A stretch of DNA of 51,659 bases from Opitutales bacterium (GTDB taxonomy: Bacteria > Verrucomicrobiota > Verrucomicrobiia > Opitutales > Oceanipulchritudinaceae): the NCBI GenBank assembly GCA_020831525.1, contig JAFIGH010000030.1:1-51659 (forward strand). Direction: 5' to 3'. Of this stretch, positions 1-51,659 are shown piece after piece (position 1 is the first letter of the stretch; the number at the start of each line of letters is the position of its first letter). A program made the position numbers and the translations under genes. The notes below the pieces were generated by a model. It was not told the DNA's origin, searched no databases, and was given only the letters and a program-made list of their open reading frames with translations.

Positions 1-162
1 CCCGCAGAAGTCCGCCACGCGCCGCAGCTCCGCGACAAAGCGGTCCTTCGCCTCCCCGTCGGCGAGCAGGCGCTCCTTGTTCACACACCTGCCATAGCAG
101 TGGTAGCACGCGGATTCACCCTCCGGGGCAACCAGTCTTCGGGGATAGGGGCGTCGGTACAT
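1..162 (-). CDS. Partial REP-associated (Y1-type) transposase, N-terminus only
   Basis: The first 54 codons of a minus-strand gene are visible, starting at an ATG at 162 and running off the left edge of the window. The order of features, an N-terminal basic stretch, then YHCYGRCVN, then a charged segment ending in ELRRVADFCG, is what I know from REP-associated single-strand transposases of the IS200-like Y1 superfamily, which are common in Verrucomicrobiota. In that family the next segment carries the HUH metal site and the catalytic tyrosine follows; both lie outside the window, so catalytic integrity cannot be judged. A good promoter lies upstream in the AT-rich gap. Such genes are usually domesticated single copies that act on short palindromic repeats. 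The call rests on a short N-terminal match. Confidence 0.6.
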   Translation of the reverse strand, partial: MYRRPYPRRLVAPEGESACYHCYGRCVNKERLLADGEAKDRFVAELRRVADFCG

Positions 163-388
163 GGCTCAAAGGTCTCGTCGCCTACAGAACCCGTCAAGAA
201 AAATGGCATACATTTTACATAAGAGTGAAATTATGCCGATTCTCATTATATGCCCAAGGCATTGGTACGCAAAGGCCACTCTTGGTATATATATTTAATG
301 AAATTTTTGCACTTATATATGCCTGCCATATTTATACGTATATGCGAAGTACCACCAGAATCGGCGCGGGGCGGGAAAGAAAGGACGG
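163..388. other. AT-rich intergenic region
   Basis: This gap between the transposase start and the gnd stop is visibly AT-rich (runs such as TATATATATTTAATG and ACTTATATATG), in sharp contrast to the GC-rich surroundings. I see no convincing gene in it. It holds the transposase promoter. The base composition is compatible with acquired or mobile-element-associated DNA. Confidence 0.5.
245..272 (-). promoter_or_regulatory. Probable sigma70-type promoter of the transposase gene
   Basis: Read on the minus strand there is TTGCGT at 272-267, a 16-nt spacer and a perfect TATAAT at 250-245. The -10 box overlaps a short inverted repeat (ATGCC/GGCAT). The transposase ATG lies about 80 nt downstream. 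Confidence 0.5.
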
Positions 389-1894
<1,506 letters not shown>

Positions 1895-1922
1895 GAATGA
1901 GAGTTGGATTGATGGTTTCGGG

Positions 1923-1948
1923 AAAAATCCAACACGTGTTGGATTTTT
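1923..1948 (-). terminator. Perfect 26-bp palindrome, probable intrinsic terminator
   Basis: A perfect palindrome of 26 bp consists of AAAAATCCAACAC followed by its exact reverse complement, so the arms end in A5 and T5 tracts on both strands. It lies 37 nt past the stop of the ThuA-like gene and 28 nt before the gnd start, which fits a Rho-independent terminator isolating gnd from upstream transcription. The absence of a loop and the A/T tails on both sides would let it act in either direction, or serve as a dimeric-repressor site. Confidence 0.6.
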
Positions 1949-1984
1949 TGCGTATGTCAACAAAAAGCGCGATGACCTGCGCGG

Positions 1985-2641
1985 TTATTCCGGCAGGTTG
2001 CGGGCGGCCCAGAGCATGCCCCGCAGGATCATAGTGCGGCATTCAGGGACATCGAGATCGCTCATGGTGTGTCCGAGGGAGCAGTAGAAGACACGCCCGT
2101 CTCCCCACTCTTTTGTGTAGGCGACCGGCATGACGACGCCCGCGGTCTCCTGAGCGTGCTCGCCGGAGAATGTCGTCGTGGCGAGGATGCGGACGGCGGG
2201 GTCGAAGTGCATGTAATACTGCTCGGACTCCATGCTGAAGTTCCCGAGTCCGCGGGTGACCGGATGCGCGGCGTTGGCGATTTCCACCGTATACGGAATG
2301 ATATCCCCGGGATGTGCGACGAACTGTGCTCCGGTCATGAACTGCCAGTCGGTGCTGTTGCGGAAGGCGTCGCCCATCCCGCCGTGAAATCCGGCCAGTC
2401 CGGCCCCGTTCCGCACGGCGGCGGAGACCACCTTGACCAGTTCACCGTCGATGGTTCCCATCGTCCACATGGGAACCACGAGGGAATAATCGGTGTTCTC
2501 AAGTTGCCGGAAAGCCTCCAAGCTATCGGAAACGTCGACAAGCAGTCCCTCCTCTCCGAGCAGTTCGGAAATAAGGGCGGCGGTCTGAGCGGGCACGTGC
2601 CCCTCCCAACCGCCGTGGACAATCAAAGCTCTATTGGACAT
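1985..2641 (-). CDS. ThuA-like domain protein
   Basis: The 218-residue product has the class I glutamine-amidotransferase-like fold of the ThuA (trehalose utilisation) family. Visible signatures are an N-terminal ALIVHGGWEGH, the DYSLVVPMWTMGTI strand-turn, the GAGLAGFHGGMGDAFR loop that replaces the catalytic-Cys elbow, HPVTRGL, and a C-terminal GRVFYCSLGHTMSD. ThuA-like proteins are frequent in PVC bacteria beside sugar-processing genes, but their biochemical role is poorly known; in rhizobia they belong to a trehalose catabolic route. The start at 2641 is chosen because GGAGG lies 9 nt upstream. There is no signal peptide, so it is probably cytosolic. It stands alone between two terminator-like hairpins. 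Confidence 0.85.
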   Translation of the reverse strand: MSNRALIVHGGWEGHVPAQTAALISELLGEEGLLVDVSDSLEAFRQLENTDYSLVVPMWTMGTIDGELVKVVSAAVRNGAGLAGFHGGMGDAFRNSTDWQFMTGAQFVAHPGDIIPYTVEIANAAHPVTRGLGNFSMESEQYYMHFDPAVRILATTTFSGEHAQETAGVVMPVAYTKEWGDGRVFYCSLGHTMSDLDVPECRTMILRGMLWAARNLPE

Positions 2642-2690
2642 GCCGCCCAGCCTCCGGACTCGGGAAGCGGGAAGCAAGAAAAGAACAACA

Positions 2691-2716
2691 GCGGGAGATC
2701 GCAGGACGCGGCCCGC
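2691..2716 (-). terminator. Possible terminator after the secretion ATPase gene
   Basis: On the minus strand GCGGG pairs with CCCGC, enclosing an inner CGC/GCG stem, and a T-rich tail (TGTTGTTCTTTTCTTG) follows. It lies just beyond the stop of the ATPase gene. The stem is short and interrupted, so confidence is limited. Confidence 0.35.
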
Positions 2717-2729
2717 AATTCATCCGGTC

Positions 2730-4592
2730 TCAGCCGATCCATTCGACGGGCGTCGACCGCTCGACTTCCTCGATCGTGGTGAGACCGAGGAGAGCTTTCT
2801 TCATGCCGTCGTAGCGAAGCGGCTTGTAGCCGAGCTTGCGAGCTGCTTCGGACAATTCGCGCGTACCCGCCCGCTGCGAAATGAGCGACCGCATCTCATC
2901 GGATACAATGGCCAGTTCGTGAATGGCGACTCGTCCCTTGTATCCTTTGCCGTGCGGCGCGGCGCCGGGGCGAAAGAACGTCGGCTCTTCATCTTCGGCG
3001 ACGTCGTGCAGGAACCGTTCGATAATTTCGCGGCGGGGTGTGTACGCCTCCTTGTACTGCTCGTCGAGGCGGCCGCAGAGGCGCTGTGCGAGGACGCAAT
3101 TGATCGAGGGTGCGACCATGTGGGGCTCAATGCCGATCTCAACGAGACGGATGACGGCCTGGATGGCATTGTTTGTGTGCAGCGTGGCGAAGACCAAGTG
3201 GCCGGTGAGGGCGGCTTCGGTGGCGATTTTTGCTGTTTCGCGGTCACGGATCTCTCCGACCAAGATGATGTCCGGATCCTGTCGCAGGAGCGAGCGCAGC
3301 AGGATCGGGAAGTTGAGGTCGATATGCTGGTTCACCTGCCCCTGGGTGAGCCCTTCCATTGGAATCTCCACCGGATCCTCGATCGTGCTTATGTTCACGT
3401 CTTCGGAGTTCAGCTCCTGCAGCGTGGCGTAGAGGGTGGTCGTTTTGCCGGACCCCGTGGGACCGGTGATAAAGACGATGCCGTTCGGGTTATGAGCGAT
3501 CCGCCGGTAGGGCTTGAGGATCGACTGCGAAATCATCATATCATCGAGCGACAGGATCGATTTCTTTCCCGTGGAGGCGAGAATGCGGATGACCACCTTG
3601 TTGCCGTGGGTCGAGGGAAAGAACGAACTCCGGAAGTCCGCCTTGGACATCCCGAAGGGGATGGAGAACTTTCCGTCCTGCGGGAAACGGCTTTCCTCGA
3701 TGCTCAAACGCGAAAGGATCTTGAGGCGCGCGACGAGTGCAGGATGGATTTTGTTGGAAATATTCACGGCCATACGCAGGCGTCCGTCGACTCGAAGACG
3801 CACACGCGAGTAGCCCTCCTGCGGCTCGATGTGGATGTCGGAAGCCCTTTCGCGGATAGCCAAATGGATGAGTGAATCGACGATCTTGATGACCGGAGCG
3901 GCGTCGGCCAACTCGGCGACCTGAAGATCGGACAATGTGCGCGAAATAACGCCGTGCTTCGCCTCGAACTCCGCAACCGAGTCCTCGACGATATCCTTAG
4001 AGGCGTAGCGTATATTGAGGGCGTCCGCCACCTCGGAAGGCAACGCAAAGGAGGCGCTGACTTTCAGACCCGTGATTGCCGCCAAGCGCCGCAGATTATC
4101 GGCGTTCACGGGATCGGGCGTGACAACTGTAATCACGCCGTCCATGATGTAGAGACCAAGGACATTGATCCTCCGCGCAACCTCCTCGGGAATGGCTTCG
4201 AGCGCCTCGGGGGTAGAGACACTCTGCAAGGGATCGACATAGGCCACACCGTGGTGGTTGGCCCATGCGTTACAGGCCATGTCCCGACTTAGCATATCAC
4301 TGCGGACGGCATCCTCCAACCGGCTCAGGTTTCCGTCGTCGACAATCTCGTCGAGCAGCACCTGCGTCTCCGGAGGTATCGCCGGGGCTGTCGCCCGAAG
4401 TGTCTGGCCCGGAACGCTGTCTTCCGTCTTCTGCTTTTTCTTCTTCTTTGCCCGGAATATCTTCCGGATTTCAAGGTCATCGAGCATCTCGCGGGCGAAG
4501 GCGGAGTGCTTCCGCTCCTCCGCCACTTCAGCCATTAACTCGGCGTAGGAAAAGCGAACTTCTTTCAGCAGCGGATTGTTCGTGGAGTTCAC
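2730..4592 (-). CDS. Type II secretion/type IV pilus assembly ATPase (GspE/PilB family)
   Basis: The 620-residue cytoplasmic hexameric ATPase would power pilus extension or pseudopilus assembly. A basic lysine run (about 49-55) precedes an MshEN-type N-terminal domain (about 75-195). The motor domain has Walker A GPTGSGKT at 377-384, an Asp box TIEDPVEIP near 403-411, Walker B DIILVGEIRD at 441-450 and a His box TGHLVFATLHTN at 463-474. The tetracysteine zinc site typical of PilB/GspE is not intact: only C506 (QRLCGRL) remains and the partner cysteines are absent, although the downstream GYKGRVAIHE segment is kept. The GTG start overlaps the stop of the upstream receiver gene by four bases (GTGA), so the two are translationally coupled. 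No pilC, pilT or secretin gene lies in the window, so pilus versus secretion cannot be decided. Confidence 0.93.
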   Translation of the reverse strand: MNSTNNPLLKEVRFSYAELMAEVAEERKHSAFAREMLDDLEIRKIFRAKKKKKQKTEDSVPGQTLRATAPAIPPETQVLLDEIVDDGNLSRLEDAVRSDMLSRDMACNAWANHHGVAYVDPLQSVSTPEALEAIPEEVARRINVLGLYIMDGVITVVTPDPVNADNLRRLAAITGLKVSASFALPSEVADALNIRYASKDIVEDSVAEFEAKHGVISRTLSDLQVAELADAAPVIKIVDSLIHLAIRERASDIHIEPQEGYSRVRLRVDGRLRMAVNISNKIHPALVARLKILSRLSIEESRFPQDGKFSIPFGMSKADFRSSFFPSTHGNKVVIRILASTGKKSILSLDDMMISQSILKPYRRIAHNPNGIVFITGPTGSGKTTTLYATLQELNSEDVNISTIEDPVEIPMEGLTQGQVNQHIDLNFPILLRSLLRQDPDIILVGEIRDRETAKIATEAALTGHLVFATLHTNNAIQAVIRLVEIGIEPHMVAPSINCVLAQRLCGRLDEQYKEAYTPRREIIERFLHDVAEDEEPTFFRPGAAPHGKGYKGRVAIHELAIVSDEMRSLISQRAGTRELSEAARKLGYKPLRYDGMKKALLGLTTIEEVERSTPVEWIG

Positions 4593-4969
4593 TCGAACAC
4601 CTCCTCAATCGACTCCTTGAGGCGGATCTTCAACTGCTCCAGCGGAAGGTCCTTGCGCAGGTAGTCCGTTGCACCGACTTCCGCGCTTTGCTCAACGGCC
4701 CGTCGGCTCGCCAGCGATGTCAGCATGATTATCTTTGCCTCGGGATCCTCCGCGCGGATCCGTGCCACCGCTTCGGTGCCCGTCATGACCGGCATATTTA
4801 TATCCATGATTACGAGTTCGCATTTGAACTGCGCATACATCTCGCAGGCTTCGCGCCCGTTCTCCGCCACATGCACATACGGAATTCCCATGGAGGACAG
4901 GATGCGCTGGAGAATTACACGGATATGCGCTTCGTCATCGACCACTAATACACTTTGCGGAAGGCCCAT
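4589..4969 (-). CDS. Single-domain response regulator (CheY-like receiver)
   Basis: The 126-residue protein is a lone receiver domain with no output domain. The acidic pocket is D11-D12, the phospho-acceptor is D56 (LVIMDINMPVM), the switch residue is T84 (IIMLTS) and the conserved lysine is K106 (YLRKD). It would act by protein-protein contact in the cytosol. Its stop overlaps the start of the pilus/secretion ATPase gene, which suggests that it controls that motor, as PilG/PilH-type receivers do in twitching systems. No cognate kinase adjoins it. The ATG at 4969 has no clear Shine-Dalgarno sequence. Confidence 0.93.
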   Translation of the reverse strand: MGLPQSVLVVDDEAHIRVILQRILSSMGIPYVHVAENGREACEMYAQFKCELVIMDINMPVMTGTEAVARIRAEDPEAKIIMLTSLASRRAVEQSAEVGATDYLRKDLPLEQLKIRLKESIEEVFE

Positions 4970-5045
4970 GGAGAGCGCAAATTGTCAGGGCTCACGACCG
5001 AGGCAACGCAAAAATGCAAAGCGCGGTCAACGGTGATTTATCCCA

Positions 5046-5072
5046 TCAATGGAGGCACCGCGCGTCCATTGA
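5046..5072 (-). terminator. Hairpin after the anti-sigma gene
   Basis: TCAATGGA and TCCATTGA form a perfect 8-bp inverted repeat around an 11-nt GC-rich loop, 17 nt beyond the anti-sigma stop. There is no T-tract after it on the minus strand, so it may be an RNA-stabilising hairpin or a Rho-assisted end rather than a classical intrinsic terminator. Confidence 0.4.
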
Positions 5073-5088
5073 CCGGCATCCCGCGCTC

Positions 5089-6303
5089 TTACGGTCCCCG
5101 CAGCACAACCGGACCGCCCGGCTCCCCCGGTTCCGTGCTCTCCTCCGCCGTGACAATAATCTCCACGGGCGCCACCGTCCCGGGGGGCACTTCGAAAAAA
5201 AGCGACCCTGAGCGGCCCGACAACTCTTCCGGCAGACCGCCCACGGCAACAAAGCCAATGTCCCCGACCGCCCCGCGCAGCCAGAGGTGGAAGTTCGTCC
5301 CCTCCTCCGGCTCGGGAAGGTTGTAGATATCCATGAAACCCCGTCCGGTCGTCTCGTCGAAGACCGAGAGCGCAAACGCAGCTCCGCCGCGGGGCACGTC
5401 TTCCGCATCCGCCGGGCCGGACATATCCGCGCCACCTTCCGGCAGCCTTCCGGAGCCCCATGCGCGGAACTCCGGAAGTCCGTCGCGGTCCACCATGGCG
5501 ATACCGGGCGACTGGAGTATCGATCCCGCCAGTTGCGCGAGCCCGAGGGGACCCCGCCCCGCCTCGCGTGCTTCGTCGGTCATCAACTCCATGACCGTGT
5601 ACCGCGCAAAGCCTTTATGGCCACCGAGCAGCGGCGCGGCGCGCCCGGCGAGATCGTCGAGCGAATCAAGCACGGCATCGCGCTCGAAGACGAGCGATTC
5701 GTTCGACTCTTCCAGCAGTCGGATGCGCGACTGCGCTTCGGCGGCAAAAATCTCCGCGTCCTCCGAATGTCCGCGCAGCCGGTCGCGTTCGGCGTGCAGC
5801 GCTTCGAGCCGCCGCGCGAGCGCCGGTTCACCGGCGGGAATCCCGTACTCCTCGAACAAAGCGGGATCAACCCGCACCATTTCACCCGTCTCCGCTTCCA
5901 CGGAACGCGCATCGCGCAACTCACTCACGAGAAACAGATTCAATCCCAGCATGACCAAAGCCGCAGCCGGCCAAAGCCATGTCCACACCCGCCCGTAAAC
6001 AACGGGTGCCTGCCGCCCCGCGGACGCTCCGCCGGGAAAGACAATCTTCTCGGCATCCTGCTCCTCCTCCTCCGCGCCCGAGCGAATCCCGCGCAGCAAC
6101 CGTTCTTCCACCTCCGGGCTGGGCGACTGCGACCGCGCCTCGGCGGCGGCGTAAAGGCTGAGGCTCTCGCGGAAATCATCCACTAGCGCGCGCAGCCCGG
6201 CATCGTTTTCAAGCCGGCTGGCGAAAGCTTCGCGCTCCGGCGCATCGAGCAGGTCGAGCGCGTAGAGGGCGGCTTTTTCTTCAAGTTGTGGAGGAATCGT
6301 CAC
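5089..6303 (-). CDS. RskA-like transmembrane anti-sigma factor
   Basis: This protein probably sequesters the ECF sigma factor encoded immediately upstream. A cytosolic N-terminal segment (ALYALDLLDAPEREAF, typical of zinc-less anti-sigma domains) is followed by one membrane span (WLWPAAALVMLGLNLFLV, about residues 108-126). Next comes an extracytoplasmic part that begins with heptad-rich, Glu/Arg-rich sequence suggesting a coiled coil (about 155-215). The C-terminal domain (about 300-404) matches the RskA fold, with FHLWLRG, GLPEE and GPVVLRGP near the end. The GTG at 6303 (MTIPPQLEEK) is chosen because it overlaps the sigma gene by only 23 bp; an ATG at 6339 is possible. The coiled-coil insert makes the periplasmic part longer than in typical RskA proteins. 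Release by regulated proteolysis is known for the family and is not shown here. Confidence 0.85.
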   Translation of the reverse strand: MTIPPQLEEKAALYALDLLDAPEREAFASRLENDAGLRALVDDFRESLSLYAAAEARSQSPSPEVEERLLRGIRSGAEEEEQDAEKIVFPGGASAGRQAPVVYGRVWTWLWPAAALVMLGLNLFLVSELRDARSVEAETGEMVRVDPALFEEYGIPAGEPALARRLEALHAERDRLRGHSEDAEIFAAEAQSRIRLLEESNESLVFERDAVLDSLDDLAGRAAPLLGGHKGFARYTVMELMTDEAREAGRGPLGLAQLAGSILQSPGIAMVDRDGLPEFRAWGSGRLPEGGADMSGPADAEDVPRGGAAFALSVFDETTGRGFMDIYNLPEPEEGTNFHLWLRGAVGDIGFVAVGGLPEELSGRSGSLFFEVPPGTVAPVEIIVTAEESTEPGEPGGPVVLRGP

Positions 6304-6877
6304 GTTTACGAATAATAGAGCGCAGCCGCTGCAAGCCACGGCGAATGTCTGATTTCACCGAGCCGAGCGGACGGTTGAGTTCCGCCGCGATCTCCGCGTG
6401 GGAAAAACCTTTGAAATAGGCGAGGGAAATACATTTGCGTTGATAGGGAGAAAGGCAATCAAGGATGTTGCGCAACTCGCGCCCGGTATCGCGGACATCA
6501 GCGATGTCTCCGGCGGACGGATCGCCCGAGGGAACCGGTCGCACATCTTCTTCCAGCTGCTCGTGCCCCGGCCGACGCTGGCGCTTTCGCAACCGGTCGA
6601 TGGCAATGCTGCGGGCCATGACGCACAGCCAAGTGTACGGCGAAGCGCGGTCGGGCTCGTAGTTGCCGGCTTTGTTCCAGGCTCTCGTAAAGAGATCCTG
6701 CAGAGCTTCCTCAGCCTCGCCGCGATCATTCAAAGACTTAACGAGAATTCCGAAAAGAACCCGGCTGTAGCGCGCATACAATGCTTGGAGCGCGGTGTCA
6801 TCGCCTCGGGCCATCCGCCCGATCCAATCAACCGCCTCCTCGCGCTCACGGGTACTGGCCTCTCGCTCCGAAGACAC
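6281..6877 (-). CDS. ECF-family RNA polymerase sigma factor
   Basis: The 198-residue protein contains the two domains of extracytoplasmic-function sigma factors. Region 2 (about 25-95) carries RYSRVLFGILVKSL, the acidic EEALQDLFTRAWNKA helix and the YTWLCVMARSIAIDRLRK -10-binding segment. Region 4 (about 140-190) carries LSPYQRKCISLAYFKGFSHAEIA and the helix-turn-helix LNRPLGSVKSDIRRGLQRLR. It is SigK-like, matching its RskA-like partner downstream. The start is the GTG at 6877; there is no ATG in frame before a stop upstream and no good Shine-Dalgarno sequence. A structured leader with an intrinsic terminator ends about 55 nt before the start, so expression may be controlled by premature termination as well as by the anti-sigma factor. 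Confidence 0.93.
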   Translation of the reverse strand: MSSEREASTREREEAVDWIGRMARGDDTALQALYARYSRVLFGILVKSLNDRGEAEEALQDLFTRAWNKAGNYEPDRASPYTWLCVMARSIAIDRLRKRQRRPGHEQLEEDVRPVPSGDPSAGDIADVRDTGRELRNILDCLSPYQRKCISLAYFKGFSHAEIAAELNRPLGSVKSDIRRGLQRLRSIIRKRDDSSTT

Positions 6878-6920
6878 AACACGGGACAGTAGGCAACCGC
6901 AGGCCGGAGAAAACTATTTT

Positions 6921-6967
6921 CCAAAAAAAATAAGGGGGAGCGCCGGCCGGGGGGACCGGGCTCCCCC
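6921..6967 (-). terminator. Strong intrinsic terminator in the leader of the sigma-factor gene
   Basis: On the minus strand GGGGGAGC pairs with GCTCCCCC (8 bp, 6967-6934), with further G/C pairing inside, and is followed at once by TTATTTTTTTT. This is a textbook Rho-independent terminator. It lies upstream of the ECF sigma start (6877) and in the same orientation, so it either ends a small RNA or attenuates transcription of the sigma gene. Confidence 0.75.
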
Positions 6968-7041
6968 GAATATCCCGCGCCGGTTCCGGAGACGCCGGAG
7001 CGGGTGAGCGGGGACGAGGGAGGCTGCCCCGCTCAGGCGGG
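6934..7041 (-). ncRNA. Structured leader RNA or small RNA upstream of the ECF sigma gene
   Basis: Three tandem hairpins can be drawn on the minus strand: 7034-7006 (GAGCGGGG/CCCCGCTC, perfect 8 bp), 7004-6974 (CCCGC and CCGG arms with one mismatch) and the terminator stem 6967-6934. A competing stem, 7041-7028 (CCCGC/GCGGG with a 4-nt loop), shares bases with the first, so two mutually exclusive folds are possible. The sequence upstream to about 7200 is also GC-rich and repetitive (GGCCTGGCCTGGCCCGG). No coding frame is convincing. I could not match it to 6S RNA, tmRNA, RNase P RNA, SRP RNA or a known riboswitch by eye. Confidence 0.4.
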
Positions 7042-7421
7042 TTGCTGAAAGCGAAAGGAAAAGACGGAGTTCAACCCCCGGACGGGAGACCGCCGGGCCA
7101 GGCCAGGCCGGAGCCAGTCAGAACTCGGCATGCATCAGGGTAACACACCGAAAACAAACCTGGACCGCGGCGGCTCCCGCTTGGGGTATTGAAACCACAC
7201 ATTCCCAAGACAACGAGGGCGAAAAAACTTTACCCGAGCGGCAACACAGCGGATGAGAAAGAACAACGGGAACTACCCGTATGCGGACACATACGGCGGA
7301 TGCGCCGGTCTGGATGCACCGGCGAAGCATATTCTTCAAAAAAATCTTCCCCCCGGACAATTCACGGAAAGGCGTGCGGATTCATTCGCCTTCCGCCGCC
7401 GGACAACCATGGTCTGCGCCC
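7042..7421. other. Non-coding stretch between the sigma leader and the acyltransferase gene
   Basis: The right half (about 7190-7420) is less GC-rich and contains no convincing gene on either strand. The left half continues the GC-rich repetitive leader sequence. The region must contain divergent promoters, but I found no good -35/-10 pair. Confidence 0.4.
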
Positions 7422-8180
7422 GTGACAGAGACATCCGGCAGCACACCTACCGGCCACGGTCCGCACGGCGACGCCCCGCCACGCCGCGCTGCCGGGCGCC
7501 CTTTCGAGAGCGGCACGGTCTTCCGCCTCTTCGGCTGGCGCAAGTGGATCTGCCGCCCCCTCGCCGCCCTCCTCTGGCTCTATCTTCGCTCCCTGCGGCT
7601 GCACATGGACGCGGAATCCCCCCGCGGGGGGGCCCCCCCCCCCGCCCCGCGCATCTTCGTCAGCTGGCACAACCGGTCCCTCCTCGCGCCCATCATGGCG
7701 AAGCGATTCTTCGACGCGGCCAACGTCGCCTGTCTCGTGAGCCCAAGCCGCAGCGCCGCATGGGAGGTCGCCTTCTACGAAGCCGTCGGCTTCCGCATCG
7801 TCCGCGGAAGCAGCAGCCGCCGGGGCATCGCCGCCGCCCGCGAACTTATCCGCGAGCTACGCGGCGGCCAAGATATCGCCGTTACGCCCGACGGACCGAG
7901 CGGACCCCTCCATGAAATCAAGCGCGGCGCACTCATTCTCGCCCGCCGCTCGCAGGCACCCGTGGCCTTTATCATACCCAATGCCCGTCACGCGCTGCGG
8001 CTGCCCACATGGGACCGCCACCTCGTCCCGCTGCCCTTCAGCCGCGTCGATGTGCGCCTCGTCATCCGCCCGCCCTATCCTGAATGCGGCTACGCCGACG
8101 AATCCGCCGCCCTTGCCGACTGGCGTGCCGTGCTAGCCTCCATCGACGAAGATACCGTGCGCCCCGGCGGCCGCGGTTAA
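7422..8180 (+). CDS. DUF374-type lysophospholipid acyltransferase-like protein
   Basis: The product (252 residues from the GTG at 7422) belongs to the LPLAT-like DUF374 family, in which characterised relatives are inner-membrane acyltransferases that act on lipid or lipid A precursors. A hydrophobic N-terminal anchor (WICRPLAALLWLYLRSL, about 42-58) is followed by the motif block FVSWHNRSLL (W82-H83), LVSPSRSAAWE, GFRIVRGSSSRRG and ITPDGPSGP-like VTPDGPSGP (about 154-162). Upstream ATG codons exist but lie in lower-GC sequence that does not look coded, so the GTG is preferred. A G7C11 homopolymer tract (7626-7643) lies in frame in the linker before the WH motif and is a potential slippage site. 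It begins a short plus-strand run with the next two genes. Confidence 0.85.
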   Translation: MTETSGSTPTGHGPHGDAPPRRAAGRPFESGTVFRLFGWRKWICRPLAALLWLYLRSLRLHMDAESPRGGAPPPAPRIFVSWHNRSLLAPIMAKRFFDAANVACLVSPSRSAAWEVAFYEAVGFRIVRGSSSRRGIAAARELIRELRGGQDIAVTPDGPSGPLHEIKRGALILARRSQAPVAFIIPNARHALRLPTWDRHLVPLPFSRVDVRLVIRPPYPECGYADESAALADWRAVLASIDEDTVRPGGRG

Positions 8181-8241
8181 ACGCCCGCGCGCTTCCCGCT
8201 TGCACGCCGCGCGACTCCGGCCAATAGATCCTCTTCGCATC

Positions 8242-8499
8242 ATGGACACCCCGCGCCATCAGACGACCGCCGCCGTCCTCCTCCGCGTAGGAGCCATCCT
8301 CATCATCGTCACAGCCCTATGGCAGTCGCTCGCCAACACCGCCGAGTCCGTCTTTGAAATCGACCCAAGCTACCTCGGCTACTACTTCCGGCAAAACCTC
8401 CTGCGCCCGCTCATCGGCCTTGCGCTCGGCGTTGTCCTCTTCGTTTTTGCCGGTCCTCTCGCGCGCCGCTGCGCCCCGGTGGAGCGCACCGGCCCGTGA
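8242..8499 (+). CDS. Small membrane protein, function unknown
   Basis: The 85-residue protein has two predicted membrane spans (about residues 10-30 and 52-72), separated by a short polar segment containing ESVFEIDPSYLGYYF, and ends in a basic tail. I do not recognise a family. It lies 61 nt after the acyltransferase gene and its stop overlaps the GTG start of the heparinase-like gene (GTGA), so it is probably translated together with that lyase. The ATG at 8242 is used; a longer version from 8200 would add a non-hydrophobic extension with no better start signal. Confidence 0.65.
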   Translation: MDTPRHQTTAAVLLRVGAILIIVTALWQSLANTAESVFEIDPSYLGYYFRQNLLRPLIGLALGVVLFVFAGPLARRCAPVERTGP

Positions 8500-10544
8500 C
8501 CGGTATGTCGGGCACAACGCGCCAGATCACGTGCCTGCTTTTCACCGCGTGCGCCCTCGCCTCCGCGACCGCTGCGGGCGACAGCACCGCAGCGGAATCC
8601 GTCTTCACGCGCGCCGGGCTGACTGACGCCCGGTTCGACCGACTCTTCGAAGCGCTCGACCTTAGCCACCCGGAACTGGAGACCGCCGCAAAAGCATACG
8701 CATCCGGCGACCGTGATCGCGCCGCCCACGCCCTCCTGCGCCACTTCGCCGACCGACCGCCGCCGCAGGGCGTGTCCGCAGCCCTTGAACCGCCGCCCGG
8801 CTACAGAGAACGCGCGCGCGACGTCCTTGACGACCGTTTCACACTCCAGGACCTCCGCGGTCGGCAGCCCCGGCTTGAAGACGGCGGTCTCGACTGGGAA
8901 GCACGCGGACCGCGCGACGACAAAGAATGGGCATGGTTCCTCAACCGCCACGGATTCATACCCGACCTGCTCGCCGCCCACAAAGAAACCGGCGATCCCC
9001 GCTACTCAGCCAAAGCCTCCGCCCTCATTGTAGACTGGACAAACGCCAACCCCTACCCCGCCCGCTTCAGCTTCTCTCCCGCGTGGCGACCCCTCGAGGC
9101 CGCCCGACGCGTCACACAGGCATGGATCCCCGCCTTCGAATACCTCCGTCACGATCCGCAGGCGCACGGCCCCGCCCTCCTCGCCATGCTCGCCTCCGTC
9201 CCCGATCACGCCGACAAACTCGACCGCTTCGCCTCCTTCTGGGGCGGCAACCACCTCATTACCGAAAAAATCGCCCTCGCCACACTCGCCGCCGCATGGC
9301 CGGAATTCCTCGAGGCCGACGCATGGTTCGACCGCGCCCTCGCCACGCTGAATCGCGAAATCAACAACCAGACCTACCCCGACGGCAGCTACAAAGAACT
9401 CACCAACCACTACCAGCGCGTCGTCCTCGCCGCCGTCCAACCGCTCATGCCCGTCCTCCGCGCCCTCGATGCCGGAGCCGCCGATGCTCTCGCCCGACGC
9501 ATCGAAGAGATGTGGCACTACTTCATCATGATCGCCGCCCCCGACGGCACCGGCCCCATGAACAACGCCGCCGACCTTGAGTTCAACCACGCCCGCGCCG
9601 CGGGCATGCCGGCGTTTTTCGGACGCCCCGACTGGGAATACGTCCTCAGCCACGGGGCGCGCGGCGAACGTCCTGCCGGACCGCCTTCACGCTTCTTCCC
9701 GTGGGCCGGCCACGCCGTCCTGCGCGGCGGCTGGGGGCCTGACGACCCGTGGCTCTTCTTCGACGCCGGACCCCACGGCAGCGCCCACCAGCACCACGAC
9801 CACCTCAACCTCGCCTTCTTCGCCCGAGGGCGGCACCTCGTCGCCGACAGCGGACGTTACATCTACCAGCCCGGTCCGTGGAAAGACTACTTCGAAGGCC
9901 CGCGCGCCCACAATGTTCTCCTCCTCAACGGGCGCGGCACCGTCCCGCCGCCCCGCGTCGTCTCCCGCCCGCTGCCCGTGCGAACCGATTTCAGCGACAC
10001 GCATGCCTTCGCCGCCGCCGCCGCCCGCTTCCCCGCCGATCCCGCGCGCGGCCGCGGCGCCCCCCGCCACACCCGCGCCGTCCTCCTCCTTGGCACCGAC
10101 CACGCCCTCGTCCTCGATGAAATCATCGCCTTCGGCCCCCGCACCCTCGAAGCTGTCTGGAACTTCCATCCCTCCGTTTCCCCCGAAGAAGCCTCGCGCG
10201 TCGTCCGTCTCCTGCCCGTCCCGGCCGACTCCGGCCTCCGTCACACCGCCGTAGAAGACCTTCTGGGCAGCGAAAACCCCGTCGGCGGATGGTTCAGCCC
10301 CTCCTACAACCTCCGCGAGCCCGCCCTCCAGCGCACCCACACCTTCCGTACCGCCGGGCCCGTCCTCCTCCCATGGCTCCTCGCCCACCCCGACGCCCCC
10401 GACCCCGAAATCACCGTCACCCCGCGCGGCAACCGCACCTACGATATCCGCGCCGTCCTCCCGGACAGCTCCACCCGCACATACTCCCTCCGCTTCGACC
10501 GCCAGAACGTACGCCTCCTCGACCACACCGCCCGATTTGAGTGA
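8496..10544 (+). CDS. Heparinase II/III-family polysaccharide lyase, exported
   Basis: The 682-residue protein has a signal peptide (ITCLLFTACALASATAAG, about 11-28). An alpha/alpha-toroid domain follows, with the family signatures PARFSFSPAWRPLEAARR, WGGNHLITEKIALATLAAAWPEF and YPDGSYKELTNHYQR. The C-terminal beta-sandwich heparinase II/III domain begins near FPWAGHAVLRGGWGPDDPWLFFDAGPHG and continues with HQHHDHLNLAFFARGRHLVADSGRY, which carries the conserved histidines. Members cleave uronic-acid polysaccharides such as heparin, alginate or ulvan-like glycans by beta-elimination in the periplasm or outside the cell; the substrate cannot be read from sequence. The start is GTG at 8496 or ATG at 8505. 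It follows the small membrane protein with a four-base overlap. Confidence 0.85.
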   Translation: MTGMSGTTRQITCLLFTACALASATAAGDSTAAESVFTRAGLTDARFDRLFEALDLSHPELETAAKAYASGDRDRAAHALLRHFADRPPPQGVSAALEPPPGYRERARDVLDDRFTLQDLRGRQPRLEDGGLDWEARGPRDDKEWAWFLNRHGFIPDLLAAHKETGDPRYSAKASALIVDWTNANPYPARFSFSPAWRPLEAARRVTQAWIPAFEYLRHDPQAHGPALLAMLASVPDHADKLDRFASFWGGNHLITEKIALATLAAAWPEFLEADAWFDRALATLNREINNQTYPDGSYKELTNHYQRVVLAAVQPLMPVLRALDAGAADALARRIEEMWHYFIMIAAPDGTGPMNNAADLEFNHARAAGMPAFFGRPDWEYVLSHGARGERPAGPPSRFFPWAGHAVLRGGWGPDDPWLFFDAGPHGSAHQHHDHLNLAFFARGRHLVADSGRYIYQPGPWKDYFEGPRAHNVLLLNGRGTVPPPRVVSRPLPVRTDFSDTHAFAAAAARFPADPARGRGAPRHTRAVLLLGTDHALVLDEIIAFGPRTLEAVWNFHPSVSPEEASRVVRLLPVPADSGLRHTAVEDLLGSENPVGGWFSPSYNLREPALQRTHTFRTAGPVLLPWLLAHPDAPDPEITVTPRGNRTYDIRAVLPDSSTRTYSLRFDRQNVRLLDHTARFE

Positions 10545-10619
10545 TACCAGACAACGCAAAATCGAAACATCGATAAATCGCTCATAGCTATTTTTCTTGA
10601 GGTATCGCCTGATTTTTAA

Positions 10620-10669
10620 TGCCTGCCATTGTCAATTCTGTCGATTCGGAATATAGCAATGGCCGGGCA
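10620..10669. terminator. Inverted repeat between convergent genes, possible bidirectional terminator
   Basis: TGCC-T-GCCATTG (10620-10631) pairs with CAATGGC-C-GGGCA (10657-10669), giving about 11 paired bases around a 25-nt AT-rich spacer. It sits between the convergent heparinase-like and lipoprotein genes. The flanking sequence is AT-rich, with T5 at 10614-10618 on the plus strand, but the repeat lacks a clean T-tract immediately after the stem. Confidence 0.35.
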
Positions 10670-10692
10670 TTCACGTAATCAACCGGCTGTCG

Positions 10693-11961
10693 TCACTTGT
10701 TCGCGGCCCCGCCGGTTGGCCGGACGGGTTCGATCCGCTGCCAGCCGCCCCGCTGGTCGAGGCGGTTTGGATCGAAGTGCGGATCCTTGCTCAAAAGGTA
10801 GCCTCCTTGGCTGTCCGAGTAGACGTGGTTGTAGTGACTGGGCAAAGAGACGCTGCCGCCATCGGGTCGGCGAAAGTCATCCACGTCGCGGACGGCGTTG
10901 CTGAACGAACGGCTCATGCGGTCCTGACTGGCCATGCGCTGCTCGAAACTCGATTGCTGCATCTCGCTGATCTCCATGTTCGTCCGCGCGATTTCGCTCT
11001 GCACCCGGCCGAACTCGCGAATCGAATTCATGCGCTGCTCGTGTTCCATCTGGCTGATGCGGCGCTCCAGTTCGTCGATCCGCGCCTGCCAATCCATAGT
11101 GGGCCGCATGGAGTTGACCACGGCGATGAAGAGAGCTTCACTTTCCTCGTATTTGCTGACCGGCGCGCGGGCCGCGAGGAGCGGTGCCGCCGACCAGTTG
11201 TAGTTCACTGTCGGGCCGCCGAAAGCCCCGCTGATGTCTGGGGAGACAAATTCGCTCATCATCAGGAACACTGGAATGCCTTCGCGAAAGCGGGTTCCGT
11301 CCTCCTCGTATTCCACCGTAATCGCTTCAAGGCGGAGAGAAAAACGACCGTCCATTCCTTCCCTGCGGCCCAGCATAATGGATTGCTCAAGCTGCTGGAT
11401 AACCGGCGCGAGGAGTTCGCGCATGGCCATTTCGATATCCTCCAAATGTTCTACATCCACCACCCGCGCGCCCCGCGCATGCGGACGCCCCTTCGGCAAG
11501 AGGTCACGGAGCACATACTCGCCAGCGTCGCGCGGCGGAGGCGACCAGACCGAACCATCCGCCTGGAGCGTTCCCGGCGGAGGCATCACCTGCCCTTGCA
11601 TGGCCATGTATTGCGCCAGCCCCGGCGGAATGCGGGCGTAAGTGTAGTTCCCCGAAGGAAGAAACCAAACCTCCCGCCCGTCCGGACCAACGACGCCGAC
11701 GTTGTTGTTCACGAATGGCTTCCGTCCGGGCGTCCACACAACGCCGCCCTGCAGTACCCAGCCCTCTGGAACGAGCACGGTGTGCGAGACCATGTCTTCC
11801 ATCCCCGGATCCCGTACCTCACGGAGATAGAGGCGCAAATGCGAACTGGAATCCGGATTCGCGCCGACGGGGGCGTCGACCGGCGCGCTATCTTCGCCGA
11901 CCACCGGACAACCCGCGAAAAACAGAGTGAGGACAGGAACGCAGAGCAACCGACCGTTCAT
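10693..11961 (-). CDS. Coiled-coil lipoprotein, function unknown
   Basis: The 422-residue product starts with a lipoprotein signal peptide (MNGRLLCVPVLTLFFAGC, acylated Cys at 18). The central part (about 35-290) has no family that I recognise; it contains a Pro-rich stretch with NYTYARIPPGLAQYMAMQGQ and two MAMxx-type helices. A helical, probably coiled-coil segment follows (DWQARIDELERRISQMEHEQ and the next 60 residues), and the C-terminus is polar with two copies of a GGxxxL-like pattern. It is likely anchored in the outer or inner membrane facing the periplasm. It is divergent from thrS and convergent with the heparinase-like gene. The ATG at 11961 is chosen because the signal peptide starts there; the open frame upstream is only the antisense of thrS. 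Confidence 0.7.
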   Translation of the reverse strand: MNGRLLCVPVLTLFFAGCPVVGEDSAPVDAPVGANPDSSSHLRLYLREVRDPGMEDMVSHTVLVPEGWVLQGGVVWTPGRKPFVNNNVGVVGPDGREVWFLPSGNYTYARIPPGLAQYMAMQGQVMPPPGTLQADGSVWSPPPRDAGEYVLRDLLPKGRPHARGARVVDVEHLEDIEMAMRELLAPVIQQLEQSIMLGRREGMDGRFSLRLEAITVEYEEDGTRFREGIPVFLMMSEFVSPDISGAFGGPTVNYNWSAAPLLAARAPVSKYEESEALFIAVVNSMRPTMDWQARIDELERRISQMEHEQRMNSIREFGRVQSEIARTNMEISEMQQSSFEQRMASQDRMSRSFSNAVRDVDDFRRPDGGSVSLPSHYNHVYSDSQGGYLLSKDPHFDPNRLDQRGGWQRIEPVRPTGGAANK

Positions 11962-12081
11962 GACACAATTTTCAACCGTCGGCGCCCCGCCGTCAAGGCA
12001 ACTTCCCTCGGTCCGCAGCACCTGCTTCGGCGGGGGGCGGTACGGGAAACCGCTTGCCCCCTCGCCGGACGATAGGCAGGT

Positions 12082-13947
12082 ATGAACGTTTTTCCAGAGA
12101 AAGACGCCATGAAAGCGATGACACCCCTTGAGGAACTCCGCCACTCCGCCGCGCACGTGCTTGCGGCTGCCGTCCTGCGCCTCTACCCGGAGGCCAAGCT
12201 CGACATCGGCCCGCCGACCGAGAGCGGGTTCTACTACGACTTCGATCTCGACCACAAATTCACGCAGGAGGATCTTGTGAAAATCGAGGCAACAATGCGC
12301 GAGGTCATTAAGGAGAACCAGCGCTTCGAACGCTTCGAGACCAGCCGCGAGGAAGCCGAGCAGCTCCTCCGCGAGCGCGGGCAGGAGGTCTACAAACTCG
12401 GCCGCCTCGAAGACATCCCGGAGGGCGACCCGATTTCGTTCTACCGCAACGGCGAATTCGTTGACCTCTGCGCGGGCACGCACGTCAACTACACGAAGAA
12501 GATCAAGGCCTTCAAGCTGCTGTCCGTAGCGGGGGCCTACCACCGCGGGGACGAGAAGAACAAGCAGCTCCAGCGGATCTACGGCACGGCCTTTCCCGCG
12601 AAACAGGAACTGGAGGAATACCTCGACCGCCTTGAGGAGGCGAAGAAGCGCGACCACCGCAAGCTCGGGCGCGAACTCAAGCTCTTCCATATCGACGAGG
12701 CGGTCGGACAGGGACTCATACTCTGGACGCCCGCCGGCGCCACGTTGCGGCAGGAACTGCAGAACTTCATCGCCTCCGAGCTGCGCAAACAGGGCTACGA
12801 GCAGGTCTTCACGCCCCACATCGGCAAACTCGGCCTATACCGCACAAGCGGGCATTTTCCCTACTACAAGGAATCGCAGTTCAGCCCCGTCGTCGACCAC
12901 GAGGCGCTGGAGTCGCTCGCTCACGAAGGCTGCTCCTGCGCCGAGCTGAGCAACCGCCTCGACGAGGGCAAGATCGACGGCTACCTGCTCAAGCCGATGA
13001 ACTGCCCCATGCATATAAAGATTTTCGACAGCCAGCCGCGCAGTTACCGTGACCTTCCGGTGCGCCTCGCCGAGTTCGGCACCGTCTACCGCTGGGAGCA
13101 GTCGGGCGAACTCAACGGCATGACGCGCGTGCGCGGCTTCACTCAGGACGACGCCCACCTCTTCTGCACGGAAGACCAGCTCGGCGCGGAGATCCAGGGT
13201 TGCCTCGAACTCGTGAAGACCGTCTTCACCACGCTCGGCATGAAAGACTACCGCGTGCGCGTGGGCCTGCGCGATCCCGACTCCTCCAAATACACCGGCG
13301 AGCCCGCCCTCTGGGACCGCGCCGAAGCCGCCCTCCGCGAAGCCGTCAAGACACTTGGCGTCGACTACGCCGAGGAGCCCGGCGAAGCCGCCTTCTACGG
13401 TCCCAAGATCGACTTTGTCGTCAAAGACGTCATCGGCCGCGAGTGGCAGCTCGGCACCGTGCAGGTCGACTACAACCTGCCGCGGCGGTTTGAACTGAGC
13501 TACGTCGGCGCGGACAACAAGGACCACGTCCCCGTCATCATCCACCGCGCGCCCTTCGGCTCCATGGAGCGCTTCACGGGGGTGCTCATCGAGCATTTCG
13601 CGGGCAATTTCCCGGTCTGGCTTGCGCCCGAGCAGGTGCGGCTGCTCCCCATCACCGACGACCAGTTGCCCTTCGCGGAGGAGCTGGAACGCACGCTCAA
13701 GGCTGTCGGCATCCGCTGCTCCGTCGACCGCCATTCCGATAAGTTCGGAGCCAAGGTGCGCCGCGCCGAACTCGACAAAGTGCCGCACATGTTCGTTCTC
13801 GGCAAAAAAGAGGTCGAGACGGGCGAAATCACCCTGCGCAGCCGCGTCAATAAGGCGAGCGAGGGTGGACACACTGTCGATGAAGCCGTCGCCCTCATCT
13901 CCGAGCAAGTCCGCACCCGCGCGCTGCCCGACGGCTTTTCAGGTTGA
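12082..13947 (+). CDS. thrS: Threonyl-tRNA synthetase lacking the TGS domain
   Basis: This cytosolic class II enzyme charges tRNA-Thr. The editing domain begins almost at the N-terminus (LRHSAAHVLAAAVLRLYPEA, with the HSAAH motif, and later DLCAGTHV). The catalytic core carries motif 1 near FTPHIGKLGLYRTSGHFPYY, YLLKPMNCPMH with a zinc-ligand cysteine, motif 2 RLAEFGTVYRWEQSGELNGMTRVRGFTQDDAH, and motif 3 near HRAPFGSMERF. The anticodon-binding domain (PEQVRLLPITDDQ onward) is complete. The roughly 60-residue TGS domain that opens most bacterial ThrRS is missing, while an insertion (about 270-300, with GCSCAEL) separates motif 1 from the MNCPMH loop. The ATG at 12109 (AGAGAAAG five bases upstream) may be the true start. 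lipA follows 31 nt downstream. Confidence 0.96.
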   Translation: MNVFPEKDAMKAMTPLEELRHSAAHVLAAAVLRLYPEAKLDIGPPTESGFYYDFDLDHKFTQEDLVKIEATMREVIKENQRFERFETSREEAEQLLRERGQEVYKLGRLEDIPEGDPISFYRNGEFVDLCAGTHVNYTKKIKAFKLLSVAGAYHRGDEKNKQLQRIYGTAFPAKQELEEYLDRLEEAKKRDHRKLGRELKLFHIDEAVGQGLILWTPAGATLRQELQNFIASELRKQGYEQVFTPHIGKLGLYRTSGHFPYYKESQFSPVVDHEALESLAHEGCSCAELSNRLDEGKIDGYLLKPMNCPMHIKIFDSQPRSYRDLPVRLAEFGTVYRWEQSGELNGMTRVRGFTQDDAHLFCTEDQLGAEIQGCLELVKTVFTTLGMKDYRVRVGLRDPDSSKYTGEPALWDRAEAALREAVKTLGVDYAEEPGEAAFYGPKIDFVVKDVIGREWQLGTVQVDYNLPRRFELSYVGADNKDHVPVIIHRAPFGSMERFTGVLIEHFAGNFPVWLAPEQVRLLPITDDQLPFAEELERTLKAVGIRCSVDRHSDKFGAKVRRAELDKVPHMFVLGKKEVETGEITLRSRVNKASEGGHTVDEAVALISEQVRTRALPDGFSG

Positions 13948-13978
13948 GGAATCGGCAAAGCCTGCGAGAGTGATCCCC

Positions 13979-14881
13979 ATGGATGGTCGAAAACCCGACT
14001 GGCTGCGGGCCAAGCTGCCCACCAGCCCGGAATACCGCGTGGTACGAAACCTCGTGGATGAGAACGCGCTGCACACGGTCTGCCAAAGCGCGCAGTGCCC
14101 CAACATGGGCGAATGCTGGTCGCGCCGCACGGCCACGGTCATGATCCTCGGCAACACCTGCACGCGAAGCTGCACCTTCTGCGCGATCAACACCGGCCGC
14201 CCCACTGAGCTGGACCTCGGCGAACCGGCGCGCGTCGCCTCCGCCATCCGCAAGATGGGCCTGCGCCACGCCGTCATCACCTCCGTCGCCCGCGACGACC
14301 TCAAAGACGGCGGCGCATCCGTCTGGGCCTCCACCATCCGCGCCGTACGCTACAAAAACCCGGAGACCGCCATCGAAGTCCTCATTCCCGACTTCCGCGG
14401 CAAGCTCGACCAGCTCGAAACCGTCCTCGACGCCGGACCGGACATCCTCAACCACAATATGGAGACGGTGCAACGCCTCCAGCGCCCCGTGCGCAAGACG
14501 GCCTCGTGGGAAATCACGACAAAGGTGCTGGAACACTCTGCGAAGCGAGGATTCACCACCAAATCCGGCATCATGCTAGGCATTGGCGAGGAAGAACACG
14601 AAATCGAGCACTGCATTCGACACCTGCGCGACACCGGCGTGGAGATCCTCACCATCGGGCAATACCTCCAGCCCTCGCGTGAACACCGCAAGATGTTCCG
14701 CTGGGTCACCCCCAAGGAATTCGCCCATTGGAAAGAATTCGGCCTCAAGCTCGGCTACGAAACCGTCGAAAGCGGCCCCCTCGTGCGCTCCAGCTACCAC
14801 GCCGATGAACAGAGCGCCTACCTGCGCGACGGCAAAGAGAGCGAAACGGAAAAGACTGAAGCGGTCGCCGCCTCCGCGTAA
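13979..14881 (+). CDS. lipA: Lipoyl synthase
   Basis: The 300-residue radical-SAM enzyme inserts two sulfurs into the octanoyl chain on lipoyl-dependent enzymes. Both iron-sulfur sites are present: the auxiliary cluster CQSAQCPNMGEC (CX4CX5C) and the SAM cluster CTRSCTFC (CX3CX2C). Other signatures are VITSVARDDLKDGGA, the HNMETV segment, GIMLGIGEE, LTIGQYLQPS and the conserved C-terminal RSSYHADE that supplies the serine ligand. The start ATG at 13979 fits the family N-terminus (KPDWLRAKLP); a GTG three codons upstream is an alternative. It follows thrS closely and is probably cotranscribed. lipB, which usually supplies octanoylation, is not in the window. Confidence 0.97.
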   Translation: MDGRKPDWLRAKLPTSPEYRVVRNLVDENALHTVCQSAQCPNMGECWSRRTATVMILGNTCTRSCTFCAINTGRPTELDLGEPARVASAIRKMGLRHAVITSVARDDLKDGGASVWASTIRAVRYKNPETAIEVLIPDFRGKLDQLETVLDAGPDILNHNMETVQRLQRPVRKTASWEITTKVLEHSAKRGFTTKSGIMLGIGEEEHEIEHCIRHLRDTGVEILTIGQYLQPSREHRKMFRWVTPKEFAHWKEFGLKLGYETVESGPLVRSSYHADEQSAYLRDGKESETEKTEAVAASA

Positions 14882-14980
14882 AACGCGCGGACGGGCGATT
14901 ACGGTCGCGAGACACCGCCGTGCCGCCAGAACAACCAGAGAATTGTCGCAATTCGGCCTTCTCCCTGACGCATGCGGGAC

Positions 14981-15010
14981 TTGCCCCGGGGCGATCGTTT
15001 GGCGTAATAT
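14981..15010 (+). promoter_or_regulatory. Probable promoter of the 1422-residue exported protein gene
   Basis: TTGCCC at 14981-14986 and TAATAT at 15005-15010 are separated by 18 nt. This predicts a 5' leader of roughly 100 nt before the ATG at 15120. No clear terminator for lipA was seen between 14882 and 14980 beyond a short GAATTG/CAATTC repeat. Confidence 0.45.
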
Positions 15011-15071
15011 ATGCCTCCCTACCGGTTACTTGCTTTCCGTTTTCGAGAGCTGCCGAAATCCCCGTATCCCA

Positions 15072-15087
15072 GTACCCTTGAGGGTAC
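15072..15087 (+). other. Leader hairpin upstream of the exported protein gene
   Basis: GTACCC-TTGA-GGGTAC forms a perfect 6-bp stem with a tetraloop, 33 nt before the start codon and inside the predicted leader. It could protect the mRNA, regulate translation, or be a repressor half-site pair. The function is unknown. Confidence 0.4.
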
Positions 15088-15119
15088 CGAAACCTCAAAC
15101 TACCCAATCCCTCCGAAAA

Positions 15120-18100
15120 ATGACCCGTATCCGTCCTTTCCGCACGCGGACCGTTGCCGCGTTACTTGCACTTCCCCTCGCGGTCTCCGCGTCGACCCTC
15201 GACTGGCAGGGAGGCGGCGGCACGTGGGACCTCGCTTCCGCCAACTGGCTCGACGACGGCACCCCCGTCGCGTGGCCGAACACCGGCGAAGAAACCGCCC
15301 GTTTCGCGGATACGGCAGGCACCGTTGATCTCCGCGCGACCGTTGTCGCCGACGGCGTGGATTTTGCCAACCCGGCGTACATCCTTTACATCGACCAAAG
15401 CAACCTCGGCAACGGGTGGCGTCTCGAAACGACGGCCGACATCACCGGCGGCGGCACCCTGCGCTTCCACAGCAACGCCCTTGGCGGGGGCGTCCGCTAC
15501 TCCGACACGCTCATGGCAAGCGGACTGCGCTTTTCGGGTGGCAGCCCCATCCATGTCAATGCCGACCTCCGCGGTCTCAACCTCAACAGCTCGCAAGTCC
15601 TCACGGTGACCGGTGAAGGCACCGAAGTTACCTTCAGCGGGTTCTGGGAGGGTGACGGCGGCAACATGTTCGCGCACGTCTTCCTCCAAGACGGCGGTCG
15701 ATTTATCATCGGAGAGGACGCACATCTCGATTTTGTGAATGACGCCTATTTCACGCGACAGCTTTGGGTGAAAGGCGACGGCACCGGCGGCGTGATCGAA
15801 TTCGCCGAAGGATTCATCGCCGACCTCACCGAAGGCGGGACGGTGCCCGACGGCATCGGCTCCATCCGTCTGAACAACGCCACCGTCGTCACGAACCACA
15901 CGCAGAACATCCCGGTCAACTTCCGCCCGCGCCCAGGCGACGATCCCCAGACCAACGGCCACTTCGTCTTCGAAAACACTGCCGGCTCCCGCTGGATCGT
16001 GCAGACCAACGCCCAGTCCTATGCGGGCGGCGTGTGGCTCCGGGCCGACGGCACCATCGAGACACGGGAAGATCTCACCCACACCGGCGTCCGGGAAGAC
16101 GACACGGTTTCCAGTTTTCCCTACCGGGCGGGCAACGCCTTCCAGACCAATGTCGACGACCTCCTCATCGAAAAAGAAGGTCCTGCGAACCTCATCCTTG
16201 CCGGCGAGCAAGCCTACCGCCCCGGCACCGTCCTCCGCGTGAACGAGGGCGCGGTTGTCTTCGCCACGGACCCCGCCGCAGGCACCTTCCATAATGGCAT
16301 AGGTCAAGCCGTCTCTGAAGCCGGGCCCGACCTCAACGTGGAGGTGCGCTGGACCGCGACGGACGGCATCAACGAGCCTTACTCCAATTTCAACGCGGGA
16401 CGGGCCGAGTTCACCGCGCCGTATTCGAATCTCAACTCCATCGACAATTTCGAAGGGTTCGTCGTCATCGCAGGCGAAGTCGAGATCGAAGAGGACTTCA
16501 CGCAAAATCACCAAGAGTTTATCGGCAACAACGCGCGCCCGAACCGCCGCCTTGATCCCGAGGCCGGCTACCTCGTCTTCCGCCTCGGTGCGGCCGACAC
16601 TGTGGAACTCCATGTCAACGGCACGGCCACCCTCGGCGGATTCCTCCAGATCGAACGCGACGAGGACTTCCTCCCCGCCCCCGGCACGGAAATCGATATT
16701 ATTATGCATGGCGACCGCAGCGGGCAGTTTGCGGCCCTCAACGACTTCTCCGACCTCGGCGTCACGGTGGAATACCTCGAAGACCGCGTGCGCCTCGTCA
16801 CCACGCGCGAAGCCGGGCGCACGGGCGTCGTCGTCGACGAAGACTTCACCGACGGTGAATTCTCCAATCCGGGCTGGTATCTTGAGAACCGTCCCGGCCA
16901 AGTGGGTTTCTTCGCGCCCGCCATTGATCGGCCCGGAATCCCGCAGGGCCTCGTCCACCGCGTCGACCACCCGCAATTCACGTGGGGCGTGGCCTTTCTC
17001 GACACACCGACCTTCCGCATCGGGCCCGATGAAGTCCTCGTGCAAAAGATGACGACCTACTCCGACGTTGCACGCGGTAACGCGCAATACTACAAAATCG
17101 AAATCGCAGCGTTGCACAAAGATACACATGCACCCTTCGGTCACAACCGCAGCGCGGAGTTGAGCCGCAATTACTCCACCCAGGCGGGCAATCAGTGGCA
17201 GATCTTTCCCAGCCTCTACAACGACGACATCACCCGCGTACCCAACGCACATCACTCGGGCGGGTCCACCTCAAACACCCTCCTCAACGCCGACAACTCC
17301 ATGGTCGTTTTCCGCCCCGTTGGCGACGGATCCACAACCCGCGTTGAAGCACTCGGTGCCAACCAAATCAATCCGAACCTCAACATCCCCTTTCCCCTCG
17401 AGCACTGGAACACACTGCAAGTCTCCATGCCGCGCCAGTGGGGCGGCACGGACAACGTCCTCGCCACCGGCGTGTCCCAATCCGACGCGCAACTCGGCAT
17501 GTCCTACGTGCACGTGGGCGTCACGCACCGCACCGATGCCACCGTAGACTACGTGACCGACGCCGCCGACTTCATCGTTTGGAACAGCCACCGGGGACAG
17601 AGCGGAACCCACCTACAGACCGGCGACTTCACCAACGACGGCACCACCGGGGAGACCGACCTTGCCCTACTCATCGAGCACCTCGGCACTGTGCACGACC
17701 CCGACTTTCGCCGCTCGCTGCGCTACGAGACACTCGACCTGCCGGGCAGCGGCACGCCGCCGGAACTCGTCTACGATGCCGCCACGGGAGACCTCCGCCT
17801 CGTCACGTACGGCAGCGCCGTCTCCGCCCTCCGCATTCCTGGACCGGCGGCAGCGACCGCGGCCTCCTTTTCCGAAGACTGGTGGCAGGACTATGTCGTC
17901 GGCCACGAGCAGTGGGTGGATACATCGACCGACGGCATCGAGGGCGACCTCATCATCGCCACCTACGCACCAGGCCTTGGCGAAGAGGACTTCGGCACAG
18001 CGCTTGCGGGCTATGCCGACGGCGGCGCCGCTGAAGTCGCGGTCACCGTCGAAGCCGCCCCGCCCGGCGTCACCGTTCTTCTCGATGATTCCTTCGACAA

Positions 18101-19388
18101 TCTCGATAACTGGAAGGACCTCAGCACTGCGGTCAATTGGAACGGCTCTCCTCCAAGCGGGTCAGTCTTCCAGATCACTGACGGCGTCCTCAATCTGAAC
18201 GACGAATCCCGCGCCGTTCCCATGTGGGACAATCCCGGAGGCATCCGCTCGTATTCGTCGATCGACTACCAGTTTCCCACGCCGGTTTCGCACCGCACAA
18301 ATACGGTCACCATCGAATTCCGCCTGCGCTGGACCGCGCTCTCACCAAGGGGTGAAAACGGGCGAATCGCCTTCATGCTCCTCCATGACTACCCGGAGGG
18401 CGGCCTCGACCTCACGCCGGAGGCCCGTGTCGCCGACTTTTCCCAACACTGGTGGGCACGGCCCGCCTACCAAGTGCGGATCCGCAGCGGAACAAATCCG
18501 TCGGACGCCGCCTCCTACTTCATTTACGGCGGCGGAACCGATGTCGAGGGAGAATTCGAGACCGGGGGCGATCCGCCCTTCTGGCTCGCGGGTTTCGTGA
18601 GCGGTCCGGGCGGTGTCACTCCGGGCACGAACCCCAATTCCAACTACCCGCAGAACGGGTGGTATATGGGTACGACCGCCCCCGCCTCCACCACCTTCAA
18701 ACGTTACCGCTACGTTGTCCTGCCCAACGCGCAGCAGCTCTGGGTCAACCACGAGGACGACGGCGAGAACTGGGTCCTCGACATAGAGATGCCCCTGCCC
18801 TTCGAAGAGGACGCACCCACGGATCCCGCGCCGCCCCTCTACCGCTACTTCGAACAGCTTGAGGGCCTGCGCGTTTACTTCCGCTCGCCCGGCGCGGGTG
18901 CCGCCGCGCCGAACACCTTCGTCGACTACGTCACCATCACCGTCGAAGGCGACTACCACATCGCCCCGCCTGCCGCCGACTACGCCGCATGGGCGCAGAA
19001 CGTTTTCGGGGCGGATTACGGCGATCCGGCAACCGAGGAAACCCTCTGGGGCCCGCAGGCCAACCCCTCCGGTGACGGCATCCGCAACGAACTGAAGTTC
19101 GCCATGGGCCTCGATCCGGAGGAGCGCGCCGAATCCGCCCTCCTCCGCCTCGCGCGCCAACCGGACGACACCCTAGTCTTTCCCTTCACCGTGAGCGACG
19201 CCTTCGCCGCCGCGCAATGGGGTCTCGAAGTGAGCGCTGATCTAGGAGCCGCCGATCCGTGGGCACCGGTACCCGCCGGATGGATCATCGAGACCGGCAC
19301 CGGCGACGGACATACCCGCTACGAGGCGAACATCCCCGCCGCAGAGGCACCGGACTCCGTCTTCCTCCGCCTCCGCTTCGACCTGTAA
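15120..19388 (+). CDS. Large exported multidomain protein with dockerin-like and lectin-like modules
   Basis: The 1422-residue protein has a Sec signal peptide (AALLALPLAVSA, about 13-24) and then a beta-rich region starting STLDWQGGGGTWDLASANW, typical of the first repeat of autotransporter-type beta-strand proteins (about 25-560). A first concanavalin-like module opens with VVVDEDFTDGEFSNPGW (about 573). A dockerin-like calcium-binding pair of the planctomycete/verrucomicrobial kind lies at about 805-860 (DAADFIVWNSHRG and GDFTNDGTTGETDLALLIEH). A second concanavalin-like module starts at about 985 (LLDDSFDNLDNW). The C-terminus (about 1285-1422) holds ANPSGDGIRNELKFAMGLDP, a TSP3-like Ca-binding segment common in verrucomicrobial secreted proteins. 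No catalytic domain was recognised; a surface or extracellular glycan-binding role is inferred. It has its own promoter. Confidence 0.7.
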   Translation: MTRIRPFRTRTVAALLALPLAVSASTLDWQGGGGTWDLASANWLDDGTPVAWPNTGEETARFADTAGTVDLRATVVADGVDFANPAYILYIDQSNLGNGWRLETTADITGGGTLRFHSNALGGGVRYSDTLMASGLRFSGGSPIHVNADLRGLNLNSSQVLTVTGEGTEVTFSGFWEGDGGNMFAHVFLQDGGRFIIGEDAHLDFVNDAYFTRQLWVKGDGTGGVIEFAEGFIADLTEGGTVPDGIGSIRLNNATVVTNHTQNIPVNFRPRPGDDPQTNGHFVFENTAGSRWIVQTNAQSYAGGVWLRADGTIETREDLTHTGVREDDTVSSFPYRAGNAFQTNVDDLLIEKEGPANLILAGEQAYRPGTVLRVNEGAVVFATDPAAGTFHNGIGQAVSEAGPDLNVEVRWTATDGINEPYSNFNAGRAEFTAPYSNLNSIDNFEGFVVIAGEVEIEEDFTQNHQEFIGNNARPNRRLDPEAGYLVFRLGAADTVELHVNGTATLGGFLQIERDEDFLPAPGTEIDIIMHGDRSGQFAALNDFSDLGVTVEYLEDRVRLVTTREAGRTGVVVDEDFTDGEFSNPGWYLENRPGQVGFFAPAIDRPGIPQGLVHRVDHPQFTWGVAFLDTPTFRIGPDEVLVQKMTTYSDVARGNAQYYKIEIAALHKDTHAPFGHNRSAELSRNYSTQAGNQWQIFPSLYNDDITRVPNAHHSGGSTSNTLLNADNSMVVFRPVGDGSTTRVEALGANQINPNLNIPFPLEHWNTLQVSMPRQWGGTDNVLATGVSQSDAQLGMSYVHVGVTHRTDATVDYVTDAADFIVWNSHRGQSGTHLQTGDFTNDGTTGETDLALLIEHLGTVHDPDFRRSLRYETLDLPGSGTPPELVYDAATGDLRLVTYGSAVSALRIPGPAAATAASFSEDWWQDYVVGHEQWVDTSTDGIEGDLIIATYAPGLGEEDFGTALAGYADGGAAEVAVTVEAAPPGVTVLLDDSFDNLDNWKDLSTAVNWNGSPPSGSVFQITDGVLNLNDESRAVPMWDNPGGIRSYSSIDYQFPTPVSHRTNTVTIEFRLRWTALSPRGENGRIAFMLLHDYPEGGLDLTPEARVADFSQHWWARPAYQVRIRSGTNPSDAASYFIYGGGTDVEGEFETGGDPPFWLAGFVSGPGGVTPGTNPNSNYPQNGWYMGTTAPASTTFKRYRYVVLPNAQQLWVNHEDDGENWVLDIEMPLPFEEDAPTDPAPPLYRYFEQLEGLRVYFRSPGAGAAAPNTFVDYVTITVEGDYHIAPPAADYAAWAQNVFGADYGDPATEETLWGPQANPSGDGIRNELKFAMGLDPEERAESALLRLARQPDDTLVFPFTVSDAFAAAQWGLEVSADLGAADPWAPVPAGWIIETGTGDGHTRYEANIPAAEAPDSVFLRLRFDL

Positions 19389-19507
19389 CTGTAACGGGAG
19401 ACAGCCATCCTGCCCGTCCGTAACGCACCACAGAGATTTCTGTCTGTGACTGCGGGCACACAGTTGTCATCGTAAAAATCCTCTGCCTTCCGTTTCCCCT
19501 GCCATTG

Positions 19508-20992
19508 ATGGACACCTCGTTTGACATCACGCGCTTCGGTGCGCTCGGGGACGGCGCGCACCTCAATACGCAAGCGATCCAGTCGGCCGTCGACGAAGCG
19601 GCCCGCACGGGCGGCACGGTCTACGTGCCGGCGGGCACTTTCCTTACCGGGACCGTCGAACTAAAATCCGGGGTGACACTCGAACTGCACCCGTCGGCCA
19701 AGCTGCTCGGCTCCCCGCGCATCGCCGACTACCGGCAAGTATCGGAAACCGAGGACGCGGACCGCCGCCCGTGGCACCTTCTCATGGCACGCGACGCCTC
19801 GGCGGTCACGGTGCGCGGCGGCACGATTGACGGCAATGGTCCGGCTTTCTGGGAACCGACCGTCGGCGACGATCCGCTCACCGTCGTCCCAGCCCGCGAG
19901 CCGGACCCGGCCCGCGCCGCCCTCACGTGGATACGCGCGAACAAGGCGGAGCGTCCCAGCCCGATGATCGACTTCAGCCACTGCCGCGACGTTCGTATCG
20001 TGGATACAAGGATAACGAACGGCGCGGGCTGGAACCTCCACATGCACTGCTGCGACCGCGTGTGGATACGCGGTGTCGATCTGGATGCCAACCTCCTCGG
20101 ACCGAACAACGACGGCTTCGACATCACGGGCTGCCGCGATGTGATGATCAGCGACTGCCACCTCAGTTGCTGCGACGACGCAATCGTTCTCAAAACGACG
20201 AAGGACAGCCGCAGCGTCGAGCGGGTGACCGTGACCAATTGTGTGCTGCGCACCCGGTGCGCCGCCCTCAAACTCGGCGCCAATGAGTCCTTCCACGACT
20301 TCCGGCAGATTACCTTCAGCAATTGCGTCGTCTTTGAGAGCAACCGGGCTGTCGGTTTATACTCCTTCGACGGCGCGGTCATCGAAGACCTCACGATAAG
20401 CAACATCGTCTGCGACACGAGGGCGCCGTTTCTCTTCAACCGCCCGATTCACCTTGACGTGCGCCGCAAGGGCCCCGGCACCCGCCACGGTGCCATCCGC
20501 AACGTGCTCATCAGCCAAATTGTCGCGCGCACGGACGGCCGTATTCTCATGACCTCGGAAGAACCGAACGGTCTCGACAATATTGTTCTCCGCGACATCC
20601 GTATCGTCTGTCCCGTGCTCGACGATCCGTCGCCGGGGGGCGATCCGGCAGTGGGCGGCGCACAGTTTTCCAATTGCTCGCTCGACGCCCGCGCCGCCAT
20701 GGCGGCGGTTGTCGCGGAGAACGCACGCGGCCTTGTCCTCGAAAATGTTTCCGTGCGCTGGCCCGACGGTAGTGACACCGAAGGCTGGAACCCGCCGCTG
20801 AAAGCCGCCAACGGCACGACACGCCTCTTCACCCGCGAAGAATTCACCGCTTCCGGCGCGCCGCAGTTCCATTTTCTCTGGGCACGTGGTCTCTCCGGCG
20901 GCTACGGGCGTTGCCCGGCGGCGACGACATCGTCACCGGAAGTCCCGCTATATGTGCTGGACAACTGCGAAGACTGGGCGTGGCTCGAGTAA
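19508..20992 (+). CDS. GH28-like (polygalacturonase-family) glycoside hydrolase without signal peptide
   Basis: The 494-residue protein is a right-handed beta-helix enzyme of family GH28. It opens with ITRFGALGDGAHLNTQAIQSAVDEAA, the usual N-terminal signature of pectate-lyase/GH28 helices. D202 in PNNDGFDI and D223-D224 in CCDDAIVLK reproduce the 21-residue spacing of the three catalytic aspartates in polygalacturonases. The histidine of the usual GHG motif appears to be missing; the equivalent stretch reads RCAALKLGANES, which suggests a substrate other than plain polygalacturonate. No signal peptide is present, so it may process imported oligosaccharides in the cytosol. The ATG at 19508 is used, although there is no clear Shine-Dalgarno sequence. 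It is convergent with the repeat protein gene, with only 13 nt between the stops. Confidence 0.82.
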   Translation: MDTSFDITRFGALGDGAHLNTQAIQSAVDEAARTGGTVYVPAGTFLTGTVELKSGVTLELHPSAKLLGSPRIADYRQVSETEDADRRPWHLLMARDASAVTVRGGTIDGNGPAFWEPTVGDDPLTVVPAREPDPARAALTWIRANKAERPSPMIDFSHCRDVRIVDTRITNGAGWNLHMHCCDRVWIRGVDLDANLLGPNNDGFDITGCRDVMISDCHLSCCDDAIVLKTTKDSRSVERVTVTNCVLRTRCAALKLGANESFHDFRQITFSNCVVFESNRAVGLYSFDGAVIEDLTISNIVCDTRAPFLFNRPIHLDVRRKGPGTRHGAIRNVLISQIVARTDGRILMTSEEPNGLDNIVLRDIRIVCPVLDDPSPGGDPAVGGAQFSNCSLDARAAMAAVVAENARGLVLENVSVRWPDGSDTEGWNPPLKAANGTTRLFTREEFTASGAPQFHFLWARGLSGGYGRCPAATTSSPEVPLYVLDNCEDWAWLE

Positions 20993-21005
20993 GCGCCGCC
21001 CGGCA

Positions 21006-24000
21006 TCAGGATTCCGGAGCAAACGGCGCTTCGATCCAACCGGGCTCATCGTCGTAAAGGAAGAAAAGACGGTGGTCCGTCGTATTCAATCCGTAATACA
21101 TCCATGCGGAGAAATCGTCCGCATAAACGAACGGATACACGCTCTCCCCGGTCCACACCCAGCCCAGCGCGATGTCGTAGAACCATGCATCGCCGCCCGA
21201 CGCACCCGGTGCGGCCCACCACCACGTTTGCTCATACGGAAGGATCCAGCGCACATTCGCGGAAAAGCCGGGTGCCTCGAAAACGCCCAGCCACGGGGAC
21301 TCGTAGGTGCCGTCTCCGGCAATCGCAAAGGATCCCATGACATCAACAAGCTCGGCAGGCGCACCGTCTTCGGCGGACAAGCGGACCGACAGCACGCCGT
21401 CTGTCATCTCCAATACCCCCTGAGCACCGGCGGGGGCCAGAACGAGGACATTTTCAAGTCCCTGCACACTGCCCCCCACCGACGCGAGGCTGTAGACGCT
21501 CTCCCCTTCCGCAGGCACAATCGCACCAGGGACGGAGATCCGCGCTCCCTCCGCGAATACAAGATTCTGGTCGACACGGAGCGGAGCGGCGGCGTCCAGG
21601 CTCCCCGCGAAACGCACTTCGCCCGACACCGAAACCGTTGATGTAAAGACCGCGCCGTGCTCCGCCGCGTGTTCCACCGTCCATCGTCCGTCGACGCTTA
21701 GCGGCACCGAGGAGAATGTGCCTTCGAGCACGGCCTCGGCCGCGGAATCGACACGGAGTTCACCGATCTGCGAGCCTCCCGTGGAGAGGCGAAGCATCCC
21801 GGACTCGGCAAGCAGCTCCGAAAGACCGGAAAGAAATCCGGCGCAATGCCATTCGCCTGCACGCAGGGCGATGCTCCCTCCACCCGTGATGACACCGCGG
21901 AAAGGCTCGGCAGTTGACCCACCGTCGCCGCCGATGACGAGGCGCGTTCCGCTACGAACAAAAAGCGCGTCCTCTGTGCTTCCGCCAAACAAGTCGGCGA
22001 CAACCTGTTCGCCGCCGTTGTCGAGATCGACCGTGGCACTGACATCGACATCCACAAACTGCAAGGGACCCGTTCCGAGGGAGGAGCCCGCCTGCACGCG
22101 GGTAATCCCGTTTTCGATACGGGTGCCGCCTGTCAGGCTGTTCTCCCCGCGCAGGATGAGATCGCCGCCGCCGGACCGCGTGAGCGTGCCATTTCCCGAA
22201 AGCGGTCCTTCCAAAATCAGCGTCTTATCAAGACCGTTCACATGGATGGTGGCATCTTCCGGAATCACCACCTCGCTCTCCAAAGTCGCGGTGTGTTCAC
22301 CACCACCGGGGTCGTAGCGCAGGGCGCCGAGTATCCCGCGCTCAACGCCGACAGTGATGTCGCCGCCGCGGCCCTCACCCGCGAGGGAGAGCGGTCCGCC
22401 GAAGCGGTAGCGCACGCCATCCCCGCTGGAGGTCAGCCGCAACTGGCCGCCCGCATAAATGTCGATGAAATCTGTCTGCGCAAGCGCCGCGGATTCGGAG
22501 ACAGCGAGGACGCCTTTGTCCACCGTCGTCGGACCGGTGTAGGCCTTGGGCCAGCGAGTGAAGCGAAGGATGCCGTCGCCCGTCTTCGTGAAGCCGCCAC
22601 CTCCGGTGATTGCGCCCTGAAAGCGGGTATCATCTTCGGCGTCGCCCTCGCTGAGCTTCGCTTGGTCGACTGTCAGAGTCGACTCGGGTGCAAGATTAAG
22701 GACGAGTGTATTCTCCGCATCAGGCTCATCCGGATCGGGTGCATCACCGTCGAGGAGGGTGACGGTCTGGTCACCGGAAAGCGCGAGAGTGCGGCGGTTT
22801 TCCGGTGAACCAAAGCGCAGCGGGCCTTCGGGCAGACCGTTGGCGCGGACAACCTCCACGGTGCCGTTGGTGATCTCCCAACCGCCGGTGTTGCGGGCGA
22901 GCCCTTCGAGACGAAGTGTGCCTTCGCCGGTCTTGCGCAGTTCGCCGATACCACTTATATCGCCGGTAAGCACGAGGGAGCCGGCGTTACGAACGTGGAG
23001 ACGGGAATCACCGATCACTTCGACAGGGTTGACGACCGATGCGACATCGCCCGGCTCACCGGCCTGCTGACGGAGCGCACCATTGTCGCCGCCGTCCATC
23101 TCATGCCCTTCGCTATTGATACGGAGAAACCCTATCCCGAGGGCGTAAGCGACCGCGCCGGAACGGTCGAGCATCAACTGTCCTCCCGGATTCACAAGGA
23201 TCTCCGAAGCGTTGGCTATATCGCCGAAATCCATGAGGCGCAGGCGCGCGGCGTTGATGAGTATCCGCCCCTCCGTGGCAATGCGGCCGAAGTCCTCGAC
23301 ACGCAGTTCGCGCTCAATTGCCGACCCCTGTCCGGTCGCCTCGCCCGCGTAGGCGATGTGGTCGCCGGGATTGAGAATGAGATCACCGGTGCCGAAGATG
23401 CGCGACTGGTCGCGCACGCGGATCCGCGACCCGGTGTTGAGGAGGAACATCTCTGTATGGCTGTCGAGGCGGATATCGGTCGCTTCGCGGATGTTCATGT
23501 CGTCTCCGCCGCTGGACTCGTCGCCGAGGTGGACAATGCGGGCGTTGCGGGCAGGATCGCCGCTGTCAAAGACGAGGACACCGCCGCTGCGGAACGAGCG
23601 CCCGACACCGACGGAAACATTCTGCACCGTTAGTTCGCCGAGGGTGAAGGTGCCGCCGACGTCGATATTGTCGTTTCCGGACTCGCCCTCCGGTTCGGCC
23701 GTGCCGACCCAAACGCGGGCACCGGCGGCGTCCGGCGGCGATCCGTCCGGCACCGGCAGCTCTTGCAGAGTCTCCCGGTAGATGCCGCGGTTGAGAATCA
23801 GAACGCTGTTGTCGCCCCCGACGGCAGTGTCTAACTGCGCGCCCGTGCGCCACATGGCGGCGTTGCCCCATGCGTCGTTGGATCCCCAGCGTTCGGCCCA
23901 GACGAAATCAGCGTCAAACGGCGTGAGCAATAAGTCCGGCGGCAGCGCAGCAGGGAGGTTCTGCGGCAGACCCGCGGCACCCGCCTCCGATCCGCAGGAA

Positions 24001-24083
24001 AGTGAAACGACAGCACACAAAGTGAAGAAAATCCGGCGGGCAGCACGTGCACCGCGGAAGGGGTTCCGGCGAAAAGAGAACAT
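21006..24083 (-). CDS. Exported autotransporter-associated beta-strand repeat protein with aromatic C-terminal domain
   Basis: The 1025-residue protein has a signal peptide (RIFFTLCAVVSLSCGSEAGAAG, about 16-37) and a long beta-strand repeat region. At least three copies match the PATR pattern, for example GIGELRKTGEGTLRLEG, GGGFTKTGDGILRFTRW and GNGTLTRSGGGDLILRG, each followed by a Gly/Thr-rich turn and a GxxxV strand. The last 75 residues form a distinct domain rich in Trp, Tyr and Phe (WFYDIALGWVWTGES, YPFVYADDFSAWMYYG, LFFLYDDEPGWIE), which I associate with surface proteins of Opitutae and which has no known function. No beta-barrel translocator is visible, so it is not a classical autotransporter. 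A surface or extracellular location is inferred. The gene is transcribed toward the GH28-like gene. Confidence 0.75.
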   Translation of the reverse strand: MFSFRRNPFRGARAARRIFFTLCAVVSLSCGSEAGAAGLPQNLPAALPPDLLLTPFDADFVWAERWGSNDAWGNAAMWRTGAQLDTAVGGDNSVLILNRGIYRETLQELPVPDGSPPDAAGARVWVGTAEPEGESGNDNIDVGGTFTLGELTVQNVSVGVGRSFRSGGVLVFDSGDPARNARIVHLGDESSGGDDMNIREATDIRLDSHTEMFLLNTGSRIRVRDQSRIFGTGDLILNPGDHIAYAGEATGQGSAIERELRVEDFGRIATEGRILINAARLRLMDFGDIANASEILVNPGGQLMLDRSGAVAYALGIGFLRINSEGHEMDGGDNGALRQQAGEPGDVASVVNPVEVIGDSRLHVRNAGSLVLTGDISGIGELRKTGEGTLRLEGLARNTGGWEITNGTVEVVRANGLPEGPLRFGSPENRRTLALSGDQTVTLLDGDAPDPDEPDAENTLVLNLAPESTLTVDQAKLSEGDAEDDTRFQGAITGGGGFTKTGDGILRFTRWPKAYTGPTTVDKGVLAVSESAALAQTDFIDIYAGGQLRLTSSGDGVRYRFGGPLSLAGEGRGGDITVGVERGILGALRYDPGGGEHTATLESEVVIPEDATIHVNGLDKTLILEGPLSGNGTLTRSGGGDLILRGENSLTGGTRIENGITRVQAGSSLGTGPLQFVDVDVSATVDLDNGGEQVVADLFGGSTEDALFVRSGTRLVIGGDGGSTAEPFRGVITGGGSIALRAGEWHCAGFLSGLSELLAESGMLRLSTGGSQIGELRVDSAAEAVLEGTFSSVPLSVDGRWTVEHAAEHGAVFTSTVSVSGEVRFAGSLDAAAPLRVDQNLVFAEGARISVPGAIVPAEGESVYSLASVGGSVQGLENVLVLAPAGAQGVLEMTDGVLSVRLSAEDGAPAELVDVMGSFAIAGDGTYESPWLGVFEAPGFSANVRWILPYEQTWWWAAPGASGGDAWFYDIALGWVWTGESVYPFVYADDFSAWMYYGLNTTDHRLFFLYDDEPGWIEAPFAPES

Positions 24084-24188
24084 GACCGACGGTTGTCAGG
24101 GAAAAATCCCGGAAGATCAACTATGGAAACCGCCGAGACGATGCGCACTTTAGCCGCGATTCGGTCAAACCGTTGCCCGCCCCGCCCG

Positions 24189-24257
24189 ACGGAGCACGGG
24201 TCTCCCAGTCCACGCCGTTCCTGCCGCACACGGACAGGCTCCACCTCCGTGCTCCGT
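24189..24257 (-). repeat. 11-bp perfect inverted repeat downstream of the oxidase operon
   Basis: ACGGAGCACGG (24189-24199) and CCGTGCTCCGT (24247-24257) are exact complements separated by 47 nt. The second arm abuts the stop codon of the last gene of the oxidase operon. The long stem-loop could end or protect the operon transcript, but there is no T-tract. The rest of the gap, 24084-24188, must hold the promoter of the repeat protein; I could not identify it. Confidence 0.4.
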
Positions 24258-25012
24258 TAGGAGGCCGGATCCGGTTCCTCTTCGGGCTCTTCACCTTCCG
24301 GGGGCGACCATTCGCCCGTGACGGGTCCGTGGATGTCTTCCAGCTCGGGCTGTGTCCACGCGTTGCGGCGGCCGTCGTATTCGGAGCGAACTTCGGCGAC
24401 CAGTTCCTCCCTGACGGGATAGGAGTCGTTGCCGAAGTCCGGATCGGTGCGGATGTAGGTGAGAACGGCGGCCACCTGCTGGTCGTTGAGGCGGCCGAAA
24501 GCCTGCATGGCGTTGTTGTAGGCGTTACCGTTCACCTCTACCCGGCCCTCGAGCCCGTGAAGGACAACCTTGATAAGCCGCTCCGGATTGTCCTGCACCC
24601 AGTCGGCGCGCGCCACGGGAGGATAGACGCCCCGCTGTCCGTCACCGGACGCCTGATGGCACACTTGGCAGTTTTGCGCGTAGACACGGCGACCGAGGGC
24701 CATCATGTCGATCTCGCGCGGGCCGGTATCCTCCGCCACGACAGCGGACTTTGTCTCGTCGTAGTGGAAGGCACTGAATTCGCCGCCGTACCATACCATG
24801 TAGACTCCGGCCCAGAAGGCGAGGATCATGAAAACGAAGACAAGAAAGAGCGGGGTCGGTGAAAAACTCTCCGACGGCTCTTCCTTTTCGCGCATGAGCT
24901 GCGCGTGGACGCGCTGCAGGCGGTCATCGTCGAAGCCATGGCCCTCGAAGGTCTCGCGCGGTTCGCCTGTCGGCGGGTATTGTTTCTTGTCCTGTGGAAG
25001 CTTGTCACTCAT
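24257..25012 (-). CDS. ccoP: Mono-haem cytochrome c subunit of the cbb3-type oxidase (CcoP-like)
   Basis: The 251-residue protein has a cytosolic N-terminal segment, one membrane span (PLFLVFVFMILAFWAGVYMVWY, about 53-75) and a single periplasmic class I cytochrome c domain with one CQVCH haem site and a downstream MQAFGRLND axial-Met segment. Classical CcoP has two haems c, so this is a reduced version. The C-terminus is very acidic (PPEGEEPEEEPDPAS). It is the last gene of the operon, three bases after ccoO, and would pass electrons from Alternative Complex III or a soluble carrier to the oxidase. The symbol is assigned by position and domain layout rather than by close similarity. Confidence 0.75.
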   Translation of the reverse strand: MSDKLPQDKKQYPPTGEPRETFEGHGFDDDRLQRVHAQLMREKEEPSESFSPTPLFLVFVFMILAFWAGVYMVWYGGEFSAFHYDETKSAVVAEDTGPREIDMMALGRRVYAQNCQVCHQASGDGQRGVYPPVARADWVQDNPERLIKVVLHGLEGRVEVNGNAYNNAMQAFGRLNDQQVAAVLTYIRTDPDFGNDSYPVREELVAEVRSEYDGRRNAWTQPELEDIHGPVTGEWSPPEGEEPEEEPDPAS

Positions 25013-25015
25013 GGC

Positions 25016-25726
25016 TTACTGCTCCCGCTGCATTTCGGGCAGGTCGTAGTCCTGCCGCAGGTTCATGAGGTAGGTGACGAGGTCGCGCGCACGCTGGGTC
25101 GGGATGACCTCCAGCTCCCCGGGGCCGGGGTGAAAGTCCTCCGGGATCTCAATGGCATTGGGCGAGGGGCCGCGCGACTCGCTGATCTCGCGCACGTCAT
25201 AGAGGAAGGCGTAGCGCGGCATGATGGAGTCCGGCGAGGTGATCTTGGGGTTGAAGAGGTGCTGGTGCTGCCACAACTCGCTGTAGCGCAGGCCGACGTT
25301 GGACAAGTCCGGCCCCGTGCGCATCGTGCCGAGCATGACGCGCTCTTGGTGGATGTAGTCGCGCGCAACGGACTGGCGCTCGCCCCAGCCGCGTTCGTAG
25401 TCGGACCCGAAGCCCTGCCGCCGCACCTGCTGCGAGTGACAGTAGAGGCAGCCCATTTGCTCATAGACGAGTTTTCCGCGCCGGGCCGCCCCGACGAGCG
25501 GAACGGGATAGGCCTCGACACCCTCTTGGTTGAGGCCGAACCGCATTTCACCGGTCTCCGGATCTTCGAAGAACACCCCTGCGATGGGGTTGCCCTCGGC
25601 GTCGGTCAGTTCCGGTGTGGCGGGCTCGAGGCCGCCGAGCTGGATGTTGCTCACCAGCACGATGCCGACCCACGACGATGCGATCGTGAAGAAGACGCCC
25701 AAAAATAGAAGTGGAAGGCTCCGCAT
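25016..25726 (-). CDS. ccoO: cbb3-type cytochrome c oxidase mono-haem subunit II
   Basis: The 236-residue protein has one N-terminal membrane anchor ([22 protein letters not shown]) and a periplasmic cytochrome c domain. The haem site is [10 protein letters not shown], in the family context GxxxYxxxGCxYCHSQ. The axial methionine lies in SIMPRYAFL, matching the conserved MPxYxxL of CcoO. Features such as [23 protein letters not shown] are typical. It transfers electrons to the catalytic subunit encoded seven bases upstream. It is slightly longer than usual because of an acidic insert ([16 protein letters not shown]) after the anchor. Confidence 0.92.
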
Positions 25727-25733
25727 GGCTCGA

Positions 25734-27218
25734 TCAGGATCCCGGTGTAAGCAGGGTGGGTCTTGAATCGCTCCCCTCCGCCGGGCGGCGGAAGAGCATC
25801 CAGACGATGTTGATGAAGAAAGCGACGTGGCCGATGGTGATGAGGACGCCGGTCATGGAGCGCATGACCATGTAGGGGATCGTCCCGCGCATCACATCGA
25901 GAAACTCAAAGGCAGCCGTCTCCGTCTCCGGGTCGATGGCGTTGAGCTGCATGCCTTGGATGAAGCCGCCGATGGCAAGGACGATGACCATGAGCGTGAC
26001 CCCGACGGCAGTCGTCCACCAGTGCAGCGAAATGAGCATGGCGCTGGGCCACTCGCGGTTGAGGAGGCGGGGCAGCATATAGTAGATGCCGCCGAACATG
26101 ATCATGGTGAAAAAGGAATAAACACCGTGGTGGGAGTGACTCACGGTGAAGTGCGTGAAGTGCGTGATCTCGTTGACGCTGCGCAGAGCCATGGCCGAGC
26201 CAAGGAGACTGACAGCCGTGTAGTTGATCGCCCCGAAGACAACGAAGCGAATCGTCGGGCTGGCCCACCCCTCGCGGTGCAGGCCGACAACCGTCATGTG
26301 GTGGTTGATTGCCACGACGATCACAGGAATAACCATCATGACACTCGCCACCGTGCCGGCGGAGATAACCCACGCGGGCACCGGCCCGCCGATAAGGTGG
26401 TGCACCCCCGCCCAGTTGTAGAAGAGGGCGAGCGCCCAGAAGCCGATGACGGAGAGGTAGTAGCTGTAGATCGGACGCCCGAGGACCTTGGGGATGAGGT
26501 AGTAGGCCGCACCCACGGCGATGGGCGTGAGCCAGAGGCCGAGCACATTGTGCGCGAACCACCAGTTGGTGAGCGCCTGCACAACGCCGCGCGCGGGCTC
26601 GTGGACAATCATGATCTGCGCCATGGCGTAGAGCCACGGCAGCCAGAAAAAGGCGGCGAGAAAATACCACTGCGAAACGTAGACGTGCCCCGTCTGCCGC
26701 CAGCGGAAAAGGAGGATCACCCAAACGCCGATGAAGGCGAAGGCGAGCGCGAGGACCGGCGTGACGTAAGCCGGAAACTCCAGCCACTCCACCCCGACCT
26801 TATGCCCCGCGAGAATACCATAGATCCCGATGGTGACCCCAATGTTCCAGAAGATTCCGCCGAAGAGGAAGATGTTGGTGAAGCGCACGCGCGTGCGGCA
26901 GAGCCGCGCCATGATCCACGGCGCGACAGCAAACGAAACGTTGAAGGCCCATCCGTAGATCATTGCGTTGAGGTGCGCGCTGCGCACCCGCCCCCACGTC
27001 CATGCCTCGCTGTCGCCGAGGAAGTCGACGTTGTGCATCTTGATCGATGCAACGAGGGCGAAAACCGTGCCCGCCATCAGCCAGAGCAGCGCGCAGACGA
27101 CGAAAAACACGCCGAGGACCTTCATCGAGCGGTCGACTTCGCTGAGCTTTGCCCACAGGTCGCTTTTCGGCTCGGCTGTGGGGCTCATGGCCTCGGTCAA
27201 TGTGGATGGAAAACTCAT
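25734..27218 (-). CDS. ccoN: cbb3-type cytochrome c oxidase catalytic subunit I
   Basis: The 494-residue integral membrane protein has about 12 spans and is the haem-copper O2-reducing subunit. Histidine ligands are visible in [11 protein letters not shown] (low-spin haem), [12 protein letters not shown] (CuB), AGVHHLIGG (CuB pair) and [13 protein letters not shown] (haem ligands). The helix with [20 protein letters not shown] carries the tyrosine that in cbb3 oxidases is cross-linked to a CuB histidine. There is no K/D-pathway signature of the A-type enzymes, so it belongs to the C family, which has high O2 affinity and pumps protons. The ATG at 27218 is used; M11 (27188) has a nearby GAGG. 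It follows ccoS after 56 nt. Confidence 0.95.
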
Positions 27219-27274
27219 CGCGCTGAATAGTATGAAAGGACGCTCCTAAGCGGTTGCGCAAGTGCAAGCCGCAA

Positions 27275-27502
27275 TCATTCGCCCCGCGGCGGAAACTTCT
27301 CCGGATTCTCCGGGTCTCTTTTCGGGAAAAAATCGGTTTGCTCGCCCTCCGGTTCCTCCTCTTCGTCGAAGATCGTGCGCGAGCCCGCGGCGAGGTCGTT
27401 GAACTGCCCGTCGCGGTAGGCCCACCAAAGGACTGCCGCCGCGCCGAGGAAAAGCAACCCGGCGAAAACCGCTCCGAGAATGATGTAGCCGCCGAACTCC
27501 AT
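27275..27502 (-). CDS. ccoS: CcoS-like cbb3 oxidase assembly protein
   Basis: The 75-residue protein has one N-terminal membrane span (IILGAVFAGLLFLGAAAVLWWAY), then the hallmark DGQFNDLAAGSRTIFDEEE. The element GQF-x-D-L followed by an acidic cluster is diagnostic of CcoS, which is needed for haem and copper insertion into cbb3 oxidases. The start ATG at 27502 overlaps the stop of the preceding gene (TGATG). It is longer than many CcoS proteins because of a polar, charged tail (about 45-75). CcoG, CcoH and CcoI are not in the window. Confidence 0.82.
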   Translation of the reverse strand: MEFGGYIILGAVFAGLLFLGAAAVLWWAYRDGQFNDLAAGSRTIFDEEEEPEGEQTDFFPKRDPENPEKFPPRGE

Positions 27503-27843
27503 CACTCGGCGTTGGCCGCGAGCTTCTCCTCATTGGTTTCGCGCAGTTCCTCCAAGGTTAGCCGGAAAAGGTGGTCGTCCACGGCGAGGCGCACGACACC
27601 GGCCTCGCGGTCTTCCCATCCATACGAACTCATGCGGCGGGACTGCTCGCCGCGCACCTCGTTGCGGATGCGGAAACGCTCCTCCTCGTGGCGCGCTTCG
27701 ACAGAAGGCTCGCGCGTATAGATATAGGCGATGGTGAACACCAGGACGATAATTACGATCACGCCGATCCAGCCGATCGCGGAGTACAGGATCGTCCGGT
27801 CGGAGGGCTCGCCGTGCCCGGAGGATGTGTGCGCGTTACTCAT
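27502..27843 (-). CDS. Unassigned single-span membrane protein of the ACIII-oxidase operon
   Basis: The 113-residue protein has a polar, His/Ser-rich N-terminus, one membrane span (LYSAIGWIGVIVIIVLVFTIAYIY, about 19-42), then a charged region rich in Glu and Arg (EARHEEERFRIRNEVRGEQSR in part) and a short C-terminal module (WEDREAGVVRLAVDDHLFRL). That module resembles the small linker region of some oxidase-associated proteins (VRLPVDRAM-like), but I cannot assign it. The start overlaps actF by eight bases and its stop overlaps ccoS, so it is produced in step with both complexes. Position suggests a subunit or assembly factor that bridges ACIII and the cbb3 oxidase. No haem site is visible. 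Confidence 0.8.
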   Translation of the reverse strand: MSNAHTSSGHGEPSDRTILYSAIGWIGVIVIIVLVFTIAYIYTREPSVEARHEEERFRIRNEVRGEQSRRMSSYGWEDREAGVVRLAVDDHLFRLTLEELRETNEEKLAANAE

Positions 27844-29143
27844 GGCAGGTGAGGGATTCGTGGATACGCGGATCGCGGACGGGGATCGGGCGGTGGCGGC
27901 GCGTACTGCGGACGAAGGCCCAAAGCACGAGCGCGCCGACGCCGAGGAAGACAGTCACGTCGGTGAGGCCCGGAATGAACTGGCGCACCTCGTAGCCGAG
28001 GATGTTGGCGTCGGAGGGCAGCTTCTGCGGCAGGACATTGAAGTAGATGTCGAGGAGGTGGATGGCGAGGATCCACACGGCGATGAACTTCAGACGCGCG
28101 CCGAACTTGCACTTGTAGAAAAGCAGGTAGATAAACGGCACGAAGAAATGCAGGAACATGAGCACCATGCTCACCCACCACCATGAGTTAAGCGCGCCGT
28201 CCGGATTCTTTTCACGGATGTTGTACCAGAAGGTTTCTTCCGGAATGTTGGCGTTGTAGATGAGAAAATACTGCGAAAAACTGATGTAGGCCCAGAATAC
28301 CGTGAAGGCCAGCATGATGCAGCCGATCAGGTAAAAGTGGGCGGGCTTCACGATCCCCTTTAATCCGGTGCCGTCGTCGCGGGACGCCTGCCAGAAGAGT
28401 ACGAGCACGGTGGCGGAAAGCGCCGCGCGCATGCTCGCGGAGAAAAACCACACCCCGAACATCGTCGAGAACCAGTGGAAATTCAGCGACATGAACCAGT
28501 CCACCGACGCCATCGTCGTCACCATAGCGAGAACGAACATCCCGAGGGCGGAGAGGCGGCGCGACCAGTGAACGTACTTGTGGTCGCCGGTCTCGTCCAT
28601 GCGGAACGACCACTGGCGCAGCAAGTGCGCAAGGCCCACCCATACACCGATGATGAGGATGAAACGCAGGACGAAAAAGGTGGTGTTGAGGTACGGCGCC
28701 TTGTGGAGGTAGAGAACGTCCTCCGCGACGGTCACCCCCGCTCCCGCAACCTCGGCGTCAAGGTTCATCCATGTCCACGCCACCGCGTCGCTGCCGGCCA
28801 CCCCGAGAGCGACGAGCGGCACCATGACCACACCGATGACCGGGAAGGCGGCGAGAAAGTGCTCCAGCTGGCGCCGGATGATGACCGACCACCCGGCGTC
28901 GAAAAGCCACCACACCATGACGAGAAAGAGCATCCCGATGAGAATCGAGGCCCAGAACGTAACGGCCACGAGGTAGCCGAGGAAAGGCCGCGCGGGATCC
29001 GCCGCGCTGCCCGTGAAGAGCAGCCCGATGGAAATCACCATGAGCACAATGCCCGCAATGAGGAGCGGCAGCGAGGGATCGCGCCCGCCCGAGGAGGCGG
29101 CGGCCTCGCGCCCCGGCGTGATTACGTCGGAACTCGTCGTCAT
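27836..29143 (-). CDS. actF: Alternative Complex III membrane subunit F (NrfD-like)
   Basis: The 435-residue polytopic protein has about 10 membrane helices and is a paralogue of ActC. Typical elements are an early paired helix (LPLLIAGIVLMVISIGLLFTG), LFLVMVWWLFDAGWSV, HKAPYLNTTFFVLRF, ATTMASVDWFMSLNFHWFST-like TMASVDWFMSLNFHW, and SFSQYFLIYNANIPEETFWY. In the ACIII structures ActC and ActF form the quinol-binding membrane core, and ActF may contribute a proton path. Its start overlaps actE by four bases (ATGA) and its end overlaps the unassigned small protein. Length is close to that of known ActF proteins. Confidence 0.93.
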   Translation of the reverse strand: MTTSSDVITPGREAAASSGGRDPSLPLLIAGIVLMVISIGLLFTGSAADPARPFLGYLVAVTFWASILIGMLFLVMVWWLFDAGWSVIIRRQLEHFLAAFPVIGVVMVPLVALGVAGSDAVAWTWMNLDAEVAGAGVTVAEDVLYLHKAPYLNTTFFVLRFILIIGVWVGLAHLLRQWSFRMDETGDHKYVHWSRRLSALGMFVLAMVTTMASVDWFMSLNFHWFSTMFGVWFFSASMRAALSATVLVLFWQASRDDGTGLKGIVKPAHFYLIGCIMLAFTVFWAYISFSQYFLIYNANIPEETFWYNIREKNPDGALNSWWWVSMVLMFLHFFVPFIYLLFYKCKFGARLKFIAVWILAIHLLDIYFNVLPQKLPSDANILGYEVRQFIPGLTDVTVFLGVGALVLWAFVRSTRRHRPIPVRDPRIHESLTCHE

Positions 29144-29805
29144 AGGTCCAATTCTCCTCTCCGCGCGGCGGGCACATCGTCGACACTGCCCTGCGAAGCG
29201 CGCTGAAGAGCGCGCACATACATGATCACTTTCCAGCGGTCCTCCACCCGGATCTTCGAGCCGTAAGCCCCCATCGTCCCGCGGCCGTTTGTGATGATTT
29301 CGAACATCTCGCCGTCGGACTGGTCGATGAGGCGTTGTTGCAGCAGGCTCACAATCGTGGGATACCCATAGCGTTCGGCAGCAAGCACACCGCCGCCGTC
29401 GCCCGAATCGCCGTGACAGATGGCGCAGTAGATTTGGTAGAGTTCACGCCCATGGCGCATGTTCGACTCCGTCAGCCCCACCGGGATGCCGTCGCCGAAC
29501 TCGTCTCCCGACCCGCGTTTGCCGGTGGCGACGTAGCTGTCCTCACGGTAGCGGGTGTCCGGCATGAGGTGCGGAAACTGCTCCTGCTCCGAAGTGATGA
29601 ACGGCATGCGGCCCGGAATGCCGGGCCGGTCCATGCGACCGTCGGAGAAGAAGTCACTCGCCCCCTGCGGATGGAACCGCGCCTGGTGGTCCATGTCCGG
29701 AAAAATCTCAATGGGCGTGCGCTCGCTCTTGCAGCCGCGCAACCCGAAGACGGTGAGGACGAGGACCAGAAAAAAAGCGTAGAAGATGAAGAAGTTGCGC
29801 AGCAT
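29140..29805 (-). CDS. actE: Alternative Complex III mono-haem cytochrome c subunit E
   Basis: The 221-residue lipoprotein has an N-terminal hydrophobic segment ending in a lipobox-like GLRGC (Cys about 29), consistent with the triacylated ActE known from ACIII structures. The haem motif CAICHGDSGDG is followed by a typical cytochrome c fold, with NGRGTMGAYGSKI supplying the axial methionine. It acts on the periplasmic side and hands electrons from ActA and ActB to the oxidase. The start overlaps the actD stop by one base (TGATG). The region before the haem is long (about 110 residues), with repeated MPxITxEQ-like sequence, as in other ActE proteins. Confidence 0.93.
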   Translation of the reverse strand: MLRNFFIFYAFFLVLVLTVFGLRGCKSERTPIEIFPDMDHQARFHPQGASDFFSDGRMDRPGIPGRMPFITSEQEQFPHLMPDTRYREDSYVATGKRGSGDEFGDGIPVGLTESNMRHGRELYQIYCAICHGDSGDGGGVLAAERYGYPTIVSLLQQRLIDQSDGEMFEIITNGRGTMGAYGSKIRVEDRWKVIMYVRALQRASQGSVDDVPAARRGELDL

Positions 29806-30392
29806 CAGGCGTCGTCCTCCTCGTCGTCGTAAAGTGCGGTCACTTCCACCGGACCCAGTTCTTCGAGGAACGTACGGGTGCCCTCAGCGTCATAGAGCGG
29901 ATCCTCCGCCTCGATGACGACCGCGAACATGTCGTCCGTGAGGTGCCGGAACTTTTCGTAGTTGAAGACCGGGTGGTTGTGCATGGGCAGACGGTTGCAC
30001 ACGAACATCCCGCCCAGGGCGCCGAAAGCGGCGAGGAGAATGGTCAGCTCGTAGGCCACGGGAAACGGGAAGATGGGGCTGAAGTACGGTTTGCCGCCGA
30101 CGATGAGCGGGTAGTTGTAGTAGCCCATCCACCAAGCCAGCCACATGCCGACGAAAAACCCGATGACCCCGCCGATGAAAACAAACACCGGCACCTTCGA
30201 GCGGCCGAGGCCCATCGCACCGTCGAGTCCGTGCACGGGAAACGGCGTGAGCGCGTCCCACCGGCTGTAGCCGGCTTCGCGCACGGTGCGGGCCGCCTCG
30301 TAAATGCCGGGCGCGGAATCGAAGAGCGCCAGCATGCCGTAGGGTTTCCTCGCGGCCGGGGACGATGCGGTGTTACTTGTGTCCATCGTCAT
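29805..30392 (-). CDS. actD: Alternative Complex III subunit D (DUF3341)
   Basis: The 195-residue protein has a cytosolic N-terminal ferredoxin-like region ([23 protein letters not shown] with [13 protein letters not shown]), two membrane helices ([30 protein letters not shown] and [23 protein letters not shown]) and a conserved tail containing [12 protein letters not shown]. The element [14 protein letters not shown] is diagnostic of DUF3341/ActD. It braces the membrane core of ACIII and has no cofactor. The start at 30392 overlaps actC by 20 bases. Confidence 0.94.
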
Positions 30393-31893
30393 TTCCGTTT
30401 TCTGGGTGATGGTGGGGATCCGCCTGCGGCGTCACCGCCTTGATCTCGGCAAAGGCGAGAAGCGGGAGGAAGCGGATGAAGAGAAGGAAGAAGAAGCCGA
30501 AGATCCCGAAGGTTCCCGCGAAGGTGAAGATGTCGATGATCGTCGGGCTGTAGTAGTTCCAGTTGGCGGGCAGGAAGTCGTTGGCCAGAGACGACACCGT
30601 GATGACAAAGCGCTCGAACCACATGCCCACATTGATGAAAATCGAAAGGATCCACACGAGGATGAGGTTGCGCCGCGCCGCCGCGAACCAGAAGAACTGC
30701 GGCGAGATGACGTTGCACGTGATCATAATCCAATAGGCCCACGCGTATTGGCCGAAGGCGCGGTTGACGAAGGCGAAGCCCTCGTAGGGATTGGCCCCGT
30801 ACCACGCGATAAAGAACTCCATAGCGTAGGCGTAGCCCACCATCGACCCCGTCGCGAGGCAGATTTTGCACATGCAGTCGATGTGGTACTGCGTGATGAG
30901 ATCCTGCAGGCCGAAGAGCGAGCGAAGCGGGAGCATGAGCGTGAGCACCATGCCGAAGCCCGAGAAGATCGCCCCCGCCACAAAGTAGGGCGGGAAGATC
31001 GTCGTGTGCCAGCCCGGCAGGTTGGCCACCGCGAAGTCAAAGGAAACGATGGTGTGCACCGAGAGCACGAGCGGCGTGCTCAGCCCCGCAAGGAGGAGAT
31101 AAGCCATCTCGTAGTTGCTCCAGTGGCGGTTGGAGCCGCGCCAGCCCATGGCGAGGATGCCATAGAAATACTTGCGGAACTGGTAGTAGGCCGTCTCGAA
31201 GGTGCGCTGAAAGCCGCTCTTCGCCTGCTCGAGACGCTTCTCATAGACGGAGCGCACGCGGTCGCGAAGCGTGGCGAGGTCGGGGATCATCCCCATGTAC
31301 CAGAAAAGCGCCGACACCGTGCCGTAGGTCGAGACGGCGAAGACGTCCCACTCCAGCGGCGAGCGGAAATTCGGCCAGATGGCGTTGGAGGTCGGAAGCG
31401 GAAAGAGCCACCATGCGAACCACACACGCCCGACGTGGAAGAGCGGGAAGATGCCCGCGCACATCACGGCGAAGATCGTCATCGCCTCCGCCGCGCGGTT
31501 GATGGAGGTGCGCCACTTCTGCTTGAGGAGGCAGAGGATGGCGGAGATGAGCGTACCGGCGTGGCCGATACCGATCCAGAAAACGAAGTTGATGATGGCC
31601 CAGCCCCAGAAGACCGGGTGCGAGAGCCCCCACACACCCACCCCTGTGGCGGTGAGGTAGACTAACCCCATGACCGTGAAGCTCGCCACCATGGAGCTGA
31701 TGACAAACGCCACCCACCACCACAACGGCGCGCGGCCCTCCACGATGCCGCAGACCTTTTGCGTTATCCATGTGAACGTGCGCTGGTTCTCGACGATCGG
31801 CCGCCGCGGCATGTTCGCCGGGCGCACCTCCTCGAGCACAGCGGGGCGGGCGCCGCCGTCCGGATGGTATTGACTGTCCTTCGTCGTGTTCAA
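30373..31893 (-). CDS. actC: Alternative Complex III membrane subunit C (NrfD-like)
   Basis: The 506-residue protein has about 10 membrane helices and is the main quinol-binding subunit. It begins with a polar tail containing [18 protein letters not shown], then [23 protein letters not shown] and [34 protein letters not shown], with the GHAGT quinone-site motif conserved in ActC. Further signatures are [75 protein letters not shown] and the [14 protein letters not shown] helix. It matches ActC rather than ActF by length and by these elements. It lies 39 nt after actB and overlaps actD. Confidence 0.95.
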
Positions 31894-31932
31894 AGCGGGA
31901 TCAACAATGAAGATGGGTGGGCGAGAACCGGA

Positions 31933-34900
31933 TCACGAGGATTCCGGACGGGTGCCGTTGAGCGGCTGAGGTTGCTTTGCCTTGTACTCCTTGTAGCTCA
32001 GCGGCATCGAGGCGTAGTCCGGCATGCGCGGGTTGGGATTGCGCAGGCGCGCGAGGTAGGTCGTGCGCGGACGGGTATTGAGATAGCCGAGAAGGGCGTA
32101 GTCGCGGTCGTTGTCCTTCGCGCGGGTGACGGCGGAGTCCGGATCGGAAATGTCGCCGAAGACGATCGCCTCCGTCGGGCATGCGGATTGGCAGGCCACC
32201 TTGAAGGTGCCGTCGGGCACATGGACGTCGTTGGAGTCGCGGGCTTTGACGCGCTGCGCCATGCGGGCCTGCTGGATGCGCTGCACGCAGAAGGTGCACT
32301 TCTCCATGACCCCGCGCATACGCACGGAGACGTCCGGATTGCGCTGCATGGAGGCGAGCACGCCGCCCTCCGTCTTGTATTGGTCGCGCCCGAGGGGTCC
32401 TTTGTAGAACTCGTCGGTGGCGCGCTTGTTGTAATCGAAAAAGTTGAACCGGCGCACCTTGTAGGGGCAATTGTTCGCGCAGTAGCGCGTGCCCACGCAG
32501 CGGTTGTAGGCCATGACGTTGAGCCCCTGCGTGTCGTGCACAGTGGCGTTGACCGGGCAGACCTGCTCGCACGGGGCCATCTCGCAGTGCAGACAGGCGA
32601 TGGGCATGAGCGAGGACTGCGGATCGGCGGGGAGCGAAACCTGGTTCTCCTCGTTCGAGCCCGTGCTGTAGTAGCGGTCGAGTCGGATCCACGACATCTC
32701 GCGCCCGCGCAGGACCTGGTCCTTGCCCACGATGGGAATGCTGTTCTCGCTCTGACAGGCGATCACGCAAGCGTTGCATCCGGTGCAGGTGTTGAGGTCG
32801 ATGCTCATCCCCCACTGCTGGTCGGGGATGAATTCGGCCCGCGCCTCCGCGCTCTGCCAGACACGCAGATTCGGCTTGGGCTCGCCGAAGGCGGGCGTCT
32901 CGTAGGCCGAACCGCCGCGCGGCTGTTCGAGCGAAAGCTCCCGCAGAGGGCGGTCCTTGTCTTTGCCGTAGATCGGCGGGGAATGCGACTCCATACCGAC
33001 CTTCTGCGCCCACTCCGGATCCTCAAGGTGCATGGACACGTTGCCCTCGCGGATGATCGCGCGGCCCTCCATGCTCCAGTGGTTCTGGGTGTTGGCAATG
33101 AAATGGCTGCGGCGGGTGAGCGAGATTTGCGCGCCGGCGAGCGACAGCCCGGAGGCCGCCCGGTAGAGCGGATAGGCGTCGAAGCCCACACCGGAGCCCA
33201 CGCGGCCCGTGCGGCGGCGGCCGTAGCCGAGGGAAATCACCACTTCCCAGTCCGGCAGACCCGGTTGGATGTGCACCGGCCCGGAGACGGTCACGCCGTC
33301 GATCTCCAGCTCGGCGACGGGCGCCGACTCGCGGCCCCCGCGGAAGCGGGCTCGGTTCGCGGCGATCCCGCCGATGAGGAACTTGCCCGACTTGGTGTCG
33401 AAGCCGAGTTCACGCGCCAGCGCGGGGCTGACGAGGATGGCGTTGTCCCAGCACGACTTTGTCACCGGGTCCGGCAGTTCCTGCAGCCAGCCGTTGTTGG
33501 CGTAAAACCCGTCGCCCACTTTCGGGTCGCCCGCGAGGCGCACGGCAAGGTTTTCGCGCGAGAGCGTCGGAGCGGCAAACGTAGCGTTGCCGAGCAGGCT
33601 CATGAGGCGGCTTCTCGATACCGCGCCGCCGGATTCCGGAAAGGCCGTGTCCGCCGCAAACCCCTCGCTGAGCACGCGCGCAAAGGCACGCTCGGGGCGG
33701 TCGCCGCCGTGCAGCCCGCCGAAGGTCTCGAGGACGAGGTCGTGGGGATCGGTGCGGCGCACGCCCGCGAGCCGCGCGAGCACTTCGAGTTCGGAAATGC
33801 CCTCGAAGAGCGGCAAAATCATCGGCTGCACCGGCAGGTAGGTGCCGTCGTAGGCACGGCCGTCGCCCCAGGACTCGAGGTAGTGTGTCGCGGCGATGTT
33901 GAGCGAGGCGTCGAGCCCCGTCTCGTCAAAGTAGTATCCGTGGCGGACGATGGCCGGCACGCGCTCCGCGATGTCGCTCCACGGCAGGTCGGCGGGAGCG
34001 TTGAAGGCAGGGTTGCCGCCGAGCACGATGAGCTTTTCCACCCGCCCCTCGCGCGCCGCCTCCGCGAGTTCGCGGTAGGAAGACGCCGTGTTGCGGGGCA
34101 CGGAGACGTATTTCACGGTGCGCCCGTTGGCCCCCAGTTTCTCGTTGATGAGGACGACGAGGCGGTGCACGGAGTCCGGCAGGTGCGCCCCGGCAAGGAC
34201 CACGCTCTCACCCCGGTGTTCCCGTAGGTCGCGCACGCACTCGCTCACCCACTCCGCGTCGACATCCAGTCCGGACGCCTCCGCGCGCAGGGTGCGCACA
34301 TAGCCCGCCTCTTCGCCGAGCTGCTCAAAGAGTTCCGCCGCGACAAGCGCCGCCAGCGCCGGGACCGCCGCAGTGGAGAGGCGCAGGCGGTGGTCCGCCA
34401 TGGATCCGGTGATCGAAAACGGTCCCTCCACCTGGTAGAGACGGCTCATGTCCCCCGCTTCATCGCGGTTGCGCACGCGGCGGGCCTTCGCAAAGGCGCG
34501 GGAAAGTCCGTTCGACCCCGGCTCGGCGGGGCTGAGAAAATCGGCGTCGAGGGAGAGTATCCGCTTCGCCCTCTCCAAGCGGTAGACCGGGCGCGTCGGC
34601 TCACCGAAGGCTTCCGTGGCGGCGCGCTCCGCGGCGTTCTGCGCGAGCGGATCATACTCCGCCCAGATCATTCGCGGAAAATCCCCGCGCAGGCGCTCCA
34701 AGAGGCGGCGGCGCGTCGGCGACGAAGAGGGCGCGGCGAGAACGGCAAGCCCCTGGCCGTCGGTGCGGCGGAACTCGTCGCGGATCTCCGTGATCGCGTC
34801 GAATACCTCCTCCTTGCGCACGCGCCGCTGGCGCCGCGAAGTGCCTGCCGCCCGCGTCGAGGCCGTCATCCGGTCGGGATCGTAGAGATTCAGCACGCTG

Positions 34901-35328
34901 GCGCTGACGATGGCGTTGATCCCGCCGCCGTAAGGCTCGTACTTCGGGTTGCCCTCGATGTGCGTGGGCCGGTTCTGGTGCGTCTCCACGACAAGCGGAA
35001 TGCTGTCCATCCCGCCCGGAAAGCTCGTCGAATAATAAACGGGAACGCCCGGAACCGTGTTCTCCGGCTGCTGCGCATACGGCAGGATGTACTTCTCCGG
35101 ACGCCGGCAACCCGTCGCGCCGAGGCCCGCGAGGGCAAACGAAGCCCCCATGATTTTAAGAAAATGCCGACGGTTGACGCCTTCGGCCTCCGCCGCGCCC
35201 TGCGGAAACTCGCGGTGCAGCCACTCCTTGAATTCGGGGCTGTCCACACGCTCGTCGAGGCTGCGCCAGTAGCGCGGCCCCTGAAGCTCGGCTTCGGTCG
35301 GTGCGGGATGCTCGGTGGTCTTGTTCAT
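31933..35328 (-). CDS. actB: Alternative Complex III iron-sulfur subunit B (fused B1-B2)
   Basis: The 1131-residue protein faces the periplasm. A twin-arginine signal (R53-R54, RRHFLK) with a lipobox-like ATGC (Cys 74) predicts export and lipid anchoring. The first two-thirds resembles molybdopterin oxidoreductases, though this part of ACIII is known to lack a molybdenum cofactor. The C-terminal third (about 845-1050) is NrfC-like and carries four cysteine clusters: CTGCNACVIACQ, CLHCEMAPCEQVC, CVGTRYCANNC and CTFC...CQSAC. These fit three [4Fe-4S] and one [3Fe-4S] clusters that feed electrons from quinol to the haems. The ATG at 35328 overlaps the actA stop (ATGA). Length is typical for a fused ActB. 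Confidence 0.95.
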   Translation of the reverse strand: MNKTTEHPAPTEAELQGPRYWRSLDERVDSPEFKEWLHREFPQGAAEAEGVNRRHFLKIMGASFALAGLGATGCRRPEKYILPYAQQPENTVPGVPVYYSTSFPGGMDSIPLVVETHQNRPTHIEGNPKYEPYGGGINAIVSASVLNLYDPDRMTASTRAAGTSRRQRRVRKEEVFDAITEIRDEFRRTDGQGLAVLAAPSSSPTRRRLLERLRGDFPRMIWAEYDPLAQNAAERAATEAFGEPTRPVYRLERAKRILSLDADFLSPAEPGSNGLSRAFAKARRVRNRDEAGDMSRLYQVEGPFSITGSMADHRLRLSTAAVPALAALVAAELFEQLGEEAGYVRTLRAEASGLDVDAEWVSECVRDLREHRGESVVLAGAHLPDSVHRLVVLINEKLGANGRTVKYVSVPRNTASSYRELAEAAREGRVEKLIVLGGNPAFNAPADLPWSDIAERVPAIVRHGYYFDETGLDASLNIAATHYLESWGDGRAYDGTYLPVQPMILPLFEGISELEVLARLAGVRRTDPHDLVLETFGGLHGGDRPERAFARVLSEGFAADTAFPESGGAVSRSRLMSLLGNATFAAPTLSRENLAVRLAGDPKVGDGFYANNGWLQELPDPVTKSCWDNAILVSPALARELGFDTKSGKFLIGGIAANRARFRGGRESAPVAELEIDGVTVSGPVHIQPGLPDWEVVISLGYGRRRTGRVGSGVGFDAYPLYRAASGLSLAGAQISLTRRSHFIANTQNHWSMEGRAIIREGNVSMHLEDPEWAQKVGMESHSPPIYGKDKDRPLRELSLEQPRGGSAYETPAFGEPKPNLRVWQSAEARAEFIPDQQWGMSIDLNTCTGCNACVIACQSENSIPIVGKDQVLRGREMSWIRLDRYYSTGSNEENQVSLPADPQSSLMPIACLHCEMAPCEQVCPVNATVHDTQGLNVMAYNRCVGTRYCANNCPYKVRRFNFFDYNKRATDEFYKGPLGRDQYKTEGGVLASMQRNPDVSVRMRGVMEKCTFCVQRIQQARMAQRVKARDSNDVHVPDGTFKVACQSACPTEAIVFGDISDPDSAVTRAKDNDRDYALLGYLNTRPRTTYLARLRNPNPRMPDYASMPLSYKEYKAKQPQPLNGTRPESS

Positions 35329-35978
35329 CGGTGGCAGCCGGAGCAGCTTTGCGGCGGGTTCACATTCCAGGAGACGACGTGTTCGCGGGCCCACTCCGCG
35401 TGTGCCTCGGCGTTCTCGGGCGTCCAGTTGAGGTCGTAGACATGCTCCAGCGGGCGGATGTGCTCCTCCGGATTGCGGTGGCAGTCAAGGCACCACGCCA
35501 TCGACATCGGCTTGTCGTGCCAGACAACTTCCATCTCGTTCACGTTTCCGTGGCAGTCCACGCAGCTCACGCCGCGGTTCACGTGCACCGCGTGGTTAAA
35601 GAAAACGTAGTCCGGCATGGCGTGGACACGTACCCACTCCACCGGCTCGCCCGTCTCGTAGCTCACGCGGATCGGCTCCAGCTGCGGACTGTCCGACTTC
35701 ACATACGAGTGGCAGTTCATGCAGGTGGCGGCATCCGGCACGTTGGCGTGCCCCGACTGGTCCACGTAGGTGTGGCAATAGCGGCAGTCGATCCCCAGCT
35801 GCTCCGCGTGGAGGTAGTGGTTGTAGGCCACCGGCTGCGTCGGCATGTACCCGACACGCGTGTACTTCGGCGTAAAATAGTAGGTCACGCCCGCCACCAC
35901 CGTCACCGTCAGGACCCCGAGGATAATGAGCAGTTTGGCGGGAAGCGTGTTTGCCGACTTGGGAAAGAAATTGGCCAT
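35325..35978 (-). CDS. actA: Alternative Complex III penta-haem cytochrome c subunit A
   Basis: The 217-residue protein has an N-terminal membrane anchor (LLIILGVLTVTVVAGVTYYF, about 16-35) and five CXXCH haem sites: CRYCH, CMNCH, CVDCH, CLDCH and CSGCH. This is the penta-haem ActA pattern, related to the cytochrome c7/c3 class, with free histidines such as HYLHAEQ, FFNHAVH and HNPEEH-like positions as distal ligands. It acts in the periplasm as electron relay or exit of ACIII. It is the first confident gene of the ACIII-cbb3 operon; a 63-residue Tat-like reading frame lies 42 nt upstream. No clear Shine-Dalgarno sequence precedes the ATG. Confidence 0.95.
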   Translation of the reverse strand: MANFFPKSANTLPAKLLIILGVLTVTVVAGVTYYFTPKYTRVGYMPTQPVAYNHYLHAEQLGIDCRYCHTYVDQSGHANVPDAATCMNCHSYVKSDSPQLEPIRVSYETGEPVEWVRVHAMPDYVFFNHAVHVNRGVSCVDCHGNVNEMEVVWHDKPMSMAWCLDCHRNPEEHIRPLEHVYDLNWTPENAEAHAEWAREHVVSWNVNPPQSCSGCHR

Positions 35979-36020
35979 GATGAAGTCCGAAGGAGGTGCC
36001 GGTTACCGCAGAGGCTGTCG

Positions 36021-36212
36021 TCAGGTGTTGCCGCTGCCGTGCACGACGGAGCGCGGATCGCGTGGAGGGGTGGGAAGACGGGCCTCCGCCGACCGCCGAG
36101 CGGCGACGCCGCGCGGGCGCCACAAGGGACTGCCCAACGTCGCAAGGGCCGCAAGGGAAGCCCCCGCGGACGCGAGAAACACTTTTCGATTGATCCTTCG
36201 GTCTTCAGCCAT
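36021..36212 (-). CDS. Possible small protein with Tat-like signal ahead of actA
   Basis: A 63-residue reading frame starts with RRINRKVFLASAGASLAALA, which looks like a twin-arginine or related export signal (polar basic start, hydrophobic core, about 5-30), followed by a Pro/Arg-rich tail with no recognisable domain. It lies in the same direction and 42 nt before actA. It could be a true leader gene of the operon, a truncated remnant of a Tat-exported protein, or a chance frame. The start has only a weak ribosome-binding site. I do not recognise a family. Confidence 0.35.
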   Translation of the reverse strand: MAEDRRINRKVFLASAGASLAALATLGSPLWRPRGVAARRSAEARLPTPPRDPRSVVHGSGNT

Positions 36213-36603
36213 TCGTCAACAATCCAGCGGAAAAAGGAGACAACGGACAGGCCCGCCCCGTCCATCAAAGCCCCGGAATTACGGGAACCGCCCTATCCCT
36301 TGGCAACAGAAAAAAACCGTCCCGCCGCTACCACCGGGCGGAGCACCCCGTTCTCCCGCCAAACGGACCGGCAAACAGGCTCCCCGCGCGACTACTCCCT
36401 CCCGCAGCAATATACCGGCCCCCACCGCCGCCCGGCCACACCGGCACCCGGCATTACGGCAACTTATCCGCTTTATCAGAGAACAAACTAACCGCCAATG
36501 CGCCGCCTCTTCGCGCAGGACAGTTCGGCGGACAAAAGGCCGTACGCCACCACTGGCGGGGATTGACACACTGTCGCAGACGCAAGTTGGCTACTGCCCT
36601 GCA
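36213..36603. other. Intergenic region between the ACIII operon and the chimeric oxidoreductase remnant
   Basis: About 390 nt without a convincing gene on either strand. It must hold the promoter of the ACIII-cbb3 operon. On the minus strand TTGCCA (about 36305-36300) with TAATTC after a 19-nt spacer is only a weak candidate. On the plus strand TTGACA occurs at about 36565 but has no good -10 partner. No terminator was identified. Confidence 0.4.
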
Positions 36604-37131
36604 ATGCCAAAGACAATCCGATTGGCCGTGATTGGCTGCGGCGGAATCGCCGGGAACCTGCACGGACCCGCTTACCGCCGCTACATGCGACTGCACGGCG
36701 GCCTTGAACTGGTAGCCTGTTGTGACACGGACGCGAGCCGCGCCGAGATTTTCCGCTGCCGCTACGGCTTCGCCCGCGCCTTCGGTGATTTCCGGGGCGT
36801 CACCTTGGGCAAAGTGACCATTGGTGATGATGTGCATGTCGCCATCGGGGCACAGTTGATCGGCGAATCCCACGGGCACGAGAAGCTCGACGAAACATTC
36901 TGGACGCAGGGAATGTCCTTTTCCTTGAACCATGGCTCCGCCTCCGCCGACACACCAAACCTCAAGCACACCGAGCAGTGGCTGGCTACGATCTACACTC
37001 TCGCCGACCTGCTCGGCCTCGCCCACCACCTCGGCTACCGCCCCCAAGGCATCCATCGGCTCGAAGCCGCGAATCCCCTTGCCGACAACGCCAGCCGCAC
37101 AATTGAATCGCGTCCGCCGGAGAACCACTAA
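36604..37131 (+). pseudogene. Chimeric remnant: Gfo/Idh/MocA N-terminus fused to an unrelated C-terminus
   Basis: The open frame codes for 175 residues. The first 65 or so are the NAD(P)-binding half-start of a Gfo/Idh/MocA oxidoreductase: IRLAVIGCGGIAGNLHGPAYRRY with GxGxxA, then LVACCDTDASRAEIFRCRYG and AFGDFR. Family members run to about 330-400 residues, with a DAVCVVTPP-like strand and an EKP motif; none of that follows. Instead the frame changes abruptly to a segment (DVHVAIGAQLIGESHGHEK, then NLKHTEQWLATIYTLADLLG) that I cannot place. The simplest reading is an in-frame deletion joining two genes. A genuine short fusion protein cannot be excluded. No strong ribosome-binding site precedes the ATG. 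Confidence 0.6.
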
Positions 37132-37216
37132 GGCTCAGCCGCCGGACGGGACGGAGACACCATGAACAAGAGCTGAACGGTCACCACGATAGATTGCGAC
37201 GCAGCCAAAACGACAC

Positions 37217-38137
37217 ATGAAATCGATTTCTCTCCTGCACCATACTTGGCTCCTTGCCTTCGGCTTCGTGCTGCTGTGGAACTCCGGATTCATTGCCGCG
37301 AAGTACGCCCTGCCGTACGCGGAGCCCCTTACCTTGTTATTCTGGCGGTACTGGTTGCTGGCCTTCATCCTTTTTGGATACCTTGCCCTGCGCCGCCGCT
37401 TGGAATGGCCCGGCACGAAGGCAGCATTGATCGCCTCGCTCATCGGGATACTGGCCCACGGCGTGTGGCTCGGGTGTGTATTCTATTCGTTGCAGTACGG
37501 CGTTCCCGCGGGAATTGTCGCCCTCGTCGTTGCGCTCCAGCCGATGACTACAGCCACCTTTTCCGGGCTTGTGGTCGGTGAGCGGACGCCTCTCCTCCGC
37601 TGGGCCGGTCTGCTGATCGGACTGGCCGGAGTCATGGTCGCGGTTCTGGCCAGAACCGAGCTTACCGATGCCGCTTCCGTCTTTGCCTACTTCATCCCCT
37701 TTGGTTCGGTGGCGGCGATAACGGCCGCGAGCCTGATCCAGCGGCGCATTGAAGTGAAGCGTGACGTGCATCGCATGGCGGTGGATCTCGGCCTCTTTTA
37801 CCAAAGCCTTGGCACGGCACTGGCCGTCACCATTCCTGCGGTTCTCTTTGAAGGCCTTGTGACCGAATGGAACCCCGTATTTGCGGGAGCAATGCTGTGG
37901 TTGATCCTCGGTGTGTCCCTCATGGCATATGCTTTGATGTGGCTCTTGATTGTCGAGATTGACGCAACAAGAGTAGCGAGCCTGTTTTATTTCGGCCCCC
38001 CTGTAACGATGGTGATGGCGTGGGTGGCATTCGGCGACCGTCTCCTGCCGACAGATTTGGCGGGCCTCGGAATCGTTGCCGTGGGTGTTGTTCTGACCCT
38101 GCTGAAAACACAAGCCCGTCCGGCCGCCGCCGGATAA
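37217..38137 (+). CDS. EamA/DMT-superfamily transporter
   Basis: The 306-residue inner-membrane protein has 10 predicted helices in two EamA repeats. The first repeat starts with LLAFGFVLLWNSGFIAAKYA, the usual N-terminal signature with a polar WNSGF turn, and contains PLTLLFWRYWLLAF. The second starts near YFIPFGSVAAITAASLIQRR and ends with LFYFGPPVTMVMAWVAFGDRL and a GLGIVAVGVVL helix. Members export amino acids or other metabolites, or exchange sugar nucleotides; the substrate is not predictable. The gene reads visibly less GC-rich than its neighbours and stands between a gene remnant and the HD exonuclease, which hints at acquisition by transfer. Confidence 0.9.
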   Translation: MKSISLLHHTWLLAFGFVLLWNSGFIAAKYALPYAEPLTLLFWRYWLLAFILFGYLALRRRLEWPGTKAALIASLIGILAHGVWLGCVFYSLQYGVPAGIVALVVALQPMTTATFSGLVVGERTPLLRWAGLLIGLAGVMVAVLARTELTDAASVFAYFIPFGSVAAITAASLIQRRIEVKRDVHRMAVDLGLFYQSLGTALAVTIPAVLFEGLVTEWNPVFAGAMLWLILGVSLMAYALMWLLIVEIDATRVASLFYFGPPVTMVMAWVAFGDRLLPTDLAGLGIVAVGVVLTLLKTQARPAAAG

Positions 38138-38271
38138 CCCTCACCCGCGCCAGTTCTTCCATCCCGCGCAACGGTTTGAGCCGCGCGTCGCGCCACACAG
38201 CCGGGAATCAGCGCGCGACCGCTCCGAAGGGCTTGCGTGCCGCCCTCGGCCTCCGCAACCTGAGGACAATG

Positions 38272-39243
38272 ATGACCGTAGCCGAACTGAAGCAGGCACC
38301 GCGCGGGGAGAAGACGCCCTTCGAAGCCGTTCTATTGATCCGTCGCCTCGCGATGAAAAAGGCGCGCAATGAAAGCGAGTTTCTCATGGTCGAGTTGGGC
38401 GACCGCACGGGGATCTTTCATGTCGTGTGTTTCGAGAACTCCGCCAACTTCGGGTTTTTCCAAGAGCTGGGCGAAGGCCGCGTGGTGCGCGCGCAGGGCA
38501 ACACCGACTACTACCAAGCTCGATTCTCGCCCAGTCTGATCCGTGTGGAAGCGGTGCCCGAAGACGAAATCCCAAGCGTCCTCGAACAGCTCGTCGAGAC
38601 CGCGCCGATGGCTTTGGACGACCTCAAGAAGGAACTCGAGGAGCACATTGCCGCCATCCACCAAGAAGCCCTGCGCGCGACCGTGCGGAATGCCCTTGAG
38701 GAGACCGGGTCTGCGTTCTACACGAGTCCGGCGGCCGTCTCCATGCACCACGCCTACCGCGGGGGACTGCTTGAACACACGGTGCGCATGGCACGCGCGG
38801 CGCGCGCGCTTCTCCCCCTCTATCCGGAGGTCGCCGCCGACCTCGCACTCGCCGGGATCATCCTGCATGATATCGGCAAATGCCCGGAATACACGCAGGG
38901 GCTCGCCACTGCACGTACGCGCGCAGGCATCCTGCAGGGGCATGTTGTTCTCGGCTACCGGCAAGTGCGCCGCTCGGCCATCCAGTCCAAACTCGATCCA
39001 AGCCTCGCGGAACGCCTCGAGCACATCATTCTGAGTCACCAAGGTGAACTCGAATGGGGCGCGGCGACGAAGGCCGCCACTCCGGAGGCTGTCTTTGTAA
39101 GCATGGTCGACAATCTCGACGCCAAGATGGGCATGGTGCAGTATTCACTTCGCGCCACCCCCGAGGGCGAGCCCTTCTCTGAATTTGTGGCGGGCCTCGG
39201 TGCCCCGCTTTTCGTCAGTCCGCCGGAGAAGCTTTCCTCTTGA
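38272..39243 (+). CDS. YhaM-like 3'-5' exoribonuclease (OB fold plus HD domain)
   Basis: The 323-residue protein combines an N-terminal OB-fold (about 15-95, with FLMVELGDRTGIFHVVCFEN) and a C-terminal HD phosphohydrolase domain (about 150-310). The metal-binding residues are visible in LLEHTVRMARAA, IILHDIGKCPEY, GHVVLGYRQV, HIILSHQGELEWG and SMVDNLDAKMG. This arrangement is that of YhaM/CBF1-type nucleases, which trim RNA and single-stranded DNA 3' ends. GAGG six bases upstream favours the second ATG (38272) over the first (38269). The gene stands alone; the agarase-like gene follows after 52 nt and may be cotranscribed. Cytosolic. Confidence 0.88.
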   Translation: MTVAELKQAPRGEKTPFEAVLLIRRLAMKKARNESEFLMVELGDRTGIFHVVCFENSANFGFFQELGEGRVVRAQGNTDYYQARFSPSLIRVEAVPEDEIPSVLEQLVETAPMALDDLKKELEEHIAAIHQEALRATVRNALEETGSAFYTSPAAVSMHHAYRGGLLEHTVRMARAARALLPLYPEVAADLALAGIILHDIGKCPEYTQGLATARTRAGILQGHVVLGYRQVRRSAIQSKLDPSLAERLEHIILSHQGELEWGAATKAATPEAVFVSMVDNLDAKMGMVQYSLRATPEGEPFSEFVAGLGAPLFVSPPEKLSS

Positions 39244-39295
39244 TTCCGCTGCAATAACCTACCCCCGCCCCGAAGCCGAACAAACTGAATTCCCC

Positions 39296-41299
39296 ATGCC
39301 CACCGAAACTCCGTTCGCCCCGCCGCAGGCAAAGGGCCTCGAAGCCATACCCGCCCGCACCCTTCCACTCGCCTTCCGCGGCACCGCCCCCGGGCAGGCG
39401 CTGCACTGGACGATTCCCGCGGGAGCCCTCGCGGCGGACTACTGGATCGTCGCCGACTTTCACTACGATGAACCGGACCAGACCACCTTCCGCCTCGAAC
39501 TCAGCGAAGGCGGCGAAGGTCCCCGCTTTGTCATGACCTTCAGCGTCCTGCCCGGCGTGCGGGCGCGCCTGCAGCTGCCCCTCGCGCGGCTCGACCTCAA
39601 CCGTTGGGCGCTCATGCGCGAGGGCGCACTCCTCAAGCGCTGCTGTTACGGCGACCGCGTTCAACCCACGAGAGTTACCCGGGTCGTGCTCGCCCTTGAA
39701 CGCACGGCGGAGAGCGCTGTTACCTGGGAGATGACGCTGCCGGTGGCGCGGAGCACCGAGCCTCCGCGTCTTGAGCGACCCGCGCTTGCAGGCGGACCAC
39801 TTGTCGATCCCCTGGGGCAAAGCTTGCGCCGGAGCTGGCCGGGCCGCACGACCGACGCGGCCGAGATGACCGAACGTCTGCTCGGGCAGCGGCAGGCAGC
39901 GCAAACCGCTTTATGGCCCGACGGGTATTCGCGCTGGGGCGGTTGGACGGCAAAGCGTTTCGCGGCGACCGGGTTCTTTCGGCTGGAGCAGGACAACCGC
40001 CGGTTTTGGTTCGTCGATCCGGACGGCCACCCGTATTGGTCGGCCGCCGTCGACTGTGTGCGTTCCGGAACACCCGCGCTCGTAGAGGGCATTGAGAACA
40101 CGATTGAGGATTGGGATGCCCTTCGCGCTTCGTTTCCTGAATGTATCGACCGATCAACACAAAGCGGCATTGAAGGCGAAGCGACATTCGACTTTGTGCG
40201 GGCCAATCTAGCAGGGGCCTTCGGACGGGAGAACTGTAAAGAAGCCTGGGCGGACACCATCGTCGGCATCCTTCGCGAAACAGGCTTCAACGGGTTCGGA
40301 AATTGGTCCGACAGCGAAACGGCCTCCGCGCGTTCCTTCCCCTACGTTCACCCGCTCAAGACCGTCTTCGCCCGCACACCGAAGGTATTCCGCGACTTTC
40401 CCGACGTCTGGCACAGCGACTGGATGGATGATGTGCGTGAGTTCGCCGCGCAACTCGTCCCTCTGCGCGGGGACCCCGCCCTCATCGGCTACTTCCTTAT
40501 GAACGAGCCCAAGTGGGGCTTCGCCTCGCAGACCCCCGCCGAAGGCATGCTCCTCAACACCGGCGCCGGTCCGGCGCGCTCGGCGCTTGCCGCCTTCCTG
40601 CGCGACCGCTACACCTTCGAAACGGATCTCGCCGCCGCATGGGAGATGCACGTATCCTTCGCGGACATCGAAGACGGGCGGGTCTTCGAGTCGTTTGGAA
40701 AACGCGCGCGCGCTGATCTGGCTGCCTTCAGCACGGTTATGGCCCGGCGGTTCTTCACCGACCTTTCGGAGGCCTGCCGCAAAGTGGATCCGGACCATTT
40801 GAATTTGGGTGCGCGTTACTACACACTGCCCCCCGACTGGCTGGCCGATGCTATGGGCGTCTTCGACGTCTTCAGCATGAACGCCTACGAGGAGCGCATC
40901 CCGGCAGAGGGCCTGGAGCAGTTGCACCGCCGCATCGGCCTGCCCGTGCTCATCGGGGAGTGGCATTTCGGCGCGCTCGACGTTGGACTCCCCATGGCGG
41001 GCATCTGCCGCGTAGCCAATCAATCGGAGCGCGGCAAAGCCTACCGCCGTTACCTCGAAGATGCCGCCGCGCGCCCATGGTGCGTGGGCGCGCACTACTT
41101 TCAGCTTTACGACCAACCCTACCTCGGCCGGTTCGACGGAGAAAACTGGAACATCGGGCTCATCGACATCTGCCACCGCGTCTACGGAGAGTTCGCGACC
41201 GCTGCCCGCCACAGCCACGAACGCCTCTACGCCGTCGCCAACGGCGATTCTCCGCCCTTCGACGGCACCCCCGACTACCGCCCCCGGCACTTCTGCTGA
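39296..41299 (+). CDS. Agarase-like clan GH-A glycoside hydrolase
   Basis: The 667-residue protein has an N-terminal beta-sandwich (about 1-190) and a TIM-barrel domain introduced by RFWFVDPDGHPYWSAAVDCV, the entry motif of GH50-type beta-agarases and relatives. E404 in GYFLMNEPKWG is the likely acid/base and E555 in VLIGEWHFGA the likely nucleophile; both contexts match GH50-like enzymes. PWCVGAHYFQLYDQPYLGR follows. No signal peptide is visible, so it probably acts on imported oligosaccharides, perhaps agarose-derived or another algal galactan; substrate assignment is uncertain. The ATG at 39296 is chosen because the upstream frame overlaps the exonuclease gene. It converges on the gamma-glutamyltransferase gene with an 18-nt gap. 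Confidence 0.78.
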   Translation: MPTETPFAPPQAKGLEAIPARTLPLAFRGTAPGQALHWTIPAGALAADYWIVADFHYDEPDQTTFRLELSEGGEGPRFVMTFSVLPGVRARLQLPLARLDLNRWALMREGALLKRCCYGDRVQPTRVTRVVLALERTAESAVTWEMTLPVARSTEPPRLERPALAGGPLVDPLGQSLRRSWPGRTTDAAEMTERLLGQRQAAQTALWPDGYSRWGGWTAKRFAATGFFRLEQDNRRFWFVDPDGHPYWSAAVDCVRSGTPALVEGIENTIEDWDALRASFPECIDRSTQSGIEGEATFDFVRANLAGAFGRENCKEAWADTIVGILRETGFNGFGNWSDSETASARSFPYVHPLKTVFARTPKVFRDFPDVWHSDWMDDVREFAAQLVPLRGDPALIGYFLMNEPKWGFASQTPAEGMLLNTGAGPARSALAAFLRDRYTFETDLAAAWEMHVSFADIEDGRVFESFGKRARADLAAFSTVMARRFFTDLSEACRKVDPDHLNLGARYYTLPPDWLADAMGVFDVFSMNAYEERIPAEGLEQLHRRIGLPVLIGEWHFGALDVGLPMAGICRVANQSERGKAYRRYLEDAAARPWCVGAHYFQLYDQPYLGRFDGENWNIGLIDICHRVYGEFATAARHSHERLYAVANGDSPPFDGTPDYRPRHFC

Positions 41300-41317
41300 A
41301 GCCGTCCGGCGGAGGGA

Positions 41318-42892
41318 TCAGCAAACGGCGGCGTAGCCGTCTTTGCGTCTGTCCGAAGCCGCGGTGTAACCGCCGTCCGGCAGGCGGCGGACGGCCTGCA
41401 TTCCACCGAAGACAATATCCGGCGCACGCCCCGCGACGGGATGCCCGAGCCGCCGCAGGGCGTCGATACGCTCTTCCGGAAAAGCATCTTCGAAGATCAG
41501 CTGGAAGTCTTCGCGCACCTGCCAGCGCGGGGCGTCACAGGCCACCTGCGGATGTTCACCGAGAGCGAGGATGCGGTGTGCCATCTGCAAATGACCCTGC
41601 GCTTGCATGTGACCGCCCATGAGGCCGAAAGCCATGTCGGGCAACCCGCCCCGCGTAACAAATCCCGGAATAATCGTGTGAAAGGGCCGCTTTCCCGGTG
41701 CCACGGCATTCGGATGCTCCGGCACAGTGGAGAAACCGTAGCCGCGGTTCTGCAGGGAGATGCCCGTGCCCGGAACGACGATACCCGAACCAAACCCCCA
41801 AAAGTTCGACTGAATGAACGAGATCATCATTCCGTCCGCGTCCGCCGCCGCGAGATTCACTGTGCCAAAGGCCTTGGGCGGGGTCGCGTAAACGGCTGCC
41901 GCTGAATCCGCCTGCAGCCCACGCGCCCGCGACCCGAGAAAAGCGGGATCGAGAAGGCGCTCCGCACGCACCCGCATGTGCCCCGGATCGGCGATGTGGG
42001 CCGCTCCCTCGGCAAGACCGATCTTCATTGCCTCGATGAGCCAGTGTGTCGCCGCACCGGTGTCTCCGGACGGCACCTCGTCGCCGCGGCTTTCGAGAAT
42101 CCCGAGGGCGACCAGCGTGGACAGGCCCTGTCCGTTGGGCGGAAGTTCGTGGACCGTATACCCCGCGTAGTCCACCGAGAGTGGCTTCACCCAATCGCCC
42201 TCGTGCTCAGCGAGATCGGCCTCGCGCAGTGCCCCACCTGCTTCGCGCGCGGCGGCGGCAATCTCCCGCGCAAGGCGGCCGCGGTAGAAAGACTCACCGC
42301 CGGTGGCCGCGATTTCCTCAAGGGTCCGGGCTGCCGCCTCGGACCGGAAAACGGCTCCAACGCGAGGCTCGAACCCTTGGGGCAAAAAGTGTTCGACGAA
42401 GGCGGGGAAGCGCTTCGCGAAGGCTGTTCCCGGGGCCGCACGCGCGCCCATGGCCGCCCATGAGACCGCCGTCACCGGCCCGAGGCAAAAACCCTCCCGC
42501 GCATGCCGTATGGCAGGGCGGAACAGCTCGGTGAAAGACAGGCGACCGAAACGTCTGTGCAGCGCGCGCCATGTCTCAACGGCGCCCGGCACCGTTACGC
42601 TGCCCCAGCCAAGCCGCGGCATCTCCGGTCGGCCGAGAAATTCAGCCGGGGCGAGGCCGCGCGGGCTCCGTCCCGATCCGTTGTACCCGTGCAGCGCACC
42701 GTCGTGCCAAACGAGGGCGAATGCGTCGCTTCCGATGCCGTTGGAAGTGGGCTCGGTGACCGCAAGGCAAATCGCCGCCGACAGCGCGGCGTCCACCGCG
42801 TTTCCGCCTGCCGCAAACACTTCCAGCGCGGCGTCCGTTGCAGCGGGCTGGGACGTCGCAGCGGCATTTTCACCGCGTGGCGGCTCCCTCAA
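41318..42892 (-). CDS. ggt: Gamma-glutamyltransferase, YwrD-type
   Basis: The 524-residue (from the TTG) Ntn-hydrolase family enzyme would cleave or transfer gamma-glutamyl groups of glutathione-like compounds after self-cleavage. The large subunit begins ATSQPAATDAALEVFAAGGNAVDAAL. The nucleophile is T344 in FGTVNLAAADADG, and the oxyanion and substrate region GFGSGIVVPGTGISLQNRGYGF follows; this TVN (not TTH) context is that of the YwrD subfamily. No signal peptide is visible, suggesting a cytosolic enzyme, unlike the periplasmic Ggt. The start is a TTG at 42892 that overlaps the stop of the histidine kinase gene (TTGA), with GGAAGG seven bases upstream; upstream in-frame codons lie inside the kinase. 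Confidence 0.88.
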   Translation of the reverse strand: MREPPRGENAAATSQPAATDAALEVFAAGGNAVDAALSAAICLAVTEPTSNGIGSDAFALVWHDGALHGYNGSGRSPRGLAPAEFLGRPEMPRLGWGSVTVPGAVETWRALHRRFGRLSFTELFRPAIRHAREGFCLGPVTAVSWAAMGARAAPGTAFAKRFPAFVEHFLPQGFEPRVGAVFRSEAAARTLEEIAATGGESFYRGRLAREIAAAAREAGGALREADLAEHEGDWVKPLSVDYAGYTVHELPPNGQGLSTLVALGILESRGDEVPSGDTGAATHWLIEAMKIGLAEGAAHIADPGHMRVRAERLLDPAFLGSRARGLQADSAAAVYATPPKAFGTVNLAAADADGMMISFIQSNFWGFGSGIVVPGTGISLQNRGYGFSTVPEHPNAVAPGKRPFHTIIPGFVTRGGLPDMAFGLMGGHMQAQGHLQMAHRILALGEHPQVACDAPRWQVREDFQLIFEDAFPEERIDALRRLGHPVAGRAPDIVFGGMQAVRRLPDGGYTAASDRRKDGYAAVC

Positions 42893-44319
42893 TGCCCGGC
42901 CTTCCCGTCCGCGTCCGCGGCGGCCGCAAGTGTTTCCTGCACGGCAGAGAGGAGGTCGTCCATGGAAAGGGGTTTGCCAAGGCGCGCGTTGATACCGGCC
43001 GCCGAAAACCGCTCGCAACCCTCGCGGTCTGTCGCCGCGCTCACGCCGATGATGGGAATCGACCGGAACAGATGACCGGCTTCGCCCGCGCGGATTGCCT
43101 TCGTCGCCTCAATCCCGTCCATGCCGGGCATGCGCATGTCCATGAGCACGAGGTCAAACCGCCCGCTTGCCACCTTCTCCAGTGTCTCGCGTCCATCCCG
43201 GGCGATCTCCGACTCAAATCCGCCGCGCCGCAGGAAGATGGAGCAGACCCGCTGATTGACGGGGTTGTCCTCCGCAATGAGAATTCGCGCATCGCGCTGC
43301 TCCGGCGCAGAATGCTCACCTCGACCGGCACCGTTGCCCTCAACACTCTTTCCTTTGTCTCTCTTCTGCATCGTGCTTTCCCTTTCGCTGGACCGGTCAA
43401 AAGTAATGCTCACGATGAACGTAGTCCCCTCCCCCTCGACGCTGTCCACATCTATGGATCCGCCGTGGAGATCGACCAACTGCTTCGCGATGGCAAGTCC
43501 GAGTCCGCTCCCGCCGTACAAGCGCGTGGTCGAAGCGTCCGCCTGGCGGAAAGGCTCGAAGATCCGCTTGCGCGCACCGGCGGGGATACCGAGCCCCGTG
43601 TCGCGAACGATAAACCGGAGCTTCGCCTCGCCGTCCGCTCCCGCCTCCGCCTCGACCGCAACCTCCACGAAACCCTTTTTCGTGAACTTAACAGCATTCG
43701 AGATCAGGTTGATTAGTATCTGCCGCAGTCGGGTAGGATCGCCCTTCAGGTCCGCGGGAACAGTCGGCGAAATATCCAGCCGCAAATCAAGCGCCTTCGC
43801 CCGCGCAGTATCACGCAGCAGCAAAATGCAGTCCTCAAGGACTTCCGCCACATTCAGCGGCACCTGCTCCAACTCGATCCCGCCTGCCTCGATCCGGCCC
43901 ATGGCAAGGACATCATCGACGATCTCGAGTAAAAACTCACCGCTGCGGCGGATGGTCGACGCATGCTCGCGGCGCCGGAGATCCTCGCAGGTCAACTCCA
44001 GTTCCTGCGCAATCCCGATAACCCCGTTCATCGGCGTGCGGATCTCATGGCTGAGGTGGGCGAGAAAGCGGAAAGTCGCATCGTGGGCTTCCTTTAGTTC
44101 TCTCGTTCGCTCGCGTATGACCCCTTCCAAGCGTTCATTCTCGCAGCGCATCCGCCGACGGTGCTCACGGGCGAGGAGCATGAAGCCGCCCAACGCAACC
44201 ACCGCAAAGACCGCGACCCATTCGGGCCGCGGATACCATGGCATCTGCGCCAGAACCGGAATGGCATCTTTCGTCGGAAAGATCGCGGCAAGCGGCCCGT
44301 ATGTAAGAAAATAGTTCAA
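42889..44319 (-). CDS. Hybrid sensor histidine kinase without a recognisable sensor domain
   Basis: The 476-residue protein has one membrane span (WVAVFAVVALGGFMLLA, about 34-50), a coiled-coil linker, a dimerisation/phosphoacceptor domain with H91 (FLAHLSHEIRTP), a HATPase domain with N208 (LINLISNAVKF), G1 DTGLGIP (240-246) and G2 GGSGLGLA (269-276), and a C-terminal receiver with D351, D394 (LVLMDMRMPG) and K449. There is almost no periplasmic part, so the signal may be sensed in the membrane or through a partner. Phosphate would pass from H91 to D394 and on to an unidentified HPt protein. Translation probably begins at a TTG (44319) with AAAGGA five bases upstream. The downstream ggt gene is translationally coupled. 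Confidence 0.9.
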   Translation of the reverse strand: MNYFLTYGPLAAIFPTKDAIPVLAQMPWYPRPEWVAVFAVVALGGFMLLAREHRRRMRCENERLEGVIRERTRELKEAHDATFRFLAHLSHEIRTPMNGVIGIAQELELTCEDLRRREHASTIRRSGEFLLEIVDDVLAMGRIEAGGIELEQVPLNVAEVLEDCILLLRDTARAKALDLRLDISPTVPADLKGDPTRLRQILINLISNAVKFTKKGFVEVAVEAEAGADGEAKLRFIVRDTGLGIPAGARKRIFEPFRQADASTTRLYGGSGLGLAIAKQLVDLHGGSIDVDSVEGEGTTFIVSITFDRSSERESTMQKRDKGKSVEGNGAGRGEHSAPEQRDARILIAEDNPVNQRVCSIFLRRGGFESEIARDGRETLEKVASGRFDLVLMDMRMPGMDGIEATKAIRAGEAGHLFRSIPIIGVSAATDREGCERFSAAGINARLGKPLSMDDLLSAVQETLAAAADADGKAGH

Positions 44320-44721
44320 TGGAGTCCTTTGCGCCTCTTGTCTTTATATTTTATTTACAAGGTCAAGGAGAAGCAGGCCGAGACCAAGGTTTTTACCCTA
44401 TTTGTTTTACCCAAATTTAGGTGACACAGTGCCAACAATCAGTCGCCCGTCAAGTCTCGATCCGGAAAAACAGAACACTGAGCCGCGTTTTCCCGGCTGA
44501 CAGGGATTTTCACAGGCGTGAACAACAAAAGACCACAGGGCAGTTCTTGTCTCAAAAGCCCGATGTCTCCGCCGTGCCGCCGACAGAGTTCTCCGACGGC
44601 GGCCCTCAGCCGTGAAGACAGACTACCGTACATCCGGTAATCAGACCATTTGACCGGACTGGCAGGGGGCTGGACACGCCGACCATTGCGGGAAGCGGGA
44701 CGGGCCGATTAATTCACGTCA
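44320..44721. other. Intergenic region with several hairpins between divergent genes
   Basis: About 400 nt between the divergent kinase and COG2907 genes. The part near the kinase (44340-44420) is AT-rich and contains CCTATTTG paired with CAAATTTAGG through a two-base bulge. Further right, GCCGCCG and CGGCGGC form a perfect 7-bp inverted repeat with a 14-nt spacer (about 44577-44604), and TACCG/CGGTA form another near 44625-44640. No gene was found. Promoters must lie here, but no clear pair was seen. Confidence 0.4.
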
Positions 44722-45999
44722 ATGGAAACCATCGCCGTCATCGGAACCGGAATCTCCGGCATGGCCGCCGCACTTCGTCTGCACGAATTGGCGCACCTCA
44801 CGCTGTTTGAGCGGGAGACGTGGGTCGGCGGGCACACGAACACGGTGATCGTAAGGGAAGAAGCGGAGACCGTACCGGTCGACACCGGCTTCATGGTTTA
44901 CAACGAGGTCACTTATCCGCGCCTCACGCGACTTTTCGCGGAACTCAATGTTCCCACGATGCCGACAGAAATGTCGTTCGGCGTGTATCATGCGGGAGCG
45001 GATTTGTCCTACTGCGGCTCGTCCCTAAACCGGATTTTCGGCGACCGCCGCAACCTCGCCCGTCCGCGCTTTTACGGCATGCTCCGCGACATTCTCCGCT
45101 TCAACCGTGAAGCGCCCGGCATCCTCGACTCACCGGAAAACGAGTTGATGACTTTGGACGAGTTCCTCGCGCGCGGTCGCTACGGGAGTATGTTTCGCGA
45201 TTTCTACCTCATCCCCATGACAGGGGCGATCTGGTCGACCCCGCCCGACCGCATGCTCCGGTTTCCCGCACGCACGCTCGTGCGCTTTCTCCACAATCAC
45301 GGTCTCCTTGGAGTGAACACGCACTTTCCGTGGCGCACGGTGCGCGGCGGCAGCCGCGAATACCGCGAACGGCTCATTGCGCCCTTCCGCGACCGCATCC
45401 GCACAGGGTGCCCCGCCCGTTCTGTGCACGTCGGTCCCGACTACGCCGAGGTGCGCGACGCCGCCGGACGCGCCCACCGTTTTGACCGGGTCGTGATCGC
45501 GACCCACGCGGATGAAGCCCTCGCCCTGCGCTCCAATCCGTCGCAGGACGAGGAGCGGCTGCTTGGAGTCTTCCGCTACACGAAAAACCCCGTCAAGCTA
45601 CACACCGACGCCTCGGTCATGCCGCCGCAGCGCCGCACATGGGCCTCGTGGAACTACCGCATGGATCCGTCTCCGGACGGCGGCCGCGCCTCCACACACT
45701 ACTGGATGAACAGTTTGCAGAAAGTCTCGGCGCAAACGGACTACTTTGTCTCCGTGGACGACCCCGGTCTCGTCGATCCCGCTAAAGTCCTGTGGGAAAA
45801 AGATTTCACCCACCCGACATTCGACTGCGCCACACGCGCCGCACAGGAAGAACTGCCCCGGCTCAACCAAGGCAGACGCGTTTACTACGCGGGCAGTTAC
45901 TTCCGCTTCGGATTTCACGAGGACGGGCTCATGTCGGGGCTCGACGCTGCCGACGCCGTCCTGCAGGATGGAGGAAAACGTGAACTCGTCGCTGTATAA
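44722..45999 (+). CDS. FAD-dependent oxidoreductase of the COG2907 type
   Basis: The 425-residue flavoprotein opens with IAVIGTGISGMAAALRLHE (GxGxxG at 8-13) and places an acidic residue at the end of the second strand (LFERE), as expected for FAD binding. VDTGFMVYNEVTYPRL, FLIPMTGAIWSTPP-like FYLIPMTGAIWSTP and a C-terminal GRRVYYAGSYFRFGFHEDGLMSGLDAA complete the amine-oxidase-like fold. COG2907 proteins are usually encoded with DUF1365 proteins and a cyclopropane-fatty-acid-synthase-like methyltransferase and are thought to modify membrane fatty acids; the exact reaction is not established. Here the DUF1365 gene follows with a 20-bp overlap but the methyltransferase partner is missing. Cytosolic or membrane-associated. 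Confidence 0.88.
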   Translation: METIAVIGTGISGMAAALRLHELAHLTLFERETWVGGHTNTVIVREEAETVPVDTGFMVYNEVTYPRLTRLFAELNVPTMPTEMSFGVYHAGADLSYCGSSLNRIFGDRRNLARPRFYGMLRDILRFNREAPGILDSPENELMTLDEFLARGRYGSMFRDFYLIPMTGAIWSTPPDRMLRFPARTLVRFLHNHGLLGVNTHFPWRTVRGGSREYRERLIAPFRDRIRTGCPARSVHVGPDYAEVRDAAGRAHRFDRVVIATHADEALALRSNPSQDEERLLGVFRYTKNPVKLHTDASVMPPQRRTWASWNYRMDPSPDGGRASTHYWMNSLQKVSAQTDYFVSVDDPGLVDPAKVLWEKDFTHPTFDCATRAAQEELPRLNQGRRVYYAGSYFRFGFHEDGLMSGLDAADAVLQDGGKRELVAV

Positions 46000-46768
46000 C
46001 TGCACCGTCGCGCACACACGGGTGCGCCCCGTCCGCCACTCCTTCTCGACGCGGACTTTCATGTTTTTTCTCGATCTCGACGAGATCGACGCACTCTGCG
46101 CGCGGGTGCCGCTCATCAGCCGCAACCGTTTCAATGCCTACACGTTTTCCGATGCGGACCACATCCACAGCGGACACCGAAGCCTGCGGGCAAACGTGGA
46201 AGCATTTCTGCGCGACAATGGTGTGACCGAGACCGTGGGGCGCATCCGCCTGCTCACCAACCTGCGGGTGTTCGGATACGTCTTCAATCCGGTCAGCTTT
46301 TTCGTCTGCGACGACACCCGCGGCGTCCCCCTGGCCATGCTCGTCGAGGTCCACAACACCTTCGGCGAACTGAAGCCCTTTCTCCTCACGAGGGAGCACT
46401 TCGCGCGCAACCGCTACCGCGACACGCGCGACAAGCACTTCTACATTTCTCCCTTCAGCGAACTCGACCACCTGCTCGAACTCCGCCTTCCCCTGCCCGG
46501 CGAACGCCTCAACCTCCAAGTCATCAACCGCCGCCGCAACGAAGATACGCCCTTTCTCACCGCAACGCTCACCGGTCGGCGTGTGCCGCTCACAACCGCC
46601 CGCCTCGCCGCCTACAGCCTCCGCTTTCCCCTCATCACAATGCGGATCATGGCGCAGATTCACTGGCACGCACTGCGTCTCTGGTGGAAAGGTGTGCCCG
46701 TACACAGCAAAGACGAACAACCCGAATTACAGCGCGGCATCGTCGCCAAAGCCGGCGGAGCGGACTGA
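45980..46768 (+). CDS. DUF1365 protein
   Basis: The 262-residue protein carries the DUF1365 signatures: LYNCTVAHTRVRPVRHSF, the FMFFLDLDEID segment, LLTNLRVFGYVFNPVSFFVC, VHNTFGELKPF and DKHFYISPFSELD. The function is unknown; the family travels with COG2907 flavoproteins in lipid-modification clusters, and the two are presumed to act together. The GTG at 45980 is chosen because GGAGG lies five bases upstream; the ATG at 45968 is an alternative. The gene overlaps the preceding flavoprotein by 20 bp. Downstream lies the convergent 49-codon gene, 24 nt away. Confidence 0.9.
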   Translation: MNSSLYNCTVAHTRVRPVRHSFSTRTFMFFLDLDEIDALCARVPLISRNRFNAYTFSDADHIHSGHRSLRANVEAFLRDNGVTETVGRIRLLTNLRVFGYVFNPVSFFVCDDTRGVPLAMLVEVHNTFGELKPFLLTREHFARNRYRDTRDKHFYISPFSELDHLLELRLPLPGERLNLQVINRRRNEDTPFLTATLTGRRVPLTTARLAAYSLRFPLITMRIMAQIHWHALRLWWKGVPVHSKDEQPELQRGIVAKAGGAD

Positions 46769-46792
46769 GGGCACAGGTACGGCACCTGCCTC

Positions 46793-46942
46793 CTACTCAA
46801 CGGCTGTAATGTTCACCGGGACTTCTGGATCGCCCATCCGGGCGTAGTCCATCACCCGGATCATCCGCCCCGCACGCGCGCCGCGCTCCATCTGCAGGAT
46901 GACCGGCACTTCCGGATGCAGCGAACGCGCGTGCCTGCTCAT
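46793..46942 (-). CDS. Small 49-residue protein, unrecognised
   Basis: A minus-strand frame of 49 codons starts at ATG 46942 and stops with TAG at 46795-46793. Two features make it credible despite its size: an AGGAG Shine-Dalgarno sequence 10 nt upstream, and a TTGACG/CAGAAT promoter with a 17-nt spacer immediately beyond. The sequence begins MSRHARSLHPEVPV, is basic in its first half, contains RMIRVMDYARMGDPEVPV, and has no membrane span or signal peptide. PEVPV occurs twice (residues 10-14 and 39-43), flanking a basic middle. I do not know a family. It lies between the convergent DUF1365 gene and the divergent methyltransferase gene. Confidence 0.6.
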   Translation of the reverse strand: MSRHARSLHPEVPVILQMERGARAGRMIRVMDYARMGDPEVPVNITAVE

Positions 46943-46962
46943 GCCTAATCTCCTCTGCGCCC

Positions 46963-46991
46963 ATTCTGCGGGAGACGGGAAGTCACGTCAA
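46963..46991 (-). promoter_or_regulatory. Promoter of the 49-residue protein gene
   Basis: On the minus strand TTGACG (46991-46986) and CAGAAT (46968-46963) are separated by exactly 17 nt. The predicted leader to the ATG at 46942 is about 15 nt and contains the Shine-Dalgarno sequence. A T7 run lies just upstream of the -35 box. Confidence 0.5.
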
Positions 46992-47108
46992 GAAAAAAAT
47001 GGACCCATGTATCCTCTTTGGTTCGGGAGAAGGTCTGCCGGAAAGTGGAGTGACAATCGATGACACTACGGCTTGCGCCGTCGGCGTGCTTGCGGCAGGC
47101 TCCGGTTC

Positions 47109-47876
47109 ATGCCTGACAATGTCTACGACTCGTCTCCGCTTCTCGCGCAGTATCTACTTTTTCACTATGGACCGGAGCATCTTGCAATGCCGTGGGACTT
47201 CGGCCCGCGGGAAGCGCTGGGATTTCCCGTGCGGTGTGTCACCGAATGTGTGGACGCGGCATCGCTCCCGGAGGAGGCACGGGCGCTCGACGCGGGATGT
47301 GCGGTAGGGCGCTCGACACTGGAGTTGAGCCGGGTCTGCCGTGAGGCGGTGGGCATTGACTACTCGCACACGTTCATTGTGGCGGCTTCGACGCTGTGCC
47401 GCGACGGCGAACTACACTTTGAAGCGCCGGAGTGCGGGCTGATCACGACACCGGCAGTCGCGCGGTTGCCGGAAGGGCTTGATCTTTCACGCGTGCGGTT
47501 CCGCCGCGAAGACGCCGAAAGGCTGCCGGAGGATCTGGGCGTGTTCGACGTTGTCCTAGCCGCGAATTTGCTTTGCCGCCTGCCCCACCCCGACCGGTTT
47601 CTGGGACGGCTGCCGTCGCTTATGCGCCCGGGCGGGCAACTCGTCATTACGACACCGCACACTTGGTCGGAGGATTTCACGGCTCCGTCATTCTGGATTG
47701 GAGGCACACCGGAGTCGGGAGCACCGCTTGACGCCCTGAACCGGCGGCTGCACCCACACTTCGATCTCGTGGAAACGAAGGACCTTTCCTTCTGCATCCG
47801 TGAGCACGCGCGCAAATTCCAATGGTCGGTAGCGCAGGCGTCGGTCTGGCGCAGGCGCGAAACTCCCGCTCCATGA
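47109..47876 (+). CDS. Free-standing OvoA-type methyltransferase (putative 4-mercaptohistidine N1-methyltransferase)
   Basis: The 255-residue SAM-dependent methyltransferase corresponds over its full length to the C-terminal domain of the ovothiol enzyme OvoA (the family described as putative 4-mercaptohistidine N1-methyltransferase). Key elements are YLLFHYGPEHLAMPWDFGPREAL, GFPVRCVTECV, the SAM loop LDAGCAVGRSTLE (about 60-72) with GIDYS, AANLLCRLPHPDRFL, GGQLVITTPHTW and the closing IREHARKFQWSVAQASVW. In OvoA this domain methylates the imidazole of 5-thiohistidine; the N-terminal sulfoxide synthase that makes the substrate is not in the window. The ATG at 47109 starts where the family starts. 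Its stop overlaps the NhaC-type antiporter start (ATGA). Confidence 0.85.
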   Translation: MPDNVYDSSPLLAQYLLFHYGPEHLAMPWDFGPREALGFPVRCVTECVDAASLPEEARALDAGCAVGRSTLELSRVCREAVGIDYSHTFIVAASTLCRDGELHFEAPECGLITTPAVARLPEGLDLSRVRFRREDAERLPEDLGVFDVVLAANLLCRLPHPDRFLGRLPSLMRPGGQLVITTPHTWSEDFTAPSFWIGGTPESGAPLDALNRRLHPHFDLVETKDLSFCIREHARKFQWSVAQASVWRRRETPAP

Positions 47877-49528
47877 CGAAAAAGGGCAAACCGCGTTCGT
47901 ATTCCCTGCGCCGCCCGCTTTCGTGGGCCGTCGGTCTCGCCGCGCTGTGGGCGTTTTCCGCATGGATGGCCCAGGAGGGTTTCCAGCTGGCCGCACTCTG
48001 GCCGCCTGTCCTTGCCCTCCTTTGCATCGTGCTGACGCGGAGAGTGCTTGTGAGCCTCTTTCTCGGGGCGCTCGGCGGAGCGCTTATGATCGAGGAGGGG
48101 CGGTTGGGCGAAGCGCTTTGGTCACTGCCGTATCAATATCTGCTTCCCGCCCTGGAAAGTCCGTGGAGATGGGGAGCGCTCGTCTTCACGCTCGCTCTCG
48201 GCGGGTTCGCGGCGCTGCTGGAGGCGGGCGGCGGGCTGCGCGCTTTGTTCGAGCGCTTCATGCAAGACCGGACGGATGCCCGCAAGCGGCTTCAGTTTTC
48301 AGCAATGGGTCTCGGCCTCGTGTGTTTCTTCGACGGTCTCGCAAACAGCATCCTCGTTGGCCGGGTGAGCCGGAGCCTTGCCGACGCCTGCCGCGTGTCG
48401 CGGGCAAAGCTCGCCTACATCGTGGACTCAACGAGTTCGGCGGTCGCCTGTATCGCATTCATAAGCACATGGATTGCAACGCAGCTTTCCCTCATCGAGG
48501 AAGGACTGCAGGCCGTCGGCGAGAGCGACCGCTTTCATCCCTACGCGGTCTTCTTCGCATCGATTCCACTGAATTTCTATGTGCTCTTCACGCTCTTGCT
48601 CCTCGGTCTGAGTGTGGCCATGGACTGGAATCCCGGCCCGATGCGGCGATTCGAGGAGCGGGCGCGGAGTGCAAAATCGCCGTCCGGCGACGGCAAACGG
48701 CTTCTCGGAGCCTCTGCCGCCCCGCTGTGGACGGCGCTCGTTCCGCTAGGTGTCCTCGTCGGCGGTATCATGGTGTTTTTCTACCTACGGGAGGCGCGTC
48801 CGCTGTGGCCGGTCACCGTAGAAAAAGCCGCCCTCTCCTTCAGCAGTGCCGACGGCCCCTACATTCTATTGGCGGGGAGCGCCGTCGCGATTCTTGCCGC
48901 TTTGGTGCTTTACCCGCGCGGGCGCGGCAGCCCACCCGCCCTGCCTGCGTTTGCCGGAGGCGTGCGCAGCCTCGTGCTGCCGCTCACCGTCCTACTCTTC
49001 GCGTGGATGCTCGCCGGTGTCATCGCCGAGACCGGCGCTGCACGGGTGCTCGGCGACCTTCTTGGCGACAACCTTCCGCCGGGGCTTCTGCCGCTCGCCG
49101 TGTTTCTGCTCGGCGCCTTGGTCGCGTTCACCACGGGGACGAGTTGGGGAACAATGGGGCTTCTCATGCCGCTCGCCGTGCCGCTCGTGTTTTTGCTCGG
49201 AGAACCGGCCGACCCCGCGTTTCTACTCCCGGCGGTTGTCGCGGCGGTCTTCAGCGGGGCAGTGTTCGGGGACCATTGCAGCCCCTTCAGCGACACCACC
49301 TTGGTCGCCTCGGCGACATGCGGCCTGCGCCCGATGGATCATGTGCGCACCCAGTTGCCGTATGCGCTCACGGCCGCCGGAGCGGCAGCGGTGTTCGGTT
49401 TCCTGCCCGTGGGAACGGGATTTCTGCCGACATACGGCGCGCTTTTGCTGGGCGGTGCGGCGCTGACCGTGCTCGTTATCGCCGCAACACATTCAAGCCG
49501 GCGTGCAAGCGGCCGCGCCTCCGAATGA
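47873..49528 (+). CDS. NhaC-family Na+/H+ antiporter-like transporter
   Basis: The 551-residue inner-membrane protein has about 11-12 helices of the NhaC/COG1757 family. Recognisable elements are CFFDGLANSILVGRVSRSLADACRVSRAKLAYIVDSTSSAVACIAFISTWI in the first half and LLGALVAFTTGTSWGTMGLLMPLAVPL plus VFSGAVFGDHCSPFSDTTLVASA in the second. The GDHCSPFSDTT motif, with conserved Asp and Ser, is diagnostic of the family and lies in the ion-translocation path. Members exchange Na+ for H+ or move organic anions such as malate/lactate. The start overlaps the methyltransferase stop, so the pair is coupled. It converges on the dehydratase gene with an 18-nt gap. Confidence 0.9.
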   Translation: MTKKGKPRSYSLRRPLSWAVGLAALWAFSAWMAQEGFQLAALWPPVLALLCIVLTRRVLVSLFLGALGGALMIEEGRLGEALWSLPYQYLLPALESPWRWGALVFTLALGGFAALLEAGGGLRALFERFMQDRTDARKRLQFSAMGLGLVCFFDGLANSILVGRVSRSLADACRVSRAKLAYIVDSTSSAVACIAFISTWIATQLSLIEEGLQAVGESDRFHPYAVFFASIPLNFYVLFTLLLLGLSVAMDWNPGPMRRFEERARSAKSPSGDGKRLLGASAAPLWTALVPLGVLVGGIMVFFYLREARPLWPVTVEKAALSFSSADGPYILLAGSAVAILAALVLYPRGRGSPPALPAFAGGVRSLVLPLTVLLFAWMLAGVIAETGAARVLGDLLGDNLPPGLLPLAVFLLGALVAFTTGTSWGTMGLLMPLAVPLVFLLGEPADPAFLLPAVVAAVFSGAVFGDHCSPFSDTTLVASATCGLRPMDHVRTQLPYALTAAGAAAVFGFLPVGTGFLPTYGALLLGGAALTVLVIAATHSSRRASGRASE

Positions 49529-49546
49529 ACGTCTGGCCAACAGGCA

Positions 49547-51421
49547 TCATTCGAGGTGCGGCGTGTACTCCGGGACGAGGCGCTGGATGATTTCCTTGAT
49601 TTCGTTGCTTTCGCCGCGGTCGAGTTTGCCCCGCAGTTCGGCGAAAATTTCGTCGCACCAACCGCACCCCTCCGGACTGGCAATGAGGCGGCGGATGCGC
49701 GAGTGGTCGGTGGTCTCGTGTTCTTCGGAAAAGTGCTGCAGCTCTTCGTAGAGTTTCTCGCCTGGTTTGAGTCCTGTGAACTCAATGTCGATGTCCTCGT
49801 CCGGACGCAGACCCGAGAGCAGGATCATCTGCCTCGCGAGGTCGACGATTTTCACTTGTTGCCCCATATCGAGAACAAAAATCTCGCCGCCGGTCCCCTG
49901 CGAAGAAGCCTGGAGGACGAGCCCGACTGCTTCGGGAATGGTCATGAAATAGCGCGTCACATCGGGATGGGTGACCGTCACCGGTCCGCCGTCCGCGATC
50001 TGGCGTCGGAAGATGGGCACCACGCTGCCGGAGGAGCCGAGGACATTGCCGAAACGCACGGCGCAGAACTTCGTCGGGTTGTCCGCCCGCCGCTGCCGTC
50101 CGATAAGGATCAGCTCGGCGAGGCGCTTGGACGCGCCCATGACGCTTGTCGGGTTGATCGCCTTGTCTGTCGAGATGAAGACAAATTTCCGCACCCCGTG
50201 CTTGATAGCGGCATCGGCGAGATTGAGCGTGCCGAGGACATTGTTTTTCACCGCCTCGCCCGGTTGCCGCTCCATGAGATAGACGTGCTTGTGGGCGGCG
50301 GCGTGAAAAATGATGGCGGGCTTGTAGCGCTCCATGACCTCGTCGATGCGGGCTTCGTCGAGGATGTCCGCGACCACCGCGCTGGTCGGTGATCCGGCGT
50401 GGGCGCGGAGCAACTCCTGCTCAATCTGGAAAAGCGCGCCCTCCGACTGTTCCAACATGATAAGGCGGCGCGGATTGTGACCCATCACCTGGCGGCACAA
50501 CTCTCCGCCGATGCTTCCTCCCGCGCCGGTCACGACAACCACGCGGTTCTCGATCATTCCCCGGATGGACGCGCCGTCGAGATTCACGGGCTCACGGCCG
50601 AGCAAGTCTTCTACGTCGACAGGGCGCAACCGCGAGACCTTCACCTTGCCGGAGGCAATGTCGTGCAGCGACGGGACGATTTCCACCCGGCGGCCCGCCG
50701 CACTCATCATCTCAATGACCTCGCGCGAACGCTTGGCGGAGGCGGAGGGCATGGCGATGACGACGTGCGAAAACGTCACCTTCTTTGAAACACGCTGGAG
50801 ATCCTCCGGCGCACCCGCGACGGGGATTCCGTGAATGATCTTGCCGTGCTTGCGCGCGTCGTCGTCAAAGAAAACCACCGGGCGGAACCCGCGCGCGGGC
50901 TGGGCCAGAAGTTCACGGGCAAGCGCCGCTCCGACGTCCCCCGCGCCCACAATCGCCAGCCGTAGCAACCCACGGCTGCGGCCCGACGGGCGCGAACGAT
51001 ACCGCTCGTGGTAAACCCGCAGCCCCACGCGGAACGAAGCGAGCAAGGATACCGCAAGGACAAAGTTGATCAGCACCACACCACGTGGAAAGACGACTTC
51101 CTGGGTATCGACCGTCACTACTTGGAACATCGAGAAAAACAACGCCGCCGCCGCCATTGCCATCGCCAGCCGCAGCAAGTCCGGCAGGCTGAAGTAGGAA
51201 AGCAGCGTCCCGAACTGACGCGCGAGAATCAGTAAAAGTAGCTGCACCGCCACAACCGGCCCGAGCAGAACCATTCGCGCCACCGCCATGCGCTCCGGCA
51301 CCGCGAAATCAAAACGCAGTTCGAACGCCAGCCACAGGGCCGCCACAAGGAGCGCGGCGTAGACCGCGCCGAGAAGCACGAACCGCCCGCCCTTTCCGAG
51401 GTTGAGCACAACGCGCTTCAT
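49547..51421 (-). CDS. Membrane-bound nucleotide-sugar 4,6-dehydratase (WbpM/CapD family)
   Basis: The 624-residue protein has four N-terminal membrane helices (about 10-130), a CoA-binding-like Rossmann module (LAIVGAGDVGAALARELL) and a C-terminal extended short-chain dehydrogenase module (VVVTGAGGSIGGELCRQV, FHAAAHKHVYLMERQPGEA, STDKAINPTSVMGASKR, AVRFGNVLGSSGSVVPIF). The catalytic tyrosine is replaced by Met in VMGASK, as in WbpM-type UDP-GlcNAc 4,6-dehydratases. These act at the inner membrane to make precursors for capsule, O-antigen or exopolysaccharide. The ATG at 51421 is used (a start eight codons upstream is less likely). It is probably the end of a surface-polysaccharide operon that extends past the right edge. 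Confidence 0.92.
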   Translation of the reverse strand: MKRVVLNLGKGGRFVLLGAVYAALLVAALWLAFELRFDFAVPERMAVARMVLLGPVVAVQLLLLILARQFGTLLSYFSLPDLLRLAMAMAAAALFFSMFQVVTVDTQEVVFPRGVVLINFVLAVSLLASFRVGLRVYHERYRSRPSGRSRGLLRLAIVGAGDVGAALARELLAQPARGFRPVVFFDDDARKHGKIIHGIPVAGAPEDLQRVSKKVTFSHVVIAMPSASAKRSREVIEMMSAAGRRVEIVPSLHDIASGKVKVSRLRPVDVEDLLGREPVNLDGASIRGMIENRVVVVTGAGGSIGGELCRQVMGHNPRRLIMLEQSEGALFQIEQELLRAHAGSPTSAVVADILDEARIDEVMERYKPAIIFHAAAHKHVYLMERQPGEAVKNNVLGTLNLADAAIKHGVRKFVFISTDKAINPTSVMGASKRLAELILIGRQRRADNPTKFCAVRFGNVLGSSGSVVPIFRRQIADGGPVTVTHPDVTRYFMTIPEAVGLVLQASSQGTGGEIFVLDMGQQVKIVDLARQMILLSGLRPDEDIDIEFTGLKPGEKLYEELQHFSEEHETTDHSRIRRLIASPEGCGWCDEIFAELRGKLDRGESNEIKEIIQRLVPEYTPHLE

Positions 51422-51515
51422 GACAGCGGGCAGAGACGGAGGCACGCGCGCCGCGCGGGACAGACACGGGAATTATCGGGCTTCGGCACGGTTCGATTCA
51501 TGGATTCAATAGGGT

Positions 51516-51535
51516 TTGGAAAGGTCGCTTTCCAA
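51516..51535 (-). other. Perfect 8-bp hairpin upstream of the dehydratase gene
   Basis: TTGGAAAG-GTCG-CTTTCCAA is a perfect 8-bp stem with a 4-nt loop, and GGGTT/AACCC just outside can extend it. It lies about 95 nt before the start codon, so it may belong to the mRNA leader or be a protein-binding site. No T-tract follows. Confidence 0.4.
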
Positions 51536-51592
51536 GGCAAAACCCGCAGACTAGCTCTCTCCACGCACAAAACGAAAGCAAAAAGCACGGTC

Positions 51593-51607
51593 GGCGGGCC
51601 TCCCGCC
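51593..51607 (-). terminator. Possible terminator of a gene beyond the right edge
   Basis: GGCGGG and CCCGCC form a perfect 6-bp stem with a 3-nt loop, and a T5 run follows about 10 nt downstream on the minus strand. The gap between stem and T-run makes it a weak candidate. Confidence 0.3.
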
Positions 51608-51659
51608 CTAATCATTAGCGACGCAGGAAAAGGTTCACCGTGCGGGTGAAAAAAAACTT

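Follow-up and report, generated by a model that had tools for sequence, protein, structure and literature searches.

On the minus strand, the stretch from about position 7180 to 6923 is probably an independent small-RNA gene of ∼250–300 nt whose 3' end is formed by its own intrinsic terminator, with the ECF sigma factor gene that lies downstream of it forming a separate transcription unit. Two properties that such a gene should have are found here: a correctly oriented intrinsic terminator that closes the 3' end and a conserved, structured and apparently non-coding block ahead of it. The window, by which we mean the whole 51,659-nt stretch of DNA that was analysed, is a single contig from a 5.3-Mb genome assembled into 184 contigs. 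Upstream of the sigma gene there is a DUF374 acyltransferase gene in the opposite (divergent) orientation, and the interval between the two is ∼400 to 590 bp, a range that is set by the choice of the acyltransferase start. We compared the window genome (G000) with two congeneric genomes that carry the region (G001 and G002); in each of the three, the alignment shows the block immediately preceding the sigma gene. The public MAG contigs SKLD01000327.1 and SLLG01000118.1 match the region at corresponding positions and are taken as the G001 and G002 records; the isolate label CSSed that they carry presumably stands for soda-lake sediment. The features, all of which are on the minus strand, are as follows.

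7229 to 7310, minus strand: upstream DNA that contains ACGGGTAGTTCCCGT, a small inverted repeat (7280–7266; alignment)
7184 to 7228, minus strand: candidate promoter region, very conserved, before the first hairpin (alignment and inference)
7082 to 7180, minus strand: 5' domain, a long imperfect GC-rich hairpin (conserved at the sequence level)
7041 to 7081, minus strand: pyrimidine-rich linker of variable sequence (alignment)
7006 to 7034, minus strand: hairpin A, with an 8-bp stem and CCUCCC in its apical loop (a single base difference among the three genomes)
6974 to 7004, minus strand: hairpin B, with a variable loop and upper stem (alignment)
6923 to 6967, minus strand: intrinsic terminator, with a stem at 6967–6934 and a T-run to 6923 (folding; kept in the three genomes)
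6878 to 6922, minus strand: spacer to the sigma gene (alignment)
6281 to 6877, minus strand: ECF sigma factor gene with a GTG start at 6877 (best NCBIfam model SigK, with a score below the cut-off of that model)
5089 to 6300, minus strand: anti-sigma factor gene, 3' of the sigma gene (NCBIfam anti-sigma model, below cut-off)

Folding reproduces the three consecutive minus-strand hairpins and the strong intrinsic terminator that an earlier note on this DNA had described; the hairpins at 7034–7006, 7004–6974 and 6967–6934 have fold energies of −15.2, −18.1 and −29.0 kcal/mol, respectively, and the last of them is followed by the T-rich tail TTATTTTTTTT at 6933–6923. The G/C stem of eight pairs that the note assigned to the terminator is present, but the actual stem is longer, with 8 + 6 pairs and one bulge. 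A simple terminator scan of the window did not list the terminator at 6967–6923, probably because of this bulge. The extent given in the note also needs amending: its hairpins are real, but they account for just the 3' half of a longer minus-strand block (∼7228–6923) that is conserved and apparently non-coding, and the upstream continuation of this block to ∼7228 was missed. The 140-nt hairpin region has a z-score of −3.93, with none of 200 dinucleotide shuffles equally stable, and the 306 nt block has a z-score of −5.50 (0 of 100 shuffles). For the likely RNA itself (7181–6926, 256 nt in the window; 254–260 nt were folded per genome) the z-score is −3.9, with values of −4.7 and −4.1 for the homologues and no equally stable sequence among 150 shuffles in each case. 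Within the ensemble of the 256-nt RNA, hairpin A and the terminator have pair probabilities of 0.998 and 0.997, respectively. The loop of hairpin A, CAGCCUCCCUCG, is identical in the three genomes; its CCUCC is 74–100% unpaired in all of them and the last C of CCUCCC is unpaired about half of the time.

Compared with G002 and G001, respectively, the window is 97.2 and 93.8% identical over 7228–7084, 78 and 43% over the linker (7083–7051), 100 and 97.8% over 7050–7006, 84 and 78% over 7005–6974 and 88 and 90% over the terminator. Conservation of the upstream DNA (7229–7310) is moderate, at 79–85% identity. The sigma gene is 85% identical at the DNA level, which is below the core of the block, and its fourfold sites are 65% identical in comparison with both congeners (66/102 and 65/100); the corresponding values against G002 are 72% for the anti-sigma gene (153/212), 67% for the acyltransferase gene (83/123) and 49% for a response-regulator gene (26/53). 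As the core stands at 94–100% and the fourfold sites of the sigma gene at 65%, the core is under much stronger constraint than neutral sites. An edge of conservation is seen at the terminator in the comparison with G001, where identity drops from 90% to 54% in the spacer (6925–6878; 26 of 48 columns), and between G001 and G002 it goes from 83% in the terminator to 58% in the spacer. There is no such drop between the window and G002 (88% to 90%, with 43 of 48 spacer columns identical), so that in this pair the block has no visible end at the terminator.

The base changes within the helices are few. Hairpin B has one compensated pair (G–C to U–A), one U–A to U–G change and one pair that is broken in the window, and the terminator has one G–C to G–U change among the three genomes. 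Over the 3' half as a whole, three of the 40 pairs are broken in one genome and one is compensated; over the 5' half, no pair is changed on both sides and two of the 55 are broken in one genome. The earlier note had made its reading depend on compensating changes among relatives, and one was found, in the hairpin at 7004–6974, the other hairpins being too invariant to provide any. The hairpin A stem is invariant, so that covariation is uninformative there, and the covariation is thin overall because only three sequences are available. Judged from its sequence, the block is probably non-coding. An 80-aa open reading frame on the minus strand was considered and was rejected by eye as coding, since the differences in it are mostly residue-changing (five of six codon differences in its last part, counted by eye, alter the residue). 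The extension of a plus-strand frame through the block was rejected because of in-frame stops: this frame, which is open in G002, runs into a stop in G001, and in the window it is closed at 7254.

Upstream of the block no convincing sigma-70 promoter was found, with the best candidates having 7–8 of 12 matches and the promoter scan returning none. A weak promoter-like pair is present, TTGTCT at 7213–7208 and, after 17 nt, AATACC at 7190–7185 (GATACC in G001). Positions 7205–7184 are nearly invariant, in contrast to the linker bases with which they could pair; this suggests promoter DNA here and an RNA start near 7180. The outer pair of the ACGGGTAGTTCCCGT inverted repeat is A–T, G–T and G–C in the three genomes; the repeat is possibly an operator for the divergent genes or an upstream promoter element. 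On the other side of the terminator, the spacer keeps GAAAnTnGTTTTC and, 17–18 nt on, TACYGT in all three genomes, and together these could be a promoter of the sigma gene yielding a leaderless mRNA. Local alignment of the regions upstream of the RNA and of the sigma gene gave shuffle p values of 0.29, 0.61 and 0.025 in the three genomes, which we do not take as significant; in this alignment the window spacer slice was slightly offset relative to the slices from the congeners.

The earlier note had put forward two explanations for the hairpins, an RNA switch that attenuates transcription of the sigma gene and a separate small RNA that ends at the terminator. The latter is the better supported of the two, given the conserved structured block upstream, the unconditional terminator and the lack of an antiterminator. 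The former belongs to a broader alternative, which we regard as rather unlikely: that the block is a cis-acting leader of the sigma mRNA in which the terminator attenuates transcription, acting either as a switch that senses a ligand or temperature or as a partial terminator whose constant action holds sigma levels down. The position of the block speaks for a leader, as the sigma gene follows it directly in each of the three genomes and just 45 nt lie between the last base of the T-run (6923) and the sigma GTG (6877); neither a Shine–Dalgarno sequence before the GTG nor a clear promoter was seen in this 45-nt gap, and the spacer is 90% identical between the window and G002. Against G001, however, identity falls after the terminator, and the energetics do not favour switching. 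The overlapping stem at 7041–7028, from which the note had drawn two exclusive folds, can indeed be formed (−7.8 kcal/mol), but its ensemble probability is ∼0.0001 compared with 0.998 for the hairpin at 7034–7006, which makes it negligible at equilibrium. No plausible antiterminator appears in the folds of the RNA, and penalizing the terminator pairs changes the fold energy from −147.2 to −132.1 kcal/mol, so that the best terminator-free fold is worse by ∼15 kcal/mol. A switch with mutually exclusive folds was rejected on these energies. The loci of other genera also argue against a leader. In other genera, 14 sigma homologues were scanned over the 300 nt upstream of the matched start for a hairpin followed by a T-run. 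The values for the window and its congeners are −30.4, −26.3 and −31.8 kcal/mol, and a hairpin of equal strength was found at none of the 14, the best being −20.7 kcal/mol (L014) and the rest −14.7 kcal/mol or weaker, or none. Models of the 3' half (R1) and of the 5' half (R2), run with filters off on 17 loci from other genera (six sigma and 11 acyltransferase loci), gave best E values of 0.15 and 0.075, respectively, which are taken as chance. At one of the sigma homologues (L016) a short terminator-like hairpin that the scan did not list can be seen by eye, and it may terminate the preceding gene.

It is improbable, in our judgement, that the block gives rise to no RNA of its own and is instead a promoter/operator region that serves both the sigma operon and the divergent acyltransferase gene, accompanied by an ordinary terminator and by GC-rich folds that arose by chance. 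Both divergent genes do require promoters here, and 7310–7184 is conserved and contains an inverted repeat. The most conserved parts, however, are strong hairpins (7180–7084 and 7050–7006), and the z-scores are near −4 in all three genomes; furthermore, with the neighbouring acyltransferase gene running the opposite way, only a transcript initiated inside the block would give the minus-strand terminator something obvious to end. We give very little weight to a division of the block into two tandem RNAs, with the 5' hairpin (7180–7082) ending at the linker and hairpins A and B and the terminator forming a second RNA. Few parts are less conserved than the linker, which in G001 contains runs of seven and five T residues 3' of the long 5' hairpin (L032:4790–4830), so that a first termination site is possible in that genome; the seven-T run is absent from the window and from G002, though, and a separate promoter for the second RNA was not found. 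A single small-RNA gene with the terminator as its 3' end is the most likely reading.

The note had not been able to match the region to a known RNA family, and this holds: a covariance search against Rfam gave no matches in the window at gathering scores, and relaxed thresholds gave five hits with E values of 0.93 to 9.8 (CRISPR-DR28 and sX13 being the best), which is chance level. The long 5' hairpin was also considered as 6S RNA, and this identity was rejected because the 6S gene sits on another contig; of 19 genomes searched, 16 have a 6S RNA that scores above the cut-off, among them the three congeners, in which it is on other contigs. The tmRNA and RNase P RNA genes are on other contigs in the three congeners as well (the latter is partial in G002), and small SRP RNA was found on another contig in one of the three, the window's own genome. 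Across 273 genomes of the order, R1 and R2 each have strong matches only in the three congeners. Outside the genus, R1 gave 21 weak hits in these 273 genomes (E values of 0.004 to 0.8), six of which were followed up with DNA alignments and two with gene context (L076 and L081), both of these lying inside protein frames; R2 gave no hits outside the genus at E values of up to 1. R2 was also run, at E values of up to 0.1, on 384 genomes sampled from the class, among which the congeners are not listed, and returned the window's own genome only. For searches over 40 genomes the filters were stricter and lose weak matches; weak relatives may have escaped in this way. No viral contig matched an exact 26-base pattern, and a short DNA match was noted on contig C42 of G002.

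Homologues of the acyltransferase are present in all 17 genomes of the family. At none of 12 compared acyltransferase loci (L096–L107) was a sigma homologue seen, and the sigma/RNA neighbourhood may therefore be genus-specific. A heparinase-like gene is found near the acyltransferase in eight of these 12 loci, as it is in the window. With the Pfam model, Hfq was found in none of the three congener genomes (G000, G001 and G002), and the same search was positive in six of 14 control genomes. Among the titles and abstract openings listed in literature searches, none described an sRNA from the Opitutales.

GsrN, from Caulobacter and its relatives, is described as an sRNA of the general stress response with homologues that are typically near ecfG/sigT ECF sigma genes; in the Caulobacteraceae its C-rich loop is the most conserved part, and the katG leader contains a G-tract with which this loop pairs (PMC5869019). 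Going by that account, GsrN and the present RNA are alike in being small, in having an intrinsic terminator and a C-rich loop that is exposed, and in lying near an ECF sigma gene. They differ in that GsrN is ∼106 nt in length and is activated by sigma-T/EcfG, whereas the present RNA is ∼250 nt and the neighbouring sigma factor is nearest to SigK models; a promoter motif shared with the sigma gene is not significant here, and the two were compared in sequence via Rfam only. The Xanthomonas RNA sX13 (RF02232) is described as structured, with apical C-rich loops that repress mRNAs carrying G-rich motifs near the start; both the C-rich loops and the G-rich target motifs are required and Hfq is dispensable (PMC3771888). 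In that description sX13 has three C-rich loops and sits at the polA locus, while the present RNA has one clear CCUCCC loop. Membership of the sX13 family was rejected, as the Rfam score is 15.8 bits compared with a gathering score of 50. The hallmark of sX13-type RNAs, a conserved and unpaired C-rich apical loop, is nonetheless found in all three genomes by folding and alignment. C-rich loops arise easily in a GC-rich genome; the present loop is nevertheless conserved. By analogy, an invariant C-rich loop in combination with varying hairpin B and terminator loops is the pattern expected of sRNAs whose pairing partners are G-rich sites close to start codons. Attenuators and riboswitches are similar in having a terminator before a gene, but the present RNA lacks an antiterminator fold and an Rfam riboswitch match.

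We infer that the RNA is transcribed with a 5' end near 7180, in which case it would comprise, in order, the long 5' hairpin, the pyrimidine-rich linker, hairpin A with its C-rich loop, hairpin B and the terminator. It would most likely act in trans and without Hfq. The CCUCCC loop, being complementary to G-rich Shine–Dalgarno-like sites, may pair with the ribosome-binding sites of mRNAs, and this pairing would alter the translation or stability of the presumed targets; such a mode of action would resemble that of sX13- or GsrN-type RNAs. More tentatively, and with the expectation that it is unlikely to hold in full, we suggest that the RNA could be part of the regulon controlled by the SigK-like ECF sigma factor encoded next to it, as a lineage-specific, Hfq-independent RNA acting through its C-rich loop and hence a convergent counterpart, outside the Proteobacteria, of the alphaproteobacterial GsrN. 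If it is expressed, the RNA would make Hfq-free riboregulation in the Opitutales open to testing in a concrete case and would add a further ECF sigma gene that is paired with a C-rich-loop sRNA.

Within the acyltransferase (DUF374) frame, the window has a 35-base run consisting only of G and C at 7618–7652. The proteins of the congeners differ at this place, and the run may be a low-complexity stretch or an assembly artefact.
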